A stretch of 64,000 bases of DNA from Nitrospirota bacterium. GTDB taxonomy: Bacteria; Nitrospirota; Thermodesulfovibrionia; Thermodesulfovibrionales; Dissulfurispiraceae. The number at the start of each line of letters is the position of its first letter. Positions within the stretch are counted from its first letter, which is position 1. The stretch lies in NCBI GenBank assembly GCA_021791055.1, contig JAJYXI010000053.1:1-64000 (forward strand), given 5' to 3'. The notes beneath the pieces are model-generated. The model was not told the origin of the DNA. It saw only the letters and a list, made by a program, of their open reading frames with translations, and did no database searches. Position numbers and translations under genes: made by a program. This document shows positions 1-64,000 of this stretch, in pieces.

Positions 1-117
1 CCGATGAGTTGCTTCAATAACACTGAAAGCATTGAAAGGATAGTCTATGCTGTTATGAGCCACTTGAATGATACATGGGGAAGAAAACCCTTAAAAGAAT
101 TTACACATAAATCTTGA
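1..117 (+). CDS. C-terminal tail of a probable transposase (partial)
   Basis: The frame open at the left edge ends at the TGA at 115-117. The last residues (SIERIVYAVMSHLNDTW, then GRKPLKEF) resemble the helical C-terminus of mutator/IS256-type transposases, which usually end with a short helix and an N-x-x-W segment. Just after it, TTGACACTACCTTGTCA could be an element end. Only about 38 residues are visible and no catalytic residue is present, so the family is a guess; the rest of the gene lies outside the window. Confidence 0.35.
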   Translation, partial: PMSCFNNTESIERIVYAVMSHLNDTWGRKPLKEFTHKS

Positions 118-198
118 CACTACCTTGTCACTGGGACATCTTTACTGATTTTCGGGTAAAATAATACATCAAAATCAATAATAATTTATGGAGAATGT

Positions 199-780
199 AT
201 GAAGAGGATTGCAAACTTTTTATTTGAGGCAGGAATGCTCAAAAGGACGCCACGGACAGGTTTTCAGTTTTTAGGCTCAGGGGCTGAATCAGTCGCAGAG
301 CATATATTCAGGACGGTATATATCGGATATACCCTCGGACGAATGACAAAAAATGCTGATACGGACAAACTTATCAAGATGTGCCTGTTCCATGACCTTC
401 ACGAGGCTCGAACCGGAGACCTGAACTATGTGAACAAAAAATATGTAAAAGCAGATGAACATAAGGCAATCAATGACCTTGCAGAAACTCTGCCATTCGG
501 AGAAGAGATAAAAGGACTTATCCTTGAGTTTTTAGAAGGAAAGACCCTCGATGCACAATTGGCATATGATGCCGACCAGCTCGAAATGATACTCGCACTA
601 AAAGAATACAAAGACCTCGGCAATAAATATGCGGATGAATGGCTCGATTTTGCAATGAAGCGCCTCAAAACAGATATTGCACGGGAGCTTGCAGAGACAA
701 TCCTCGAAACAGACTCATCCCTGTGGTGGTTTGAGGACAAAAGCGACTGGTGGGTGCACGGGTCAAAAGATAAGAAATAA
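199..780 (+). CDS. HD-domain phosphohydrolase (YfbR/HDDC2-like)
   Basis: A 193-residue protein with the HD-domain metal ligands in order: a first His in VAEHIF (about residue 34), the paired HD of LFHDLHEA (about 65) and a distal Asp in YDADQLE (about 124). This pattern and length fit the YfbR/HDDC2 family, whose studied members are metal-dependent 5'-deoxynucleotidases; the substrate here is inferred only from family. The start ATG at 199 follows a weak GGAG. It is followed after 3 bp by the glutaredoxin-like gene, so the two are probably co-transcribed. The C-terminus is rich in Trp, which is a little unusual. Confidence 0.75.
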   Translation: MKRIANFLFEAGMLKRTPRTGFQFLGSGAESVAEHIFRTVYIGYTLGRMTKNADTDKLIKMCLFHDLHEARTGDLNYVNKKYVKADEHKAINDLAETLPFGEEIKGLILEFLEGKTLDAQLAYDADQLEMILALKEYKDLGNKYADEWLDFAMKRLKTDIARELAETILETDSSLWWFEDKSDWWVHGSKDKK

Positions 781-783
781 GAC

Positions 784-1029
784 ATGGTAAGACTGACTTT
801 TTACTATAAGACCGGATGCTGGTTTTGCGATATGGCAGAGGAGATGCTGAACGGGCTCAAGGAAAAGTACAACATCGAAGTTAATAAGGTCGATATAACT
901 TCTGACGATGCGCTTTATGAACTCTATAGGTTCGACATCCCTGTATTTGAATTCAAGGACGGCTCAACCCTTCACGGACGTATCAGGAAGAAAGACCTGC
1001 TGGAAAAATTCGAAGAAAATAAAGGCTAA
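784..1029 (+). CDS. glutaredoxin-like thioredoxin-fold protein
   Basis: An 81-residue protein beginning with a beta strand ([10 protein letters not shown]) followed by a CWFC motif at about residues 12-15, the position of the redox CxxC of glutaredoxins. A cis-Pro-like segment DIPVFEF follows near residue 52, as expected for the thioredoxin fold. Family members transfer electrons or reduce protein or glutathione disulfides. It starts 3 bp after the HD hydrolase stop, so it is probably translated from the same message. It converges with icd and their stop regions overlap by 4 bp. Confidence 0.8.
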
Positions 1030-2237
1030 ATCGCCTTTCTCAGCCGCTCAGCAACCGCATCGATAAACTCTTCAGTCAATGCATATTTCGTTACAGGCGG
1101 CTCTGCAATGAGCATCAGGTCTTTTGTCATAATGCCGTTTTCCACTGTTTGGATAACAGCATTTTCGAGAGTCTTTGCAAATTTGACCACATCAGGCGTA
1201 TTGTCAAGTTCTCCCCTCTTTGCCAAAGCGCCTGTCCATGCAAAGATAGACGCAATTGAGTTTGTTGATGTGGGATTGCCTTTCAGATATTCATAATAAT
1301 GTCTCACTACTGTTCCGTGGGCTGCTTCATACTCATACTTGCCGTCAGGCGATACAAGAACCGATGTCATTAGCCCAAGGCTTCCGAAACCGGTTGCCAC
1401 CATATCAGACATTACATCGCCGTCATAATTCATGCATGCCCAGAGCATACCGCCCTCTGATTTTATCACCTGCGCAACAGCGTCATCAATAAGCAGGTAA
1501 CGATAATGAATTCCTGCATCCTCAAATTTATCCTTAACATTTTCCACTTCCTCGGCAAATACATCCCTGAAAAAGCCGTGATATTGTTTAGAGATTGTAT
1601 CTTTTGCACCGAACCATAGGTTCACCTTTTCGCTGAGCGCATAATTTATACATGATTGTGCAAAGCTCCTGACGGACTTTTCTGTATTGTGCATTCCCAT
1701 AATTACGCCTTTGCCCTTGAAGTCATGAATCTTCAATACAGTCTTTTCACCGCCTTCTTCGGGAGTGAAGACAATCTCTGCAGTGCCGGGCCTGTCAATG
1801 ACCATTTCTACATTTTTATATATGTCTCCGTATGCATGGCGTCCTATAATAATGGGCTTGTTCCATTTGCGGACAGCAGGAGGGATGTTCTTTATGATTA
1901 TGGGCTTCCTGAATACCGTACCGTCTAATATTGAACGGATTGTCCCGTTGGGGCTTTTCCATTGCTGTTTGAGATTGTATTCCTTTACTCTTGCTGCATT
2001 GGGTGTTATGGTGGCGCACTTAACACCAATACCGAACTCCTTTATGGCATATGCTGCTTCAACAGTAACCTTATCATCGGTCTCATCCCTGTGCTTTATG
2101 CCAAGGTCGTAATATTTCAAATCAATATCCAGAAAAGGCAGAATCAGCTTTTCCTTTATGAGATGCCATATAATCCTGGTCATTTCATCGCCGTCTATTT
2201 CGACAATGGAATTTTTCACCTTAATCCTGTCAGACAC
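1026..2237 (-). CDS. icd: isocitrate dehydrogenase, NADP-dependent (eukaryotic-type subfamily)
   Basis: This enzyme oxidatively decarboxylates isocitrate to 2-oxoglutarate in the TCA cycle. The N-terminal [13 protein letters not shown], the substrate-binding [13 protein letters not shown] and GRHAYGD segments, and DDAVAQ and [10 protein letters not shown] near residues 270-290 are hallmarks of the homodimeric IDH subfamily shared with eukaryotes. I chose the GTG at 2237 because a GGAGGAG lies directly upstream and it gives 403 residues, the usual family length; the frame stays open to 2306 without homologous sequence. The gene is convergent with the small redox gene and stands alone on its strand before the kinase-like gene. 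Confidence 0.92.
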
Positions 2238-2324
2238 TTCTCCTCCTCTGTTAAAAAGATATAGCTGATAATTTAAATTTAATGCCGTAAAGTTGTCAAA
2301 CGACAAAAATTGATGATTTCGACT

Positions 2325-3302
2325 TCAGGAACGGGTAATCCCAGACAGAGCCTTTTCCATGTCAAAAAGCATTTCATCCGTGGATTCGTAAAACACATCC
2401 GCTCCATTGGAGAAGTGCAGAAGGATATAATTTAACTCATCCGGAATATAGGGATAAACCTTTTTAAGGTTTGAAATGCGATTATGAAATATGATATTTG
2501 TATCCCTTTCATTTATTGAATTCAGAATATCCGGCCTGTCTGCAAGGTTTTGTATAGTCACATCGCCTCCGCCCACCAGAAATATAAGGATATTGCCGAG
2601 GCCGAACAGATCATAGCCGAATTTATTTTCGCCGTGGTAATAGTTAAAATCAAAGTCTATCCATTTATAATCCCCTGTCTTGCTGTCCTTGAGTATATGA
2701 TCTCTCCTGATATCGCCGTGCTTTTCACCGTGATTGTGGAGGAATCTGACAGCATCTATTATTCCCATGTATGATTTTAAAAGGGATGGAAGGTCTTCAT
2801 AAAAATATTCTTCATGGGGTTTATTAATTGAAAATACGAGATCGCTTAGTGTCTTGCCGCGGATATAATCGATGACGCGTATGAGGTTTCCAACAGAGTC
2901 CTCAACAGAAAACCCCTGCATGAAATTAGGCTGCCCTCTTACCAGATCAAGGATGCGGGCCTCTTTCTTAGGGCTTCTGAAGCATTCAAATGATATGCCT
3001 CCGACCTTTGCAGTAAACCTTTCCCAGAAAACCAGTTTTATGATCTTTGTCTCACCGGTTATGAGGTCTATGGCCCTCTTGACCCAGAACTTGGGCTGCT
3101 CGTCAATACCGAATCTGCCTTCCTTCTCCACATTTCTGATGAGATAAGGCCTACCCTCAAATATTGCCACATCGTCATAATCCACCCTGTAAAAATCCGT
3201 AGTGTCTGTGACAATTCGGAATCTTTTTGGTATGCGCTCGGGCTCAAGCCATCTGGACATCAAATTTCTCAAGTCATCTTGTGTGAAGTCGTCCATTTTC
3301 AA
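2325..3302 (-). CDS. protein kinase-like protein
   Basis: A 325-residue protein with a kinase-fold core: a candidate ATP-binding Lys in ETKIIKLVFW (about 96), a catalytic-loop-like HGEKHGDIRRDHIL (about 203) and a DFG-equivalent KWIDFDFNY (about 223). The catalytic loop lacks the usual Asn two turns after Asp, as is common in atypical kinases that act on small molecules or lipopolysaccharide. No transmembrane segment is seen. Its start overlaps the folP stop by 4 bp, so it lies downstream in a folP-containing operon. The substrate is unknown. Confidence 0.6.
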   Translation of the reverse strand: MKMDDFTQDDLRNLMSRWLEPERIPKRFRIVTDTTDFYRVDYDDVAIFEGRPYLIRNVEKEGRFGIDEQPKFWVKRAIDLITGETKIIKLVFWERFTAKVGGISFECFRSPKKEARILDLVRGQPNFMQGFSVEDSVGNLIRVIDYIRGKTLSDLVFSINKPHEEYFYEDLPSLLKSYMGIIDAVRFLHNHGEKHGDIRRDHILKDSKTGDYKWIDFDFNYYHGENKFGYDLFGLGNILIFLVGGGDVTIQNLADRPDILNSINERDTNIIFHNRISNLKKVYPYIPDELNYILLHFSNGADVFYESTDEMLFDMEKALSGITRS

Positions 3303-4141
3303 ATTTTACATCTTTTTATGGCATCTGCAACCTTTGCGACCTTTGCCATCTCCTTCACATCATGCACCCTGATAATATTAGCACCGTTGAATATGGAAAT
3401 GGCCACAGCAGATGCAGTTCCTTCAAGCCTTTCAGAGGGAGGGACATCGCCTAAGATTTTGCCTATAAATGCCTTTCTCGACACTCCAACGGCAACAGGC
3501 CTTCCGAGGAGTGTAAATTCCTTAAGATTTTTTATAATCTCGAGATTATGCTCAAAGGTCTTTCCAAAACCGATGCCGGGGTCAATAATGATCCTATCCT
3601 CTAAAATACCACAATTCCGAGCAAGCAGAATGCTTGCCCGGATGTAATCCATAATCTCAGGAATTAATGCCTCATAAACAGTGCTCTGCTGCATATCCTT
3701 GGGCCTTCCCTTTATGTGCATGATGATTACCGGAACTTTGTATTCAGCCACAACCTTCGGCATGTCAGGGTCAAACCTCAAACCGCTTATGTCATTGACC
3801 ATGGATGCACCTGCATCGAGGGCATGCCTTGCAACCGCTGCCTTATATGTATCAATGGAAATGGGAACCTTTATTTCTTTTGAAATTGCCTTTATTGCAG
3901 CTATTGTGCGTCTGATTTCTTCTTCGACAGGGACGGGCTCAGATCCCGGTCTTGTGGATTCTCCGCCGATGTCTATGATATCCGCGCCGTCTTCTATAAG
4001 CCCGAGTGCACGCTCGACAGCTTTTTTTTCGTTAAAAAAAAGGCCTCCGTCAGAAAATGAATCGGGGGTGACATTAAGCACCCCCATAATGTAGGTTTTT
4101 TTAGAAAAGTCTAACGAGAAGTTTGACCACTCGATTTTCAC
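3299..4141 (-). CDS. folP: dihydropteroate synthase
   Basis: It condenses p-aminobenzoate with dihydropterin pyrophosphate in folate synthesis. The 280 residues carry the two family signatures: [15 protein letters not shown] near residue 19 and [16 protein letters not shown] near 52. Pterin-binding segments [17 protein letters not shown] and DPGIGFGKT follow in the expected order, and the C-terminus has RVHDV. The gene starts 4 bp inside the ftsH stop and ends overlapping the kinase-like gene by 4 bp, so translational coupling across the three is likely. Confidence 0.95.
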
Positions 4142-5931
4142 GCCTCAACAGCTCTTGCCTCTTCCATCAGTTTATCTATGTCGTGCCCTTCCATGGTCTC
4201 TCTCTCAAGAAGGGCGTGTGCAAGGGAATCAAGCAGGTCATAGTTGTCATGCAAAATCTTCTTTGCCCTTTCGTATGCACCTGTTACTATTCTTTTTATC
4301 TCTTCATCTATATCCACTGCAGTCTTTTCGCTGTAGTCCTTATGCTTTGCTATTTCGCGGCCGAGGAATATCTGTTCATCCTTCTTCCCAAAGGTAAGCG
4401 GACCGAGCTTCTCGCTCATGCCCCATTCCGTGACCATCTTCCTTGCGAGCTCTGTAGCCCTTTCAAGGTCATTTCCTGCGCCTGTAGTCATGTGGTGGAG
4501 GGCTATCTCCTCTGCAGCCCTTCCGCCTAAAAGCACATTCAGGGTCTTTTCGAGATAATCTCTTGAATATGTATACCTGTCGTCTATCGGAAGCTGCTGC
4601 GTAACTCCAAGCGCCCTTCCCCTCGGTATGATGCTCACTTTGTGTATTGGATCGGTTCCCGGAGTAAGCTTTGCAACAAGGGCATGGCCTGCCTCGTGAT
4701 AAGCAGTGTTCTTCTTTTCAGCGTCGCTCAAAACCATGCTCCGCCTTTCCACACCCATCAATACCTTGTCCTTAGCAGCCTCAAAATCGGACATATCTAC
4801 TTTGTCCTTTGTCTTCCTTGCAGCAAGAAGCGCTGCCTCATTCACAAGGTTTGCAAGGTCTGCACCGGAAAATCCAGGCGTGCCTCTTGCTATCTTTTCG
4901 AGGGTAACATCTTCAGCAAGTGGTATGTTTCTTGTATGTACCTTTAGTATCTCGAGTCTTCCCTTTACATCAGGCACTGGCACAACTATCTGTCTGTCAA
5001 ATCTGCCCGGTCTTAAAAGAGCAGGATCAAGGACATCAGGCCTGTTGGTTGCAGCAAGGATAATGACGCCTTCGTTCCCCTCAAAACCATCCATTTCAAC
5101 AAGGAGGGCGTTCAGTGTCTGTTCTCTTTCATCATGTCCGCCGCCGAGTCCTGCGCCCCTGTGTCTGCCCACAGCATCTATCTCATCTATGAATATTATG
5201 CATGGTGCATTCTTCTTTGCCTGCTCAAAAAGGTCCCTCACACGTGATGCACCCACACCTACAAACATTTCAACAAAATCAGAGCCCGAGATTGAAAAGA
5301 AAGGCACTCCTGCCTCACCTGCAATGGCCTTTGCAAGGAGGGTCTTACCTGTGCCAGGAGAACCAACCAATAAAACACCTTTTGGAATCTTTCCTCCAAG
5401 TTTTGAGAATTTCTGTGGATCCTTGAGGAATTCAATTATTTCCTCAACCTCTGTCTTGGCCTCTTCTATGCCTGCAACATCAGCAAATGTAATTTTCACC
5501 GATTTTTCAGATACGAGCTTTGCCTTTGCCTTTCCAAAGGACATAGCCTTGTTGCCTCCCATCTGCATCTGTCTCATGAAGACAATCCAGACCAGAACCA
5601 AGAATATAATAGGTCCCCACGAAAAGAAGAAGTTTACATACCAAGGGTTCTGGTCAGGCGGCTTGGCAGTTATTTTAATATTCTTATCCCTCAACTCCTT
5701 AACAAGGTCAGGATAATTCACCGTATATGTCCTGAACTTGCTCCCGTCCTTGAATCTTCCGCTAATATAGTTTTCCTTGATAGTAACCTCATCAACCTCG
5801 CCTGATTCGACCTTTGAGATGAATTCGGAAAATATTATCTCCTTTTCGCTCTTGGGAGGGACATTGAAGAGATTAAAAAGAAGTATCATTGCCATCCCTA
5901 TAAGGAGCCACACAAATAAACTCTTATACAT
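4138..5931 (-). CDS. ftsH: ATP-dependent zinc metalloprotease FtsH
   Basis: Membrane-anchored AAA protease that degrades misfolded membrane proteins and regulatory substrates as a hexamer. There are two N-terminal membrane segments around a small periplasmic domain, then Walker A GSPGTGKT (about 190), Walker [10 protein letters not shown], the second region of homology [19 protein letters not shown], and the zinc site HEAGH near residue 412. The start ATG at 5931 has an AAGGGA upstream; an in-frame ATG seven codons earlier lacks a site. About 597 residues is typical. It lies between rph and folP in a tight minus-strand operon. Confidence 0.96.
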
Positions 5932-5956
5932 ATTTTGCCCTTTCCCTTGCATATTT

Positions 5957-6688
5957 TTAATATTTTAACATATTTGACTTAACTATCTCTCTCTGGATTT
6001 TAACCAGCTCTCCAATGCCCTTTTCTGATAGAGAAAGCATTGAATTGAGCATATCCCTTGAAAAAGGCTCTGCCTCTGCAGTCCCCTGTATCTCCACTAT
6101 TCTACCGCTTTCTGTCATAACAACATTCATGTCAACCTCTGCAGCAGAGTCTTCAGCATAGCAAAGGTCAAGACGGGGCTCACTGTTAATAATCCCAACA
6201 CTGACGGCAGCAAGATAGTCCTTTACCGGGTTTCTGTTAATCATCCCGTTTTTCAGGGCATGATACAGCGCATCATTAAGGGCAATAAATGCGCCTGTTA
6301 TGGATGCAGTCCTTGTACCGCCGTCTGCCTGTATCACATCGCAGTCAATCCATACCGTCCTTTCGCCCAAAACTTCGAGGTCGACAACCGCCCTCAATGC
6401 CCTTCCGATCAGTCTCTGTATCTCCTGAGTCCTTCCTCCTACACGGCCTGATGTTGACTCCCTCATTGTCCTTGTATGGGTCGCCCTCGGAATCATCCCG
6501 TACTCTGCCGTCACCCATCCCTTTTTCTGGTCCCTTAAAAATGGAGGCACCTTGTCCTCGATGGATGCTGTGCAGATAACCCGCGTATTTCCTACTTCTA
6601 TTAATACAGAGCCCTCAGCAGTTTTTATAAAATTTCTTGTTACATCCACCTTTCTTAATTCGTCATTCTTTCTTCCGTCAGGCCTCAT
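5957..6688 (-). CDS. rph: ribonuclease PH
   Basis: Phosphorolytic 3'-5' exoribonuclease that trims tRNA 3' ends. The 243-residue protein begins MRPDGR, the family signature, and has the RNA-binding/phosphate segment [16 protein letters not shown] near residue 85 and the metal-associated [18 protein letters not shown] near 115. Length matches the bacterial family. It lies between murI and ftsH on the minus strand; the separating gap to murI carries a short palindrome. Confidence 0.95.
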
Positions 6689-6706
6689 CTTACCTCCGAT
6701 CTAAAT

Positions 6707-6728
6707 GGAGTAATGGAGCCATTACTCC
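6707..6728. repeat. 10-bp palindrome between murI and rph
   Basis: GGAGTAATGG and CCATTACTCC face each other across a 2-bp loop in the short gap between murI and rph. There is no T-run, so it is not a standard terminator. The same TTACTCCAT-type unit recurs inside the dehydrogenase gene near 20090, which suggests a dispersed short repeat. Confidence 0.6.
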
Positions 6729-6732
6729 AACT

Positions 6733-7530
6733 CTATAGTTCAATCTTAGTTATATCCTCAATTCTACTTTGCAAGAACCTCTCACCGACATTTATAAACT
6801 TTTCGGTAGAATCAGTAACAAAAAATTTCCTCCGTCCTTCGCAACTCCTAACTATTAACATCCCCATTTCAGCAAGCACATCCTTTACAACCTTTGCCGT
6901 CTCAATAGCAGAGTCAACAAGACAGACATCATTCATCACATCCTGAATCACACCCTTTAGCAGTGGATAATGTGTACATCCAAGCACAAGGGTATCAACT
7001 CCCTTGTCCATTATATCCTTCAGATATCTTTCTACTACAAGCCGGGCTATAACACCAGATGTCCAGCCCTCTTCGACAAGTGGGACAAACAAAGGACACG
7101 GCAGTCCACATACCTCAATATCTCCATCCAGTGATTTTATGGCCCTCAGGTAAGAGCTGCTTTTGATGGTCGCCTCTGTCCCTATTATACCTATTTTTTT
7201 ATTCTTTGTGGAATTCACAGCAGCCCTTGCACCCGGCTCTATAACTCCTATAACAGGGATAGGAACTTTTTCCCGTATTTTATTAAGGCTAATAGCAGAC
7301 ACCGTATTACAGGCAACTATCAGAAGTTTTATATCCTGTCTTAAAAGAAATTCTGTGCATTCGAAAGAATAACGGGTTACTGTCTCAGCCGACCTTATGC
7401 CGTATGGAACCCTTGCGGTATCTCCAAGATAGATGATATTTTCAGCAGGCAGTATCCTGCCGACCTCTTTTAAGACCGTAAGTCCGCCTACTCCTGAGTC
7501 AAAAATACCTATGGGATTGTTTTTATCCAT
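6733..7530 (-). CDS. murI: glutamate racemase
   Basis: Converts L-glutamate to D-glutamate for peptidoglycan. The 265-residue sequence opens with GIFDSGVGGLTVLKEV (substrate-binding DSG), has the first catalytic Cys in LLIVACNTVSA near residue 73 and the second in TLVLGCTHYPLL near 184, the canonical pair of proton-transfer cysteines. It follows the GerMN and amidase genes on the same strand, so cell-wall functions are grouped here. Confidence 0.95.
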   Translation of the reverse strand: MDKNNPIGIFDSGVGGLTVLKEVGRILPAENIIYLGDTARVPYGIRSAETVTRYSFECTEFLLRQDIKLLIVACNTVSAISLNKIREKVPIPVIGVIEPGARAAVNSTKNKKIGIIGTEATIKSSSYLRAIKSLDGDIEVCGLPCPLFVPLVEEGWTSGVIARLVVERYLKDIMDKGVDTLVLGCTHYPLLKGVIQDVMNDVCLVDSAIETAKVVKDVLAEMGMLIVRSCEGRRKFFVTDSTEKFINVGERFLQSRIEDITKIEL

Positions 7531-7577
7531 TATAACTTACCTATTGAACATAGCAGGTATGCGTGCGGTAAAAAGAT

Positions 7578-8150
7578 TTACAAGCACCACCCCTTCAGTC
7601 CATAAAGACTTGAGAAATGGCCGCCTATGCTCTCTATCTCCTTTCCATCTATTAACAAACGAATATCCTCTATCCCTGCAATATTTGCAACAACAGTATC
7701 AAACATTGATTTGAGAAGATAATATTCCTGTCTTGCATCTCCAGAGAAGTTTCTCCTGAATTCCTCTGACAGATCTATGTAAAGAACACTATTCCTGTCC
7801 CTGTAAACCCCGAGCAGTTTTGTATCCTTCGGCCCTCCTTTTAATCCCTTCAGATATTCTGCCATCACTACTTCTGCCATCGCCACAGGCAGCGGTTTGT
7901 TTTGAACAGTCTTCTCCTCGGCAACAATTCCGTCTTCCGATGGATAAAATATCTTTACTGTAATCGTATCCTCGGTTATCCCGAAATGCTCCTGACTTCC
8001 GGGTGCAGCTTCTTTCAGCTCTATCAATGGACTTTCCGCTTTTTCAGACGGAGACTGGTAGTATCTCGTGAACAGCCATCCGGAAAGCACCGCGACAAGA
8101 AGAACTATAATGGCAATCGCTATATTTCTTTTATTTTCCACCACTCGCAC
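7578..8150 (-). CDS. GerMN-domain lipoprotein-like/membrane-anchored protein
   Basis: A 190-residue protein with one N-terminal membrane segment (IAIAIIVLLVAVLSGWLF) and a C-terminal GerMN domain recognised by IKIFYPSEDG-like and VLYIDLSEEFRRNF motifs, ending near residue 180. GerMN domains are extracytoplasmic and occur in spore germination proteins and in cell-envelope proteins of non-sporulating bacteria; the molecular role is not known. The GTG start at 8150 overlaps the amidase stop, which is a frequent pairing, and suggests a shared role in the wall. Confidence 0.75.
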   Translation of the reverse strand: MRVVENKRNIAIAIIVLLVAVLSGWLFTRYYQSPSEKAESPLIELKEAAPGSQEHFGITEDTITVKIFYPSEDGIVAEEKTVQNKPLPVAMAEVVMAEYLKGLKGGPKDTKLLGVYRDRNSVLYIDLSEEFRRNFSGDARQEYYLLKSMFDTVVANIAGIEDIRLLIDGKEIESIGGHFSSLYGLKGWCL

Positions 8151-9180
8151 CCTGCCCTTTTACCTTAGACCCTATTGATGCGATACCTTTCAATATCGCA
8201 TTTACCAACCGTTCCTTTGTCTTTTTGTCGTAATTGAACTTCTCCGGATTAGGAAGCTCAACCAGAAAAGCAGGCGAATTAACATAAGCTATGACAGATA
8301 CAGGCAGCCTCTCACGCCTTACATTCACGCCGAAATCATTCTTGATATTATCTGCTACGGCATTTGCGATATCTTTATCAATATCCTGTCCTGTTGCCTT
8401 TTCTGTCTGGAGCTGGTTCTGACCTGTAATCTTAGGCGCATAATATATTCCGAATTCATTTTTAGAAGACAAATGTATGCTGATAAAGATTTCCGGAGAC
8501 TTCTGATTTGCTGCCTTGATCCTATCTTTTATCGAGAGTACCTGGTCGCCCTTTCTTGTAAGGAATACCTTCTTCCCCTTTTTATCGAGAGCATTTCCAA
8601 ATTCCTTCGCAAATGACATTGCAATGTCCTTTTCTGCAAAATTTTTACCCCGAATACCGCTGTCATATCCGCCATGACCCGGGTCTATCATGAATGTCTC
8701 CATCGGGATAGAACTGCCCTCGATCTGGGTATCCATGAAAGCCTTTTCTTCTTTTGTCGGCTTGCTGACATAGGCGTCTATGACAAGCCTTGCCGGTGTT
8801 GAAAGCTTTGAAACATTTATATCATCAAGGTTCTCCACAGTAATTGCACAACTGCTGCCTTTTACGCCAACTCGAACCCCTGCCGCTATTTCAAGGGGTG
8901 CCTCGCTTCTCAGAATGCCTTTCTCCGGTGTTTTAAAAGAGGCTGGAGCCTGAAAATCAACCTTGATGATATTATTGCCTGTAAGTATCACAGAGGCCTT
9001 TTGTACATGTTCCTCTGTCGTGGAAAAAACAATCCTGACGAAGTTAGAGTGCTTACCTATTTTAATGGTTGCCGTTACAGGCTCTCTGCCGGTCTGCGCA
9101 GAAGAAGAAACATCTGCAAAAGTTCCGCAAAAACAAAAAATTAACAGCAAAAAACCGGTAATAAATGTCCTTCTATTCAT
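8131..9180 (-). CDS. N-acetylmuramoyl-L-alanine amidase (AMIN + Amidase_3)
   Basis: Periplasmic zinc amidase that cleaves the peptide from N-acetylmuramic acid. A signal peptide (FITGFLLLIFCFCGTFA) precedes an AMIN domain (about 30-135), then Amidase_3: MIDPGHGGYDSGIRG with the first zinc His and NFAEKDI with the zinc Glu, then SIHLSS with the second His and LVELPNPEKF with the catalytic Glu. The SIHLSS segment replaces the more usual SIHANA. It is the first gene of the amidase-GerMN-murI-rph-ftsH-folP stretch and is divergent from feoB. Confidence 0.9.
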   Translation of the reverse strand: MNRRTFITGFLLLIFCFCGTFADVSSSAQTGREPVTATIKIGKHSNFVRIVFSTTEEHVQKASVILTGNNIIKVDFQAPASFKTPEKGILRSEAPLEIAAGVRVGVKGSSCAITVENLDDINVSKLSTPARLVIDAYVSKPTKEEKAFMDTQIEGSSIPMETFMIDPGHGGYDSGIRGKNFAEKDIAMSFAKEFGNALDKKGKKVFLTRKGDQVLSIKDRIKAANQKSPEIFISIHLSSKNEFGIYYAPKITGQNQLQTEKATGQDIDKDIANAVADNIKNDFGVNVRRERLPVSVIAYVNSPAFLVELPNPEKFNYDKKTKERLVNAILKGIASIGSKVKGQGASGGK

Positions 9181-9345
9181 ATTTTAAAAGAATACAGGAT
9201 GAAACAAATAAGATGCAAGCTTGAAAAATGTAATCGTTCACTGGAGAATGACAGGCAGGCTCATGCCTTTATAGCGGTTACTTGAAAATAATATGCCTCA
9301 TGTTTTAAAATGTAATTGAGATTAAGTTGCAATTTGGAGGATAGC

Positions 9346-11316
9346 TTGCACGAACATAAACCAAGAAAGCAGAGCGGTAATTTGGAAAAAATTGCGCTCA
9401 TCGGTAATCCCAATGTGGGCAAAAGCGTAATATTCGGCCTGCTGACAGGCAAATATGTGACAGTATCAAATTATCCCGGAACCACTGTGGAAATAACGCA
9501 AGGCAATATATCCCTGAATGGGAAAAGATTATTGCTCATAGACACGCCAGGCGTGAACAGCCTTATACCCATGAGCGAAGACGAGAAGGTCACAAGGGAC
9601 ATACTTCTCTCGGAGGCACCTTCAACAGTGGTACAGGTGGGAGATGCAAAAAACTTGAAAAGGACGCTCCTGATAACCCTTCAGCTTTCTGAGATGGGTT
9701 TTCCAATGGTTCTTGATCTCAATATGATTGATGAGGCCATGGACAGGGGAATCTCCATAGATATAGAAAGCCTTAAAAACATGCTCGGCATTAATGTAAT
9801 AAGCACCATAGCACCCCAGAGAAAGGGCATAAAGGAGTTAAGGGAAGCCATACCATCTCCGAAGTGTCCCACAACCAGGATAAATTACAATCCTGTAATC
9901 GAAGATTATATCGGGAAGATATCGAAGCTCCTCCCGTCAACAAGCATTTCGCAACGTTCCCTCTCTGTGATGATACTCTCTGAAGATGAGAGCCTCAGGG
10001 ACTGGCTTAAGGTCAATATTAAAGAAAATACCCTATCGGAAATAGAAAGGCTGAGGGATGAATGCAAGCTGAAGTTTAGAGATTCCGTCGGATATCTGAT
10101 AAATAAGACAAGGATCGAGGCAGCAGAGGAAATTGCCAGCAGGGTCATAAAAAAGGTGGGGCCTGAAGGCGGAAAATTACTGAATTTTATCGGCAGGATC
10201 AGCATGCATCCTGTTTATGGGATTCCGGTTTTACTGGCGGTATTGTACGGGTTTTACGAATTCGTGGGAGTTTTTGGAGCAGGCACACTTGTAGACCTTG
10301 TAGAGGAAAACATATTTAACAGCTATATCAATCCGGCAGCAACAAAAGTAGTTAAACTCCTTATCCCGATAGAGTTATTACAGGAATTGTTGGTAGGAGA
10401 ATACGGGCTTATAACTGTGGCTCTGACATATGCTATTGCCATCATACTTCCCATCACGGTCACTTTTTTTATAGCCTTTGCACTCCTTGAGGACAGCGGA
10501 TACCTGCCGAGACTCGCCATTATGAGCAACAGGATATTCAATATTATCGGATTGAATGGCAAGGCAGTTCTTCCCATGGTCTTAGGCCTTGGGTGCGGGA
10601 CAATGGCGGTAATGACATCAAGGATTCTGGAGACAAAAAGGGACAGGATAATCACAACATTCCTTTTAGCCCTCGCCATACCATGTTCTGCCCAGTTGGG
10701 CGTCATATTAGGGATGCTCGGCGCCCTTTCCTTAAAGGCAACAATAGTCTGGGTATCAAGCATTTTAATAGTCCTGTTTATTTCAGGATTCCTTGCATCA
10801 AAGATAGTTTCAGGGGAAAGGACAGAATTCTTCCTCGAAATACCCCCTATCAGGATACCAAATCTGATGAACATTGTTGTAAAAACAATCGGCAGAGTAG
10901 AGTGGTATCTGAAAGAAGCAGTGCCGCTTTTCATACTCGGCACATTTATTCTTTTTGCCCTTCATAAATTCAATCTCCTTATTTTCCTTGAAAGGATTAC
11001 ATCTCCTGTGATTGTAAATCTCTTAGGGCTTCCTGCAAAGACAGCAGAGGCATTTATCCTCGGATTTCTGAGAAGGGACTACGGCGCAGCAGGATTATTC
11101 ACGATGGCGCAGGAAGGCCTTTTAACGCCTGTACAATCCATTGTAAGCCTTGTAACAATAACGCTTTTTATTCCGTGTCTTGCCAACTTCTTCATGATTA
11201 TAAAGGAAAGAGGCATAACAACAGCCCTCTGGATTATAGCCATAGTATTTCCAACCGCATTCTTATTCGGAGGACTGCTTAACTGGATATTGAGGTATTT
11301 CAATATAAGTTTATGA
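9346..11316 (+). CDS. feoB: ferrous iron transport protein B
   Basis: Inner-membrane Fe(II) transporter with an N-terminal G domain: G1 GNPNVGKSV, the switch-I segment NYPGTTVEI, G3 DTPGVNSL and G4 LNMIDEA. This is followed by a helical spacer and about eight membrane helices containing two Gate-type regions (LPITVTFFIAFALLEDSGYLPRL and LAIPCSAQLG). I chose the TTG at 9346 because GGAGG ends 5 nt before it; this gives 656 residues. No feoA is adjacent, and a Fur-type regulator follows, which fits iron control. Confidence 0.92.
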   Translation: MHEHKPRKQSGNLEKIALIGNPNVGKSVIFGLLTGKYVTVSNYPGTTVEITQGNISLNGKRLLLIDTPGVNSLIPMSEDEKVTRDILLSEAPSTVVQVGDAKNLKRTLLITLQLSEMGFPMVLDLNMIDEAMDRGISIDIESLKNMLGINVISTIAPQRKGIKELREAIPSPKCPTTRINYNPVIEDYIGKISKLLPSTSISQRSLSVMILSEDESLRDWLKVNIKENTLSEIERLRDECKLKFRDSVGYLINKTRIEAAEEIASRVIKKVGPEGGKLLNFIGRISMHPVYGIPVLLAVLYGFYEFVGVFGAGTLVDLVEENIFNSYINPAATKVVKLLIPIELLQELLVGEYGLITVALTYAIAIILPITVTFFIAFALLEDSGYLPRLAIMSNRIFNIIGLNGKAVLPMVLGLGCGTMAVMTSRILETKRDRIITTFLLALAIPCSAQLGVILGMLGALSLKATIVWVSSILIVLFISGFLASKIVSGERTEFFLEIPPIRIPNLMNIVVKTIGRVEWYLKEAVPLFILGTFILFALHKFNLLIFLERITSPVIVNLLGLPAKTAEAFILGFLRRDYGAAGLFTMAQEGLLTPVQSIVSLVTITLFIPCLANFFMIIKERGITTALWIIAIVFPTAFLFGGLLNWILRYFNISL

Positions 11317-11390
11317 GTGGATGAGTATATGGGTATATGAGAAAAATTTTTACTCATTTACTCATCAACACATTTACCCATTAACGCTGG
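11314..11390. repeat. intergenic ATGAGT/ATGGGT inverted-repeat cluster
   Basis: Between feoB and the Fur-type gene the units ATGAGT, ATGAGT, ATGGGT, ATGAG on one side face ACTCAT, ACTCAT, ACCCAT on the other, around an AAAAATTTTT centre. It can fold into a long imperfect hairpin that may act as a terminator. The same arrangement recurs at 20924-20985. Confidence 0.6.
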
Positions 11391-11397
11391 AGGAGTC

Positions 11398-11817
11398 GTG
11401 GAAAAACAAAAATTCAGAGAGTTCCTGACAACGAAAAGGCTCAAGCTGACAAAAGAGCGCAATGAAATACTTGATGAAATATTAGACATGAAAAAACACT
11501 TTGACCCGGAAGAGCTATTTGTCAGGCTTAAAACAAAGGGATCAAAGGTATCGAGGGCGTCTGTTTACAGAACAATACCGCTCCTTATAGAGAGCGGCCT
11601 CCTCGAAGAAGTCGAGAGGATAGACAGGCATGCGCATTATGAAAGGGTTTCCGAGGATCGACACCATGATCATATGATCTGCATAAAATGCGGAAAAGTA
11701 ATAGAATTCTACTCCCCTACCCTCGAGATGCTGCAAGATGAGATATGCCAGAAGGAAAAGTTCAAAGGCATCAGGCATACACTTGAGATATTAGGATACT
11801 GCGAAAAGTGCGGGTGA
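11398..11817 (+). CDS. Fur-family transcriptional regulator
   Basis: A 139-residue metal-responsive repressor of the Fur/PerR group. An N-terminal winged helix (RLKLTKERNEILDEIL and KVSRASVYRTIPLL) is followed by the metal-binding HHDHMICIKCGKVIEF and a second CxxC at the C-terminus (GYCEKCG), the structural zinc site. GTG start at 11398, preceded by GGAGGAG. Position directly after feoB suggests iron response, but Fur, PerR and Zur cannot be separated from sequence alone. Confidence 0.88.
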   Translation: MEKQKFREFLTTKRLKLTKERNEILDEILDMKKHFDPEELFVRLKTKGSKVSRASVYRTIPLLIESGLLEEVERIDRHAHYERVSEDRHHDHMICIKCGKVIEFYSPTLEMLQDEICQKEKFKGIRHTLEILGYCEKCG

Positions 11818-11834
11818 TAGGTTATAATCAAATC

Positions 11835-12068
11835 ATGTCAACGGTGCTGCTAATAATATTATTTGCATTTATATTGAACATCCCCTTCGGCTATTTCAGG
11901 AGTCGCTCAAAGAAATACTCTCTGAAATGGTTTATTTACATACATATGCCTGTTCCTATTGTTGTCATTGCAAGACTTATCTCCCATACAGACTATAAAT
12001 TCATACCCCTTTTCATAATGGCTGCCGTCATCGGACAGTTCTTCGGCGGCAAACTGGAATTCAACTAA
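11835..12068 (+). CDS. small membrane protein
   Basis: A 77-residue protein with two or three hydrophobic segments (STVLLIILFAFILNIPFGYF, a central MPVPIVVIARLI and a terminal PLFIMAAVIGQFFGG). I recognise no family with certainty; similar short hypothetical membrane proteins occur beside Fur genes. The ATG at 11835 is preferred to an upstream start inside the Fur gene. Its stop overlaps the first base of the dehydrogenase gene, so the genes are probably co-translated. Confidence 0.6.
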   Translation: MSTVLLIILFAFILNIPFGYFRSRSKKYSLKWFIYIHMPVPIVVIARLISHTDYKFIPLFIMAAVIGQFFGGKLEFN

Positions 12069-13081
12069 TGCTCGCAAGCTATCTAATAAAACCGGGAACA
12101 GTCGAATTAAAAGAAACTGCTGTGCCCAAGCCCTCTCAGGGAGAAGTGCTGGTTAAGATTAAGGCCGCCCTCACCTGCGGGACGGATTTGAAGGCTTTTC
12201 TGAGGGGACATCCCATGATACCGATGCCGGGTGTATTCGGCCATGAGTTTTCAGGGGTTATTACAGAAGCCGGAAAAGGGGTCAAAGGATTTAAAGCCGG
12301 AGATGAAATAATGGCGGTTCACAGCGCTCCGTGCCTTAAATGCAGATATTGCAAAAAAAAGCTTCACAACCTCTGTGAAAATATAATGAACACAAAGGTC
12401 TTAGGCGCCTTTGCTGAATACATCCTGTTGCCGGCGCATATAGTCAAACAAAATCTCTTTCACAAACCCGCAAATCTGAGTTTCGAAGAGGCGGCATTAC
12501 TAGAGCCCCTTTCATGTGTGGTTCATGGTATGCATGGATTAAACATTAAAAAAGGGGACAGGGTATTGATAATCGGCACAGGGCCGATAGGACTTCTTCA
12601 TCTCTCACTGGCAAAATTGAAAGGGGCAAAGGTCATCATTACAGGATTGGAACATGAAAGACTTAACCTTGCCAGGAGCCTTGGAGCGGATGTGACCGTA
12701 TTGCCGTCAGAACTTATCAGTGCCATAGATGAATTCACTGATAACCTCGGTGTGGATTTTGTCTTTGAGTGTACAGGACAGATAGATGTCTGGGAGACTT
12801 CTGTAAATTATGTGAGAAGGGGAGGAACAGTTATTCTCTTTGGAGGAGTGAAAAAAGGGACAATCGTGACATACGATACATATAGACTTCATTACGATGA
12901 GATAACATTAAAAGGGGTATTCCACTTTACTCCCCATGATGTGAAAACCGCCTACAATCTTTTAAAAGACACCCTTAACCTCTCTCCTCTTATAAGCGGC
13001 AGTTATCCCTTAAAAGACCTGCATATAGCACTCAATAAGCTTTCAAAAGGCGAGGGGATAAAATATGCGATTATTCCTTAA
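12068..13081 (+). CDS. zinc-dependent alcohol dehydrogenase family protein
   Basis: A 337-residue medium-chain dehydrogenase. It has the catalytic-zinc GHEFSGVITEAG segment (about 59), the four structural-zinc cysteines in APCLKCRYCKKKLHNLC (about 94-108) and the NAD(P) Rossmann motif GTGPIG near 174. The family includes alcohol, threonine and sorbitol dehydrogenases, and the substrate cannot be assigned. A second dehydrogenase of the same family lies at 19883 on the same strand. The intervening 6.8 kb looks inserted, so the two may once have been neighbours. Confidence 0.85.
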   Translation: MLASYLIKPGTVELKETAVPKPSQGEVLVKIKAALTCGTDLKAFLRGHPMIPMPGVFGHEFSGVITEAGKGVKGFKAGDEIMAVHSAPCLKCRYCKKKLHNLCENIMNTKVLGAFAEYILLPAHIVKQNLFHKPANLSFEEAALLEPLSCVVHGMHGLNIKKGDRVLIIGTGPIGLLHLSLAKLKGAKVIITGLEHERLNLARSLGADVTVLPSELISAIDEFTDNLGVDFVFECTGQIDVWETSVNYVRRGGTVILFGGVKKGTIVTYDTYRLHYDEITLKGVFHFTPHDVKTAYNLLKDTLNLSPLISGSYPLKDLHIALNKLSKGEGIKYAIIP

Positions 13082-13089
13082 TGGGAAAT

Positions 13090-13847
13090 GGGACGGTTCT
13101 AATTTATTCCGCTCGCCTTTTTCGGCCGCCCTACCGTCCGTATCACGGCTGAAACTTTATATTTTGTCCCCACTTTTTTGATAAAGGCTTCATTCCCATA
13201 GACCGTCCTTCTGTCCATCTCTCCCTTCATTGCATCCTTGTCCCTGAGCATCCCCTTTACCAGTTCCCTGTATTTTTTGCGTCTCTCGCTTTCATCATCA
13301 GACAGTGTTCTATAAATTGGATGTTCGTCTATTATTAAATCGATCTTCCCATAGGCATATGCAGAGTAACTGCTCCATCTGTATTGCTTAGGATCATTAA
13401 CTATTTTTGCCCGAACAGGGTTCAGCTCCACATAGCTTCCGCAGGCAAGCAGATAGTCGTCTTTTGATATTATGATGCTCTTGTATCTGTCCTGCCAGAA
13501 ATGACCGATGTGCCCGTATTTGTTTTTATAATATTGCGCATAGGAGAGGTTTATCACTTTCATCATCTCGGCAAGACTTCCACCTTTTTCTGTGGGCTCA
13601 AGCACGAGATGCACATGGTTTGTCATTAATACATAGTGATAGAGCTTGAATTTGTATTTATTCTTGCATTTTGAAAGCAGTTCGATATACTTCCTGTAGT
13701 CATACTCATCTTTAAAAACATCCTGTCGATTATTTCCCCTCGTTAGGACATGATATACATACTCTCTCGGCGCTATCCTCGCTATCCTCGGCATAGTGCA
13801 ACAATATCAAAAGATAATCTTTTTTGTCAATTAATTAGAACCGTCCC
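13090..13847 (-). mobile_element. REP-type HUH transposase unit with 15-bp inverted ends
   Basis: GGGACGGTTCTAATT at 13090-13104 is repeated in perfect inverted form at 13833-13847, and the two copies bracket the transposase gene closely. This argues that they are the recognised ends or hairpins of the unit. REP-associated tyrosine transposases are known to act on short palindromic sequences next to their gene. No target duplication was seen. Confidence 0.65.
13099..13794 (-). CDS. REP-associated tyrosine (Y1/HUH) transposase
   Basis: A 231-residue Y1 transposase of the IS200-like superfamily, REP-associated branch. The N-terminus MPRIARI...YHVLTRGNN is characteristic. The HUH metal motif TNHVHLVLEP is at about residue 59, with a candidate nucleophilic Tyr in NLSYAQYYKNKYG (about 88-92). 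The C-terminal helical region is longer than in IS200/IS605 TnpA, typical of the RAYT group. It nicks single-stranded DNA at hairpins. It lies at the distal edge of the integron-like segment. Confidence 0.88.
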   Translation of the reverse strand: MPRIARIAPREYVYHVLTRGNNRQDVFKDEYDYRKYIELLSKCKNKYKFKLYHYVLMTNHVHLVLEPTEKGGSLAEMMKVINLSYAQYYKNKYGHIGHFWQDRYKSIIISKDDYLLACGSYVELNPVRAKIVNDPKQYRWSSYSAYAYGKIDLIIDEHPIYRTLSDDESERRKKYRELVKGMLRDKDAMKGEMDRRTVYGNEAFIKKVGTKYKVSAVIRTVGRPKKASGIN

Positions 13848-13882
13848 TATTTTTCTATTCGCTATTTTTCTATTCTCGTTGC

Positions 13883-14872
13883 TCAGCGATCCGCCAAAGT
13901 AGCGCGGCAGTGCCTTGCCTCCCGGAAAATAACCGAAGGCACCAAGCGTATGTAAATCAACTCGCCGACCAGTTCCACAAGCGTTTGGGTCACAATTACG
14001 GCAGACGCCAGAATCCAAGCGTCCGGCAAAGCCAGAGCAAGCGGAAGCACCACCAACGAATTGCGCGTCCCCGCGCTGAAGATCAGCGCTCTTCCCGCTT
14101 GCGTATCCAGGCGAAACGCACACGCCGTCAGGCGGGCGAGAAACGGCATGATGGCCATGAAGGCAACATAGACCGGCACAGCTTGGCTGACTAGCGGGAG
14201 GGATTCTTCGATTCTGCCAATTTGAGATGCAACAACGAGAAACAGGGTAACCGCCATGAATGGCACCGGAAGCCACGCGGTTGCTTCAAGCCATCTTGCG
14301 CCGCTGCGGCGGCGCTTCGCCCAAAACTCGGTCACTAAGGCAAGCCCTAGAGGCAAAACGATGAGCACAAGAAAAGCCTCCAGAAATGGCCCGGCGCTCA
14401 TGACCTGTGCGGCCTGCCCGCCCATGAAAAGCCACAGATAGACGGGTAGCAGGAGCATCTGGGCGAGAAGCAACAAAGGTGTGGAGGCAAGAACTAGCCG
14501 TGCATTTCCACGGCCGAGGTGAGTAAAGACAATAACATAGTCAATGCAAGGGGTGAGCAGAACGAGATATACCCCGAGTAGCAGCGGCGGGTGTTGAGGC
14601 AGAAGGCGCGACAGCAACCAGACCAGGATGGGGACGATGAAAAAATTAACCGTCAGCAGTGCGGCGGTAAACCGCCGATTGGAAAATGCTTCGCGCAGAT
14701 GAAGAAACGGAATCTGGGCAAACATTCCGTAAAGCAACACCGCAAGCACTGGGGAGATCAGGAATTCCAGGCTCACGCCAAAAGTCGGGCGCCACAACCC
14801 AAGCCCCGCCCCGATAGCCAAGGCCACGGCGTATAGCCAGATTTGATTCTCTTCTAGTTGCTCTCTTGACAC
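13883..14872 (-). CDS. SBF/ACR3-superfamily transporter (arsenic resistance-type)
   Basis: A 329-residue protein with about ten hydrophobic helices, including LTPCIDYVIVFTHLGRGN and a second half with FSAGTRNSLVVLPLALALP, matching the bile acid:sodium symporter/arsenic resistance group. Transport of arsenite or another anion is inferred from family. The GTG at 14872 has AAGGAAG upstream and lies 17 bp after a putative attC core. The gene is clearly GC-richer than its neighbours, a sign of transfer, and I interpret it as an integron cassette gene. No attC follows its 3' end, so the cassette looks truncated. Confidence 0.8.
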   Translation of the reverse strand: MSREQLEENQIWLYAVALAIGAGLGLWRPTFGVSLEFLISPVLAVLLYGMFAQIPFLHLREAFSNRRFTAALLTVNFFIVPILVWLLSRLLPQHPPLLLGVYLVLLTPCIDYVIVFTHLGRGNARLVLASTPLLLLAQMLLLPVYLWLFMGGQAAQVMSAGPFLEAFLVLIVLPLGLALVTEFWAKRRRSGARWLEATAWLPVPFMAVTLFLVVASQIGRIEESLPLVSQAVPVYVAFMAIMPFLARLTACAFRLDTQAGRALIFSAGTRNSLVVLPLALALPDAWILASAVIVTQTLVELVGELIYIRLVPSVIFREARHCRATLADR

Positions 14873-14888
14873 TGTGCTTCCTTAAAAC

Positions 14889-14943
14889 GCATAACGCAGA
14901 GTTCACCGGCGCGCCGCTTTTGCGCGTCCGGTGGAACGACGTG
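14889..14943 (-). other. larger part of an integron attC site, split by the IS110 element
   Basis: Read on the minus strand, the site ends in the core GTTATGC (14895-14889). Inside are complementary L-box arms, GTTCACCGG on one side and CCGGTGGAAC on the other, differing by one unpaired base as attC arms do, around a GC-rich stem. The matching ACCTAAC box lies at 16592-16598, on the far side of the IS element. Together they would form an attC of about 60 bp. Confidence 0.7.
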
Positions 14944-14952
14944 ATACTTATT

Positions 14953-15021
14953 AAGGCCTCCTAAATCATAGCGCAAAGCGATATGATTAACAATCCCAAA
15001 AAACATTCACAAGGAGGCCTT
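14953..15021 (+). promoter_or_regulatory. hairpin sequestering the transposase ribosome binding site
   Basis: AAGGCCTCCT at 14953-14962 is perfectly complementary to AGGAGGCCTT at 15012-15021, and the latter contains the Shine-Dalgarno sequence 3 nt before the transposase ATG. A smaller inner pair (ATCATA / TATGAT) sits in the loop. A transcript entering from outside would hide the ribosome binding site, a known strategy by which elements limit transposase. The left arm is also part of the left end of the element. Confidence 0.6.
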
Positions 15022-15023
15022 AT

Positions 15024-16067
15024 ATGAGATTTTACACCAAACAGCACGAATTTTACTGCGGAATTGATTTGCACGCAAAGACCATGTATTTGTGCATTAT
15101 CAATCAGGAGGGCGATATATTACTTCATCGCAACATGAGAACCGATCCGGAAGTCTTTCTGAGAGCAATTGCTCCTTACCGGCAGGACATCGTTGTTGCC
15201 GTTGAGTGCATCTTCACATGGTACTGGATTGCCGACCTCTGCGATAGAGAGCATATCCCCTTTGTTTTGGGACACGCTCTTTATATGAAAGCCATCCATG
15301 GCGGCAAGGCAAAGAATGACAAGATAGATGCCCATAAAATAGCGGTTCTTCTGCGAGGCGGCATGATGCCAATGGCATATGTATATCCCCCGGAAATGCG
15401 TTCTACCAGGGACTTACTCAGAAGAAGAATGCATCTTACAAGAAAGAGGGCAGAGCTTTTAGCCCATGTCCAAAACACCAATCACCAGTATAATCTGCCG
15501 GACATAGGAAAAAGGATTGCCAAGAAAAGCAACAGGGTGGGAGTTGCAGAAAGGTTTCCTGATGAAAGCGTCAGAAAAAGTATCGAACTTGACCTCAATC
15601 TTCTAAACTACTATGATCAACTTCTCCTTCATCTGGAACATGAGTTATCCCTCATTGCCAAGACCCATGACGCGGACTCTTATTTCCGCCTTCGTTCAAT
15701 TCCTGGAATTGGAAGAATCCTCGGTCTGGTGATTCTCTATGAAATACATGACATTAATAGATTTGAAAGGGTTCAGGATTTTGTATCCTATTGTCGTCTG
15801 GTCAAATCAGCTAAGGAATCGGCAGGCAAGCGTATGGGCAGTTCCGGTAAAAAGATCGGCAATGTCCATTTGAAATGGGCATTTTCTGAAGCGGCAGTGC
15901 TTTTTCTCAGAAGAAACACTGATGCGAGAAAATACAGAGAGAAACTTGCAAAAAAACACGGAAAGGCAAAGTCTCTAACCATTCTGGCTCATAAGCTTGC
16001 CAGAACCGTTTACTATTTATTGAAACGCAAAGAGGTATTCGATATGAACACATTCTTTCAAAGATAA
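15024..16067 (+). CDS. IS110-family transposase (DEDD)
   Basis: A 347-residue transposase with the N-terminal RuvC-like DEDD domain: first Asp in CGIDLHAKTM (about 12), Glu in VAVECIFTWYW (about 59), and the paired Asp residues in KNDKIDAHKIA (about 97-100). A C-terminal helix-hairpin-helix segment IPGIGRILGLVILYE (about 229) is followed by the conserved SSGKKIGNVHLKWAF with the catalytic Ser. IS110 enzymes act with an element-encoded guide RNA. The frame is intact, so the element may be active. Confidence 0.92.
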   Translation: MRFYTKQHEFYCGIDLHAKTMYLCIINQEGDILLHRNMRTDPEVFLRAIAPYRQDIVVAVECIFTWYWIADLCDREHIPFVLGHALYMKAIHGGKAKNDKIDAHKIAVLLRGGMMPMAYVYPPEMRSTRDLLRRRMHLTRKRAELLAHVQNTNHQYNLPDIGKRIAKKSNRVGVAERFPDESVRKSIELDLNLLNYYDQLLLHLEHELSLIAKTHDADSYFRLRSIPGIGRILGLVILYEIHDINRFERVQDFVSYCRLVKSAKESAGKRMGSSGKKIGNVHLKWAFSEAAVLFLRRNTDARKYREKLAKKHGKAKSLTILAHKLARTVYYLLKRKEVFDMNTFFQR

Positions 16068-16576
16068 AAGACTCCGGGCGAGCCTGTTCGTCTAACTGGA
16101 GCCATAAGGGTAAATTCCGGTAAATGCTTGCAAACAATACGTATATGGCATTGACCATGAAAGATGAGCATTATGGAATGCTGTGCCCGGCGCCAATTGC
16201 TTTGATTAGGACGCCCGGAAACAAATATACACGATACACGGAAAAAGGTTGTTTTGCAGGGTCTGCCCCTTACCCGAGCCCGTAGCTAACTGGCAACAGC
16301 CTCTGTGCTGTCAGCCGCTTGTTTTGATTGGGACGGCATAAGGGTACAGATTCGTTTCTTGGCCGCAGGGATAAAAGGGCCATGCCTTCCCTGCTGTTGT
16401 CCCGAATGCTTTCGGGACTATCGAGCCACGATAAGTGTTTGGTGCAGACTTCTGTCTGATACCGTATGGAGAAACCAAGTCAGAGCTGCTATGCAATCTG
16501 AACGGTATCGTTAAAAAATTAAGGAACGATTTTTTCTTATCGTTTCCGTTTAGGAGCGCTTTTGCCCTTGACAACC
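16068..16576 (+). ncRNA. non-coding 3' region of IS110 element, candidate guide (bridge/seek) RNA
   Basis: About 510 bp without a convincing gene separates the transposase stop from the right end. IS1111-type elements are known to encode their target-specifying RNA downstream of the transposase. The stretch contains stem-forming segments such as TCCCGAATGCTTTCGGGA (about 16397) and an ACAGC/GCTGT stem near 16297. It also holds two similar segments, TTTGATTAGGACG (about 16200) and TTTGATTGGGACG (about 16322). RNA boundaries and guide loops were not resolved. Confidence 0.4.
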
Positions 16577-16589
16577 GGAGGCCTTATAA

Positions 16590-16598
16590 GTGTTAGGT
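16590..16598 (-). other. short distal half of the split attC site
   Basis: On the minus strand ACCTAAC (16598-16592) matches the inverse core box RYYYAAC. It contains the TAA stop of the membrane-protein gene, as is common where a cassette gene runs into its attC. Its partner arms lie at 14889-14943 beyond the IS element. Confidence 0.65.
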
Positions 16599-17060
16599 GT
16601 CATTTTCAAGTTCTTCTATCAGGTTATAGAACCGCCACTCATAGTAACTCGCTATAAATATAAGAGTAGAGGCAATAGTAAATATAACAACACTCCCAAA
16701 CATCGTGTAAATGCAGTAATCCGGAATCGGATTATATGACTTGAAGATCACTGCCAAAAGAATTATCGCGATTGAATACATGACATAGAGACCTTGCCAT
16801 AGTCTAAATCTTTTATTCTCATTAATACGTTGTGGAAGTAAAACTCTAAAATACTTTAACTGAATATTGTCAATAATTGCGATTAAGCCTTTATGTTTAT
16901 TCTCCCAATGCGCAGCGACCTTCTTCCGTATTTCATTTCTCCTCTTTTCAAGAGGTCTAAAGAATGAAAAATGCAGCGCAGTATATAAAGTTACATAGAG
17001 CGCTACGATTGTGCCCGGAATGTATAAGAGAAAGTTAAATAAAAAATCAGTGTTGTTCAC
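16593..17060 (-). CDS. membrane protein of unknown function (integron cassette gene)
   Basis: A 155-residue protein with three probable membrane segments: FNFLLYIPGTIVALYVTLYTA at the N-terminus, then GLYVMYSIAIILLAVIF and MFGSVVIFTIASTLIFIASY. Between the first and second lies a basic region, EKRRNEIRKKVAAHWENK. I recognise no family. It starts 16 bp after the DUF397 gene with no recombination site between, so both belong to one cassette. Its stop codon falls inside the attC inverse core box. Confidence 0.6.
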   Translation of the reverse strand: MNNTDFLFNFLLYIPGTIVALYVTLYTALHFSFFRPLEKRRNEIRKKVAAHWENKHKGLIAIIDNIQLKYFRVLLPQRINENKRFRLWQGLYVMYSIAIILLAVIFKSYNPIPDYCIYTMFGSVVIFTIASTLIFIASYYEWRFYNLIEELENDT

Positions 17061-17076
17061 ATGCCCTCCGTACTTT

Positions 17077-17313
17077 CTATCTTCTCCTCTTCATATCGAA
17101 TTCCCCGTTTTTCACACCTTTGAGAAACGCATCCCATTCTTCAGCAGTAAATGTCAGAACATGTCCATTGCTGTCGTTTGTGTTTATAACATATACACTT
17201 GATTCCTTTAGACATACACCCAGGCAATGTTTACCATAGTCCCCGCTAAAGGAACTCTTTTTGAACTTTTCCACATTGCCATTAACTATTCTTGTAACAA
17301 TCTTAGTATTCAT
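17077..17313 (-). CDS. DUF397-like small protein
   Basis: A 78-residue protein with the features of DUF397: KKSSFSGDYGKHCLGVCL in the middle, followed by VINTNDSNGHVLTFTAEEWDAFLKGVKNGEFD. DUF397 proteins are abundant in Actinobacteria next to XRE-type regulators and some act as antitoxin-like partners; none is proven here. Its occurrence in this genome, in an integron cassette and without an XRE gene, is unusual and suggests transfer. It is followed closely by the membrane-protein gene. Confidence 0.7.
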   Translation of the reverse strand: MNTKIVTRIVNGNVEKFKKSSFSGDYGKHCLGVCLKESSVYVINTNDSNGHVLTFTAEEWDAFLKGVKNGEFDMKRRR

Positions 17314-17338
17314 CTTACTTTTCTCCTTTCTATCTCAC

Positions 17339-17484
17339 CTAACGGATGCAGCTGAACTGCTGCCCGCAGGGCAGTCTGTTCGAGCGGATTGTTCCAGAGC
17401 GCGAGTCAGCGCGCGAGGGAACGATTTTAATCCGCGAGGCAGTTCAGCTGCATCCGTTCCCGAGACGCGCAGCGTCTCGGGAAC
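17339..17484 (-). repeat. 146-bp repeat, copy 1 (gene-less integron cassette candidate)
   Basis: Identical over 146 bp to 18838-18983. A 20-bp perfect inverted repeat (17341-17360 with 17439-17458) forms the main arms, and a 29-bp palindrome starting GTTCCCGAGACGC (17456-17484) follows. On the minus strand the unit runs from GTTCCCG to CCGTTAGGT. The identity with copy 2 stops right after GTTAG, as expected if recombination occurred at the GTT cores. It contains no gene. Confidence 0.75.
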
Positions 17485-17610
17485 GTAGAAGTCACTGACG
17501 AGTGCCATGTAAGACTTCAACCAGCTTAAAACCAGTTTGCACGTCACAAATCAAACACATGCTCAAAAAGTGCCATGTGGCACTCGTTCATGTGCACTGA
17601 TTGGTTAGCC
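17478..17610 (-). other. probable attC site of the toxin-antitoxin cassette
   Basis: On the minus strand an inverse box GGCTAAC (17610-17604) follows the toxin gene and a core-like GTTCCCG (17484-17478) ends the site at the junction with the 146-bp repeat. A 10-bp perfect arm pair, ACGAGTGCCA (17498-17507) with TGGCACTCGT (17578-17587), lies inside. The 133-bp length resembles the long attC sites of chromosomal integrons. The core is degenerate, so the call is moderate. Confidence 0.5.
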
Positions 17611-17646
17611 GTTCATTTATAATTTTTTTATTTCTAACAGTTTGAG

Positions 17647-17907
17647 TTACTTGTAAATATCCCCTCTTGGCCCTATCGCTTCAATAAGAATTGTTTTGTC
17701 TTCTACGTTAACTCTGTAAACGATTCTCAAATTACCTACTGCATATCTGTATTTCCCCTCATGTGTTCCTCTAAGTCTTTTAATATGTGGCCCCTCAAGT
17801 GGATTGTTACTCATTACTTCAATGGCTTTATTTATCCTTTTTGCTGTCTTATCATCAAGGCTTTCATAATACTTGACTGCCTTTTTGTGAGGGGAAACTT
17901 TATACAT
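17647..17907 (-). CDS. RelE/ParE-superfamily toxin
   Basis: An 86-residue protein of the RelE/ParE fold: KKAVKYYESLDDKTAKRINKAIEVM at the N-terminus, then LRGTHEGKYRYAVGNLRIVYRVN with the basic residues typical of RelE-type mRNA interferases, and a terminal IEAIGPRGDIYK. RelE toxins cleave ribosome-bound mRNA; ParE relatives poison gyrase, and sequence alone favours RelE (YR.GN.RI.Y). It overlaps the upstream antitoxin gene by 8 bp. Such pairs are frequent in chromosomal integrons, where they stabilise the array. Confidence 0.85.
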   Translation of the reverse strand: MYKVSPHKKAVKYYESLDDKTAKRINKAIEVMSNNPLEGPHIKRLRGTHEGKYRYAVGNLRIVYRVNVEDKTILIEAIGPRGDIYK

Positions 17908-18139
17908 TGCGTTTCACTTTTTCCCAAGGAACAAACTCGTCAAGTTTACCTTTTTTTATAGCCTTCTCCGCTTCCTCTATTTGTGCCATAAGCTCACGAC
18001 TGGATAGTATTTCAAGGGTTGCTTCCATTTCTTCTTTCTCTTTGAGGTAGTCTATAAAATCAATAGCCACTTTTACTTTTTCCTCTGATAGCTCATCTAT
18101 CGCCTTTTTAGCTTCTTTCTTTAATGTGGCGCTTTGCAT
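17900..18139 (-). CDS. antitoxin of the RelE/ParE pair
   Basis: A 79-residue acidic helical protein (KKAIDELSEEKVKVAIDFIDYLKEKEEMEATLEIL). It ends in a C-terminal segment KAIKKGKLDEFVPWEKVK that would wrap the toxin. It begins after GGGAGG and ends overlapping the toxin start by 8 bp, the standard antitoxin-first order. I see no clear AbrB or RHH domain, though similar helical antitoxins accompany RelE-type toxins. Confidence 0.75.
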   Translation of the reverse strand: MQSATLKKEAKKAIDELSEEKVKVAIDFIDYLKEKEEMEATLEILSSRELMAQIEEAEKAIKKGKLDEFVPWEKVKRNV

Positions 18140-18323
18140 CTTTTCCTCCCTTTTATGTTAATAATTTATAGTTTAGCATATCACTATGGGATGATAGTAA
18201 TTGTTTTTTTTTACGCGTAGGGGGTGACGGAAGACACGCCCTTAAAAGTTTGAACGTTAGTTTTTTCCCACCGTTGATAGCCAAAGCGGCGCACTCTGGT
18301 CACCATTAAGGCTCTCGTTTTCT
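18140..18323. other. intergenic region, possible attC remnant
   Basis: A 184-bp gap between the antitoxin and CFI-box genes without a gene. On the minus strand AACTAACGTTCAAAC resembles an inverse core box, but no matching core or L arms were found, so an attC here would be degenerate. The antitoxin ribosome binding site lies at its left end. Confidence 0.3.
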
Positions 18324-18807
18324 TTATAAGTAATTCTTCCTCAATTCGTTGATTATTTCGAGCCCATTCATTAGTGCTTCACCTTTCTTGCCACCCCGAA
18401 TCAGTTCCAAATTTGTTACTAATTTTTCGTAAAGACCTTCATAAACCTTCATTGGATCCTCTGAACTGTTTATTCCTGCTATAATCTGAGGGGCTATGTT
18501 ATAATATTCATGGATTAATTGAGTTCCATTCGGTAAGTTTCGCACATACTCATCTCTGAATTGTCTCAGTTCATTCAACTCTTGACAGTTGTCTGGAAGT
18601 CCCTTAGTTTTAATACAGGCAGTAGTTAAAAAGCAACCCCCCGCTTTTTTCCTCGATACCATCTTTCCAACCAGCATCATAAGATTTTTCTGTCTTAGTT
18701 GCAGGTAAGCTTTTAGATAAAGCATGTGTAAATTCATCTAGTGGGCCAGCTTTTTTAGCATCTTCCTTGCCTTTTTCATATGCTTCTTGATATTTGTCTT
18801 TTGCCAT
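18324..18807 (-). pseudogene. CFI-box-CTERM protein with a frameshift
   Basis: The N-terminal part (MAKDKYQEAYEKGKEDAKKA...) runs from 18807 and the C-terminal part continues in another frame to 18324. The switch falls at a run of six G near 18637. Correcting it gives a protein of about 160 residues containing GGCFLTTACIKTKGLPDNC followed by ELNELRQFRDEYV, the CFI-box C-terminal motif found in many small secreted or hypothetical proteins. It could be a true pseudogene or a homopolymer sequencing error. It is the first gene-bearing cassette next to the integrase. Confidence 0.7.
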
Positions 18808-18837
18808 CTTGCCTCCCTTCTTTGCCTGTTGTTTCGG

Positions 18838-18983
18838 CTAACGGATGCAGCTGAACTGCTGCCCGCAGGGCAGTCTGTTCGAGCGGATTGTTCCAGAGCG
18901 CGAGTCAGCGCGCGAGGGAACGATTTTAATCCGCGAGGCAGTTCAGCTGCATCCGTTCCCGAGACGCGCAGCGTCTCGGGAAC
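18838..18983 (-). repeat. 146-bp repeat, copy 2 (cassette candidate next to the integrase)
   Basis: Identical to 17339-17484, offset by 1499 bp. On the minus strand it begins GTTCCCG beside the presumed attI region and ends CCGTTAGCC at the CFI-box gene. Bases beyond GTTAG differ from copy 1, which sets the unit boundaries at the core sites. Confidence 0.75.
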
Positions 18984-19217
18984 ATTCTCTTTTAAGTTTA
19001 TTCAATATTATGATAAATTATAGAAATCAAGAGCGGGATAGTCAAGGTAAAATCATAAAATCGTGGGAAAGTGGAGGTTAAATGCAATATAATAATGTCA
19101 TATCTCTTATTATGTTGCTGAAATGTAGTATTGTATATTAGTTATGTTAGAGTCATTTAAAAACTTTTTGTCATCAAAAAACAAGATAAACGACAAATAT
19201 CTTCCGTTTTATTTAAG
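18984..19217. other. presumed attI/promoter region of the integron
   Basis: A 234-bp AT-rich stretch between the first cassette-like repeat and the integrase gene. By position it should hold attI, the cassette promoter and the integrase promoter. The junction base string GAATGTTCCCG (minus strand) would be the attI crossover. I could not define integrase binding boxes by eye. Confidence 0.4.
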
Positions 19218-19886
19218 ATGGTAACGGAAGGTTTGCGTTTCCTTGATATTCCATTAACTCAATCTATTACAAATGACCAAAAATCTCAATTTCTTAAATA
19301 CTTATCCAAAACCCATGAAGACTGGCAGGTAAAGCAGGCTGATAACGCGCTTAGACTTTACAGCTATTTTCTCTCATCGCAACATTCTGATAAGGCAGGC
19401 GGCATTTCTGAAACATTGATTAATGACTGGAAGGTGGTTGAAGAAAAAACAGTAGAAGCTATCAGACTCCGTCATAGGTCTTACAGCACGGAAAAAACAT
19501 ACATTGCATGGCTTAGGCAGTTTCAGGATTTCGTCAAGAGCAAAGAGTTGAAAGAACTTAATGGAAAAGACCTGCAGGACTTTTTAAGCTATCTCGCGGT
19601 TGAAAGGAAGGTTTCATCATCAACTCAGAATCAGGCGTTGAATGCTATTGTTTTTGTCTATCGCCATGTCCTTGAAAAGGATATAGAAGATCAGATTAAT
19701 TCTGTCAGGGCACGGCAGAAGCGCCGCCTTCCTGTAGTATTGACTGCAACGCATCTTCTTGAAAGCGGCTATGACATCAGGACAATTCAGGAACTGCTTG
19801 GACACCGCAACCTTCAGACGACTATGATTTATACCCATGTGGCTACAAAAAATATACTCGGTGTGCGGAGTCCGCTGGATAAATGA
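19218..19886 (+). pseudogene. intI: integron integrase with internal deletion
   Basis: Tyrosine recombinase of the IntI type, opposite in orientation to the cassettes as in integrons. The middle and end match IntI strongly: [34 protein letters not shown], then [39 protein letters not shown]. Between PVVLT and ATHLL about 150 residues are missing in frame, including the catalytic Arg, Lys, the HxxR box and the IntI-specific insertion. The distal His and nucleophilic Tyr remain. It should be inactive. An N-terminal extension of about 80 residues is present, as in some environmental integrases. Its stop overlaps the next gene's start. Confidence 0.85.
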
Positions 19887-20923
19887 AAGTCGCAAAACTA
19901 TACAGCTTTAACGACATTCGAATCGAAGACATTCCTGTTCCTCAAATCGGCCCGCGCAATGCGCTTATAAAGACAAGGGCTTGCGGCATATGCTCAGGGG
20001 ATGCAATGCCGTGGTACATCGAAAAAAAAGCCCCTCTTGTTTTAGGACATGAGCCTGTCGGCGAAATAGTTGAGCTCGGTTCATTACTCCATCACTCCAT
20101 TACTCCATCACTTTCTGTTGGCGACAGGGTATTTGTACATCATCACGCACCGTGCATGAATTGCAGATATTGCATGAGGGGCGACTATGTCCAATGCGAG
20201 ACATGGCGCAACACAAAGATAATACCCGGAGGAATATCCGAATACATACTGATACCGGAGATAAACCTGAAAAACGATACATTGATGCTTCCAGATGATA
20301 TGAGCTATGAAGACGGAACACTGATTGAGCCTACTGCCTGCGTTGTTAAGTCATTAAAGAGGGCGTCTATAAAAAAAGGTGACACCATACTCATCATCGG
20401 TCTTGGAGTCATGGGGCAGATGAATGTATTACTTGCAAGGGAATTCGGAGCAGAAAAGATTATAGGCGCTGACATGATACCGTTCAGACTTAACAAGGCG
20501 CTCGAGTTCGGAGCAGATCATGTTATAGATGTCTCAAAAGAAAATATGATTGAGGGTATAAAAAAATTCACAAACGGTTTTATGGCTGATATTGTTATTG
20601 TCAGCCCTAACAGCGCAGACGCCATGAAACAGGGAATAGAGGCAGCATCCCGAGGAGGCACGGTTATTCTGTTTACCCCTGCGAAACCGCATGAGATGTT
20701 AACCATCGACCCTAATCATCTCTATTTCAGGGATATTAACATTGTCACAAGCTATTCTTGCGGACCTGACGATACAAAAGCAGCGCTAAATTTCATAAAC
20801 AAAGGCATTGTTACTGCAAATAAACTCGTTACTCACAGGTTTTCCATTGACGAGGCCGAAAGGGCTTACAGACTCACCGTAGAGGCAAAAGATTCTCTGA
20901 AATGCCTGATAGTCTTTGGTTAA
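19883..20923 (+). CDS. zinc-dependent alcohol dehydrogenase family protein
   Basis: A 346-residue medium-chain dehydrogenase with [13 protein letters not shown] (catalytic zinc region), the structural cysteines in [17 protein letters not shown] and a Rossmann loop GLGVMG near residue 173. The segment LLHHSITPS just after the GHE region is encoded by an 8-nt repeat (units CATTACTC/CATCACTC at 20088-20112), an in-frame insertion that lengthens a surface loop. The start ATG overlaps the integrase stop. It is the same family as the gene at 12068; the substrate is unknown. Confidence 0.85.
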
Positions 20924-20985
20924 TGAGTTAATGGGTGAATGGGTTGGAAGACCTCATCTACTCATTTACTCATATGCCCATTTAC
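20924..20985. repeat. ATGAGT/ATGGGT inverted-repeat cluster between convergent genes
   Basis: ATGAGT, ATGGGT and ATGGGT on the left face ACTCAT, ACTCAT and CCCAT on the right, the same architecture as at 11314-11390. It lies between convergent genes and could terminate both. Confidence 0.55.
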
Positions 20986-21947
20986 TTTAAAAACTTCGAT
21001 ACCTCCTGTATCAGCCTGGTGACATCGAACTTAACAAGGTAGCCGTCAGCGCCAACTCCCTTTGCCTTTTCCTTGTTTTCTTCTCCGCTCAAAGAGGTAT
21101 TAACTATTATAGGCAGTGCCTGCAGTTTGGCATTTGCCTTGACATTTTTCGTAAATGTAAGACCGTCCATTTCCGGCATCTCCACATCAGAGATAATAAG
21201 CTGGACAAAATTGGTAATAGGCTGGTCCCCAATCCTTTGAAGAAAATCATTCAATATATCCAGTGCCTGTTTGCCGTCCACTGCCTCTATTACATGGAGT
21301 CCGACATTTTCGAGAGTATCCTTGAGTATCTTCCTTGCTACTGACGAGTCGTCGGCAATAAGCACAGTCCCCTTAAGTTTCTTCTTCCCCACCCTTTCTA
21401 TCTCCTCCAAAGCTATCTCATGCTTAGGGATAAGGCCGCCCATTTCTGAGATAACGCTCTCAAGGTCAAGAATGAGAAGGAGCGCATCGCCGTCATCGTC
21501 TATTTTTGTTACACCTGTTACCCTACCGCTGTGCTTTGCCTGAAGAAGAGATGGAGGCGGCTTTATCTGATCCCATTTAATCCTCCTAATCCTCTCCACC
21601 TCATGGACAATCATTCCCACAGTGGTCCCGAGCATTTCAAGGACTATTACCTTTAGCCTTATATCCATGTTAGAAGGAGGAGACACCTTCATCCATTTGC
21701 CAAGGTCAACAATCGGTATAACCTCTCCACGAACTTCAGCAAGCGCCTCCGCATAGGCAGGCATATCAGGCACTTTTGTAAGCGTTGGCATTGGAATGAT
21801 CTCCCTAACCTTCGCAACATTTACGCCGTAATCAAGAATCTCAGGGCTGCCGTCAGGATGGGTGCCGTACATCCTGAAGACCACGAGTTCCATCTCATTA
21901 GCTCCTACCTTTAAAACCTCCGGTAAAGCTCCAACGCTCTGAGCCAT
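20982..21947 (-). CDS. cheV: CheV-type chemotaxis coupling protein (CheW + receiver)
   Basis: A 321-residue protein with an N-terminal CheW domain (about 15-165, with GVNVAKVREIIPMP and RGEVIPIVDLGKW) and a C-terminal receiver (about 190-320). The receiver has the acid pair in VLIADDSS, the phospho-acceptor Asp in LIISDVEMPEMDG, the Thr/Ser in VNTSLS and a Lys in LVKFD. CheV links chemoreceptors to CheA and is tuned by phosphorylation. No other che genes are in the window. Confidence 0.88.
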   Translation of the reverse strand: MAQSVGALPEVLKVGANEMELVVFRMYGTHPDGSPEILDYGVNVAKVREIIPMPTLTKVPDMPAYAEALAEVRGEVIPIVDLGKWMKVSPPSNMDIRLKVIVLEMLGTTVGMIVHEVERIRRIKWDQIKPPPSLLQAKHSGRVTGVTKIDDDGDALLLILDLESVISEMGGLIPKHEIALEEIERVGKKKLKGTVLIADDSSVARKILKDTLENVGLHVIEAVDGKQALDILNDFLQRIGDQPITNFVQLIISDVEMPEMDGLTFTKNVKANAKLQALPIIVNTSLSGEENKEKAKGVGADGYLVKFDVTRLIQEVSKFLK

Positions 21948-22093
21948 ATACCCTCCATTATGAAAAAATTCTGATTATTTTATTTTCGAGACTTTGTATA
22001 TTTTCTTGATTGCATCCCCGCTACTATTTCCATTATAGCCTCAGGATGACACTTTTGCAAGCAAATCCTGAATTCGTATATAATCAATACATA

Positions 22094-22585
22094 ATGAAAA
22101 GAACAAATTATAAAAATGCTCCTTCCTGCGACTGGAGGGCTCCATCAAAGGAGATGCCCGGAGAAAATAAAGACAGAATCTTCAAATACAAAGGCAATTT
22201 CAGATGGAGCGGAGTCAAAACAGAAAAATACAAACAAAAAGACGGCGGCCAAGGAAATAAAAACTGGTCTGCCATTGCAAGGAATGTGCTGATAGGGAAT
22301 CATGGTGAGACATCGAAATTCCATCTCAGGTATTTTGAGATAGCCCCCAGTGGGTACAGTAGCCTCGAAAGACACAGGCATGAACATGTGGTTGTATGCA
22401 TAAGGGGTAAAGGAAAGGTCTTAATTGGTGAAAAGTCTCACACCATCGGATACCTTGATACGGTCTACATAGCACCCAACACTGTCCATCAACTTACAAA
22501 CCCATATAATGAGCCCTTTGGATTCTTCTGCATCGTGAATGCGAAGAGAGACAAACCAAAGACAGTGATTAGTGTCAGTGATTAG
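22094..22585 (+). CDS. cupin-domain protein
   Basis: A 164-residue protein whose C-terminal half is a cupin barrel: GYSSLERHRHEHVVVCIRGKGKVLIG carries motif 1 (two His and Glu-like spacing) and APNTVHQLTNP carries the motif 2 His. Cupins bind a metal and range from isomerases to dioxygenases, so no function is proposed. The N-terminal half is basic and unique. I prefer the ATG at 22094 over upstream frames because similarity-like structure begins there. The 3' end runs into a TGTCAG repeat just before secA. Confidence 0.7.
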   Translation: MKRTNYKNAPSCDWRAPSKEMPGENKDRIFKYKGNFRWSGVKTEKYKQKDGGQGNKNWSAIARNVLIGNHGETSKFHLRYFEIAPSGYSSLERHRHEHVVVCIRGKGKVLIGEKSHTIGYLDTVYIAPNTVHQLTNPYNEPFGFFCIVNAKRDKPKTVISVSD

Positions 22586-22612
22586 TGTCAGAAATACACT
22601 GACACTTATTTC
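22566..22612. repeat. GTGTCAG repeat cluster at the cupin/secA junction
   Basis: Units GTGTCAG, GTGTCAG and inverted CTGACAC lie between and partly inside the convergent ends of the cupin gene and secA. The same unit is frequent in the CRISPR-Cas island. Confidence 0.6.
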
Positions 22613-25275
22613 ATCCCGCAGCACTTCTTGTATTTCTTGCCGCTTCCGCAGGGACAGGGGTCATTTCTTCCAATCTTTTTCTCTTTATGCACAGGCTGCT
22701 GTGCAGAGTCACCGTCTCCACGATTATAAACAAGCCTCTGCTGGGAGCTTGCCTTTATCTCGGATTCCTCTTCATGTTTCACCTGAATCTTGAAGAGTCT
22801 CATAAGAACTTCTGTATTAATCCTTCGGGACATATCGGCAAAGAGATCAAATGCCTCCTTTTTGTATTCCACAAGGGGATCTCTCTGCGCATATCCTCTC
22901 AATCCTATACCCTCTTTTATGTGGTCGATGCCGAGGAGGTGGTCTTTCCACTGCGCATCTATAACCTGAAGGAGCACCATCTTCTCTATATAGCGCATAA
23001 ACTCAGGCCCTGCTTCTCTCTCCTTGTTATCGTATGCCTCTTCCACCTTTGAGACAACAAAGCTGGACATTTTATCAAGGTCATCAAGGCTCTTAAAATC
23101 TTCTAAGTTTAAATCCACAGAGGACAGGCCGTATAAGGCATCCTTAAGTCCGTTCAAATCCCATTCACCGGCATCAGGACAGTAAACCGAGAGGAGCTCG
23201 TCAACCTCATTCTCAATCATGTCGAATATCTTGTCCTTTAATGATTCACTCTGCAATACCTCGCGCCTGAACGAGTATATTTCCTTTCTCTGTTTGTTCA
23301 TCACATCATCATATTCAAGCAGATGCTTTCTTATGTCAAAGTTGTGCGCCTCTACCCTTTTCTGCGCATTTTCTATGGCCTTTGTCACCATCTTGTTTTC
23401 TATGGGTATACTCTCATCCATCTTCAATAAATTCATCAGGCCGTTTATCCTGTCAGAGCCGAATATCCTCATAAGGTCGTCTCCGAGAGATAAATAAAAC
23501 CTTGAAGAACCCGGGTCTCCCTGTCTGCCTGATCTTCCTCGAAGCTGGTTGTCTATTCTCCTTGCCTCATGCCGCTCTGTACCGATTATATGAAGTCCCC
23601 CTGCTGTTAAAACCTGCTCCTTTTCCTTCTCGCATATCTCTTTTGCATTTTCATATGCTGCCTTAAAATCATCTTCTGTATATTCGTTCTTATCCTTTAA
23701 CAATTCCCTCGCAAGTCCGTCAGGATTGCCGCCAAGTATAATATCCGTGCCTCTGCCTGCCATATTTGTGGCGATGGTGACAGCCTCAAACCTTCCCGCC
23801 TGCGCAACAATCTCTGCCTCCCTCTCGTGGTATTTTGCATTGAGAACAGAATGTTTTATTCCCCTCTTTTTGAGCAGATGGCCTAATACCTCTGACTTTT
23901 CTATCGATGTAGTGCCGACAAGCACGGGCTGCCCTTTCTTATGGCTTTCTTCAATATCATTTATGACTGAATTGAACTTTGCCTTTTCGGTTTTGTATAT
24001 CAGATCAGGATGGTCTTTCCTCACCATCTGTCTGTTTGTGGGCATGACAACGACATCAAGATTGTATATCCTTGCAAACTCCTCTGCCTCTGTATCAGCA
24101 GTTCCTGTCATTCCTGCCAGTTTGTTGTACATCCTGAAGAGGTTCTGGAAGGTGATAGTGGCCAGGGTCTGGTTCTCGCTCGCTATCTTTACTCCCTCTT
24201 TGGCCTCGATTGCCTGATGCAGGCCATCGCTCCAGCGCCTGCCGGGCATGAGTCTGCCTGTGAACTCGTCAACGATAATAACCTCTCCGTCCTTCACAAC
24301 ATAATCCACATCCCTCTTGAAAAGATGGTGCGCCCTCAATGCCTGAAGCACATGATGGACAAGCTCTATATTTGAAGGGTCATAAAGGTTGCCAACGCCG
24401 AGAAGCTTCTCTACCTTTGAGCTGCCCGACTCTGTAAGAACAACATTTTTCAGTTTTTCATCTATTTTGAAATCTGCATCCGCTTTAAGGCTCGGAATTA
24501 TTTTATTAACCTTATAATACTTATCGGTAGATTCTTCCGAAGGACCCGATATTATGAGCGGTGTCCTTGCCTCATCTATGAGAATACTGTCCACTTCGTC
24601 AACGATTGCATAGTTCAATTCCCTCTGAGAGTAATCAGATGAGTCATATTTCATGTTGTCCCTGAGATAATCGAAGCCGAACTCATTATTGGTGCCATAG
24701 GTTACATCAGCAAGATACGCCTCTCCCCTTGTGCACGGCCTCAGGTAATTAAAACGCTTATCATGGGAGACATATGTGTGGTCATAGAGGAATGAATTAT
24801 CATGCTGTATTACGCCGACAGAGAGCCCTAAAAAGTCATAAATGACTCCCATCCACTGGGCATCCCTTTTTGCGAGGTAATCGTTAACAGTTACTACATG
24901 GACTCCCCTGCCGTCAATGGCATTGAGATAGACAGGCAGGGTTGCAACAAGGGTCTTACCTTCGCCGGTCTTCATCTCCGCTATCCTGCCCTCATGGAGA
25001 ACAATGCCTCCGATGAGCTGCACATCAAAATGCCTCATGTTTAAAATACGCCTTGAGACTTCCCTTACAACAGCAAAAGCCTCATTCAGAATATCATCGA
25101 GGGTCTCCCCGGCCTCCAGCCTTTTTCTGAATTCATCTGTCTTTGCCTTTAGCTGGTCATTGTTGAGGGATGAGATTGATGGTTCGAGGGCATTTATTTC
25201 ATCGACATAGTCGAATAATCTCTTTAATTCCCTCTCGTTTTTTGTGCCGAATATCTTCTTTAAAATACTTACCAT
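22606..25275 (-). CDS. secA: preprotein translocase ATPase SecA
   Basis: Motor ATPase that drives Sec-dependent export. The 889-residue sequence has Walker [15 protein letters not shown] (about 102), [13 protein letters not shown] (Walker B), the second helicase domain with [15 protein letters not shown], and a C-terminal zinc-binding tail [17 protein letters not shown] for SecB/ribosome contact. Full length and intact. It stands alone, convergent with the cupin gene. Confidence 0.97.
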
Positions 25276-25337
25276 AATCTATTTATACTAAACAACCTAA
25301 AACAATTTGTGCAAGCAGGCGGATTATGGTTATGGCC

Positions 25338-25366
25338 TTGACAAAAAATATGGTGTTTGATATGTT
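25338..25366 (+). promoter_or_regulatory. sigma70-type promoter for the pilT operon
   Basis: TTGACA at 25338-25343 and TATGTT at 25361-25366 are separated by 17 bp, 52 bp before the pilT start, in the divergent gap with secA. Confidence 0.55.
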
Positions 25367-25418
25367 TTGATTATTCCTATTTCTCAGATAAAATTACTTC
25401 CCAAAAAGGAGATTTACC

Positions 25419-26492
25419 ATGGCAAAAATTGATGCCTTTTTTAAGCTTATGCTCGACCAGGGGGCCTCTGACCTGCATATGGTTTCCGGACAACAGCCTG
25501 TCCTCCGTATAAGGGGCGACCTCGAAAGAGTACAGTTTGATATTCTGGATAACGATTCTCTAAGGGCAATGCTCTATGAAATTGCCCCTGAGGAGAAAGT
25601 CAAGGTCTTTGAGGAGACAGGAGATGTTGATTTCGGTTATGAAATCCCGGGCATGGCAAGATTCCGCGCAAACTTCTTCATGCAGAAATACGGCATAGGA
25701 GGCGTGTTCAGGCTGATTCCGAGCGAGATAATGACGATTGAACAGCTCGGTCTGCCGCCTATATGCAAAAGATTTTCGATGCTTCATAAAGGAATGGTTT
25801 TAGTAACAGGCCCAACCGGAAGCGGCAAGTCAACAACGCTCGCTGCTATGATAGATTACGCCAATAAAAACCGTAAAGACCACATCATTACTGTTGAAGA
25901 TCCCATAGAGTTTGTCCACAAAAGTCAGGGTTGTGTAGTGAATCACAGAGAATTGGGTACGCATACGAAATCATTTGCCGCTGCATTAAGGGGCTCATTA
26001 AGAGAAGACCCGGACATCATCCTCGTTGGCGAAATGAGAGACCTCGAAACTATTCAATTGGCGCTTGAAGCAGCAGCCACGGGTCATCTCGTATTCGGCA
26101 CGCTGCATACCACAAACGCCCCGAAAACAGTAGACAGAATAATAGATGTATTCCCTTCGCATCAGCAGGCGCAGATCAGGACAACCCTATCAGAGAGTCT
26201 GAAAGGGGTAATCGCACAAAATCTTTTCAAGAGGGTGGACAAAAAAGGGAGATGTGCCGCTTTGGAAATCCTTGTTTGCACATATGCCGTAGGAGCATTA
26301 ATAAGAGAGGCTAAAACCCACCAGATACCATCGGCAATGCAGACAGGAAAAAAGTATGGAATGCAGACATTAGACGATGCAATAATGGAGCTCCTATTAA
26401 AGAAATGGATAAGCCCGGAAGATGCTTATGATAAGGCAATTGATAAACAGAAATTTGCTCAGTTCCTGAAAGAGCCTCCTCCGGAGTTTTAA
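25419..26492 (+). CDS. pilT: type IV pilus retraction ATPase PilT
   Basis: A 357-residue hexameric secretion ATPase that depolymerises type IV pili for twitching. Walker A GPTGSGKSTTLA (about 132), the Asp box, LRGSLREDPDIILVGEMRD (Walker B region) and the His box GTLHTTNAPKTVDRIIDVFP are all present. The start follows AAAAGGAG. A PilU-like gene follows after 26 bp and a receiver-like gene after that. No pilin or assembly genes are in the window. Confidence 0.93.
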   Translation: MAKIDAFFKLMLDQGASDLHMVSGQQPVLRIRGDLERVQFDILDNDSLRAMLYEIAPEEKVKVFEETGDVDFGYEIPGMARFRANFFMQKYGIGGVFRLIPSEIMTIEQLGLPPICKRFSMLHKGMVLVTGPTGSGKSTTLAAMIDYANKNRKDHIITVEDPIEFVHKSQGCVVNHRELGTHTKSFAAALRGSLREDPDIILVGEMRDLETIQLALEAAATGHLVFGTLHTTNAPKTVDRIIDVFPSHQQAQIRTTLSESLKGVIAQNLFKRVDKKGRCAALEILVCTYAVGALIREAKTHQIPSAMQTGKKYGMQTLDDAIMELLLKKWISPEDAYDKAIDKQKFAQFLKEPPPEF

Positions 26493-26518
26493 TTTAAACA
26501 GTAATCAAGGGAGGAATT

Positions 26519-27715
26519 ATGAGAAAACCGGAAATAGATTACATACTCTCCACAATGCTGGAGAGCCACAGCAATGTCTCTGACCTCAACTTCACAGTGG
26601 GCAAGCCGCCGCAGGTGGAATCCTCAGGACAACTTGTTCCTGTATCCTTTGAAGGCCATGCCATAGAAGCCCTCACGCCATTTCAGACAGAGATGATCGC
26701 CCTTAATCTGATAAACTCAGACCGCCGCCTCACAGAAAACCTCATTAATGAGGGCTCATGCGACCTCTCATATCACCTGCCGGAAAAGGCAAGATTCAGG
26801 GTAAATATATTCTCACAGCGCGGCTCTTGTTCCATAGTTCTCAGACAGTTGGCCACACGCATTCCGACACTCGCTGATTTAAAAATGCCGGAAGTCTTAT
26901 CGCAGATAGCAGAGGAAAAAAACGGTCTTGTTCTTGTAACCGGAGCAACAGGGAGTGGAAAATCATCCACGCTGGCAGCAGTTTTAGATATTATCAATCA
27001 AAACAAGGCTGTCCATGTACTCACACTTGAGGACCCGGTGGAGTTTGCCCATCCCCATAAAAAGGCAACCTTTAACCAGAGGGAAATGGGAATAGATTTC
27101 GATACATTCGCCAATGGATTGAGGGCTGCATTAAGACAGGCGCCAAAGGTAATCCTCGTTGGAGAGATGAGGGACAGGGAGACCGTTGAAATAGGCTTGA
27201 CCGCTGCAGAGACAGGACACCTCGTTCTTTCCACGCTCCACACAATAGATGCAGGACAGACAATTAACAGGATAGTCGGAATGTTTGATCAGGAAGAAGA
27301 AAAACAGGTTAGAATCCGTCTTGCCGATACTGTAAGATGGGTTGTAAGCCAGAGGCTGTTGCCGAAAATAGGCGGCGGCAGGGTCGCAGTTGTAGAAATC
27401 ATGAAGACAGGCCTGAGGGTAAAGGAATCCATCCTTAACGGCGAATCAGAAGGCAAAACATTCTATGAACTCATAGATCAAGGCGAGGCCTTCGGAATGC
27501 AGACCTTTGACAAGGCTATCATCGATTGTTATAAAGAAGGACTAATCACCGAAGAAACAGCGCTCGCATATGCCTCCAAGAAGGCAATTGTCGGCAGGGG
27601 CATTGATATGATTAAATCAGCCAAGGGTGAAAAGACAACGGATATAGAAGGCCTAAGGCTGGATAAGGATTACGAGAAAAAAGTAAAAGAGCAGCAGTTT
27701 AAACCTAAAATATAA
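26519..27715 (+). CDS. PilT/PilU-family retraction ATPase
   Basis: A 398-residue second PilT-type ATPase: Walker A GATGSGKSSTLA, LRAALRQAPKVILVGEMRDRETVEIGL and STLHTIDAGQTINRIVGMF. Its longer C-terminus (after residue 360, charged, ending KKVKEQQFKPK) and the position downstream of pilT are like PilU, an accessory retraction motor that works with PilT. In the catalytic stretch Arg-Gln replaces the Arg-Glu-Asp found in the upstream paralogue. Confidence 0.85.
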   Translation: MRKPEIDYILSTMLESHSNVSDLNFTVGKPPQVESSGQLVPVSFEGHAIEALTPFQTEMIALNLINSDRRLTENLINEGSCDLSYHLPEKARFRVNIFSQRGSCSIVLRQLATRIPTLADLKMPEVLSQIAEEKNGLVLVTGATGSGKSSTLAAVLDIINQNKAVHVLTLEDPVEFAHPHKKATFNQREMGIDFDTFANGLRAALRQAPKVILVGEMRDRETVEIGLTAAETGHLVLSTLHTIDAGQTINRIVGMFDQEEEKQVRIRLADTVRWVVSQRLLPKIGGGRVAVVEIMKTGLRVKESILNGESEGKTFYELIDQGEAFGMQTFDKAIIDCYKEGLITEETALAYASKKAIVGRGIDMIKSAKGEKTTDIEGLRLDKDYEKKVKEQQFKPKI

Positions 27716-27735
27716 TTGAAACGAGGTGCTATTTT

Positions 27736-28221
27736 ATGAGTCCAGAGCCAGAGATAAAGCCAGAGATAAAGATAGAAGAGTATGGCGAAGGTTTTAAAAC
27801 AGTCCTGATATGCGATGACAATGCAGAGACCCTGAATCTGATAAATTATGCGTTAAAAGAACTGCAGTATAAAGTCGAGATTTCTACAGGCAGCAGCGAT
27901 ACCTATGAAAAGTTAAGATTTAACCAGTATGATGTGGTTGTCCTGAATGAAAATTTTGGAGGGAGCGCTCCTGAAAACAACGAGGTCTTGAAGTTCTTGC
28001 AGAACATGCCTATGAATACGAGGAGGCATATCTTCCTTGCCCTCGTGGGTCAAAATCTTAAAACACTGGATAATATGACCGCCTTTTCAAAAAGCGTTAA
28101 CGCAGTTATTAATAAACAAGACCTTCCGAATCTGGTGAATATCCTGAAGAAATCAGTCGCCGATAACGATCAATTTTATAAGGTATACAAAGAAATATTG
28201 AGGAAATTGGGGAAAAGATAA
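27736..28221 (+). CDS. degenerate receiver-domain protein
   Basis: A 161-residue single-domain protein with receiver topology: VLICDDNAETLNLINYALKEL contains the acidic pair, but the strand that should carry the phospho-acceptor reads VVVLNENFGG, with Asn in place of Asp. It is therefore probably a pseudo-receiver that signals by protein contact. The last 40 residues are helical and basic. Being third in the pilT operon, it may modulate the retraction motors; this is inference. Confidence 0.65.
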   Translation: MSPEPEIKPEIKIEEYGEGFKTVLICDDNAETLNLINYALKELQYKVEISTGSSDTYEKLRFNQYDVVVLNENFGGSAPENNEVLKFLQNMPMNTRRHIFLALVGQNLKTLDNMTAFSKSVNAVINKQDLPNLVNILKKSVADNDQFYKVYKEILRKLGKR

Positions 28222-28241
28222 GGATAAAATCTTATCTTTCC
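28212..28241. terminator. hairpin at the end of the pilT operon
   Basis: AAAGATAAG (28214-28222) pairs with CTTATCTTT (28231-28239) across an 8-nt loop, overlapping the stop codon of the receiver-like gene. The run of T is short, so termination is only likely. Confidence 0.45.
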
Positions 28242-28270
28242 CTCCGCCAGAAAGGAAAAATTGAAGCTTT

Positions 28271-28465
28271 CTAAAATACTTTTTCTTTCAGCCTTCCTGC
28301 ATAATCAACTGCCTGGTCTTTTACATCCTCTGCAAACTCCGCTATCTGCTTTCTCGTTTTCTTACCTGACTGCGGCGCCAAAAGAAAAGCAAGCCCTGCA
28401 CCCACAAGCCCCCCTGCGAGGAATGAAAAAAGTGCAATCAACCCTGTGTTCTCATTTTTCTGCAT
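28271..28465 (-). CDS. YtxH-domain small membrane protein
   Basis: A 64-residue protein with one membrane segment rich in Gly (LIALFSFLAGGLVGAGLAFLLAPQSGKKTRKQIA), the typical YtxH pattern, followed by an amphipathic helix. YtxH proteins are general-stress or envelope-associated in several phyla with no defined biochemical role. It is preceded by AGGAGG and stands between convergent pilT-operon and glgB genes. Confidence 0.8.
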   Translation of the reverse strand: MQKNENTGLIALFSFLAGGLVGAGLAFLLAPQSGKKTRKQIAEFAEDVKDQAVDYAGRLKEKVF

Positions 28466-28548
28466 ATCAAACCTCCTTAAAGACGAGTGATAAATAGCTC
28501 ATAAGCAATCTATATCACAGGATGCCGCCTTCGTCAAGGACTTTCTAT

Positions 28549-30456
28549 TCAGGCTTGCCCGGTCTTGAATATCAAGACAGACAGCGGCGGCAATGTGAGG
28601 TTTAATGAGTATTGCCTTTTATGGCACGGCACGCTATCGGCATAAACTCCGCCTGCATTCCCGATGTTTCCTCCCCAGTATATCTCCGAATCGCTGTTTA
28701 AAATCTCCCTGTAAAAACCTCCTTTAGGGACACCTATCCTGTATCCGAACCTCGGCACAGGTGTGAGGTTGAAAACAAAGACAAGGAAATCATCATGATT
28801 CTTTGCCCTTCTGATAAAGGATAAAACACAATTGTCCGAATCATGGAAATCTATCCACTCAAAGCCATGCCAATCAAAATCAACCTCATGCATTGCAGGC
28901 TCTGTTTTATAGAGGTGGTTTAAATCAGAAACAAACCTCTGCAATTTTTTATGCGGCTCGTACTGAAGCAAATGCCAGTCAAGGGAGCTGTCAAAATTCC
29001 ATTCACTCCACTGGCCGAATTCAGAGCCCATAAACAAAAGTTTTTTACCGGGATGGCCGTACATATACCCATAAAGAGCCCTCAGGTTTGCGAATTTCTG
29101 CCACATGTCACCCGGCATCTTATCGAGCATCGACCTTTTTCCATAGACAACCTCATCATGGGAAAAAGGCAAAATAAAATTTTCTGTAAAGGCATAGAGC
29201 ATGCTGAATGTAAGATTGTTTGCATGATATTTCCTGTAAACAGCGTCCTTTGAAAAATATTCGAGGGTATCATGCATCCAGCCCATATTCCACTTCATGC
29301 TGAAACCGAGGCCGCCCAGATATGTAGGTCTTGAAACTCCAGTCCACGCCGTTGACTCTTCGGCTACTGTAAGTACACCTGGATGGTATTGATGGACAAC
29401 CTCATTAAATTTCTTCAAGAAATCTATTGCCTCAAGATTTTCATTGCCGCCGTAAATATTGGGTATCCATTCTCCCGGCTCTCTCGAGTAGTCGAGATAA
29501 AGCATGGATGCAACCGCGTCCACCCTCAATCCGTCAATGTGGTATTTTTCGAGCCAGAAAAGGGCATTGGAAATAAGATAGTTAGCGACTTCGCGTCTGC
29601 CGTAATTGAATATAAGCGTGCCCCACTCCTTATGTTCTCCCTTTTTAGGGTCTTCATGTTCATAGAGGCATGTACCGTCAAAAAATCCGAGACCGTGTGC
29701 GTCCTTCGGGAAATGGGCAGGAACCCAATCTATTATTACGCCGATTCCACTCCGGTGGCATTTATCAACAAAATACATGAGGTCCTCTGGCTTTCCGAAT
29801 CTGCTCGTGGGTGCATAATGGCCTATTGTCTGATAGCCCCATGAGGCATCGAGGGGGTGCTCTGAAATGGGTAAAAGCTCTATATGGGTATAGCCGAGTT
29901 TCTTAACATGCGGTATTAATTTATCGGCAAGCTCCCTGTATGTGAGGAATCTACTACCATCTTCAGGCACCCGCATCCATGAGCCTAAGTGCACTTCATA
30001 GATGGAAACTGGAGATTCAAACCAGTTCTTTTTTCCTCTCATCTCTATCCATTCGGCATCCTGCCATTTATGCTTGCCTTCTATGTTATATACAATGGCA
30101 GCGCTCTTCGGCCTTACCTCGAAATAAAAGGCAAAGGGGTCTGCCTTTTGCTCTTTATAGCCCTTGTATTTTGATTTGATTTCAAACTTATACAACTCGC
30201 CCTCATCAAGTCCCGGAACGAATATCTCCCATATGCCGGAATCTCCAAGAAGTTTCATTGGATGTTTTTTCCCATCCCAATGATTAAAGTCTCCGATAAC
30301 ACTTACCCTTTTTGCATTGGGCGCCCAGACAGCAAAGTGTACGCCCTTTACACCGCCTATTTCCACAACATGGGCGCCGAGCTTTTCGTAATTCTTGTAA
30401 TGCGTGCCCTCCCCTATCAGGTGAAGGTCAAAATCTGTCAGGACTCTTTTTTTCAT
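28549..30456 (-). CDS. glgB: 1,4-alpha-glucan branching enzyme
   Basis: Introduces alpha-1,6 branches into glycogen. The 635-residue protein has an N-terminal CBM48 domain ([24 protein letters not shown], about 37-60) and a GH13 barrel with [17 protein letters not shown] (catalytic Asp), VAEESTAW (catalytic Glu) and [10 protein letters not shown] (third Asp), then an all-beta C-terminal domain. Length and motifs are those of the short-N-terminal GlgB group. No other glycogen genes are adjacent. Confidence 0.95.
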
Positions 30457-30490
30457 GTTCTCTCCTTAGTAAAACCCTAATTTCTGCAGA

Positions 30491-30532
30491 TTATAACTGA
30501 CGGTAGGGCAGATGACTTTCCCTCAGTTATAA
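30491..30532. terminator. 10-bp hairpin between glgB and the PLD gene
   Basis: TTATAACTGA (30491-30500) and TCAGTTATAA (30523-30532) form a perfect 10-bp stem downstream of the three-gene operon (minus strand) and just upstream of glgB. It probably ends the operon transcript. Confidence 0.5.
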
Positions 30533-30559
30533 TATTCTATCACATATAAAAACGAAAAC

Positions 30560-32179
30560 TTATTCCCAACCCAATCTGAAGGATTGGCATAACCTGTCAG
30601 CCTCGTTTATGAATTCCATTGCTACCCTTTCGTCCCTTATTACCGAAAGGACTTCATCCGAATAAATGCTTGACTCATACCAGTTAAATGATTCTGTTAT
30701 TACTGTATAACCATCGAAAACTGCAAACTTATGATGCAAAGGAGAGTATATGCTTTCCCGGTAATATACCAAAACACACTCCATCCAGGCATCCTTTAGT
30801 CGCTTTACTGAGTCCTTCAATGTCCTGCGAAAATCCTTGTCCCATGGCTCTGGTAGGGGCTGTGTGTGGGCGAGCATTCCGTTCAGAATAATTCTTACCC
30901 TGACACCCCTGTTCCTTGCATTGATAAGGGCTGTTACTACATCGGTTTCATGACCATTGTGGTATGAAATGCCTGTGAGATAGTCCATATCAAACATGAC
31001 TACAATTATCGAATGCCCGGCATTTTCGATCTCTGTAATAATGGCATCCTGCGGTCGGTAATAATCTCTATGCGGTGTGTAATAACTGCCGAAGCTGTAG
31101 TAGAGGTTATAGCGCTCCTGTGGATTAACATGCAGCCTCTGTATAACTCCGCCCCTTATGGCATGGTATATGTTGGAGTAAAGGAGGGCAAAATCCCTGG
31201 AATAATAAACGAGTCCGTTTTCCCAGTTGCCTCCCCAGAGATGAAAATGGAGATTATAGGAACTGGAATGAACCATCTCCCCATCGAATATAATAAACTT
31301 TGTGTGCATGCTTGATATGCCTTCCGACAGATTACACGGAGTATTATGCACAACACCATAAACAGGGATTCCGGCGTGTCTCATCTTTGCAATATTTTCT
31401 GTGCAGTTCATGGAACTTACAGAGGCCCAGTCGCCAATACACTCTACTTCGACACCATTTTTCTTTGCATATATGAGATGTTCAGCCACATGGTAGTTGT
31501 CAAAATCAAAGACGGCAATCTGTATAAAATGTCTGCCTTTCGGGTCATTCCGCTTGCGTTCTATCACCCAATCAATGTGCCTGTGGATCTCATGGATGGG
31601 ATGACCGGGGTCCCAGGTATTGCCCCTCGTAAAAAAAGGGCGAATGGGCAGGTCATTATATCCGTTATTGACCTTATGGAGTGCCTGCCGGATTTCTTCC
31701 CTATTTAGTTCGTATGTAATGTAGTCATTTTTTGTTTTGAAATAGGGTTCATGAAAGTCGCTGATATCCAGCCACCCCCTGTGAAAGTCATCGAGGGTGG
31801 CAAATTTATAATCATATTGTGATGGGATCGATTTCCCGTCCTTATGGATTATATAAGAGAATTTGATATATTTTATGCGGCCGTGGCAGCTTTCATAGGG
31901 GAAGAGGGGAAGCTGATGCGTTTGCCACTTCTGCCAGTTGTCTCCCCATTCACCGCAGTAATAGGTGTTAATTATATAAAATTCGGTAGTGCCATCCTCT
32001 CTATACACCTTAAGAACCACCTTTAATGCCTTTTCCGGAGAATAGTTATAAAAGGAAAAACCGATACCGCCGGGGAAGTTGGAGATTTGCCAGTTCTGCA
32101 TGTTCTTTACAATCCTTCTCTCACCAATCCACTTATATGAAGGATGGGCAAACTCTTCTGCTGCTGCCTTTCTTTTCAT
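30560..32179 (-). CDS. phospholipase D-fold protein with N-terminal beta domain
   Basis: About 539 residues. The N-terminal 170 residues look like a beta-sandwich binding module (WQISNFPGGIGFSFYNYSPE...YYCGEWGDNWQKWQ). The rest has two PLD HKD motifs, SMHTKFIIFDG near residue 264 and LHHKFAVFDGYTVITESFNW near 485, so a catalytic dimer-like core is complete. PLD-fold enzymes may be nucleases or phospholipases; no signal peptide is seen. The ATG at 32179 follows the Fic stop by 5 bp; an alternative GTG lies at 32203. It is the last gene of the EEP-Fic-PLD operon. Confidence 0.75.
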   Translation of the reverse strand: MKRKAAAEEFAHPSYKWIGERRIVKNMQNWQISNFPGGIGFSFYNYSPEKALKVVLKVYREDGTTEFYIINTYYCGEWGDNWQKWQTHQLPLFPYESCHGRIKYIKFSYIIHKDGKSIPSQYDYKFATLDDFHRGWLDISDFHEPYFKTKNDYITYELNREEIRQALHKVNNGYNDLPIRPFFTRGNTWDPGHPIHEIHRHIDWVIERKRNDPKGRHFIQIAVFDFDNYHVAEHLIYAKKNGVEVECIGDWASVSSMNCTENIAKMRHAGIPVYGVVHNTPCNLSEGISSMHTKFIIFDGEMVHSSSYNLHFHLWGGNWENGLVYYSRDFALLYSNIYHAIRGGVIQRLHVNPQERYNLYYSFGSYYTPHRDYYRPQDAIITEIENAGHSIIVVMFDMDYLTGISYHNGHETDVVTALINARNRGVRVRIILNGMLAHTQPLPEPWDKDFRRTLKDSVKRLKDAWMECVLVYYRESIYSPLHHKFAVFDGYTVITESFNWYESSIYSDEVLSVIRDERVAMEFINEADRLCQSFRLGWE

Positions 32180-32184
32180 GTTCG

Positions 32185-33807
32185 TTACTTTTCTATTCTG
32201 CACGAATAATTTAAACCCTTATTATTGAATATCCGCCCGCTTTCATGGGAGACAATACAGCAGTTAAAATACTGGCAATTGTAATGAAAATCTCTGAGTT
32301 CTATTATAAAGTTCACATCAAATACCCTTACCCCCTGTATCATGGATTTCATCTCCTTTATGAAAAAATTGTTCCTGAGGCTGAAAACATGCTGCCATTC
32401 CCCGCACCGGCCATGGGAAAAACCACAATAAATCGTCATATTGTACAGGCTGTATTCGTCTGGGAAAACAATATTGCACCGATCCTGATATTGCCAGCTC
32501 AACGGATTGCTGTTATCCATCAGATAGGCATGAAAGTTCACCTCCAGCCTGCATGGCCTACCATCAATCTGCCTGAAGTGAATCCCTGAATCAAAGGAAA
32601 CATTGTAAATATTTCTATGGAGAAGACCGAAATGCTCCAATTTCCACTTCTCGTAGAAGTAAGAATCCACGGCCTTCATAATCCTCATCTTTATATACTC
32701 ATGCATATCCTCCATACTGCCTCCATAGCGGGGCAGTGCAAACATTTCATCTTCATCTTTAAAGCTTATAGGCGGTATCCCCTTTTTGAGGAACATGTAA
32801 TTTAAGAAGCATTTACCGACCCTGCCGTTTGAATCCCTGAAAGGGTGTATGCCGATGAACATATAGTATGATCTGGACAGATTGTAGATAAAGGCATCGA
32901 GATGATGAAAGCTCTGTCCTGTCTCCCACAGCACATGTGCCAGATCTACTATCTCTCTCTGGAAATTGCCGAATTCAAAGGTAACCCCGTTCCTGTCAGG
33001 AAAATCACCGGTTCTGAAGTTACCTGCATCAGGGTCAAGGCCTCTGGATAAAACGAAGTGAATCCTCTTTAACAAACCGATGCTTATATCGGTAAAATTA
33101 TGAAGGTTTGAAAATATCTCTTTATACATCTCAAGAAAATTCCTGTTGCTTACAATCTTTAAATCCTGGGGAGAAAGAACATTATGGTGGCCCCTGCTCC
33201 CCTTCATAATCGTCATTGAAGAGTCGCCGAGATTTAAAAATAATTTCTGAAAAATGGCAGTATTGAGCGGCCATGGTGTTTCTCCCATGACATGGAAATA
33301 ATGGTCAAGGTTTAAACTCGCAGGATACGCTGATGCCGGAATGTTTTCGACAGGGTTACGGTTTAATTTTTTGCACAACTCAGCAATGATGTAGTTGGAA
33401 TTCATCGAATCAATTTGCTCCTGAGGCAGGTATATTGTCCTTTTTACAGAGTCGATATGTTTTTTAAATCTCTCTTCCAGTACCGGATAGAGATGCCATG
33501 CATGGTCGTTTTTCATTGCCTCCAACGCCCCATATAAATCCATGTTAACCCCATACCCCCTGTAACCGAGGGAGTTTATGACGAATTGCCTCCTGTTTAT
33601 ATCATTAATTGTTATGCGATAGAGTTCCTTATTGTAGTGCCATTTTTTGTAATAATTTAAAAGAGACCCCATATCCCATGCATCCTGATGCTTTAGCTCT
33701 TCAAGCTCACGCATTATAACTTGAAATTCTGTCCTGACGGACTGGGTTAAGGCATGGCAATTATGATCCCATTGATAGGCAAGAACAAAATATTCGAGAT
33801 GAGACAT
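32185..33807 (-). CDS. Fic-domain protein with C-terminal beta domain
   Basis: A 540-residue protein with the Fic signature IHPFRDSNGRVGKCFLNY near residue 318, close to the canonical HPFxDGNGR but with Ser for Gly. Fic enzymes transfer AMP or another nucleotide or phosphate moiety to protein hydroxyls. No obvious inhibitory S/TxxxE(G/N) helix is recognised. The C-terminal region from about 410 (RPCRLEVNFHAYLMDNS... GRCGEWQHVFSL) resembles the beta module at the N-terminus of the PLD neighbour: both have a CGEW motif. It sits between the EEP and PLD genes with gaps of 15 and 5 bp. Confidence 0.78.
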   Translation of the reverse strand: MSHLEYFVLAYQWDHNCHALTQSVRTEFQVIMRELEELKHQDAWDMGSLLNYYKKWHYNKELYRITINDINRRQFVINSLGYRGYGVNMDLYGALEAMKNDHAWHLYPVLEERFKKHIDSVKRTIYLPQEQIDSMNSNYIIAELCKKLNRNPVENIPASAYPASLNLDHYFHVMGETPWPLNTAIFQKLFLNLGDSSMTIMKGSRGHHNVLSPQDLKIVSNRNFLEMYKEIFSNLHNFTDISIGLLKRIHFVLSRGLDPDAGNFRTGDFPDRNGVTFEFGNFQREIVDLAHVLWETGQSFHHLDAFIYNLSRSYYMFIGIHPFRDSNGRVGKCFLNYMFLKKGIPPISFKDEDEMFALPRYGGSMEDMHEYIKMRIMKAVDSYFYEKWKLEHFGLLHRNIYNVSFDSGIHFRQIDGRPCRLEVNFHAYLMDNSNPLSWQYQDRCNIVFPDEYSLYNMTIYCGFSHGRCGEWQHVFSLRNNFFIKEMKSMIQGVRVFDVNFIIELRDFHYNCQYFNCCIVSHESGRIFNNKGLNYSCRIEK

Positions 33808-33822
33808 AAAAACCCCTGCTTA

Positions 33823-35322
33823 CTACTTTATTACAGCAAGAACCCCAATATGGTCGCTCAATTTGGGATCCTTAAGAACCAATTCTGCTGAGAGGAAATT
33901 AACATTCCCCTTTACCATTATATAATCAATACGCTTGTAAGGAGTTACAGCATCAAATGTATTACCTCCGGTGGGGTGGCAATGCCTATAAGCATCTTTA
34001 TATCCGTTTTTCCTAAGAAAATCCATGACAGGGGAATCTTCCACATCATTAAAATCCCCTGCCAGTATACAGGAGTAGTAATCTTTTCTCTTGTATAGGG
34101 AATCGAGCTCCCTTAATAATTTTTCTGCCTGTGCAAGTCTTATCTTCGGATTTTCATGGTCAAAGTGCACAGAGACAAAAATAATCCTGCGTCCGTATAT
34201 CTTAACTTCTATTGCTATAGCGTATCGTTCAAGGCCCGGGACAAGCCCGTCTCTGAGTCCACTGTTTAAATCTATTATCCGGGTATTTTTGAGCTGATGT
34301 TTCGCAGAGACAGAAAGCCCCTCCGGGTACTTATCCTTGAAAGGATGACAATAAGCATAGCGAGTTTGGTAATAACAACCTGTCATACGCGTCATCCACT
34401 TTGCTATCTGAGCACTCGTCTCTTCAATGCCATTGCCGCTGATTACCTCCTGAAAGGCACACAGGTCAGGGTCAAAGGCACTCATCTCGCGCGCAATGCG
34501 CCTGAATCGGAACAGATCATTTAAATGGGTTCCGTGAAGATTGTAACTGCAGATGCGGATAACCTCGGGATAGATTGAACGAAATTTCTGAAAATCCTCC
34601 TCTGTCAGTATGCCTATAACTCCATCCCTTGAGAACCTCTTATCAAGCCTGTATATGTACTCCGGGACAGCATCATATTGTTTAGCAATCACTTCTACAG
34701 GTGTACCAGACCTGAGCAGCCGTATCATCTCAAGTCTCCTTATTATTGGATCCTCCTTGCTCACCCTGTCAAACCAATTTCTGATGTCAGAACCTGAAAG
34801 GATGCCAAAAACACCATTTAATGAAAATGCAGCATTTAACCGATAAAGGTGCTCAACACTGGTGTTAAATTCTTTAGCAACCTGATCCAGAGGCATGCCT
34901 GTTCTCAGGAGCCGTATCATCTCCAGTCCTTTTAGCACATCATCATGGCCAAGGACATCCAACCGCTTTTCAGCAGTAAGCTCGTTATCTACTACTACCC
35001 CTGAGGTTATTGCCTCGGTCCATAAATTGGAAAGCTCGCCTGCCAGTTCTGAATCGTCAGACAGCAGTTTCTTTAATTGAAAGCGCAAGGCTGCCAAGGC
35101 ATCCTCTTCGTAATTGGTTGTAGTTACATCGTGTATGGTCTCTTTTATGGCAGGATTGGCTTCCACTTTAGGTCTGATCCTGGCCCATATCGCCTCTGCC
35201 AATTCCCGATTGATGGCATCTATCTCTCTTTCCTCCAGGGGTTTGCTTTCCTGTAAAAGGTAAGGCAGGAACGGTCTCAAAAATGAGATGACAGCAGAAA
35301 CTATGTTTGCAGTGTCCATCAA
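33823..35322 (-). CDS. EEP-fold nuclease with effector-associated-like N-terminus
   Basis: A 499-residue, three-part protein. Residues 1-120 begin with a hydrophobic IVSAVISFLRPFLPYLLQ and continue RPKVEANPAIKETIHDV...DALAALRFQLKKLL, a pattern seen at the N-terminus of bacterial conflict and NLR-like proteins. Residues about 130-245 hold two similar helix-turn-helix-like units (LEMIRLLRTG... and LEMIRLLRSG...). The C-terminal domain is an endonuclease/exonuclease/phosphatase fold: SYNLHG, FQEV, SVHFDHEN, LAGDFNDVE and LSDHIGV. First gene of the operon, divergent from aroC. Confidence 0.75.
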   Translation of the reverse strand: MMDTANIVSAVISFLRPFLPYLLQESKPLEEREIDAINRELAEAIWARIRPKVEANPAIKETIHDVTTTNYEEDALAALRFQLKKLLSDDSELAGELSNLWTEAITSGVVVDNELTAEKRLDVLGHDDVLKGLEMIRLLRTGMPLDQVAKEFNTSVEHLYRLNAAFSLNGVFGILSGSDIRNWFDRVSKEDPIIRRLEMIRLLRSGTPVEVIAKQYDAVPEYIYRLDKRFSRDGVIGILTEEDFQKFRSIYPEVIRICSYNLHGTHLNDLFRFRRIAREMSAFDPDLCAFQEVISGNGIEETSAQIAKWMTRMTGCYYQTRYAYCHPFKDKYPEGLSVSAKHQLKNTRIIDLNSGLRDGLVPGLERYAIAIEVKIYGRRIIFVSVHFDHENPKIRLAQAEKLLRELDSLYKRKDYYSCILAGDFNDVEDSPVMDFLRKNGYKDAYRHCHPTGGNTFDAVTPYKRIDYIMVKGNVNFLSAELVLKDPKLSDHIGVLAVIK

Positions 35323-35412
35323 CTTCTCTCTTTAAAAAATTGATTGCGTATCTCAATTATAAGTAATAAAATTATTGACTGCAAGAGCTATTTAGGTTAT
35401 CTTAAAAACATC

Positions 35413-36612
<1,200 letters not shown>

Positions 36613-36616
36613 TTTT

Positions 36617-37723
36617 ATGATAATCGGCATCCCGAAAGAGATTAAAAAACAGGAATACAGGGTTGGTGTCACGCCCTTTGGAGTTGAGGAGCTAAAAAGG
36701 GATGGCCATACAATCCTCGTAGAGACAAGCGCAGGGGAAGGAAGCGGATTTTCTGATGATGAATATCTTCAATTGGATGCTGATATTGTTGATAGAGAAA
36801 CCATTTTCAAAAAATCAGACCTCATTGTAAAGGTAAAAGAGCCCCTTCCATCAGAATACGATTTAATCAGAGAAGGCCAGGCAATATTCACTTATTTCCA
36901 TCTGGCGCCCAACCGGGAGCTTACAGAACTTCTTTTAAATAAAAAAATCACTGCCCTCGGATATGAAACCCTGCAAAAAGACGGTACCCTTCCGCTTCTT
37001 GCGCCCATGAGTGAAATCGCAGGCAGGATGGCTCCCATTGTAGGCTCATACTATCTTCAAAGGATTCACGGCGGAAGAGGTATTCTGCCAACAGGAGTTT
37101 GTGGAGTTGCCCCTGCAAAGGCATTAATACTTGGTGCAGGAGTTGTAGGCGCCAATGCTGCACGCGTATGCATGGGCATTGGAATGGATACAGTTGTAAT
37201 GAATAGAGGCATCGAAAGATTGCAGAGGATAGATGAAATGTTCATGGGAAGGGTAAAAACCCTGCCCCTTACCATGCACAACATAAAGGAAGAGGTAAAA
37301 GAAGCCGATATAATAATTGGGGCGGTCCTTGTGCCTGGTGGGAAGACACCAATACTCATAACAAAAAACATGCTAAAGACAATGAAAAGAGGCTCTGTAA
37401 TAGTCGATGTATCTGTTGATCAGGGCGGCTGCGCCGAGACATCAAAGCCAACTACCCATGACAACCCTGTTTATGAAGTCGAAGGCATAATACATTACAC
37501 GGTCGCAAATATGCCCGGTGCATATCCGAGAACATCCACCGTTGCGCTGACCAATGCAACATTGCCCTATATAAAAATTATTGTAAATAGAGGCATTGAG
37601 AGGGCTATCAGAGAAGACGCGGCAATACGCAGTGCGCTCAACACATATAAGGGTGAAGTTGTGCATCAAGCACTTGCCGGGTCCCTGGGTTTTGTTTATA
37701 AAGACATAGATGGTATTATTTAA
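36617..37723 (+). CDS. ald: alanine dehydrogenase
   Basis: NAD-dependent interconversion of L-alanine and pyruvate plus ammonia. The 368-residue protein opens MIIGIPKEIKKQEYRVGVTP, the family signature, has a pyruvate-site Lys in DLIVKVKEPLP (about 75) and a second catalytic His in FTYFHLAP (about 96), and a Rossmann motif GAGVVGANAA near 174. The C-terminal NMPGAYPRTSTVALTNATLPY is also typical. Starts 4 bp after aroC. Confidence 0.95.
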   Translation: MIIGIPKEIKKQEYRVGVTPFGVEELKRDGHTILVETSAGEGSGFSDDEYLQLDADIVDRETIFKKSDLIVKVKEPLPSEYDLIREGQAIFTYFHLAPNRELTELLLNKKITALGYETLQKDGTLPLLAPMSEIAGRMAPIVGSYYLQRIHGGRGILPTGVCGVAPAKALILGAGVVGANAARVCMGIGMDTVVMNRGIERLQRIDEMFMGRVKTLPLTMHNIKEEVKEADIIIGAVLVPGGKTPILITKNMLKTMKRGSVIVDVSVDQGGCAETSKPTTHDNPVYEVEGIIHYTVANMPGAYPRTSTVALTNATLPYIKIIVNRGIERAIREDAAIRSALNTYKGEVVHQALAGSLGFVYKDIDGII

Positions 37724-37725
37724 TT

Positions 37726-39717
37726 ATGAAGTTAAATATAAGGCATAGGGAAAACTTTTCTGTTCTTTTGAGCGCTATTTTTATCGGCTTAATCTTATTT
37801 TCTTTAACACTTCCCGTAGATTCGTCAGCATCAGAAAATGATATTCAAAAAACAGACTCAGCAATTCTTCTGCAAGGGAAAGACAGCCTCGATAAAGGCG
37901 ACTACGAAAGTGCAATATCACAATTAACAACAGCCTACGAAAAATTACCGATACTGGGCGACTATGCGCTGTTTTGGAGGGCAAAGGCATACGAAGGCAA
38001 AGAGGATATAGACAAGGCAATAGCTGACCTAAGAATAATTAAAGAGCGTTTCAAGGATTCTCCCCTTATAAAAAATGTCCGCATAAAAGAGATAGAACTC
38101 GCTAAAGAGAAAAATGATCCTGATATGATTAAACTGCTTGAAGGCTTTGTCAGGGATTATCCTTCTGAGTTAAATATCAAATATGCATATGCCGCATTTC
38201 TAAAGGAAAACAACGAAGCTGAAAAGGCAAAAAGGATATTCAAGGAAATATATGTATCCGTATCGCCACTTTTTAGAAGCGCATTGCAGGAACTGCCCCA
38301 GTCTGACATAACAGCAGAAGACCTCATTAAAAGGGGCGACAATCTCAATAAGGCATGGCTGTTTACAGATGCAGAAAAATGCTTGAGAGAGGCGCTTCAC
38401 AAAGACGATGGGCAGTTGAGGGCAGATATTTTAGAAAAACTGGCCTATTCCCTTTTCAGACAGAAGCGATATAAAGAAGCAGCAGATTTGTATAGAGGGC
38501 TTAATAATCGTTACTGGCGTGCAAGGTCGGTATTCAGGACAGGAGATATGGAGACCTTCGAGTCAGAAGAATTACCTGAACTCATAAAGACAGGGGACAA
38601 GCGGGTTGCATCGATGTTAATCGCATACGGTATGAAACAGAGAAGAGACGGCAATATCGAGAAGGCATTGGAGACCTTTAGCAATGCGCTATCAAAATAC
38701 CCTTCGGAAAAAGAGGAGGCGCTCTGGGCAAAAGGCTGGACTCATTATCTTTTAGGAGATTACAAAAATGCCTCTGATGTATTCTCCCAGCTCTATCAGA
38801 CATACGGAGGCTCAAAGTATCTGTACTGGAAAAATAAATGCATGGAAAAAGCGGATGGAGGAGTCCGGAAGGCATCATTACATAAAAAAAATATTCCGCA
38901 TCGCGACTATTACGGATTTCTATCCTTGCTGAAAGATAACCAGAAGCTGCCTGCCATTGAATCAAATCTTAAAGAGATATCTCAGGAGAAATTTTCCCAG
39001 AAGAATCTCCAGAGAATAGGAGAGAGGATTGATATCCTGACCGGACTCGGTTTAAAACAGGAGGCAGTTTCAGATCTGATGCACTTATCAAGGAAGAATC
39101 CCGACAATGACAAGCTTGTATATATAAGCACGCGTCTCAAAAATATCGGCAGTTACAAAATAGCCATTAACCTGATTTCAAAGGTCCCCTACAATGAAGA
39201 ACTCCATGAACTGTTTTATCCGATGGCGTTTTCGGCAGAAATTGAAGAGGCATCAAGAAAAAACAGCATTGACCCGCTTTTGATTCTTTCGGTAATGAGG
39301 GAGGAATCAAGGTTTGACACCGATGCAAGGTCTATTGCCGGGGCGCTGGGTCTAATGCAGCTCATGCCCTCCACTGCTCATAGGTTTGATAAACATGTCA
39401 AAATTGTTCTTAAAAACCACAATCAGCTTCATGATGCAAGGACAAATATCCTTATCGGCTCTTACTACCTAAGACAGCTTATAAAAAACTTCAACTCTAT
39501 TCCCTTGGCTATTGCGGCATACAATGCCGGTGAAGATGCTGTAAGAGACTGGCTCAAAAAGTGTAATTACAGCACAATAGACGAGTTCATAGAAGATATA
39601 CCTTACGATGAGACAAGAAATTATGTAAAAAGGGTTCTAACAACATATTTCGAATACCTGAGGACGAGCAGCGATGCGGATATAACTACGACAAGGAAAT
39701 ATATCGGAAATCTTTAG
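37726..39717 (+). CDS. soluble lytic murein transglycosylase
   Basis: A 663-residue periplasmic enzyme: N-terminal membrane/signal segment (VLLSAIFIGLILFSLTLP), a long alpha-superhelical region with TPR-like units (for example YESAISQLTTAYEKLP and ALETFSNALSKYPSEKEEALWAKGW), and a C-terminal SLT domain. The SLT domain has the catalytic Glu in ILSVMREESRFD (about 525), GALGLMQLMPSTA and AIAAYNAGEDAV. It cleaves peptidoglycan to anhydromuropeptides. It starts 2 bp after ald. Confidence 0.9.
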   Translation: MKLNIRHRENFSVLLSAIFIGLILFSLTLPVDSSASENDIQKTDSAILLQGKDSLDKGDYESAISQLTTAYEKLPILGDYALFWRAKAYEGKEDIDKAIADLRIIKERFKDSPLIKNVRIKEIELAKEKNDPDMIKLLEGFVRDYPSELNIKYAYAAFLKENNEAEKAKRIFKEIYVSVSPLFRSALQELPQSDITAEDLIKRGDNLNKAWLFTDAEKCLREALHKDDGQLRADILEKLAYSLFRQKRYKEAADLYRGLNNRYWRARSVFRTGDMETFESEELPELIKTGDKRVASMLIAYGMKQRRDGNIEKALETFSNALSKYPSEKEEALWAKGWTHYLLGDYKNASDVFSQLYQTYGGSKYLYWKNKCMEKADGGVRKASLHKKNIPHRDYYGFLSLLKDNQKLPAIESNLKEISQEKFSQKNLQRIGERIDILTGLGLKQEAVSDLMHLSRKNPDNDKLVYISTRLKNIGSYKIAINLISKVPYNEELHELFYPMAFSAEIEEASRKNSIDPLLILSVMREESRFDTDARSIAGALGLMQLMPSTAHRFDKHVKIVLKNHNQLHDARTNILIGSYYLRQLIKNFNSIPLAIAAYNAGEDAVRDWLKKCNYSTIDEFIEDIPYDETRNYVKRVLTTYFEYLRTSSDADITTTRKYIGNL

Positions 39718-39799
39718 TCTTCTTCCGGTTTATTTTTCAGGCGGAAATTTTGTATTATTTTTAATCTGATTGCTACAAATTACAGAGAAGGAGGCAGTT

Positions 39800-40021
39800 G
39801 TGGAAATACTGAAGACATTCGAAGAAAAAATAGCCGTTGCAGTTGAAAAGGTCAAGACACTAAAGGAAGAAAAGAATAGCCTTGAAAAAAGGGTTGAAGA
39901 TCTCGAGGATGCCATCAGATTAAAGGATCAGGAGATCGAGAGACTAACTCTGGAAAAGTTATCCGTAAAAAACCAGATTGAAGACTTATTAAACGAGCTT
40001 GACTCGGTAGGACTGAAATAA
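39800..40021 (+). CDS. short coiled-coil protein (ZapB-like)
   Basis: A 73-residue, entirely helical coiled-coil protein with heptads throughout (KVKTLKEEKNSLEKRVEDLEDAI). I chose the GTG at 39800, preceded by AAGGAGG. Its size, composition and position directly before zapA suggest a role in Z-ring assembly like ZapB, but coiled coils give little homology information. Confidence 0.65.
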   Translation: MEILKTFEEKIAVAVEKVKTLKEEKNSLEKRVEDLEDAIRLKDQEIERLTLEKLSVKNQIEDLLNELDSVGLK

Positions 40022-40032
40022 AGGGGGATCCT

Positions 40033-40054
40033 AAAAAAGTCAAAAGACTTTTTT
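40033..40054 (+). terminator. hairpin between the coiled-coil gene and zapA
   Basis: AAAAAAGTC and GACTTTTTT form a 9-bp stem around AAAA, followed by GG rather than more T. It could attenuate read-through into zapA or protect the upstream message. Confidence 0.5.
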
Positions 40055-40072
40055 GGATATTGATTAGGAGCC

Positions 40073-40348
40073 ATGGGCAGTATAGAGGTACATATACTTG
40101 GACAGAAATATGTAATAAAGGGCGATGCAGCCCCGGAATATATTCAACAGATTGCAGACTTTGTAGACGGCAAGCTTCAGGAGGTCTATGCCACCTCTCC
40201 TGATATAACGCCCCTGAAGGCTGCAATCCTTGCTGCATTAAATATTGCCGATGAGCTGCACAGGATTAAAAATGAATACAACTCCATCTCACAAAGCATA
40301 AAACATATCGAAAACAAGGCTGATAGTATAATCAAGCTCTTTGATTAG
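40073..40348 (+). CDS. zapA: cell division protein ZapA
   Basis: A 91-residue FtsZ-ring crosslinker. It starts with the beta segment IEVHILGQKYVIKGDAAPEYIQQIADFVDGKL of the ZapA N-terminal domain, then a hydrophobic helix (LKAAILAALNIADEL) and a coiled coil. RBS AGGAG lies 5-10 nt upstream. Convergent with the GGDEF gene, overlapping by 4 bp. Confidence 0.88.
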   Translation: MGSIEVHILGQKYVIKGDAAPEYIQQIADFVDGKLQEVYATSPDITPLKAAILAALNIADELHRIKNEYNSISQSIKHIENKADSIIKLFD

Positions 40349-41286
40349 TGGGCAAATTCGTGCTGCCTTTTATCCACCCTGAAACAACCGCCTCCGGTAC
40401 ACTTGGCATACTTCTTCATTTCGGATGCTACCTCTGCTATCTCGCCGTAATGTGAAAACTTTCTAATCTTGTTGTGAACTGCTCCTATCGAGATGCCTAT
40501 CAGCGGGAATGTCCTTTTATTTCCCTCCCTATCAACAGATTCTATGAAACCCCTTACCCTGTCTTCTGCATCATAAAAGGTAGGTATTATCTTATTGAAA
40601 TTATCCAGAATCTCTCTGGATGCATCTTCTATATACCCGCTGTCCATTATAAACACAAAGTCATCGCCGCCTATATGACCGACAAAGCTCCCATGAGGCT
40701 GTTTGCCTTTGACTATATTCAGAATAAGGCGTCCGAGCATCTTCAAGACCTCATCTCCCCGGCTGAAACCATACCTGTCATTGTAAGGCTTGAAATAATC
40801 GAGGTCGGCATAGGCGAGTGCAAAAATATCTCCGGCATCCAATCTTTTCTGTATCTGCTTGATTATTGCAATGTTCCCCGGCAGCCGCGTAAGAGGGTTA
40901 ACCTCAATAGTCCTCTCTGCCCTGTGCATGCATAAGCCAACCTTTGTCAGCAACTCCATCTCAAGACACGATTTTCTTAAATAGTCGTCAACAAGCAGAG
41001 AATCCCAGTCCTGTATGACAAACCTATCATCGAATATTGCGAGGACAGGCAACTGCCCAAATATAGGGTCGCCTTTCAATTCATTTACAATATTCACTGT
41101 GAAATCATCCGTATCTGTGCCAATATCTATAATCAGCATGTCCGGAATGGAGTTGTAAATATAATCGAGGGAAGACTGCATATTTGAAAAGTCGACCACC
41201 CTGTAAGAATCCTTCAGTATCCTGTCCATTATGCTCGTTAAGACCATGTCTCTGGATATGACGACTACTGTATTTAGGCTACTCAT
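40345..41286 (-). CDS. GGDEF-domain protein (diguanylate cyclase) with receiver-like N-terminus
   Basis: A 313-residue protein with an N-terminal receiver-like domain (TVVVISRDMVLTSIMDRIL; candidate Asp in LIIDIGTD, but the acidic pair is missing) and a GGDEF domain from about 130. The signature reads HIGGDDFVF, an allowed GG[DE][DE]F form. A DPLTRLPGN-like start (NPLTRLPGNIAI) and LAYADLDYFKPYNDRYGF precede it. It should make cyclic di-GMP. It overlaps the HDOD gene upstream by 8 bp in a signalling operon. Confidence 0.85.
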   Translation of the reverse strand: MSSLNTVVVISRDMVLTSIMDRILKDSYRVVDFSNMQSSLDYIYNSIPDMLIIDIGTDTDDFTVNIVNELKGDPIFGQLPVLAIFDDRFVIQDWDSLLVDDYLRKSCLEMELLTKVGLCMHRAERTIEVNPLTRLPGNIAIIKQIQKRLDAGDIFALAYADLDYFKPYNDRYGFSRGDEVLKMLGRLILNIVKGKQPHGSFVGHIGGDDFVFIMDSGYIEDASREILDNFNKIIPTFYDAEDRVRGFIESVDREGNKRTFPLIGISIGAVHNKIRKFSHYGEIAEVASEMKKYAKCTGGGCFRVDKRQHEFAH

Positions 41287-42115
41287 CGGAAAGAAGGAAA
41301 TCCTCTGCCTGGGATAAGGAGTCTTCCATCTCCTTGATTATATCTTTTAAATCCGCTTCCGACAGGTCAAGCATTTGCCATGCAGCGTTATTAATTGCCG
41401 GCACAAAGTTATCACCGGCAAAACCGAATCCCTTTATCCTCACAAGGATATCGGACAGGTGCACTATCGCTGTCTGCATGGTTACATTTTTCGACAGGTG
41501 GGGTTTGTGGTGATACTCTATCACCTCAACCAGACGATAGGGGAAATTCCATTTCTGGGCGATCCATGCCCCTGCATCGGCGTGATTGATACCAAAATAG
41601 TTTTTCTCTGCATCAAATATAAAAATATCCTTTGTCTCTGCTTCGGCCATAATCTTTTTGTATTCGTCAGGGAACTTCAATCCCAGAACAACCTTCCCTA
41701 TGTCGTGAAGCAGGGCAGCAACAGAAACCTCCTCTGGTTCCTTCAAATCTTTCTTTTTAGCGATTATCCTTGCTGTAATGGCACAGCCAAGGGAGTGCTC
41801 CCAGAGTCCGACCATGGTCTTTTGCATCGCCTCAAAAACAGAGACGCCGAGAAGCATTCCTTTTACAACATTTAACCCTAAAAGTATCAATGCCTGACTT
41901 ACAGAAGATATCCTGCCGGGGAATCCGTAAACAGGCGAGTTAACCACCTTGAGAACCCTTGATGTAAGGACAGGGTCGTTTGATATAAAGCTGCCCACTT
42001 CATTCAGAGATATCCCGGGATTTTCGATAACAACCAAAAGCTTCCTCAAAACGCTCGGTATTGTCGGAAGTGTATCGATCTTCTCAATCTGACTGCGCAG
42101 CGCCTGTATGTCCAT
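41279..42115 (-). CDS. HDOD-domain signalling protein
   Basis: A 278-residue HDOD protein: LRSQIEKIDTLPTIPSVLRKLL at the start, GFPGRISSVSQALILLGLNVVKGMLLG, and an LLHDIGKVVLG segment that preserves an HD pair. HDOD proteins regulate motility, biofilm and c-di-GMP signalling, often without enzymatic activity. It is paralogous to the gene at 42467, nearly equal in length and highly similar, and they flank a 98-residue gene. Together with the GGDEF gene it forms an operon. Confidence 0.85.
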   Translation of the reverse strand: MDIQALRSQIEKIDTLPTIPSVLRKLLVVIENPGISLNEVGSFISNDPVLTSRVLKVVNSPVYGFPGRISSVSQALILLGLNVVKGMLLGVSVFEAMQKTMVGLWEHSLGCAITARIIAKKKDLKEPEEVSVAALLHDIGKVVLGLKFPDEYKKIMAEAETKDIFIFDAEKNYFGINHADAGAWIAQKWNFPYRLVEVIEYHHKPHLSKNVTMQTAIVHLSDILVRIKGFGFAGDNFVPAINNAAWQMLDLSEADLKDIIKEMEDSLSQAEDFLLSDE

Positions 42116-42117
42116 AG

Positions 42118-42414
42118 CTATTTATACAATTCCTCCACATGTTCCTTAAACAGTTTTTTTAACATCCCCATATGCGGCTCGTTTTCTGTCTTTTTGAACC
42201 TCGCATCTATCTCTGCCATAATATCTTCCTTTGATTTTTGAGGCTTTGATGCCCCTTCGACATAAACGCTGCTCACATTCATATTTTGAAGCCTCTCGAT
42301 AAGGGAGTCCGTAATCTCTGTGCCCTCCCCAAGGAGAATCATGCCTGCTTCATTCACAACCGGCTTTGATAGTTTCATCCCGGGCTTAAGATTGTTGACA
42401 GAAACCTTCGGCAA
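42118..42414 (-). CDS. small protein resembling the N-terminal domain of HD-GYP regulators
   Basis: A 98-residue protein starting MPKVSVNNLKPGMKLSKPVVNEAGMILLGEGTEIT, a beta-rich module found at the N-terminus of c-di-GMP phosphodiesterase-type regulators. It ends with a charged helix. Here it is a separate gene between two HDOD genes, and may be an adaptor for them. No catalytic residues are visible. Confidence 0.6.
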   Translation of the reverse strand: MPKVSVNNLKPGMKLSKPVVNEAGMILLGEGTEITDSLIERLQNMNVSSVYVEGASKPQKSKEDIMAEIDARFKKTENEPHMGMLKKLFKEHVEELYK

Positions 42415-42466
42415 ACTTTACCTCCTATTTAACGCGTTTGGAAGGTATTATATCACAATGTTTCTC

Positions 42467-43303
42467 TTAAATATCTATGAGAAGCACATCTTCTGTGCGC
42501 ACAAAAGAGTCTTCCATCTCATCCAATATCTCTTTTATATCTGTCTCTGTGAAATCAAGCATCTCCCAGACCGAGGGATTCACTGCAGGGACAAGAGCAT
42601 CTCCTGCAAAACCAAACCCCTTTGCCCTCACAAGAATATCGGACAAGTGCACTATCGCTGTCTGGACTGGGACATTTTTTGAAAGATGAGGCTTATGGTG
42701 GTATTCTATCACCTCAACCAGATTTCTCGGAAACTTCCATTTCTCTGTAAGCCATGCCCCAACAGTAGCGTGGCTTACGCTGAAATAATTCTTCTCTGAA
42801 TCGAATACAAAAATGTCTTTCTTTTCCGCCTCGCTCATAACTTTTTTATATTTATCTGAAAATTTCAGTCCCAATACAACCTTTCCTATGTCATGAAGCA
42901 AGGCCGCAACAGAAACCTCTTCAAGGTAACTTAATGCCTTCTTCTTTGAGATTATCCTTGCAGTAATCGCACAGCCAACCGAGTGCTCCCATAGTCCTGC
43001 CATTACCTTCTTCATAACCTCAAAGACAGAAACGCCAAGAAGCATGCCTTTGACAACATTTAACCCTAAAAGTATCAATGCCTGACTCACGGTCGATATC
43101 CTGCCCGGAAACCCATAAATCGGCGAATTGACCACCCTGAGAATCCTCGATGTAAGTACCAGGTCTTTCAGTATGAAATTGCCTATCTCACTGAGAGAAA
43201 CATTTGGATTTTCTATAATATTCAACAGGTTTTTTAAGACAGGAGGTACCGTCGGAAGGTTGTCTATCTTTTCAATCTTGCTGCGTAATATCCATGCGTC
43301 CAT
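42467..43303 (-). CDS. HDOD-domain signalling protein (paralogue)
   Basis: A 278-residue paralogue of the protein at 41279, with the same order of segments (KIDNLPTVPPVLKNLL, GFPGRISTVSQALILLGLNVVKGMLLG, LLHDIGKVVLGLKF) and the same length. The similarity extends over the full gene, so a local duplication is clear. It is the first gene of the HDOD-HDOD-GGDEF operon and is divergent from the PhoU-like gene. Confidence 0.85.
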   Translation of the reverse strand: MDAWILRSKIEKIDNLPTVPPVLKNLLNIIENPNVSLSEIGNFILKDLVLTSRILRVVNSPIYGFPGRISTVSQALILLGLNVVKGMLLGVSVFEVMKKVMAGLWEHSVGCAITARIISKKKALSYLEEVSVAALLHDIGKVVLGLKFSDKYKKVMSEAEKKDIFVFDSEKNYFSVSHATVGAWLTEKWKFPRNLVEVIEYHHKPHLSKNVPVQTAIVHLSDILVRAKGFGFAGDALVPAVNPSVWEMLDFTETDIKEILDEMEDSFVRTEDVLLIDI

Positions 43304-43409
43304 CTTCTAATTCCCCACATTTTTCTGATTTATTGATATTTTAGCATATCCTTGCAGAAGGACATACAATCTGATATGCTTTAAAAAAATACAGAAGGAG
43401 GGGATAGAT

Positions 43410-44027
43410 ATGAAAGAGGATGTTAAAGATTTATTAAGGTCAATACATTTTATGGGAAATAATGCAGAAAACTGTATATCCCTTTTACAAACCGCATTTA
43501 TTTATAATTCATCAAAACCTCTAAAGGACTGCCACTCCAGGGTGGAAGACATTAAAAAAGCTGAAGCCCCGCTGACAAAAAGGACTACAGAAATATCACG
43601 GGACAATCCAGATCTTAAACCATATATCTCTATCCCGGTACACCTTTTAAGGATTGGCGAGAACATCGAAAAACTCACGGAACTAATGGACAAAAAGATA
43701 AAAGACAACATCCTTTTCAGCGACAGGGCTGTTACAGAAATAACATTTCTCCTGCAGAGACTCAGTGATATTCTGAGGCCGACAGCAGACATGATACTTG
43801 CAAAAAACACAATCCTGAGAAGATATATTGAAGAGTCAGAGATAGGAATCGTAAAAAGGGCAACAGAATATGCAACATTGCATGAAGAAAGACTGATTGA
43901 AGGTTTATGTCTTCCGGTGGCATCATCTATATACATAAACATGCTTGACGCAATAAAGAATATCGCATGGCATGCAAAGGAGATAGCTGTAAAACTTGTA
44001 GAATGGTCTCTGCCCAAGGCACAATGA
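43410..44027 (+). CDS. PhoU-like helical protein
   Basis: A 205-residue, all-helical protein. Segments HLLRIGENIEKLTELMDKKI (near 75) and LDAIKNIAWHAKEIAVKLVEW (near 180) resemble the repeated helical bundle of PhoU, where they carry metal-binding residues. Whether it controls phosphate uptake or is a scaffold is unknown. It has AGGAGG upstream and a good terminator after it, so it is a single-gene unit. Confidence 0.5.
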   Translation: MKEDVKDLLRSIHFMGNNAENCISLLQTAFIYNSSKPLKDCHSRVEDIKKAEAPLTKRTTEISRDNPDLKPYISIPVHLLRIGENIEKLTELMDKKIKDNILFSDRAVTEITFLLQRLSDILRPTADMILAKNTILRRYIEESEIGIVKRATEYATLHEERLIEGLCLPVASSIYINMLDAIKNIAWHAKEIAVKLVEWSLPKAQ

Positions 44028-44033
44028 AGGGGC

Positions 44034-44059
44034 AAAAGGGGGACTTGCGTCCCCTTTTT
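44034..44059 (+). terminator. rho-independent terminator after the PhoU-like gene
   Basis: AAAAGGGGGAC pairs with GTCCCCTTTTT across the loop TTGC, ending in five T. Confidence 0.8.
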
Positions 44060-44092
44060 GAAATCCCCCCGAAGATTATAATAAATTAAATT

Positions 44093-45004
44093 ATGCATAT
44101 TGTAGCTTATCTAAGGCTGTCCCGTGACGAGCTATGGGAGAAGGTAAGACTTTCTGAAGAGATATTAAAAAGATGCGCCCTATGTCCGAGAAACTGCAAG
44201 GTTGACAGGACTTCAGGGGAGATAGGTTTTTGCAGGACAGGCAACAAGCCTTTTGTTGCGAGCTGGGGGCCTCATTTCGGGGAGGAAAGGCCCCTTGTCG
44301 GAAGATTCGGCTCAGGAACAGTATTCTTCAGTTTCTGCAACCTTGGGTGCATATTCTGCCAGAACTGGACTATAAGCCATCTTGGCGAAGGGAACGAAAT
44401 ATCCTTTGAAAAACTTGCTGAAATAATGCTGGAGATTCAGGACATGGGCTGCCACAATATAAACTTAGTCACACCAACCCACCAGATGCCCATGATACTT
44501 CGCTCCATAGCAATTGCATCGGAAATGGGTCTGAATATCCCGATTGTGTATAACTGCGGAGGATACGAATCCCTTGAGGCGATTAAAATACTCGACGGAG
44601 TTGTGGACATATACATGCCTGATTTCAAATATTCAGACCCGCAAATGGCTTTAAAATACTCAAAGGCAAAGGATTATCCGGAGAAGGCAAAGGCTGCAAT
44701 AAAAGAGATGCACAGACAGGTTGGAGATCTGATGATAGATGAAAGAGGGATAGCATCGAGGGGACTCCTCGTAAGGCACCTTATCCTTCCAGAAGGCATT
44801 GCAGGCACAAAGGAGGTTGTGAGATTCATTGCAGAGGAGATATCCAAAAACACATACATAAACATCATGGATCAGTATTACCCGTGTTATAAGGCATTCG
44901 AGCACCCTCCCCTCGACAGGAGGATAACGACAAAGGAATATTCAGAGGCTGTAAAAATGGCAATGGATGCAGGATTAAAAAGAATTGATGGGGTGACGAT
45001 ATAA
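44093..45004 (+). CDS. radical SAM protein (PflA/PflX-like)
   Basis: A 303-residue radical SAM protein. A cysteine-rich entry CALCPRNCKVDRTSGEIGFC (residues about 22-41) is followed by the SAM cluster motif CNLGCIFCQNW (CxxxCxxC, about 82-89). This architecture matches the PflX/YgkA and glycyl-radical-activator-like families, whose targets are often unknown. The first cysteines probably hold a second metal site. The next gene, a beta-CASP hydrolase, starts 28 bp later. Confidence 0.85.
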   Translation: MHIVAYLRLSRDELWEKVRLSEEILKRCALCPRNCKVDRTSGEIGFCRTGNKPFVASWGPHFGEERPLVGRFGSGTVFFSFCNLGCIFCQNWTISHLGEGNEISFEKLAEIMLEIQDMGCHNINLVTPTHQMPMILRSIAIASEMGLNIPIVYNCGGYESLEAIKILDGVVDIYMPDFKYSDPQMALKYSKAKDYPEKAKAAIKEMHRQVGDLMIDERGIASRGLLVRHLILPEGIAGTKEVVRFIAEEISKNTYINIMDQYYPCYKAFEHPPLDRRITTKEYSEAVKMAMDAGLKRIDGVTI

Positions 45005-45032
45005 AAATCAGAAGACAGACAACAGAAGACAA

Positions 45033-46415
45033 ATGAAGATAAGATTTTTTGGCGGTATCAGAACAGTCACAGGCACATGTTTTCACATATCCGTAAACGA
45101 TATGCAGATACTCGTGGACTGCGGCATGTATCAGGGAGAGAATGCCGATGAAATAAACAAAACCCCTTTCGATTTCAGGCCCGAGGACATTGACCATCTC
45201 TTTCTGACACATGCGCATATAGACCATTCAGGACTCATCCCAAAACTTGTAAAAGACGGATTTAAGGGCAGAATAATAACCACATCAGCCACTGCAGACT
45301 TAGCCGAAATAATGCTTTACGATTCAGCGCAGATACAGGAGAAGGATGCAGAATGGCTGACGAAAAAGGCATTAAGAAAAGGTGTCGATGCCGTATTTGA
45401 GCCGCTTTATACAGGAGAAGACGTAAGGGCATCAATCCCCCTATTTGAGAGGAAATCTTACGGGAAGATGGAACACCTCGGCAGAGGCGTAAGATACCGA
45501 TTCATAGATGCAGGCCACATACTCGGCTCAGGTACGCTGGAGCTATGGTATCAGGACAGCCCGGTCGAAAAAAGAATCGTGTTCTCAGGGGACATAGGCA
45601 AAAAGGGAAATCCCATAATCAATGATCCCCAGCATGTAGAGGCAGCAGACTATGTGGTAATAGAATCGACTTATGGCAACAGATTGCACAAGGGAGTGGA
45701 AGAAAGCATTGATGAGCTTGTGGAGGCGATAAAAATTACATTCAAAAGGGGAGGCAATGTACTCATACCCGCCTTTGCTGTTGGAAGAACGCAGGATATT
45801 TTATATTCTTTGAACAAACTCGCCAGAGAAGGGAGGCTCGATAATCTCGATGTCTATGTTGACAGCCCCCTCGCTGAAGATGCAACAAAGATATATCTTG
45901 CGCATCCTGAATGTTTTGATGAAGAGGCAATGAAAATGTTTCAGAGAAAACACGGCGATGCCATAAAACTCCACTTCACAGCAGCGATAGAAGAATCGCA
46001 GAAGATAAACAGAATAAAGTCAGGGGCTATAATTATCGCAGGAAGCGGCATGTGCGAAGGCGGAAGGATAAGGCATCACTTCAAACACAATCTTTGGCGT
46101 CCTGAATGCAGCATAATATTCATGGGTTTTCAGGCAAAGGGAACTCTTGGAAGAAAGATTATTGAAGGGGCAAAGACAGTGCATATCCTTGGAGAAGAAA
46201 TAGCTGTGAAGGCAAAGATATATACCATCGGAGGATTTTCAGCCCATGCAGACCAGAATGAGCTTTTGGAGTGGCTAAGCGCATTTTCGAACAAACCGGA
46301 GGTATTCATAGTTCACGGCGAAGAAGAAGTCTCCATCGAGTTCGAAGATATTGTCAAGGAGAAATTCGGATTTATAACCCATGTGCCGGAAAAGGGGGAG
46401 GAATTTGAGATTTAA
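45033..46415 (+). CDS. MBL-fold beta-CASP hydrolase (RNA-processing type)
   Basis: A 460-residue metallo-beta-lactamase with the zinc motif FLTHAHIDHSGLIPKL (near 55), GDIGKKGNPII, a beta-CASP domain from about 195 and a terminal RMMBL-type HGEEEV...F segment. ASGxMCEGGR-like sequence GSGMCEGGRIRHHF lies near 345. Such proteins are exo- or endoribonucleases related to CPSF73; no signal peptide is present. The substrate is inferred only. Confidence 0.9.
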   Translation: MKIRFFGGIRTVTGTCFHISVNDMQILVDCGMYQGENADEINKTPFDFRPEDIDHLFLTHAHIDHSGLIPKLVKDGFKGRIITTSATADLAEIMLYDSAQIQEKDAEWLTKKALRKGVDAVFEPLYTGEDVRASIPLFERKSYGKMEHLGRGVRYRFIDAGHILGSGTLELWYQDSPVEKRIVFSGDIGKKGNPIINDPQHVEAADYVVIESTYGNRLHKGVEESIDELVEAIKITFKRGGNVLIPAFAVGRTQDILYSLNKLAREGRLDNLDVYVDSPLAEDATKIYLAHPECFDEEAMKMFQRKHGDAIKLHFTAAIEESQKINRIKSGAIIIAGSGMCEGGRIRHHFKHNLWRPECSIIFMGFQAKGTLGRKIIEGAKTVHILGEEIAVKAKIYTIGGFSAHADQNELLEWLSAFSNKPEVFIVHGEEEVSIEFEDIVKEKFGFITHVPEKGEEFEI

Positions 46416-46598
46416 GCATATATTCGATAAACAGTGATGGCACGACTGCCTTTTGCAAAATTAATTAGATGTTTGTCCTTTTTTGAAAACAAAAACAGAA
46501 TATAATAGTTTTTCTTATTATTAATGCAGGGGGCAGTCGTTACTTTGCCCCTTAGAGAACCCAGAAATTTTGCGTCAAGTCAGCCGCACCATCACTGT

Positions 46599-47081
46599 TT
46601 ATGCTATTGGAATTATCTCTGCATCCATCGTCTCAAGATTTACAATAGCAACCGTTGGTTTTCCATAAAGCCAGCCGCACACCTCTCCGGGATTAACAAT
46701 CAGCGTGTTTTTGACCTTTTTGATTAACGGCTCATGGGTATGTCCATAAACCACAAGGTCAAAGCGCCCGCTATCGGCAAGCTCATCAACAACATCAGGC
46801 TCGTGCATCACAACAATCCTTCTTTCATGAAGGCTGAGTTTATAAGGCTGTGTGTAAATCCTGTCCTGATACAGCTTTTTCAGGAGAATCCTTTCACCAT
46901 CGTTATTCCCGAATATGCCCGTAAAACCACCCTTAAAATGCTTTATAACCCTCCATGTAAAAGGAGAACAGAAATCCCCTGCATGGATTATATGCTCAAC
47001 ATTCCTTTCATTGAAAACATCCATAACCTTCCTCAGATTATCGAGATGGTCATGAGTGTCTGAGATTATGCCAACAATCAT
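46599..47081 (-). CDS. YfcE-family metallophosphoesterase
   Basis: A 160-residue calcineurin-like phosphoesterase with GIISDTHDH (D and H ligands), HAGDFCS, GNND, VYGHTHEP motifs, all metal ligands in order. YfcE family enzymes hydrolyse phosphodiesters in vitro. Single gene between the MBL hydrolase and the CRISPR island; the preceding 183 bp carries nothing recognisable. Confidence 0.88.
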   Translation of the reverse strand: MIVGIISDTHDHLDNLRKVMDVFNERNVEHIIHAGDFCSPFTWRVIKHFKGGFTGIFGNNDGERILLKKLYQDRIYTQPYKLSLHERRIVVMHEPDVVDELADSGRFDLVVYGHTHEPLIKKVKNTLIVNPGEVCGWLYGKPTVAIVNLETMDAEIIPIA

Positions 47082-47174
47082 AAAACCTCCGGAAAATAAT
47101 TAATTGAGCCATTTTATCACAGCCAGAAAATTTATCACAACCTGTTTCTGCCTGATTTTTCAGTAAATTTTATA

Positions 47175-47203
47175 TTGAAAAGCACTCTGAATAGTTGTAT
47201 ATT
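47175..47203 (+). promoter_or_regulatory. sigma70-type promoter before the MNT/HEPN pair
   Basis: TTGAAA (47175-47180) and TATATT (47198-47203) are 17 bp apart, 43 bp before the nucleotidyltransferase gene. It is the only strong match upstream of the CRISPR-Cas island and could drive it too. Confidence 0.5.
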
Positions 47204-47245
47204 TAAAATATGATAAAGAATGCCCAACGGGAAGGGATTAATTAA

Positions 47246-47560
47246 ATGATTACCGAAAACAAAATTGAAGAAATAAAAGATAAAATTGTAAAGACCGTAT
47301 CTCCTGAGAAGATCATACTTTTTGGTTCTTATGCAACGGGTGAAGCAACAGAAGAAAGCGATATAGATTTAGTCGTCATATGGGATTCTGATTTAAATCC
47401 CCACAAAAGAAATCTTCTTTTGAGCAGACTTTTTCCAAAAAGAAACTTTTCCCTTGATATCTTTGCGTTTACAAAAAAAGAGGCAGAAAAACTAAAGGAT
47501 ATTGCAGGGACAATCCTGTATGAAGCATTTCATCATGGGAAGGTTATCTATGCACGATGA
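47246..47560 (+). CDS. MNT-type nucleotidyltransferase (antitoxin of HEPN pair)
   Basis: A 104-residue minimal nucleotidyltransferase with LFGSYATGEATEESDIDLVVI, the GSxxxG...SDxD catalytic motif (residues 30-48). In MNT/HEPN type VII toxin-antitoxin systems such proteins modify the HEPN toxin with AMP. The HEPN gene overlaps its end. Upstream of the cas operon in the same direction. Confidence 0.82.
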   Translation: MITENKIEEIKDKIVKTVSPEKIILFGSYATGEATEESDIDLVVIWDSDLNPHKRNLLLSRLFPKRNFSLDIFAFTKKEAEKLKDIAGTILYEAFHHGKVIYAR

Positions 47561-47945
47561 GAAGCTATCAGTTGTGAAACTATGGTTTAAAAAAGCTGAT
47601 AGTGATCTCAAGAATATAGAAAACAATCTTAAAGCCGATGAGCCGCCTACCGATACAATCTGTTTCCACGCCCAACAAGCCATAGAAAAATACATAAAAG
47701 GCGCCTTAATCTATTTCGGAAAGCATATCACTAAGACTCACGATCTCGTAAATCTCTTAACATCAATTTCAGCGTATATTCCTGAATTGGAAGTCTTTGA
47801 AGATAAACTTCACGAGATAAGCCGTTATGGCGTTGAAGTAAGATATCCAGATATATTCTATGAGCCTTCATTGGAAGAAGCGAAAAGCGCTTTTGAAGTC
47901 GCCTTGAAAGTTAAAGATATAGTTCTGAGCAAAATAAAAATATGA
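47550..47945 (+). CDS. HEPN-domain protein
   Basis: About 131 residues: VKLWFKKADSDLKNIENNL, CFHAQQAIEKYIKGALIYFG, RYGVEVRYPDIFYEP. This is the HEPN pattern of helices with the RxxxH-like active-site region replaced by RYGVEVRYPD. Partner of the MNT protein. I prefer the ATG at 47550, overlapping the MNT stop by 11 bp. Confidence 0.8.
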   Translation: MHDEKLSVVKLWFKKADSDLKNIENNLKADEPPTDTICFHAQQAIEKYIKGALIYFGKHITKTHDLVNLLTSISAYIPELEVFEDKLHEISRYGVEVRYPDIFYEPSLEEAKSAFEVALKVKDIVLSKIKI

Positions 47946-48139
47946 AGATTGAGAAGACGGAGATATGGATAATATTCCGTGTCAGTTGTCTGTGTCAGTG
48001 TCAGTTACCGACTCTGAATACCGCCACAGACACTGTTTCACCGACACTGACACCGTTTGTGATGGGCGGACGGTAAGGGGTTTTTTCGGGAATCTGTACA
48101 GGAACAGGCAGGAGTTTCATGGGCATAAGGGGATAAAAA
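47942..48139. repeat. about 198-bp direct repeat, copy 1
   Basis: Nearly identical to 48676-48875, both starting ATGAAGATTGAGAA and ending GGATAAAAAA. Contains the TGTCAG unit in direct and inverted orientation, able to fold into a long stem. The two copies flank the ORF6N gene exactly. Confidence 0.8.
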
Positions 48140-48140
48140 A

Positions 48141-48656
48141 TTGGAAATAGTTCCGCAGGAAATAATCGAAAGTAAAATATACCTGCTTAGAGGCAGGAAG
48201 GTAATGCTGGACAAAAACCTTGCGATACTTTATGGAGTTGAAACTAAAGTTCTGAATCAGGCGGTTAAAAGAAATATTAAACGCTTTCCCGATGATTTTA
48301 TGTTTCAGTTGAATCGGGACGAAACATCAGAACTTTCAAGGTCACAATTTGTGACCTTGAAGAAAGGGCAGAATATCAAATACTTGCCATATGCTTTTAC
48401 TGAAAATGGTGTTGCGATGCTATCAAGTGTTCTCAACAGTGATAGAGCTATAACAGTTAACATTCAGATAATGAGGACATTTACAAGGCTCAGAGAGATG
48501 ATTGCTACGCACAAGGATTTGCAGAAGAAGATCGCTGAAATGGAAAAGAAGTATGACCATCAATTCAAAGTTGTCTTTGATGCGATAAAGCAGTTGCTCG
48601 CACCGCCGGAAATAAAGAAAAAGAAGATAGGGTTTAAAAGGGAACATGAAAGCTGA
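48141..48656 (+). CDS. ORF6N-domain DNA-binding protein
   Basis: A 171-residue protein with an N-terminal ORF6N domain (IIESKIYLLRGRKVMLDKNLAILYGVETKVLNQAVKRN, then RFPDDFMFQL) that binds DNA in phage and mobile-element regulators. A C-terminal coiled coil (LQKKIAEMEKKYDHQFKVVF) follows. The TTG start at 48141 lies directly after repeat copy 1, and the region after the stop is copy 2. The gene looks like an insertion between the MNT/HEPN pair and cas8b. Confidence 0.8.
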   Translation: MEIVPQEIIESKIYLLRGRKVMLDKNLAILYGVETKVLNQAVKRNIKRFPDDFMFQLNRDETSELSRSQFVTLKKGQNIKYLPYAFTENGVAMLSSVLNSDRAITVNIQIMRTFTRLREMIATHKDLQKKIAEMEKKYDHQFKVVFDAIKQLLAPPEIKKKKIGFKREHES

Positions 48657-48675
48657 CGGCTGAATGCTAATTTTT

Positions 48676-48875
48676 ATGAAGATTGAGAAAACGGAGATAT
48701 GGATAATATTCCGTGTCAGTTGTCTGTGTCAGTGTCAGTTACCGACTCTGAATACCGCCACAGACACTGTTTCACCGACACTGACACCGTTTGTGATGGA
48801 AGGGCAGTGAGGGGATTTTTCGGGAATTTGTATAGGAATAGGCCAGAGTTTCATGGGCATAGGGGAGGATAAAAA
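48676..48875. repeat. about 200-bp direct repeat, copy 2
   Basis: Second copy of 47942-48139, with few substitutions. Ends directly before the cas8b ATG and supplies its ribosome binding site GGGGAGG. Confidence 0.8.
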
Positions 48876-50642
48876 ATGCTTTCTGCGATAAAAGATATTG
48901 GAGAATTGGCAAGTATTACCGAAACGCAAAGAGATGGAAAGGTTTTGACAATCCTTCTTGATATTGATAAACAGGCGTATTCTGGTATAGAGATTGAGGA
49001 TTTTGATTCTGGAAAGATAATTCAATATCTATACAAAGAAGGAGCTTCAAAGGGCAATGTTCCTTCCCCCTTTTGTCCGATTACAGAGCCCCAAAAAACC
49101 TATAAAAAAATTGAAGGATGGTTAAAGCAATGCAGCAATGTAGATGACGATGCTCTTAAAGCTGATATATCTTTCATAACTAAGGTTTTTGAAACCATTA
49201 AAGTAAACAGGGAAGCCATTATTGCAGACATAGCTCAAAAGATTCAAGATTTACCAAAGAAAAAAGGAGAAGGAAGGTTTCTCACATGCAAAATTAATGG
49301 AAAATATTTAGGAGAATACGAAATCTTCAGAAAAGCTATTGAGTATTTTGATTATAAAAAATTTGAGGGTTCTTCAAGCGAGAATAAAATTTGTTCCATA
49401 TGTGGAACAGCAAAAGGTAAGGTTGGTAAAATTGATATTTTTAAGTTCAGTTCTACTGACAAGCCTGGATTCATTATGGGTGGTTTTGACGACTCTCTTG
49501 CATGGAGAAACTTTCCTGTCTGTATGGAATGCAAAACCGCTTTGGAAAACGGCAGGAAATTCCTTGAGAGTAATCTTAACTTTAGATTTGTTTACGGCTT
49601 GAATTATCTTTTAATCCCTCGTCCATTGATCGGCAGTCAGAGGGAACTTGGAGAAATGCTTAACATCCTATCAGATACTACTAAGGCAGTAGGTTTAAAA
49701 GAGCGAATAAAAAAGAGAATTACGAATGATGAAGATGAAATCCTTGAATATCTTGCAGAGGAGAAAGATGTTCTGACTCTCAATTTTCTTTTTTTGCAGA
49801 AGCAGAATAGCGCAGAAAGGATTTTGCTGTTGATTGAAGATGTCTTTCCCTCAAGGATCCGAAAAATCTTTGATGCTAAGGATTATGTTGACAAGGTCTT
49901 CGATAATGACTCCGATAAGGGGTTCACATTCGGAACGATAAGAACATTTTTTTCTAAATCCGATGAAAACAAAAAAGTGAACAATTTGAACAAATACTTT
50001 CTTGAGATAGTTGACAGTGTTTTTAAAGGGAGAAAACTTGATTTTTCATTTCTTCTGAAGTTTTATATGGCCGTCATACGCAGGGGTTTAATAAAAAGCA
50101 AAGATAAAGATTGGGATTTCAAAAATAGCATTAGAGATGCTCTAACGAACACCATATTTTTTGAGAATCTTGGACTGATAAACTTTGAGGAGGAGGATAT
50201 GGAAGAAAGTATCTTTGAAGATGTATTTAAGAAGTATGGAAATACTTTTGCTGTGCCTGTTAGAAGGGGGATATTCCTTACTGGAGCCTTGACCCAAATG
50301 TTATTAAACAAACAAGGAAAAGAGAGAGGGGCTAAACCATTTATGAAAAAGTTGAAAGGTCTAAAAATGGATGAACAAGATATAAAGGCTCTTCTTCCTG
50401 CTGTTCAAAACAAATTTGAGGAATATAACTCATTCGGCAAAGGGAAGAAACTTGTTGCTGAAGAAGCCTATAATTATCTCTTTTCATCTGGAGATAATTG
50501 GAGACTTTCTGTTGACGAGATTAATTTTTATTTTGCGGGCGGTATGAACCTTGTTAGAAAAATCAAAGATATTATTTATGCAAAAGGTGAAAAAGATGCC
50601 GACATGGAAGAGGATGATCAATCAAATGAAACAAATGAATAA
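48876..50642 (+). CDS. cas8b: type I-B CRISPR large subunit Cas8b (TM1802/Csh1-like)
   Basis: A 588-residue Cascade large subunit. A zinc-finger-like part with CSICG at about 172 and CMECK at about 214 (CxxC pairs) is typical of the TM1802/Csh1 family; the rest is helical (KVNREAIIADIAQKI...). It stands first in the cas operon, and cas7 follows after 15 bp. This family recognises PAM and holds the target DNA. Diverse sequence, so the subtype is from context. Confidence 0.85.
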   Translation: MLSAIKDIGELASITETQRDGKVLTILLDIDKQAYSGIEIEDFDSGKIIQYLYKEGASKGNVPSPFCPITEPQKTYKKIEGWLKQCSNVDDDALKADISFITKVFETIKVNREAIIADIAQKIQDLPKKKGEGRFLTCKINGKYLGEYEIFRKAIEYFDYKKFEGSSSENKICSICGTAKGKVGKIDIFKFSSTDKPGFIMGGFDDSLAWRNFPVCMECKTALENGRKFLESNLNFRFVYGLNYLLIPRPLIGSQRELGEMLNILSDTTKAVGLKERIKKRITNDEDEILEYLAEEKDVLTLNFLFLQKQNSAERILLLIEDVFPSRIRKIFDAKDYVDKVFDNDSDKGFTFGTIRTFFSKSDENKKVNNLNKYFLEIVDSVFKGRKLDFSFLLKFYMAVIRRGLIKSKDKDWDFKNSIRDALTNTIFFENLGLINFEEEDMEESIFEDVFKKYGNTFAVPVRRGIFLTGALTQMLLNKQGKERGAKPFMKKLKGLKMDEQDIKALLPAVQNKFEEYNSFGKGKKLVAEEAYNYLFSSGDNWRLSVDEINFYFAGGMNLVRKIKDIIYAKGEKDADMEEDDQSNETNE

Positions 50643-50657
50643 AAAGGAGGGAAAACA

Positions 50658-51635
50658 ATGTCAGAATTAGTAAAAAACCGCTCAGAGATCTTATTCCTTT
50701 ATGATGTAACAGATGCCAATCCTAATGGTGATCCTGTGGATGAAAACAAACCGAGGATTGATGAAGAAACAGGAGTGAATATTGTTACAGATGTGAGACT
50801 AAAGAGAACCATCAGAGATTATTTGATTAATTTCAAAAATAAAAAGGATGAAATATTTGTGAAGGAAATTGTCAAGGATGACGGAAAACAGAAGACACGA
50901 GAAGAAAGGATTGAGGAAGAAGATATCAAAACATTAAAGGATGCAGAGAAGCTTACGGCTAAATATCTCGACCTAAGACTTTTTGGGGCGACCATTGGCT
51001 TGAAAGGAAAGAAATCTAAAAAGGAAGCGGAAGAAGAAAAAGGGCAAAAAGGCACATCAATAACGTGGACAGGCCCTGTGCAATTTAAATATGGAAGATC
51101 ATTGCACAAGGTTGCTCTAACCTTTATAAAAGGAACAACGGTTATGCCTTCAAAAGAAGGACTGGCTCAGGGTACATTTACAGAACGATATATCTTACCG
51201 TACTCACTTATAGCTTTTTATGGGATTGTTAATGAAAATGCAGCAGCGAATCAAGGAATAAAATTAAAAGAAGACGATGTTTCTCTAATGCTTGAGGGCA
51301 TGTGGAATGGCACAAAAAACCTTATCTCCGGCTCTAAATTCGGGCAGATGCCGAGACTTCTTATGCAGGTAACTTATAAAGAAGGAAATTTCTACATCGG
51401 AGAATTGGATAAACGCATATCTTTACAGACGGATAAAAATAAGGAGGCTATCAGAGATATTTCGGAAGTCAAGATAGACATCACAGAACTTATCAAAACT
51501 CTAAATATCCACAAAGATAGAATTGAAAAAGTAAACCTCAAAGCTGATGATAGGGTTGTTTTTACAAAAGATGAGAAAGATGTTGCCATTAAGGATGCCT
51601 TGAGCGGCTTAACCATTGAAGACCTTGCTTTTTAG
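50658..51635 (+). CDS. cas7: Cas7 (Csh2-type) Cascade backbone
   Basis: A 325-residue protein starting LVKNRSEILFLYDVTDANPNGDP, the signature of the Cas7/Csh2/Csd2 RAMP group, which coats the crRNA. Later SLIAFYGIVNENAA and LMLEGMWNGTKNLISGSKFGQMPRLLMQVTY are the conserved palm elements. RBS AGGAGG lies 8 nt upstream. The lysine-rich stretch at about 110-130 is a thumb-like insert. Confidence 0.93.
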   Translation: MSELVKNRSEILFLYDVTDANPNGDPVDENKPRIDEETGVNIVTDVRLKRTIRDYLINFKNKKDEIFVKEIVKDDGKQKTREERIEEEDIKTLKDAEKLTAKYLDLRLFGATIGLKGKKSKKEAEEEKGQKGTSITWTGPVQFKYGRSLHKVALTFIKGTTVMPSKEGLAQGTFTERYILPYSLIAFYGIVNENAAANQGIKLKEDDVSLMLEGMWNGTKNLISGSKFGQMPRLLMQVTYKEGNFYIGELDKRISLQTDKNKEAIRDISEVKIDITELIKTLNIHKDRIEKVNLKADDRVVFTKDEKDVAIKDALSGLTIEDLAF

Positions 51636-51650
51636 GTGAGGGGAAATTGT

Positions 51651-52379
51651 ATGAAAGTTTTGGCTTTTGACATATGGGGAGACTTTGGACATTTCCGTAA
51701 GTTCTACACCACTACATCACCCCTCACGTTTTCATTCCCGCCGCCGCCGACAATTGCGGGGATGCTCGGGGCTATCTATGGCACGGATAAGAATACAAAC
51801 GAATATTTAAGAGAGTTTGGAAGCAGCAGATGTAAAATCGCTTTGCAAATATTAAATTTTGTGAAAAAAGTAAGGATGGGGCTTAATCTTCTGGAAACAA
51901 AGGGAACAAATTTTAAACTCCCAATGAGTGATAAAAACCTTGCGCCCCGCACACAGATAAGAACAGAGTTTCTTAAAGACCCTCGTTTCAGAATTTATGT
52001 AAGCCATGAGGATGACAAAGCCTTTGATATGCTTTCGAAAAGCATTGAAAGACACCGGTCAGTTTATACAGTCTCACTCGGATTGAGCGAACTGCTTGCG
52101 GATTTTAAATATGTTGGAGTTTATCATGCTGAGATGATAACCAGCAGCGAAGCGGCAGAATTATCTACTACTGTTATGGCGGACAATCTGATTGAAGACG
52201 GGCTTGAGATTGAATCAGGCAAAAAATATTTTAAAGAAAAAATACCAATTGTAATGAATCAAGACAGGGTTGTAGAAAAATATGAGGATGTCATTTTTGA
52301 ACCTGATGGAAAGATCATAAAAGCACGGGTAAAAACTTATTGTAGACTTGAAAATGGTGAAAATATTGCCTTCTTCTGA
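51651..52379 (+). CDS. cas5: Cas5 Cascade protein
   Basis: A 242-residue RAMP protein starting MKVLAFDIWGDFGHFRKFYTT and PLTFSFPPPPTIAGMLGAIYG, the Cas5 N-terminal signature that binds the 5' handle of crRNA. The start follows GAGGGGAA. Its end overlaps cas3 by 26 bp, so the two are translationally linked. Confidence 0.92.
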   Translation: MKVLAFDIWGDFGHFRKFYTTTSPLTFSFPPPPTIAGMLGAIYGTDKNTNEYLREFGSSRCKIALQILNFVKKVRMGLNLLETKGTNFKLPMSDKNLAPRTQIRTEFLKDPRFRIYVSHEDDKAFDMLSKSIERHRSVYTVSLGLSELLADFKYVGVYHAEMITSSEAAELSTTVMADNLIEDGLEIESGKKYFKEKIPIVMNQDRVVEKYEDVIFEPDGKIIKARVKTYCRLENGENIAFF

Positions 52380-54678
52380 ACTCTACTCCCATCCCAATAG
52401 ATTATTGGAAGACCATCTTACCGGGGCTGCTAAGCTTGCTGAATTATTCTTAGCTGAAAAGCCTACAGAGATAAAAAAACGACTCATTGGTATAAGCAGA
52501 ATCATTGCTCTATCCCATGACATCGGCAAGGCGACAAGATTCTTTCAGGAATATTTGAATGCCGAAGACAGAGAAAAAGAAAGACTCAAAAACCTGAAAG
52601 AAACAAAGCACAGTCTTTTGTCTGCTGTGTGTGCATATCATCTTACAAAGCAAACAACAGACGATGAGCTTTTACCCTTTTTTGCCTTTGTCACTGTGAG
52701 AAGGCATCATACAAATCTTATTGCTCTATCGGATGAAGTAGCTTTGTATGATGGAGACGATATAGAAAAATTACACAATCAGGTCGAAGGTATAGACGAC
52801 AAAAAATTTTCTATTCTGGCGGACAATCTTTTTAAGGCAGGCCTTCCCGTACTCTTGAACAAACAGATTATCGGAAGCTGGATTGATAATTTAGGTAAAG
52901 AATTAAAACCCCTTAAAAAGTGCATCAGAGGCTTAGATAACGGAACCGTCAGTTTCATAACTTTAAATTTACTCTACTCGCTTCTCCTTGACGCTGACAA
53001 AAGCGATGTGGTCATAAGGGATATTTCACTATTTGAGCGAAAGGAGTCTATATCGGGCAATCTTGTAGATAACTATAAGGCACGAAGCTCCTTTAAAGAC
53101 TCTCCTATCAATTACTTAAGAGAAAAAGCTTATCAGGAGATTGCACATAGCAGCATAAATCTTGACGAAAAGATTTGCTCCATAAATCTCCCTACGGGAC
53201 TTGGCAAGACCCTGACATCCCTGTCTTTTGCCTTAAAACTGCGGGAAAAGAGAGGTTTAAATCATCGCATTATATATGCCCTTCCATTTCTGAGCATCAT
53301 TGACCAGAACAGCCTCGTTTTTGAGTCTGTCCTAAAGGCAAACGGCATTGAGCCTTACAGCAATATCCTTTTAAAGCACCATCATCTTTCAGAGATTTTT
53401 TACAAAAAGGACGAGAATGAATTTGAACCCGACGAGGCAAAGATTCTCATTGAGGGATGGAACGCCGAGATAATCATAACCACCTTTGTTCAACTGTTTC
53501 ATTCATTGATTTCAAACCGAAACAAAAGCATCAGAAAATTTCACAGACTTGCCAATTCTATAATAATCCTTGACGAAATTCAGTCCATCCCTGTCAAATA
53601 TTGGCTGCTTCTAAAAAATGTGTTGTCGCAGCTTTCTGAAATGTTGAACACCTACATAATCCTTGTAACAGCTACAGAGCCGTTGATATTTGGGAAAGGG
53701 GAGATTAGAGGGCTTGGGGATAGAGATTTCTACTTCAAAGCGTTGGATAGAATCGTAATGCAGCCTCTTTTGGATAGGGACATGACAATAGATGAATTGT
53801 CAAAGTTTTTTGACTTGAAAAGCGGAAGAAGCTATCTTTTTATATTCAACACCATTACTGCTGCCAGAGCTTTTTATAATCTGATTAAGGATAGTGGAAT
53901 CTCTGCAACTTATCTATCAACACACATAACGCCAAAAGAGAGACTTGAGAGAATTGAAGAAATCAGAAGTGGAAAGCACAAAGTGGCTGTCTCAACCCAA
54001 CTTGTGGAGGCAGGAGTTGACATAGACTTTGATGTTGTTGTCCGTGATGTTGCCCCGTTGGATTCTATAAATCAGGCAGCAGGCAGATGCAACAGAAACG
54101 GTAAACAAAAGGGGGAAGTTTATATTGTATCTTTAAAAGATGACAAGGGACGGCGGCATTCCTCGTATATTTACGATACTGTCCTGATAGACATGACACG
54201 AAAAATATTGAGCAGTCGAAAAGAAATAAAAGAGAGTGATCTTTTGTCGCTGACCGACGAATATTACAGAGAAACGGAAAAGAAGAAATCACAGGACATT
54301 TCAAGAGGGCTTGTGGAGGCGATAACAAAACTCAGATACGACAGCGAGGACGACAGGACATCAATATCAGACTTTAAACTCATAGACGAAGACTATCCCA
54401 AAAGAGATGTATTTATAGAACTGGATGAAGACGCAAAGAAAGCCTGGCAACAGTATCTTGGCTTAAAAGCTGTGAAGGATTTGTTTGAAAGAAAAAGGCT
54501 ATTTGACTTATTAAAATCCGACTTTTATCGGTATGTTATATCAATTCCTGCAAATATTGAGAATATGCCGCCATTATTTGGAGAACTGGGATATGTAACG
54601 CAATCTGTTTTGGAGGACTATTACGATAAAGAGACTGGTTTCAAAACAAAAGATAATAGGTCTGTAGTCATTTGGTGA
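52354..54678 (+). CDS. cas3: Cas3 nuclease-helicase
   Basis: About 774 residues. HD nuclease domain at the N-terminus (LSHDIGKATRFFQEYL near 55 and VRRHHTNL near 115), then SF2 helicase: motif I LPTGLGKTLTSLSF, motif II LDEIQSIP, motif III TATEPLIF, and STQLVEAGVDIDFDVVVRD with QAAGRCNRNG (motif VI). It unwinds and degrades target DNA recruited by Cascade. ATG at 52354 overlaps cas5. Confidence 0.94.
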   Translation: MVKILPSSELYSHPNRLLEDHLTGAAKLAELFLAEKPTEIKKRLIGISRIIALSHDIGKATRFFQEYLNAEDREKERLKNLKETKHSLLSAVCAYHLTKQTTDDELLPFFAFVTVRRHHTNLIALSDEVALYDGDDIEKLHNQVEGIDDKKFSILADNLFKAGLPVLLNKQIIGSWIDNLGKELKPLKKCIRGLDNGTVSFITLNLLYSLLLDADKSDVVIRDISLFERKESISGNLVDNYKARSSFKDSPINYLREKAYQEIAHSSINLDEKICSINLPTGLGKTLTSLSFALKLREKRGLNHRIIYALPFLSIIDQNSLVFESVLKANGIEPYSNILLKHHHLSEIFYKKDENEFEPDEAKILIEGWNAEIIITTFVQLFHSLISNRNKSIRKFHRLANSIIILDEIQSIPVKYWLLLKNVLSQLSEMLNTYIILVTATEPLIFGKGEIRGLGDRDFYFKALDRIVMQPLLDRDMTIDELSKFFDLKSGRSYLFIFNTITAARAFYNLIKDSGISATYLSTHITPKERLERIEEIRSGKHKVAVSTQLVEAGVDIDFDVVVRDVAPLDSINQAAGRCNRNGKQKGEVYIVSLKDDKGRRHSSYIYDTVLIDMTRKILSSRKEIKESDLLSLTDEYYRETEKKKSQDISRGLVEAITKLRYDSEDDRTSISDFKLIDEDYPKRDVFIELDEDAKKAWQQYLGLKAVKDLFERKRLFDLLKSDFYRYVISIPANIENMPPLFGELGYVTQSVLEDYYDKETGFKTKDNRSVVIW

Positions 54679-54683
54679 AAAAC

Positions 54684-55379
54684 ATGGAGATAAATAATTT
54701 AAGACTCTGGCTTACTTCAGATTCTGTCTTGAATAAGGCTGATGCTGAAAAAATAAGGGGCTATCTTGGTAATTTATTCTGGGATAACCCCTATGCACAT
54801 CAGCATAATGAAGATGGCGATTTCATCTATCGTTATCCCTGTGTGCAATATAAAATAATTAACGGTAAATGCCTATTAATAGGCTTCAACAAAGGATCTG
54901 AGATTGTGGAAAAGACCTTTTATAATCTAAAAACCATAAACTTGAACGGTGTTTGGGAAGAAATTATAGGTAAGGGATTGGAAAGCTATACGGATTCTTT
55001 TACAGTTACGTCAAACCAAATGCAATACTCCTTCCTCACCCCCTGGCTTGCCCTCAACGAAAAGAACTATGAGAAATACCAACGACTTGGGAGTTGGCCT
55101 AAGAAGAAAGAGCTTCTTGAAAGCATTCTCATCGGTAATATCATCTCAATGTCAAAGAGTCTTGGGTATACAGTGCCTGAACCAATTAAGGCTGACATCA
55201 AACATCTGAAAGAAGTCCAGACAAAACTCAAAGGCACCCCCATGCTCGGCTTCCTCGGCACATTTTCAGTGAACTTCTCAATCCCGGACTACTGGGGCAT
55301 TGGCAAGTCTGTGTCGAGGGGATTTGGGACGATAAAAAGGACAGACAATAAGACAACAGACCATCAGACTGACAGATGA
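54684..55379 (+). CDS. cas6: Cas6 crRNA endonuclease
   Basis: About 231 residues; the C-terminal Gly-rich region GTPMLGFLGTFSVN...GIGKSVSRGFGTIKR is the hallmark of Cas6. It cuts pre-crRNA, leaving the 8-nt handle AUUGAAAC. The last dozen residues (DNKTTDHQTDR) are encoded by a CAGACAA-type repeat and look like an added tail. ATG 54684 follows the cas3 stop by 5 bp; GTG 54675 is possible. Decayed copies of its 3' part lie at 55770 and 56549. Confidence 0.85.
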   Translation: MEINNLRLWLTSDSVLNKADAEKIRGYLGNLFWDNPYAHQHNEDGDFIYRYPCVQYKIINGKCLLIGFNKGSEIVEKTFYNLKTINLNGVWEEIIGKGLESYTDSFTVTSNQMQYSFLTPWLALNEKNYEKYQRLGSWPKKKELLESILIGNIISMSKSLGYTVPEPIKADIKHLKEVQTKLKGTPMLGFLGTFSVNFSIPDYWGIGKSVSRGFGTIKRTDNKTTDHQTDR

Positions 55380-55417
55380 CAGAGGACAGGCTTTCAGACA
55401 ACAGACAAACAGACAGG
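55351..55417. repeat. CAGACAA-type repeat cluster at the cas6 3' end
   Basis: Units GACAGAC, AGACAAC, GACAGATGACAG and CAGACAAACAGACAGG follow each other from inside cas6 into the gap. The same unit is at 45010-45030 before the MBL gene. Confidence 0.6.
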
Positions 55418-55427
55418 AAGATAATAG

Positions 55428-55626
55428 ATGAATAAACATAATTTCAGAAAACTGAAAATATATCAAAGGGCAATTGAATTTGCAGTAGAGATTTATAAGC
55501 TTAGTAATGACTTGCCTTGAAATTGCTTTAAAGCTAAACTATTGTGAAAGGAACGAATTTGATAGATTAATAGTGGAAGCAGATGAAATTGCAGCTATGA
55601 TTTCAGGCTTTTCAAAGAGTCTGTAA
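55428..55626 (+). pseudogene. remnant of a four-helix-bundle (23S-IVP type) protein
   Basis: The first frame reads HNFRKLKIYQRAIEFAVEIYKLSNDLP then stops; from 55512 another frame continues LEIALKLNYCERNEFDRLIVEADEIAAMISG. Together these are the start and end of the four-helix-bundle family, also represented intact at 58465. The middle helices are deleted and the frame is shifted. Confidence 0.7.
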
Positions 55627-55668
55627 TCTGTATTCTGAAAGTCTGACTTCTGATATGGAGGAAAAGCC

Positions 55669-55755
55669 ATGGATGAAAGGGATAGAGCATTAATTGCATT
55701 AGTAGATGAGAAAACTCCTGAGGTAGAAAAAAATCTTGAGGACACTGGTTGCTGA
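55669..55755 (+). pseudogene. 29-codon fragment of an unrecognised small gene
   Basis: An ATG with GGAG upstream opens a frame MDERDRALIALVDEKTPEVE that ends at a TGACAC repeat unit. It looks like a gene start (28 residues) cut off by the repeat. Nature unknown. Confidence 0.35.
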
Positions 55756-55769
55756 CACTGACACGTTTT

Positions 55770-55804
55770 TACTGAGGCATCGGCAAGTCGGTGTCAAGGG
55801 GGGC
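55770..55804 (+). pseudogene. decayed copy of the cas6 3' end (copy A)
   Basis: TACTGAGGCATCGGCAAGTC and the following GGTGTCAAGGGG parallel the cas6 codons for YWGIGKSVSRG with a stop in place of Trp. Preceded by TGTCAG-type sequence shared with copy B at 56599-56640. Confidence 0.7.
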
Positions 55805-55889
55805 CGGTGAAAATAGTTACATGCAATAATATAAAATAATCTTTCAAAATTAATATAAATCTTGTAGACTTTTTCAGGAGGTGATGACA

Positions 55890-56117
55890 ATGGAAAGCAC
55901 AGTCACAGTAAGAGGGCAGACGGCAATCCCGGCGGCAATACGCAGGAAGTATAATATTAAGGCAAAAACAAAACTTGAATGGATTGACGACGGACATACC
56001 ATCACTGTACTGCCTATACCACAGGATTCTATCAAGGCGCTTAAAGGAAAATTCAAGGATGCTGATCTGCTCAAAGCACTGTTAGAATCAAGAAAAGAGG
56101 AACGCAAACGTGGTTAA
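55890..56117 (+). CDS. AbrB/MazE-fold antitoxin (VapB)
   Basis: A 75-residue AbrB-type antitoxin: STVTVRGQTAIPAAIRRKYNIKAKTKLEWIDDG is the swapped-hairpin DNA-binding domain. The C-terminus, ALKGKFKDADLLKALLESRKEE, is the toxin-binding part. AGGAGG with a 7-nt gap selects the ATG at 55890. The PIN gene overlaps its end by 8 bp. Confidence 0.85.
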   Translation: MESTVTVRGQTAIPAAIRRKYNIKAKTKLEWIDDGHTITVLPIPQDSIKALKGKFKDADLLKALLESRKEERKRG

Positions 56118-56532
56118 AAGCTATGTATTGGATACCTCAGCACTGTTTACCCTTACTAAAGGGGAAAGTGGCAGCGATACGGTTGAAGATATCCTGATTT
56201 CTGCAAAGAAGGGCAAATGTCATATTTATTTGTCTTTCATAAGTTTTGCGGAGCTATATTACATTACATGGCAGGAAAAAGGCGAAAGTGCCGCCAAGGA
56301 GCTAATTATACTCGTAAAATCACTGCCTGCTCAAAGGATAGATTCAAGCGAGAGGATTACCCTCTCGGCAGGCAGGATTAAGGCTAATCATAGACTTTCT
56401 GTTTCAGATGCGTTTATAGCCGCCACAGCATTGGATAAAAGTGCTGTTCTCGTGCATAAAGACCCGGAATTCGAGTCTGTATCGGGTTATATCACAACAC
56501 TGCAACTACCGTACAAGCGTGGAAAAGATTAA
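56110..56532 (+). CDS. PIN-domain toxin (VapC)
   Basis: A 140-residue PIN ribonuclease: YVLDTSALF (first Asp, about 8), FAELYYI (Glu, about 44), LSVSDAFIAATAL (Asp, about 99) and VHKDPEFE (last Asp). All four acidic residues are present, so it should cut RNA. GTG start at 56110. It lies between cas6 and cas1 with VapB. Confidence 0.9.
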   Translation: MVKSYVLDTSALFTLTKGESGSDTVEDILISAKKGKCHIYLSFISFAELYYITWQEKGESAAKELIILVKSLPAQRIDSSERITLSAGRIKANHRLSVSDAFIAATALDKSAVLVHKDPEFESVSGYITTLQLPYKRGKD

Positions 56533-56548
56533 CTGTTACTATTTTTAC

Positions 56549-56690
56549 AAAGGCACTCCCATGCTCGGGTTTCTCGGCACTTTCTCAGTTAACGGTGTTG
56601 GTTACTGACACTGATAACCGACACTGACACGTTTTTACTGAGGCATCGGCAAGTCGGTGTCGAGGGGTTCGGGACGGTTAAAAGGATATA
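56549..56690 (+). pseudogene. decayed copy of the cas6 3' end (copy B)
   Basis: The sequence coding GTPMLGFLGTFSVN is preserved (56549-56593), then TGACACTGA repeats replace the next codons, then GGCATCGGCAAGTCGGTGTC parallels GIGKSVS and ends as RLKR. Compared with cas6 it has a stop, substitutions and a shift. It lies just after VapC. Confidence 0.8.
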
Positions 56691-56734
56691 GATTTATGGG
56701 ATGGCACGTAATATAATAATCTCAGGAGGTTATT

Positions 56735-57022
56735 ATGATACCTAAAGATGAGCTCGATAAGGTAATTGAGATTGCAAGAAAATACGGCGTTGGAGAGTTG
56801 TATCTTATTGGTTCTGCTTTGCATAAAGAGCCCGAAAAGGTTAACGATTATGACTTTGCTGTTAAAGATGTGCCGTCCGGTAATTTTTTCAGGTTTTATG
56901 GCGAGTTAATCCGTGCAATGTCAAAGAGTGTAGATTTGATAGACCTTTCAGGCAAGATTACAAAATTTAAGGCCATAATATTAAGAGAGGGCAAACTCAT
57001 TTATGACCGGACAACAGCTTAA
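56735..57022 (+). CDS. nucleotidyltransferase-like protein
   Basis: A 95-residue protein with ELYLIGSALHKEPEKVNDYDFAV, a degenerate MNT motif (GS...DYDF), followed by a short helix bundle. It overlaps the HEPN-like gene by 20 bp. Together they resemble a second MNT/HEPN type VII toxin-antitoxin pair, though the active site differs from the canonical GS...SDxD. RBS AGGAGG is good. Confidence 0.7.
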   Translation: MIPKDELDKVIEIARKYGVGELYLIGSALHKEPEKVNDYDFAVKDVPSGNFFRFYGELIRAMSKSVDLIDLSGKITKFKAIILREGKLIYDRTTA

Positions 57023-57443
57023 AGAATATTGCGAAGCTGAGTTCGAAAACATAGCATCAGTTTTAACTGAAATTGCTTTGATTGTTGCGCCTACAAAGAC
57101 GCAATACACAACTGCTGAATTGGCAGCTATTGCGACTTTTATTCATAACTGCTATAACGGCATTGAAAACGTGCTCAAAAGAATTTCCTCCTACAGCAAA
57201 TTAGAAATTAAAGACACGAGCACATGGCATAAAGATTTATTAAAAGCATCTTTAGATCAAGGGATTATCACAAATGATCTGTATAATGCACTATCCATTT
57301 ATCTTTCCTTTAGACATTTTTTTGTCCATGCATACAGTTTTGCTCTGAGATGGGAAGAAATGAAACCGCTTGTGGATGATATTGAAGACACGCTGAAAAA
57401 ATTTAAATCAGAAACATACGATTATATTGACAAACTCGATTGA
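57003..57443 (+). CDS. HEPN/HepT-like protein
   Basis: A 146-residue, helical protein: CEAEFENIASVLTEIALIV, AAIATFIHNCYNGIENVLKRISSY and LSIYLSFRHFFVHAYSFALRW. The RHFFVHAY segment has the Rx4-6H arrangement of HEPN ribonucleases (RHFFVH). It is the probable toxin of the pair with the upstream gene. Adjacent to cas1. Confidence 0.78.
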   Translation: MTGQQLKEYCEAEFENIASVLTEIALIVAPTKTQYTTAELAAIATFIHNCYNGIENVLKRISSYSKLEIKDTSTWHKDLLKASLDQGIITNDLYNALSIYLSFRHFFVHAYSFALRWEEMKPLVDDIEDTLKKFKSETYDYIDKLD

Positions 57444-57461
57444 ACCTCTTTAATTCAAACT

Positions 57462-58430
57462 ATGCAACTCGTCATCAACACATACGGCTCGTATCTACAG
57501 AAAAACGGTGACTGTTTCAAGGTCAAGACCGATGAGAAGGTTTTTGAAATTTCCTGCAAAAAAGTTTCGTCCATTCTTATCTCAACCGCTGCTTATATCA
57601 CCACAGACGCCATAAAGATGGCGATGGAAAACAACATTGATATTGTATTTATAGATGAGCATGGCAACCCTTACGGCAGGGTGTGGCATTCAAAGCTCGG
57701 CAGCACAACGCTTATACGGAGGAGACAGTTTGAGATTGCAGAGACAGAAGGCGGGCTTAATCTGGCTCTTGAATGGGTAAAGACGAAATTCGGCAATCAG
57801 ATAGGGATGCTGCAAAGGCTAAGGCAGACGAGGCCTCATAAATCAGCCGAAATTACTTTGTATATTGACAAGCTTCAAAATGCGCTCAACGGGCTCGATG
57901 CGCTTTCAGGAACAATCGAGGAATGCAGAGGCTCTATCATGGGCATGGAAGGCAGCGGAGGCAGGATTTATTTTGAGGCATTGAGCTCGCTGATGCCGGA
58001 TAGATTTAAGTTTAACGGACGAAGCAGGAATCCGGCAAAAGACGAGTTTAACGCCCTGCTCAACTATTCCTACGGCGTGCTTTATTCAAAGGTCGAGAAG
58101 GCCTGTATTATCGCGGGGCTCGATCCCTATGTGGGCTTTATACATACAGACCATTACAACAAGAAATCTCTGGTATTTGACCTGATAGAGAACTACCGCA
58201 TATGGGCGGATGAAGTGGTGGTTAATCTTTTTGCTTCAAGAAAGGCAAAGGTGGAGCATTTTGACAAAATCCCAAATGGCCTGACGCTCAACAAAGAAGG
58301 CAAGGCGGTTTTGCTGACCGATTTCAATTCCTTTATGGACGAGTCCATACGATACAGAGGCCGAAATATCAAGCGGGATAATATCATCCAGTTCGACTGC
58401 CACAGGATTGCAAATGATTTAATAAAGTGA
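57462..58430 (+). CDS. cas1: CRISPR adaptation integrase Cas1
   Basis: A 322-residue Cas1 with an N-terminal beta domain (LVINTYGSYLQKNGDCFKVK) and catalytic Glu in GRIYFEALSSLMP (about 166), His in GFIHTDHYNKKSLVFDLIE (about 229) and second Glu near the end of that segment. Integrates new spacers with Cas2. It starts 18 bp after the HEPN-like gene. Confidence 0.95.
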   Translation: MQLVINTYGSYLQKNGDCFKVKTDEKVFEISCKKVSSILISTAAYITTDAIKMAMENNIDIVFIDEHGNPYGRVWHSKLGSTTLIRRRQFEIAETEGGLNLALEWVKTKFGNQIGMLQRLRQTRPHKSAEITLYIDKLQNALNGLDALSGTIEECRGSIMGMEGSGGRIYFEALSSLMPDRFKFNGRSRNPAKDEFNALLNYSYGVLYSKVEKACIIAGLDPYVGFIHTDHYNKKSLVFDLIENYRIWADEVVVNLFASRKAKVEHFDKIPNGLTLNKEGKAVLLTDFNSFMDESIRYRGRNIKRDNIIQFDCHRIANDLIK

Positions 58431-58458
58431 CAGTGAATTGTGTCAGTGTCAGAAGGAG
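58430..58458. repeat. GTGTCAG repeat after cas1
   Basis: TGACAGTGAATTGTGTCAGTGTCAG lies between the cas1 stop and the four-helix-bundle ribosome binding site. Confidence 0.6.
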
Positions 58459-58464
58459 GCAAAA

Positions 58465-59153
<689 letters not shown>

Positions 59154-59159
59154 AGAAGC

Positions 59160-59200
59160 AATGTCGGTGTCAGTGATCTGTGTCAGTATCAAGAAAAGTA
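59160..59200. repeat. GTGTCAG repeat between cas2 and cas4
   Basis: ATGTCGGTGTCAGTGATCTG and TGTCAGTATCAAG, the same unit as elsewhere in the island. Confidence 0.55.
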
Positions 59201-59210
59201 AGGCGGAATT

Positions 59211-59897
59211 ATGAACGGCGAGAGCAAAAACAATGAGGCAGTGTCGGTGAACAGCGCCAGCGACAATAATATACCGACACTGACAACCGGCACTGACACT
59301 GTTTTTGACACTGAATCAACCCCAATGATAACGCCTTCGGAGGTGATAGAGCATTTGTACTGTCCCCGCTTTACCTATTTTATGAACTGCCTGAACATAC
59401 CGCAGCATGAGGAGCTGCGATACAAGGTGCTTAAGGGAAGAGAACTTCATCAGAGGCGTGAAGATAGCAACAGAGATTACCTGAGAAAACGATTGGGCTG
59501 CACTGACAAAGAAATATCTGTCTACATTGCATCGAAAGAGCTTGGAGTGAGGGGCGTGATTGATGAAGTCCTTTATCTATCGGATAATACACTCGCACCC
59601 CTTGATTACAAGTATACGGAATACAATGACTATACATTTGAAACACACAAAGTGCAGTCCACATTGTATGCGCTTTTAATCATGGACAATTATAAAAAGC
59701 CTGTTACGAGAGGGTTTATCTGCTATGCAAAAAACGGAAATACGATAAAAGAGCTTGTTTACAGCGAAGATGATTTTTGCTATGCTAAAAACATAGTGCG
59801 GGAGATTTTCGATGTGATACTGAAAGGCTATTACCCTAAAAAGACACGCTGGCAGAACAAGTGTATTGATTGCTGTTACAGAAATATTTGTGTATAA
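59211..59897 (+). CDS. cas4: Cas4 exonuclease
   Basis: A 228-residue RecB-like nuclease that trims prespacers. GVRGVIDEVLYL, LAPLDYKYTEY and a four-Cys Fe-S site (LYCPRF at the start; CIDCCYRNIC at the end) are seen. The first 38 residues (including DNNIPTLTTGTDTVFDTEST) are encoded by TGTCAG-type repeats; the usual Cas4 start corresponds to MITPSEVIEHLYC at 59325. So the repeat either extended the protein or made a false start. Confidence 0.88.
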   Translation: MNGESKNNEAVSVNSASDNNIPTLTTGTDTVFDTESTPMITPSEVIEHLYCPRFTYFMNCLNIPQHEELRYKVLKGRELHQRREDSNRDYLRKRLGCTDKEISVYIASKELGVRGVIDEVLYLSDNTLAPLDYKYTEYNDYTFETHKVQSTLYALLIMDNYKKPVTRGFICYAKNGNTIKELVYSEDDFCYAKNIVREIFDVILKGYYPKKTRWQNKCIDCCYRNICV

Positions 59898-60137
59898 TGC
59901 TCTTTGACATTGCTGGTTTTCTATTTTTTTTCAAACTAATGTGAAAAAATTATTTAACCATAAATGCTGACAACCGAAAACTTCTTGAAATAAAAATTGT
60001 TTTCAGATGATAGACGATGTAAAAGCAGCTAAAAATCAACTTAAAAACAGGCATGATGAAGCAAAACACAGAACAAAAGGCATTCAGTAAAATCGTAAAC
60101 AGCGATTTGAAAATCAATAAGTTATTTGTAAATTGCC
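59898..60137 (+). other. CRISPR leader of array 1
   Basis: A 240-bp, AT-rich, gene-free stretch between cas4 and the first repeat. By position and composition it is the leader that holds the promoter and integration signals. No match to the spacer or TGTCAG units. Confidence 0.65.
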
Positions 60138-60917
<780 letters not shown>

Positions 60918-61028
60918 ACATTTCCGGAAATCCGAGTATAATGGAATAGAATAAGCCCTTGGCTTATACAGATTCTTTGAAAAACAACAGTTTTTAACTG
61001 TTTATAAAATCAGATTTGGAGGTGTTAG

Positions 61029-61544
61029 ATGAGAAGGATTGTTTTGATAATGCTTATTATTTTTCTTTGTGCAAATTGTGCTCCTTCAAATATTCGTATG
61101 TCTGAGCGGTTAGAGAATCTTTCACGAGTAGTGTATATTGCTCCCTCAGAGCATCACACCATGGGAGTTTGGAGATGGGAAATAGTTAAGGAAACCAAAG
61201 AGGATGATAAGCATCCTTTGTTTGTAAAGCTTGCTGGGATTTTTGGTGAAAATTTTTCAAAACAGTTTAGCCAAAAGGGTTTTCAGTTAATTCCTGAAAG
61301 TCGTCAGGGTCAATTTCTTAGGATTGATTCGTGGATTGGAACTCCGCAAGGCAGTTGGAAATTCGCAAAGAATTCCGTTGCTAAAACTGTTGGCATACGG
61401 GTGATGGTACACAATTGTTATAACAACGATTGTAAAAAAATCTTCGATTACGAAGATTCAGTTCTTTTTCCTGAGTCTTACGAAGAGGCAGGAGAAATTC
61501 TTGCCAAGAAGATTTTTGACAAGATTAATAAATTATTGTTTTGA
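61029..61544 (+). CDS. predicted lipoprotein of unknown function
   Basis: A 171-residue protein with a signal peptide and lipobox-like IFLCANC (Cys near 17). The mature part has WRWEIVKETKEDDKHPLFVKLAG and RVMVHNCYNNDCKKIF with two Cys. No family is recognised. RBS TGGAGG. With the next gene it fills the gap between CRISPR arrays. Confidence 0.65.
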   Translation: MRRIVLIMLIIFLCANCAPSNIRMSERLENLSRVVYIAPSEHHTMGVWRWEIVKETKEDDKHPLFVKLAGIFGENFSKQFSQKGFQLIPESRQGQFLRIDSWIGTPQGSWKFAKNSVAKTVGIRVMVHNCYNNDCKKIFDYEDSVLFPESYEEAGEILAKKIFDKINKLLF

Positions 61545-61862
61545 AAGGAGGGAAATTAGATGAAAAAGTTTGTAATTGTATTGATTTTGCTTTTAGTTCC
61601 GGCGATTGTTGTCGCTACAGATGAAAAATCAATCGTGTGGTGTGATCCAATGGTTGCACCAATTCGGGGAAATCTGTACAACGAAATAGCGTCCATCTTA
61701 AAAGACAACGGCTATATTCTTATGTGTCACTCGGAGCCGCCGTTAGGATTACGATTTGACGATGAAAAACGAATTGTCTGGTGCGATCCGATAGTTACCG
61801 CGTGTAGGGTTTGACGAAATTAGGAACAACTGGTAAGTTAGTCCTCCGGAAGGAGGAAGCAG

Positions 61863-62147
61863 ATGGCAAGGAAGAAATGGAGCGCAGAAGAGAAGCAGAA
61901 AATGGTATTGGCAGGCTTGAGGAATGAGACATCCGTAGCTGAGCTGTGTAGACAGTATGGGGTCAGCGATGTCATGTATTACAAATGGAAGAAGGCGTTT
62001 TTGGAAGGCGGACTCAACGGGCTTAAAGGTAATGGCAAAACAAGCGATCACGAGTCGGTTTTAAAAAAAGAAAACGAAGACCTGAAGGCATTGATAGGTG
62101 AACTTACGGTAGAGAACCGTTTTTTTAAAAGAATACAAGGGTCATAA
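61863..62147 (+). CDS. IS3-family transposase OrfA
   Basis: A 94-residue helix-turn-helix protein (KKWSAEEKQKMVLAGLRNET, ELCRQYGVSDVMYYKWKKAF) with a leucine-zipper-like end (LKKENEDLKALIGELTVEN). A T/A-rich slippery-like run TTTTTTTAAAAG lies near its end, which suits programmed -1 frameshifting into OrfB. Confidence 0.9.
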   Translation: MARKKWSAEEKQKMVLAGLRNETSVAELCRQYGVSDVMYYKWKKAFLEGGLNGLKGNGKTSDHESVLKKENEDLKALIGELTVENRFFKRIQGS

Positions 62148-62158
62148 AGGATTACACA

Positions 62159-63055
62159 GTGATAGAGACAGCGAGAAAAGAAGAACATATCTCAATCAAC
62201 AGGGCCTGCAGGATACTTGGGCTTTCAAGAACGGAGTATTACCGGAAGATCTTTGGGCTCCGGGATTATCAGAAAAAAGAGAAGGCTCTAAGGGAGATAG
62301 AATCCGAGAAAAAACAGGCGATTGAACAACTTTCTCTTAGAGAGCAGGAATACGGGCACAAGAAGATATGGGCATTGCTGAATTTCAGGCACAACATTGA
62401 GATAACGAAATACGGGACATACAAGGCGATGAAACAGATGGGACTGCTTTTACCCTGTAACTACACCAAAGAACTTAAAGAACAGATGCAGGTCAGGCAG
62501 CAGTATCTGCATAAACCTGAGGGGATAAACCAGCTCTGGCAGGTGGACTTTACAGAGTTTCAGATACCGGAATACGGGACATACTACTCAACTAATGTGC
62601 TGGATTACTTCTCACGATATGTGCTTGCATGTCTGATAAGGGCAAGTCATACAGCAGATGACCTTATTGATGCCATTGAGATGGCAAAACTGGAGGCTGT
62701 CAGCATATTAGGAGAAGATTGTTTCCCTGAGAAAGTGCTTTTGGTAAGTGATCAGGGACCAGCAATGAAGTCTAAGACCTTCAGGAAATACATTCAGGGT
62801 TCGATATTCAGACATGTGCTGGCAAGAGGGCATCACCCGCAGACCATAGGGATGCTTGAGCGGTTCAATCAGAGCCAGAAATATGAAAGGATATACCGGA
62901 GAGAGTATACAGACCCTATTGATGCAGAGATTGATTTAGAAGCCTACAGGATAAAATACAATACCTATAGGCCGCATGAGGCTCTGGGATACGATGTCCC
63001 GGCTAATTATTATAAACTTGAAAACATGGTAGGACTAACTTTAAACTCGAAATAG
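62159..63055 (+). CDS. IS3-family transposase OrfB (DDE)
   Basis: A 298-residue integrase-core protein with a DDE triad: WQVDFTEF (first Asp, about 129), LVSDQGPAM (second Asp, about 196) and GMLERFNQSQK (Glu, about 232). An N-terminal HTH_21-like helix ISINRACRILGLSRTEYYR precedes. Frame -1 relative to OrfA. Intact. Confidence 0.92.
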   Translation: MIETARKEEHISINRACRILGLSRTEYYRKIFGLRDYQKKEKALREIESEKKQAIEQLSLREQEYGHKKIWALLNFRHNIEITKYGTYKAMKQMGLLLPCNYTKELKEQMQVRQQYLHKPEGINQLWQVDFTEFQIPEYGTYYSTNVLDYFSRYVLACLIRASHTADDLIDAIEMAKLEAVSILGEDCFPEKVLLVSDQGPAMKSKTFRKYIQGSIFRHVLARGHHPQTIGMLERFNQSQKYERIYRREYTDPIDAEIDLEAYRIKYNTYRPHEALGYDVPANYYKLENMVGLTLNSK

Positions 63056-63208
63056 TTGTTCCTAAAATGTCGAGCAGGACACCGCGCAACAAGAACAGGT
63101 ATACATTGAAATAGCGCCTGTTTTAAAAAAGAAAGGATATATCTTTCTTTGCCCACTTAATTCACGGATGATTTTAAGATTACAATAAGACCCTATCACT
63201 AAATAAAA

Positions 63209-63540
63209 GTCTGAAAGATACTTCCAATAAAACAAGGATTGAAACACAATGGCAGGAAGAATGACGGTGGTGCATTGTATGTCTGAAAGATACTTCCAAT
63301 AAAACAAGGATTGAAACACGAGAAGGGCAATCTCATAATGGGCAATGTGATTGCTGTCTGAAAGATACTTCCAATAAAACAAGGATTGAAACAGAAATCG
63401 AAAGGGGGAAACCATGAAAACTGAGATAGAGTCTGAAAGATACTTCCAATAAAACAAGGATTGAAACGGAACTGACATCGAGACAACTTGTAAGCGCATC
63501 GCTGTCTGAAAGATACTTCCAATAAAACAAGGATTGAAAC
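63209..63540 (+). CRISPR. CRISPR array 2, 5 repeats
   Basis: Five copies of the 37-nt repeat of array 1, starting at 63209, 63281, 63356, 63431 and 63504; spacers 35-38 bp. Same orientation as array 1. It has no cas4-type AT-rich leader directly upstream, but the interrupted gene. Confidence 0.97.
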
Positions 63541-63659
63541 CCAGGATTGATTTTTGAGATAAGCATAATGAGGTTTTGTCGTTAAGGCAAGGGGGTAGTC
63601 GGGGTAGTTCAGGTGGTCGGGGTATTGATTTTTTTATAGTGCTATGACTATGATAATAC

Positions 63660-63896
63660 ATGCCTGTTATAAGTGTTTATCTAAAGAAAAATGACTACGA
63701 GAGGATCAAGGCCCGTTCGATCGCGGAAGATGTTCCTTTATCTAAGCTTATTCGCGTCTCTATAGAAAAATATATACTGACCGAAGAACAAAAAGCGGCA
63801 AGGGAAGAACTCATACATTTTCTAAAAAAGAACCTGACGGGAAGCTGGGAAGATGTTCATAAGGAGAGGGAGGAAGCCGATGCCTGTAGGCGTTGA
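63660..63896 (+). CDS. ribbon-helix-helix-like antitoxin
   Basis: A 78-residue protein: SVYLKKNDYERIKARSIAEDVPLSKLIRVSIEKYI is a ribbon-helix-helix-like DNA-binding start, then a charged helix TEEQKAAREELIHFLKKN. Its stop overlaps the following PIN gene by 17 bp, so it is the likely antitoxin of a VapBC-type pair. Confidence 0.72.
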   Translation: MPVISVYLKKNDYERIKARSIAEDVPLSKLIRVSIEKYILTEEQKAAREELIHFLKKNLTGSWEDVHKEREEADACRR

Positions 63897-64000
63897 TACC
63901 GGATTTTTTTATTTAGTCAGGGACGGGCATCCTGAAGCCCTGAGAATTTTAAGAGAAGAGGCGGTTATAACATCCGCTATTGTTGTTTATGAATTGCAAA
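63880..64000 (+). CDS. PIN-domain toxin, N-terminal part (runs off the window)
   Basis: ATG at 63880 opens MPVGVDTGFFYLVRDGHPEALRI, with the first PIN Asp in VDTGFF, and reaches TSAIVVYELQ with the second acidic residue at the edge. The rest is outside. Confidence 0.75.
   Translation, partial: MPVGVDTGFFYLVRDGHPEALRILREEAVITSAIVVYELQ

What the first reader, a model, noticed from the sequence alone, without database searches (positions are those of the whole stretch)
14889..16598. IS110-family element splitting an attC site
Seen: two attC parts (14889-14943 with complementary arms and core GTTATGC; 16592-16598 with ACCTAAC) lie on both sides of an IS110 transposase element with subterminal inverted repeats GGAGGCCTTA. 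The stop of the cassette gene falls inside the box. Known: one IS1111 subgroup inserts specifically into attC sites. Inference: a member of this group that used the cassette site as target, in a genome group where I am not aware of it.
Basis: partly seen in the sequence, partly recalled or inferred. Interest (0 to 1): 0.75.

Follow-up and report, generated by a model that had tools for sequence, protein, structure and literature searches.

The report
RNA-guided transposon targeting integron attC sites
A small jumping gene sits exactly inside a gene-cassette recombination site (attC) of a Nitrospirota integron, and comparison with relatives from many phyla shows that its lineage, only distantly related to the known attC-seeking elements, homes on such sites and very probably finds them with its own guide RNA.

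Summary
A 1,649-bp IS110-superfamily element (14943-16591) splits a 61-nt attC exactly at the edge of its R'' box (GACGT|GTTAGGT). The rejoined flanks align without a gap to an intact attC in a genome of the same family and fold as an attC. The host is Nitrospirota. The filing is only partly right. The ends are IS1111-like (12-bp subterminal repeats, 7-bp and 3-bp extensions, downstream non-coding region), but the transposase is not in the known IS1111-attC group: 20% identity to ISPa21, a separate clade with full support, and a joint clade with ISPa21 is rejected (AU p = 0.002). It also inserts 7-8 bp away from where ISPa21-type elements insert. About 80 relatives from roughly a dozen phyla share the ends; nearly all readable right junctions are followed by GTT, mostly attC boxes. 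A structured ~500-nt RNA downstream of the transposase has a target loop whose two guides track each copy's own attC flanks, and a donor guide that tracks each copy's own right end (0 of 20,000 permutations each). Best reading: a second, probably independent lineage of bridge/seekRNA-guided elements that reads the degenerate attC box, partly through G-U wobble.

The parts
14889..14942 (-). attC body: R' box GTTATGC (14889-14895, read on the - strand), spacers, L'/L'' helix and loop; cut from its R'' box
16592..16598 (-). attC R'' box ACCTAAC (+ strand GTTAGGT); holds the TAA stop of the cassette ORF
14943..16591 (+). the insertion sequence, 1649 bp, no target duplication apparent (shared TG at both junctions)
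   Evidence: ends placed by comparison with about 45 relatives and a natural intact attC
14943..14949 (+). 7-bp left extension GATACTT; GATACT is a likely -10 in the circle junction
   Evidence: conserved in relatives; promoter role inferred
14950..14961 (+). left subterminal inverted repeat ATTAAGGCCTCC
15013..15023 (+). internal copy of the repeat (GGAGGCCTTAT) at the ribosome-binding site of the transposase, complementary to the left repeat
   Evidence: sequence; regulatory role inferred
15024..16067 (+). transposase, 347 aa; D15, E61, D99, D102 and S266 invariant in the group
16064..16226 (+). RNA domain D1 (target loop)
16090..16096 (+). D1 5' guide GUCUAAC, complementary to the target right half GTTAGGT with G-U allowed
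16197..16204 (+). D1 3' guide UUGCUUUG, in the sense of the target left half (weak match in this copy)
16258..16486 (+). RNA domain D2 (likely donor loop)
16429..16437 (+). D2 donor guide CGAUAAGUG, in the sense of the right end ATAAGTG
16568..16573 (+). TTGACA, likely -35 of the circle-junction promoter (18 nt before GATACT once the ends are joined)
   Evidence: conserved in relatives; role inferred
16577..16588 (+). right subterminal inverted repeat GGAGGCCTTATA
16589..16591 (+). 3-bp right extension AGT
16593..17060 (-). 155-aa cassette ORF upstream of the split attC, no known family
13883..14872 (-). ACR3/bile-acid-symporter-like gene beyond the attC

Best explanation
The element belongs to a second attC-targeting lineage of RNA-guided IS110-superfamily insertion sequences, distinct from the known IS1111-attC group. 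SHOWN: it splits an attC at T|GTTRRRY (the R'' end) and most relatives do the same in the same orientation; the transposase forms its own clade with the DEDD and serine residues conserved. SHOWN by covariation: the non-coding region of about 500 nt downstream of the transposase is a structured RNA; loop D1 carries a 5' guide complementary to the right half of the target (NNNNAAC against GTTNNNN) and a 3' guide in the sense of the left half, and D2 carries a guide in the sense of the element's own right end. INFERRED: the transposase with this bridge/seekRNA excises a circle whose joined ends form a promoter (TTGACA-18-GATACT), then pairs target and donor through the shared TG core and exchanges strands, giving TT|GATACT and AAGT|GTTRRRY without target duplication. 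INFERRED: one guide serves many attC sites because G and U in the guide tolerate Y and R by wobble, and the T before the box (common at R'', rare at R') sets the orientation. INFERRED: loss of the R'' box leaves this attC inactive for the integrase, freezing the cassette unless the element leaves.
For: Ends and insertion point shared by about 45 relatives, with GTT after the right end in nearly all; 20 of 34 rejoined sites pass the attC fold test at 5 or fewer of 100 shuffles; natural intact attC. RNA: D1 helices with 105 double-sided changes against 30 shuffled and at most 22 slid; the D1 model finds nearly all group members kept out of its training and no control IS. Guides: right 106 matches against 79.5 permuted, left 106 against 67.7, donor 258 against 233.4, each 0 of 20,000; without Treponema and Geobacter 71 against 60.3 (43 of 20,000) and 77 against 51.4 (0 of 20,000); donor without Treponema 209 against 195.9 (0 of 20,000). 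T before the box in 18 of 20 at the insertion end and 3 of 20 at the other end. Separate clade, joint clade rejected p = 0.0018. Guide-RNA mechanism established for IS110/IS1111 relatives (PMC11187229, PMC11208160).
Against: The left guide of this copy matches its own flank poorly. The permutation tests do not correct for shared ancestry, except by leaving out two clades. No guide complementary to the left donor half was found. A few relatives are not in attC (L027, L037) and one of six further copies is not followed by GTT. Part of the joins fail the fold test. No experiment exists.
Confidence: 0.82

Rival explanations
1. It is simply a distant member of the known IS1111-attC group (ISPa21, ISKpn4, ISPst6 type) that has reached Nitrospirota; attC targeting arose once.
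For: Same superfamily, subterminal repeats, downstream RNA, same end of attC and same orientation.
Against: 20% identity; joint clade rejected; different insertion point by 7-8 bp, different repeats, D1 RNA model silent on L094-L096. Long branches and few outgroups weaken the tree.
Confidence: 0.12
2. The element recognises the folded attC hairpin (structure) rather than a linear sequence; the RNA guides matter little.
For: The target is a structured site in most relatives and only one of its ends is used.
Against: Guide and flank covary on both sides of the insertion point, and the T before the box gives a simple linear explanation of polarity. Insertions outside attC exist (L027, L037).
Confidence: 0.08
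3. A chance or relaxed insertion at any GTT sequence next to or within an integron, with no specificity for attC.
For: Rare relatives sit outside attC (L027, L037).
Against: Same base-exact point in nearly all readable copies, with attC folds in 20 of 34.
Confidence: 0.02

Closest known systems
IS1111-attC group (ISPa21, ISUnCu1, ISPpu25-like as sampled here; ISKpn4, ISPst6, ISPa25 in PMC11187229)
   Same: Targets the R'' end of attC, transposase antiparallel to the cassette gene, subterminal repeats, non-coding region downstream of the transposase with target matches
   Different: Transposase 20% identical and in another clade; insertion exactly at T|GTTRRRY instead of 7-8 bp further inside; other repeats (ATTAAGGCCTCC against TGGACTCTCCCC); non-coding region about twice as long with an unrelated RNA
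IS1111 family and its seekRNA (ISEc11, ISPa11, ISKpn4; PMC11187229)
   Same: Downstream RNA; complement of the top strand precedes the bottom-strand match; 7-nt and 3-nt end extensions; probable junction promoter
   Different: Transposase lacks the GL-P----S(T)G pattern (here RLVKSAKESAG); conserved RNA of about 500 nt in two domains, against seekRNAs of 70-100 nt and a long form of about 150 nt
IS621 and bridge RNA (IS110 group; PMC11208160, PMC11208158)
   Same: DEDD recombinase with catalytic serine; separate target and donor guides in one RNA; IS621 is the nearest solved structure by sequence (8wt6, E 4.6e-9)
   Different: RNA on the other side of the gene, long subterminal repeats, other core and target
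attC sites of integron cassettes
   Same: The rejoined target has R''/R', spacers, L''/L' and a loop
   Different: Interrupted, so the R'' box is now 1.65 kb away

Membership tests
IS110 superfamily (DEDD transposases) | DEDD_Tnp_IS110 and Transposase_20 domains, DEDD residues and catalytic serine | tested here: met
IS1111 family | subterminal inverted repeats of 11-13 bp with 7-bp and 3-bp extensions | tested here: met
   left ATTAAGGCCTCC, right complement TATAAGGCCTCC, 10 of 12 identical
IS1111 family | longer non-coding region downstream of the transposase | tested here: met
IS1111 family | transposase related over its full length to IS1111-family transposases, with GL-P----S(T)G | tested here: not met
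   only the C-terminal part matches IS4321 (E 9e-8); motif is RLVKSAKESAG
IS1111-attC group | inserted in attC at one end in one orientation | tested here: met
IS1111-attC group | transposase clusters with ISPa21, ISUnCu1, ISPpu25 | tested here: not met
IS1111-attC group | same insertion position within attC | tested here: not met
bridge RNA / seekRNA guided elements | structured RNA encoded by the element | tested here: met
bridge RNA / seekRNA guided elements | guides that match both strands of the target and follow it between copies | tested here: met
   computational only
bridge RNA / seekRNA guided elements | donor guides for both element ends | tested here: inconclusive
   right-end guide covaries; no left-end guide found
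bridge RNA / seekRNA guided elements | RNA bound by the transposase and required for transposition, circular intermediate | not testable with these tools
   needs experiment
attC site | R''/R' boxes, L''/L' helix with extrahelical base, spacers, loop | tested here: met
   (1 of 100 shuffles), natural homologue; box GCATAAC departs from RYYYAAC at one position

The most novel reading that the evidence does not exclude
attC targeting by RNA-guided insertion sequences arose at least twice; this second lineage, spread over about a dozen phyla, carries a two-domain bridge RNA of about 500 nt whose target guide is a copy of the attC box and reads the degenerate box through G-U wobble, so that a programmable system has been tuned to a whole class of related sites.
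Probability: 0.6. Interest if true: 0.72.

Novelty: new variant of a known kind. Interest (0 to 1): 0.62.

Why it matters
It indicates that integron cassette sites have been chosen as a target more than once by RNA-guided recombinases, and gives a natural set of about 40 guide-target pairs from which the pairing rules of a downstream, two-domain bridge RNA can be read and tested. Such elements can freeze or reshape cassette arrays in environmental chromosomal integrons, where the papers searched do not mention them.

Tried and rejected
Rfam at gathering thresholds gives only CRISPR repeats. ISPa21 sources were first sought by accession and missed, then found by blasting a published ISUnCu1 primer (PMC4129628) padded with N. 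Undibacterium and Paraburkholderia hits are broken genes and no use as queries. A search for other copies of the split attC in the same genome found none, and same-genus genomes lack this cassette region, so no strict orthologous empty site was found; the empty-site evidence is a homologous attC. The idea that the CTAAC motif of D2 is a second target guide was not supported (2759 of 20,000). A Treponema-centred survey failed because the tool needs a G handle. Two scripts on the RNA-found loci failed through orientation and pattern errors; the corrected one is. The original IS1111-attC paper is not held.

Full report
WHAT IS THERE. The element runs from 14943 to 16591. Left of it is the body of an attC (14889-14942), right of it the R'' box GTTAGGT (16592-16598, ACCTAAC on the minus strand). 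Read on the minus strand the order is: a 155-aa cassette ORF ending in the TAA of ACCTAAC, then the element with its transposase antiparallel, then the rest of the attC ending in GTTATGC, then an ACR3/SBF-like transporter gene. Rejoining gives GCATAACGCAGAGTTCACCGGCGCGCCGCTTTTGCGCGTCCGGTGGAACGACGT|GTTAGGT, 61 nt. It folds as an attC, with 1 of 100 shuffles as good. A genome of the same family holds an intact attC that aligns across the join with 80% identity and no gap.

HOST. The window lies in a 2.55-Mb genome. Relatives placed in its order, class and phylum carry loci 100% identical to loci from records named Nitrospirae or Nitrospiraceae, so the host is Nitrospirota. The neighbouring integron integrase (19218-19886) has lost its middle. 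An intact one, with an attC-like site near it, lies on another contig.

THE RELATIVES. One scan gave 79 loci with mostly 40-84% protein identity, from records named Nitrospirae, Deltaproteobacteria, Geobacteraceae, Planctomycetota, Gemmatimonadetes, Acidobacteriota, Krumholzibacteriia, Aegiribacteria, Calditrichia, Chloroflexi, Paludibacter, Balneolales, Treponema and Proteobacteria. Many are metagenome bins, so single host assignments can be wrong. Their ends fall at the same place: TT|GATACTYATTRAGGCCYCC on the left, GGRGGCCTTATAAGT|GTTRRRY on the right. Of 34 joins that could be scored, 20 pass the attC fold test at 5 or fewer of 100 shuffles. A copy on an Alteromonas plasmid also ends on GTTAGGTG. 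In the phylum 11 of 396 sampled genomes carry the transposase, and in the class 16 of 230 carry the RNA, usually once each. Of six further independent copies found by the RNA model with a readable right end, five are followed by GTT.

NOT THE KNOWN GROUP. Real IS1111-attC elements were taken from class 1 integrons (L094 ISPa21, L095 ISUnCu1, L096 ISPpu25-like). They share the end of attC and the orientation, but insert 7-8 bp further in (GGCTTGAA|YGAATTGTTAGRC), have other repeats, and a transposase 20% identical to this one. ISPa21 itself matches the IS1111-family protein IS4321 at 30% over its length. The tree gives this group one branch at 100 and rejects a clade of both attC groups (AU p = 0.0018). 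Long branches and few outgroups are a caveat, so independent origin is probable, not proven.

THE RNA. The roughly 510 nt between the transposase stop and the right repeat fold into two domains. D1 (16064-16226) has a closing helix and a hairpin with 105 double-sided changes, against 30 in shuffles and at most 22 in slid controls. A covariance model of D1 finds nearly all members left out of its training and none of the control IS. D1 holds two candidate guides. The 5' one (NNNNAAC, usually GYCUAAC or GCAUAAC, that is an attC box itself) is complementary to the right half of the target: GUCCAAC where the target is GTTGGAC (L032), GUUCAAC where it is GTTGAAT (L041). The 3' one is in the sense of the left half: AACCTTTG with flank AACCTTT|G (L057). 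Own pairs match better than permuted pairs: 106 against 79.5 (42 loci) and 106 against 67.7 (30 loci), each 0 of 20,000; the signal stays without the Treponema and Geobacter clades. A guide in D2 (..AUAAGUG) follows each copy's own right end, including the Treponema form TATATGTG, 0 of 20,000. For this copy the right guide pairs over all seven bases with G-U allowed, the left guide poorly. Shared ancestry is not fully corrected in these tests.

MECHANISM. From these facts and the published bridge RNA and seekRNA work (PMC11208160, PMC11187229) the likely cycle is: circle formation, which joins TTGACA (16568-16573) and GATACT (14943-14948) at 18 nt and so makes a promoter; transcription of transposase and RNA; pairing of D1 with the target and of D2 with the donor; exchange at the shared TG. 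G opposite Y and U opposite R in the guide would let one RNA read many attC boxes. A T before the box, present at the insertion end in 18 of 20 sites and at the other attC end in 3 of 20, would explain why only one end is used. These steps are inferred, not shown. The split attC has lost its R'' box from the fold and is expected to be inactive for the integrase.

NOVELTY. attC-targeting IS and guide-RNA IS are both known. New, as far as searches of the held library show, are the separate lineage, its spread, the different insertion point, the long two-domain RNA and the guide-attC covariation. The original IS1111-attC papers (Tetu and Holmes 2008; Post and Hall 2009) were not held and ISfinder could not be searched, so an earlier mention of this lineage cannot be excluded.

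Noticed in passing
window 19218-19886: Integron integrase gene with its middle missing (TIGR02249 matched at 6-104 and again at the C-terminus); an intact integrase lies at G000:C64:19392-20342.
   Followed up: partly
window 17337-17490 and 18838-18990; L123 (G000:C29): Two nearly identical palindromic repeats of about 150 bp, likely long attC sites, with two more copies (99-100% identical) on contig C29 next to a second copy of the sequence upstream of intI.
   Followed up: partly
L021 and L033, upstream of tnp: Two relatives lack the usual left end; both have a similar unrelated stretch before the gene (AAAAAGAAGGAGGTGATATATA...), as if the left end had been replaced.
   Followed up: no
L118 (G120:C60:42650-42707 and upstream): A similar attC abuts what looks like a left-end remnant of a related element (AAGGAGGCCTTAATTAGTA|ACATGG).
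   Followed up: no
L037: A relative outside attC, with the same flanking sequence repeated on both sides of the element.
   Followed up: no
window 15013-15023: A third copy of the terminal repeat overlaps the ribosome-binding site and could hide it by pairing with the left repeat in read-through transcripts.
   Followed up: no
window 60138-60917 and 63209-63540: Two CRISPR arrays with the CRISPR-DR7 repeat.
   Followed up: no
window 17647-17907: ParE/RelE-family toxin gene as a probable cassette in the array.
   Followed up: no
window 13099-13794: IS200-like Y1 transposase close to the end of the array.
   Followed up: no
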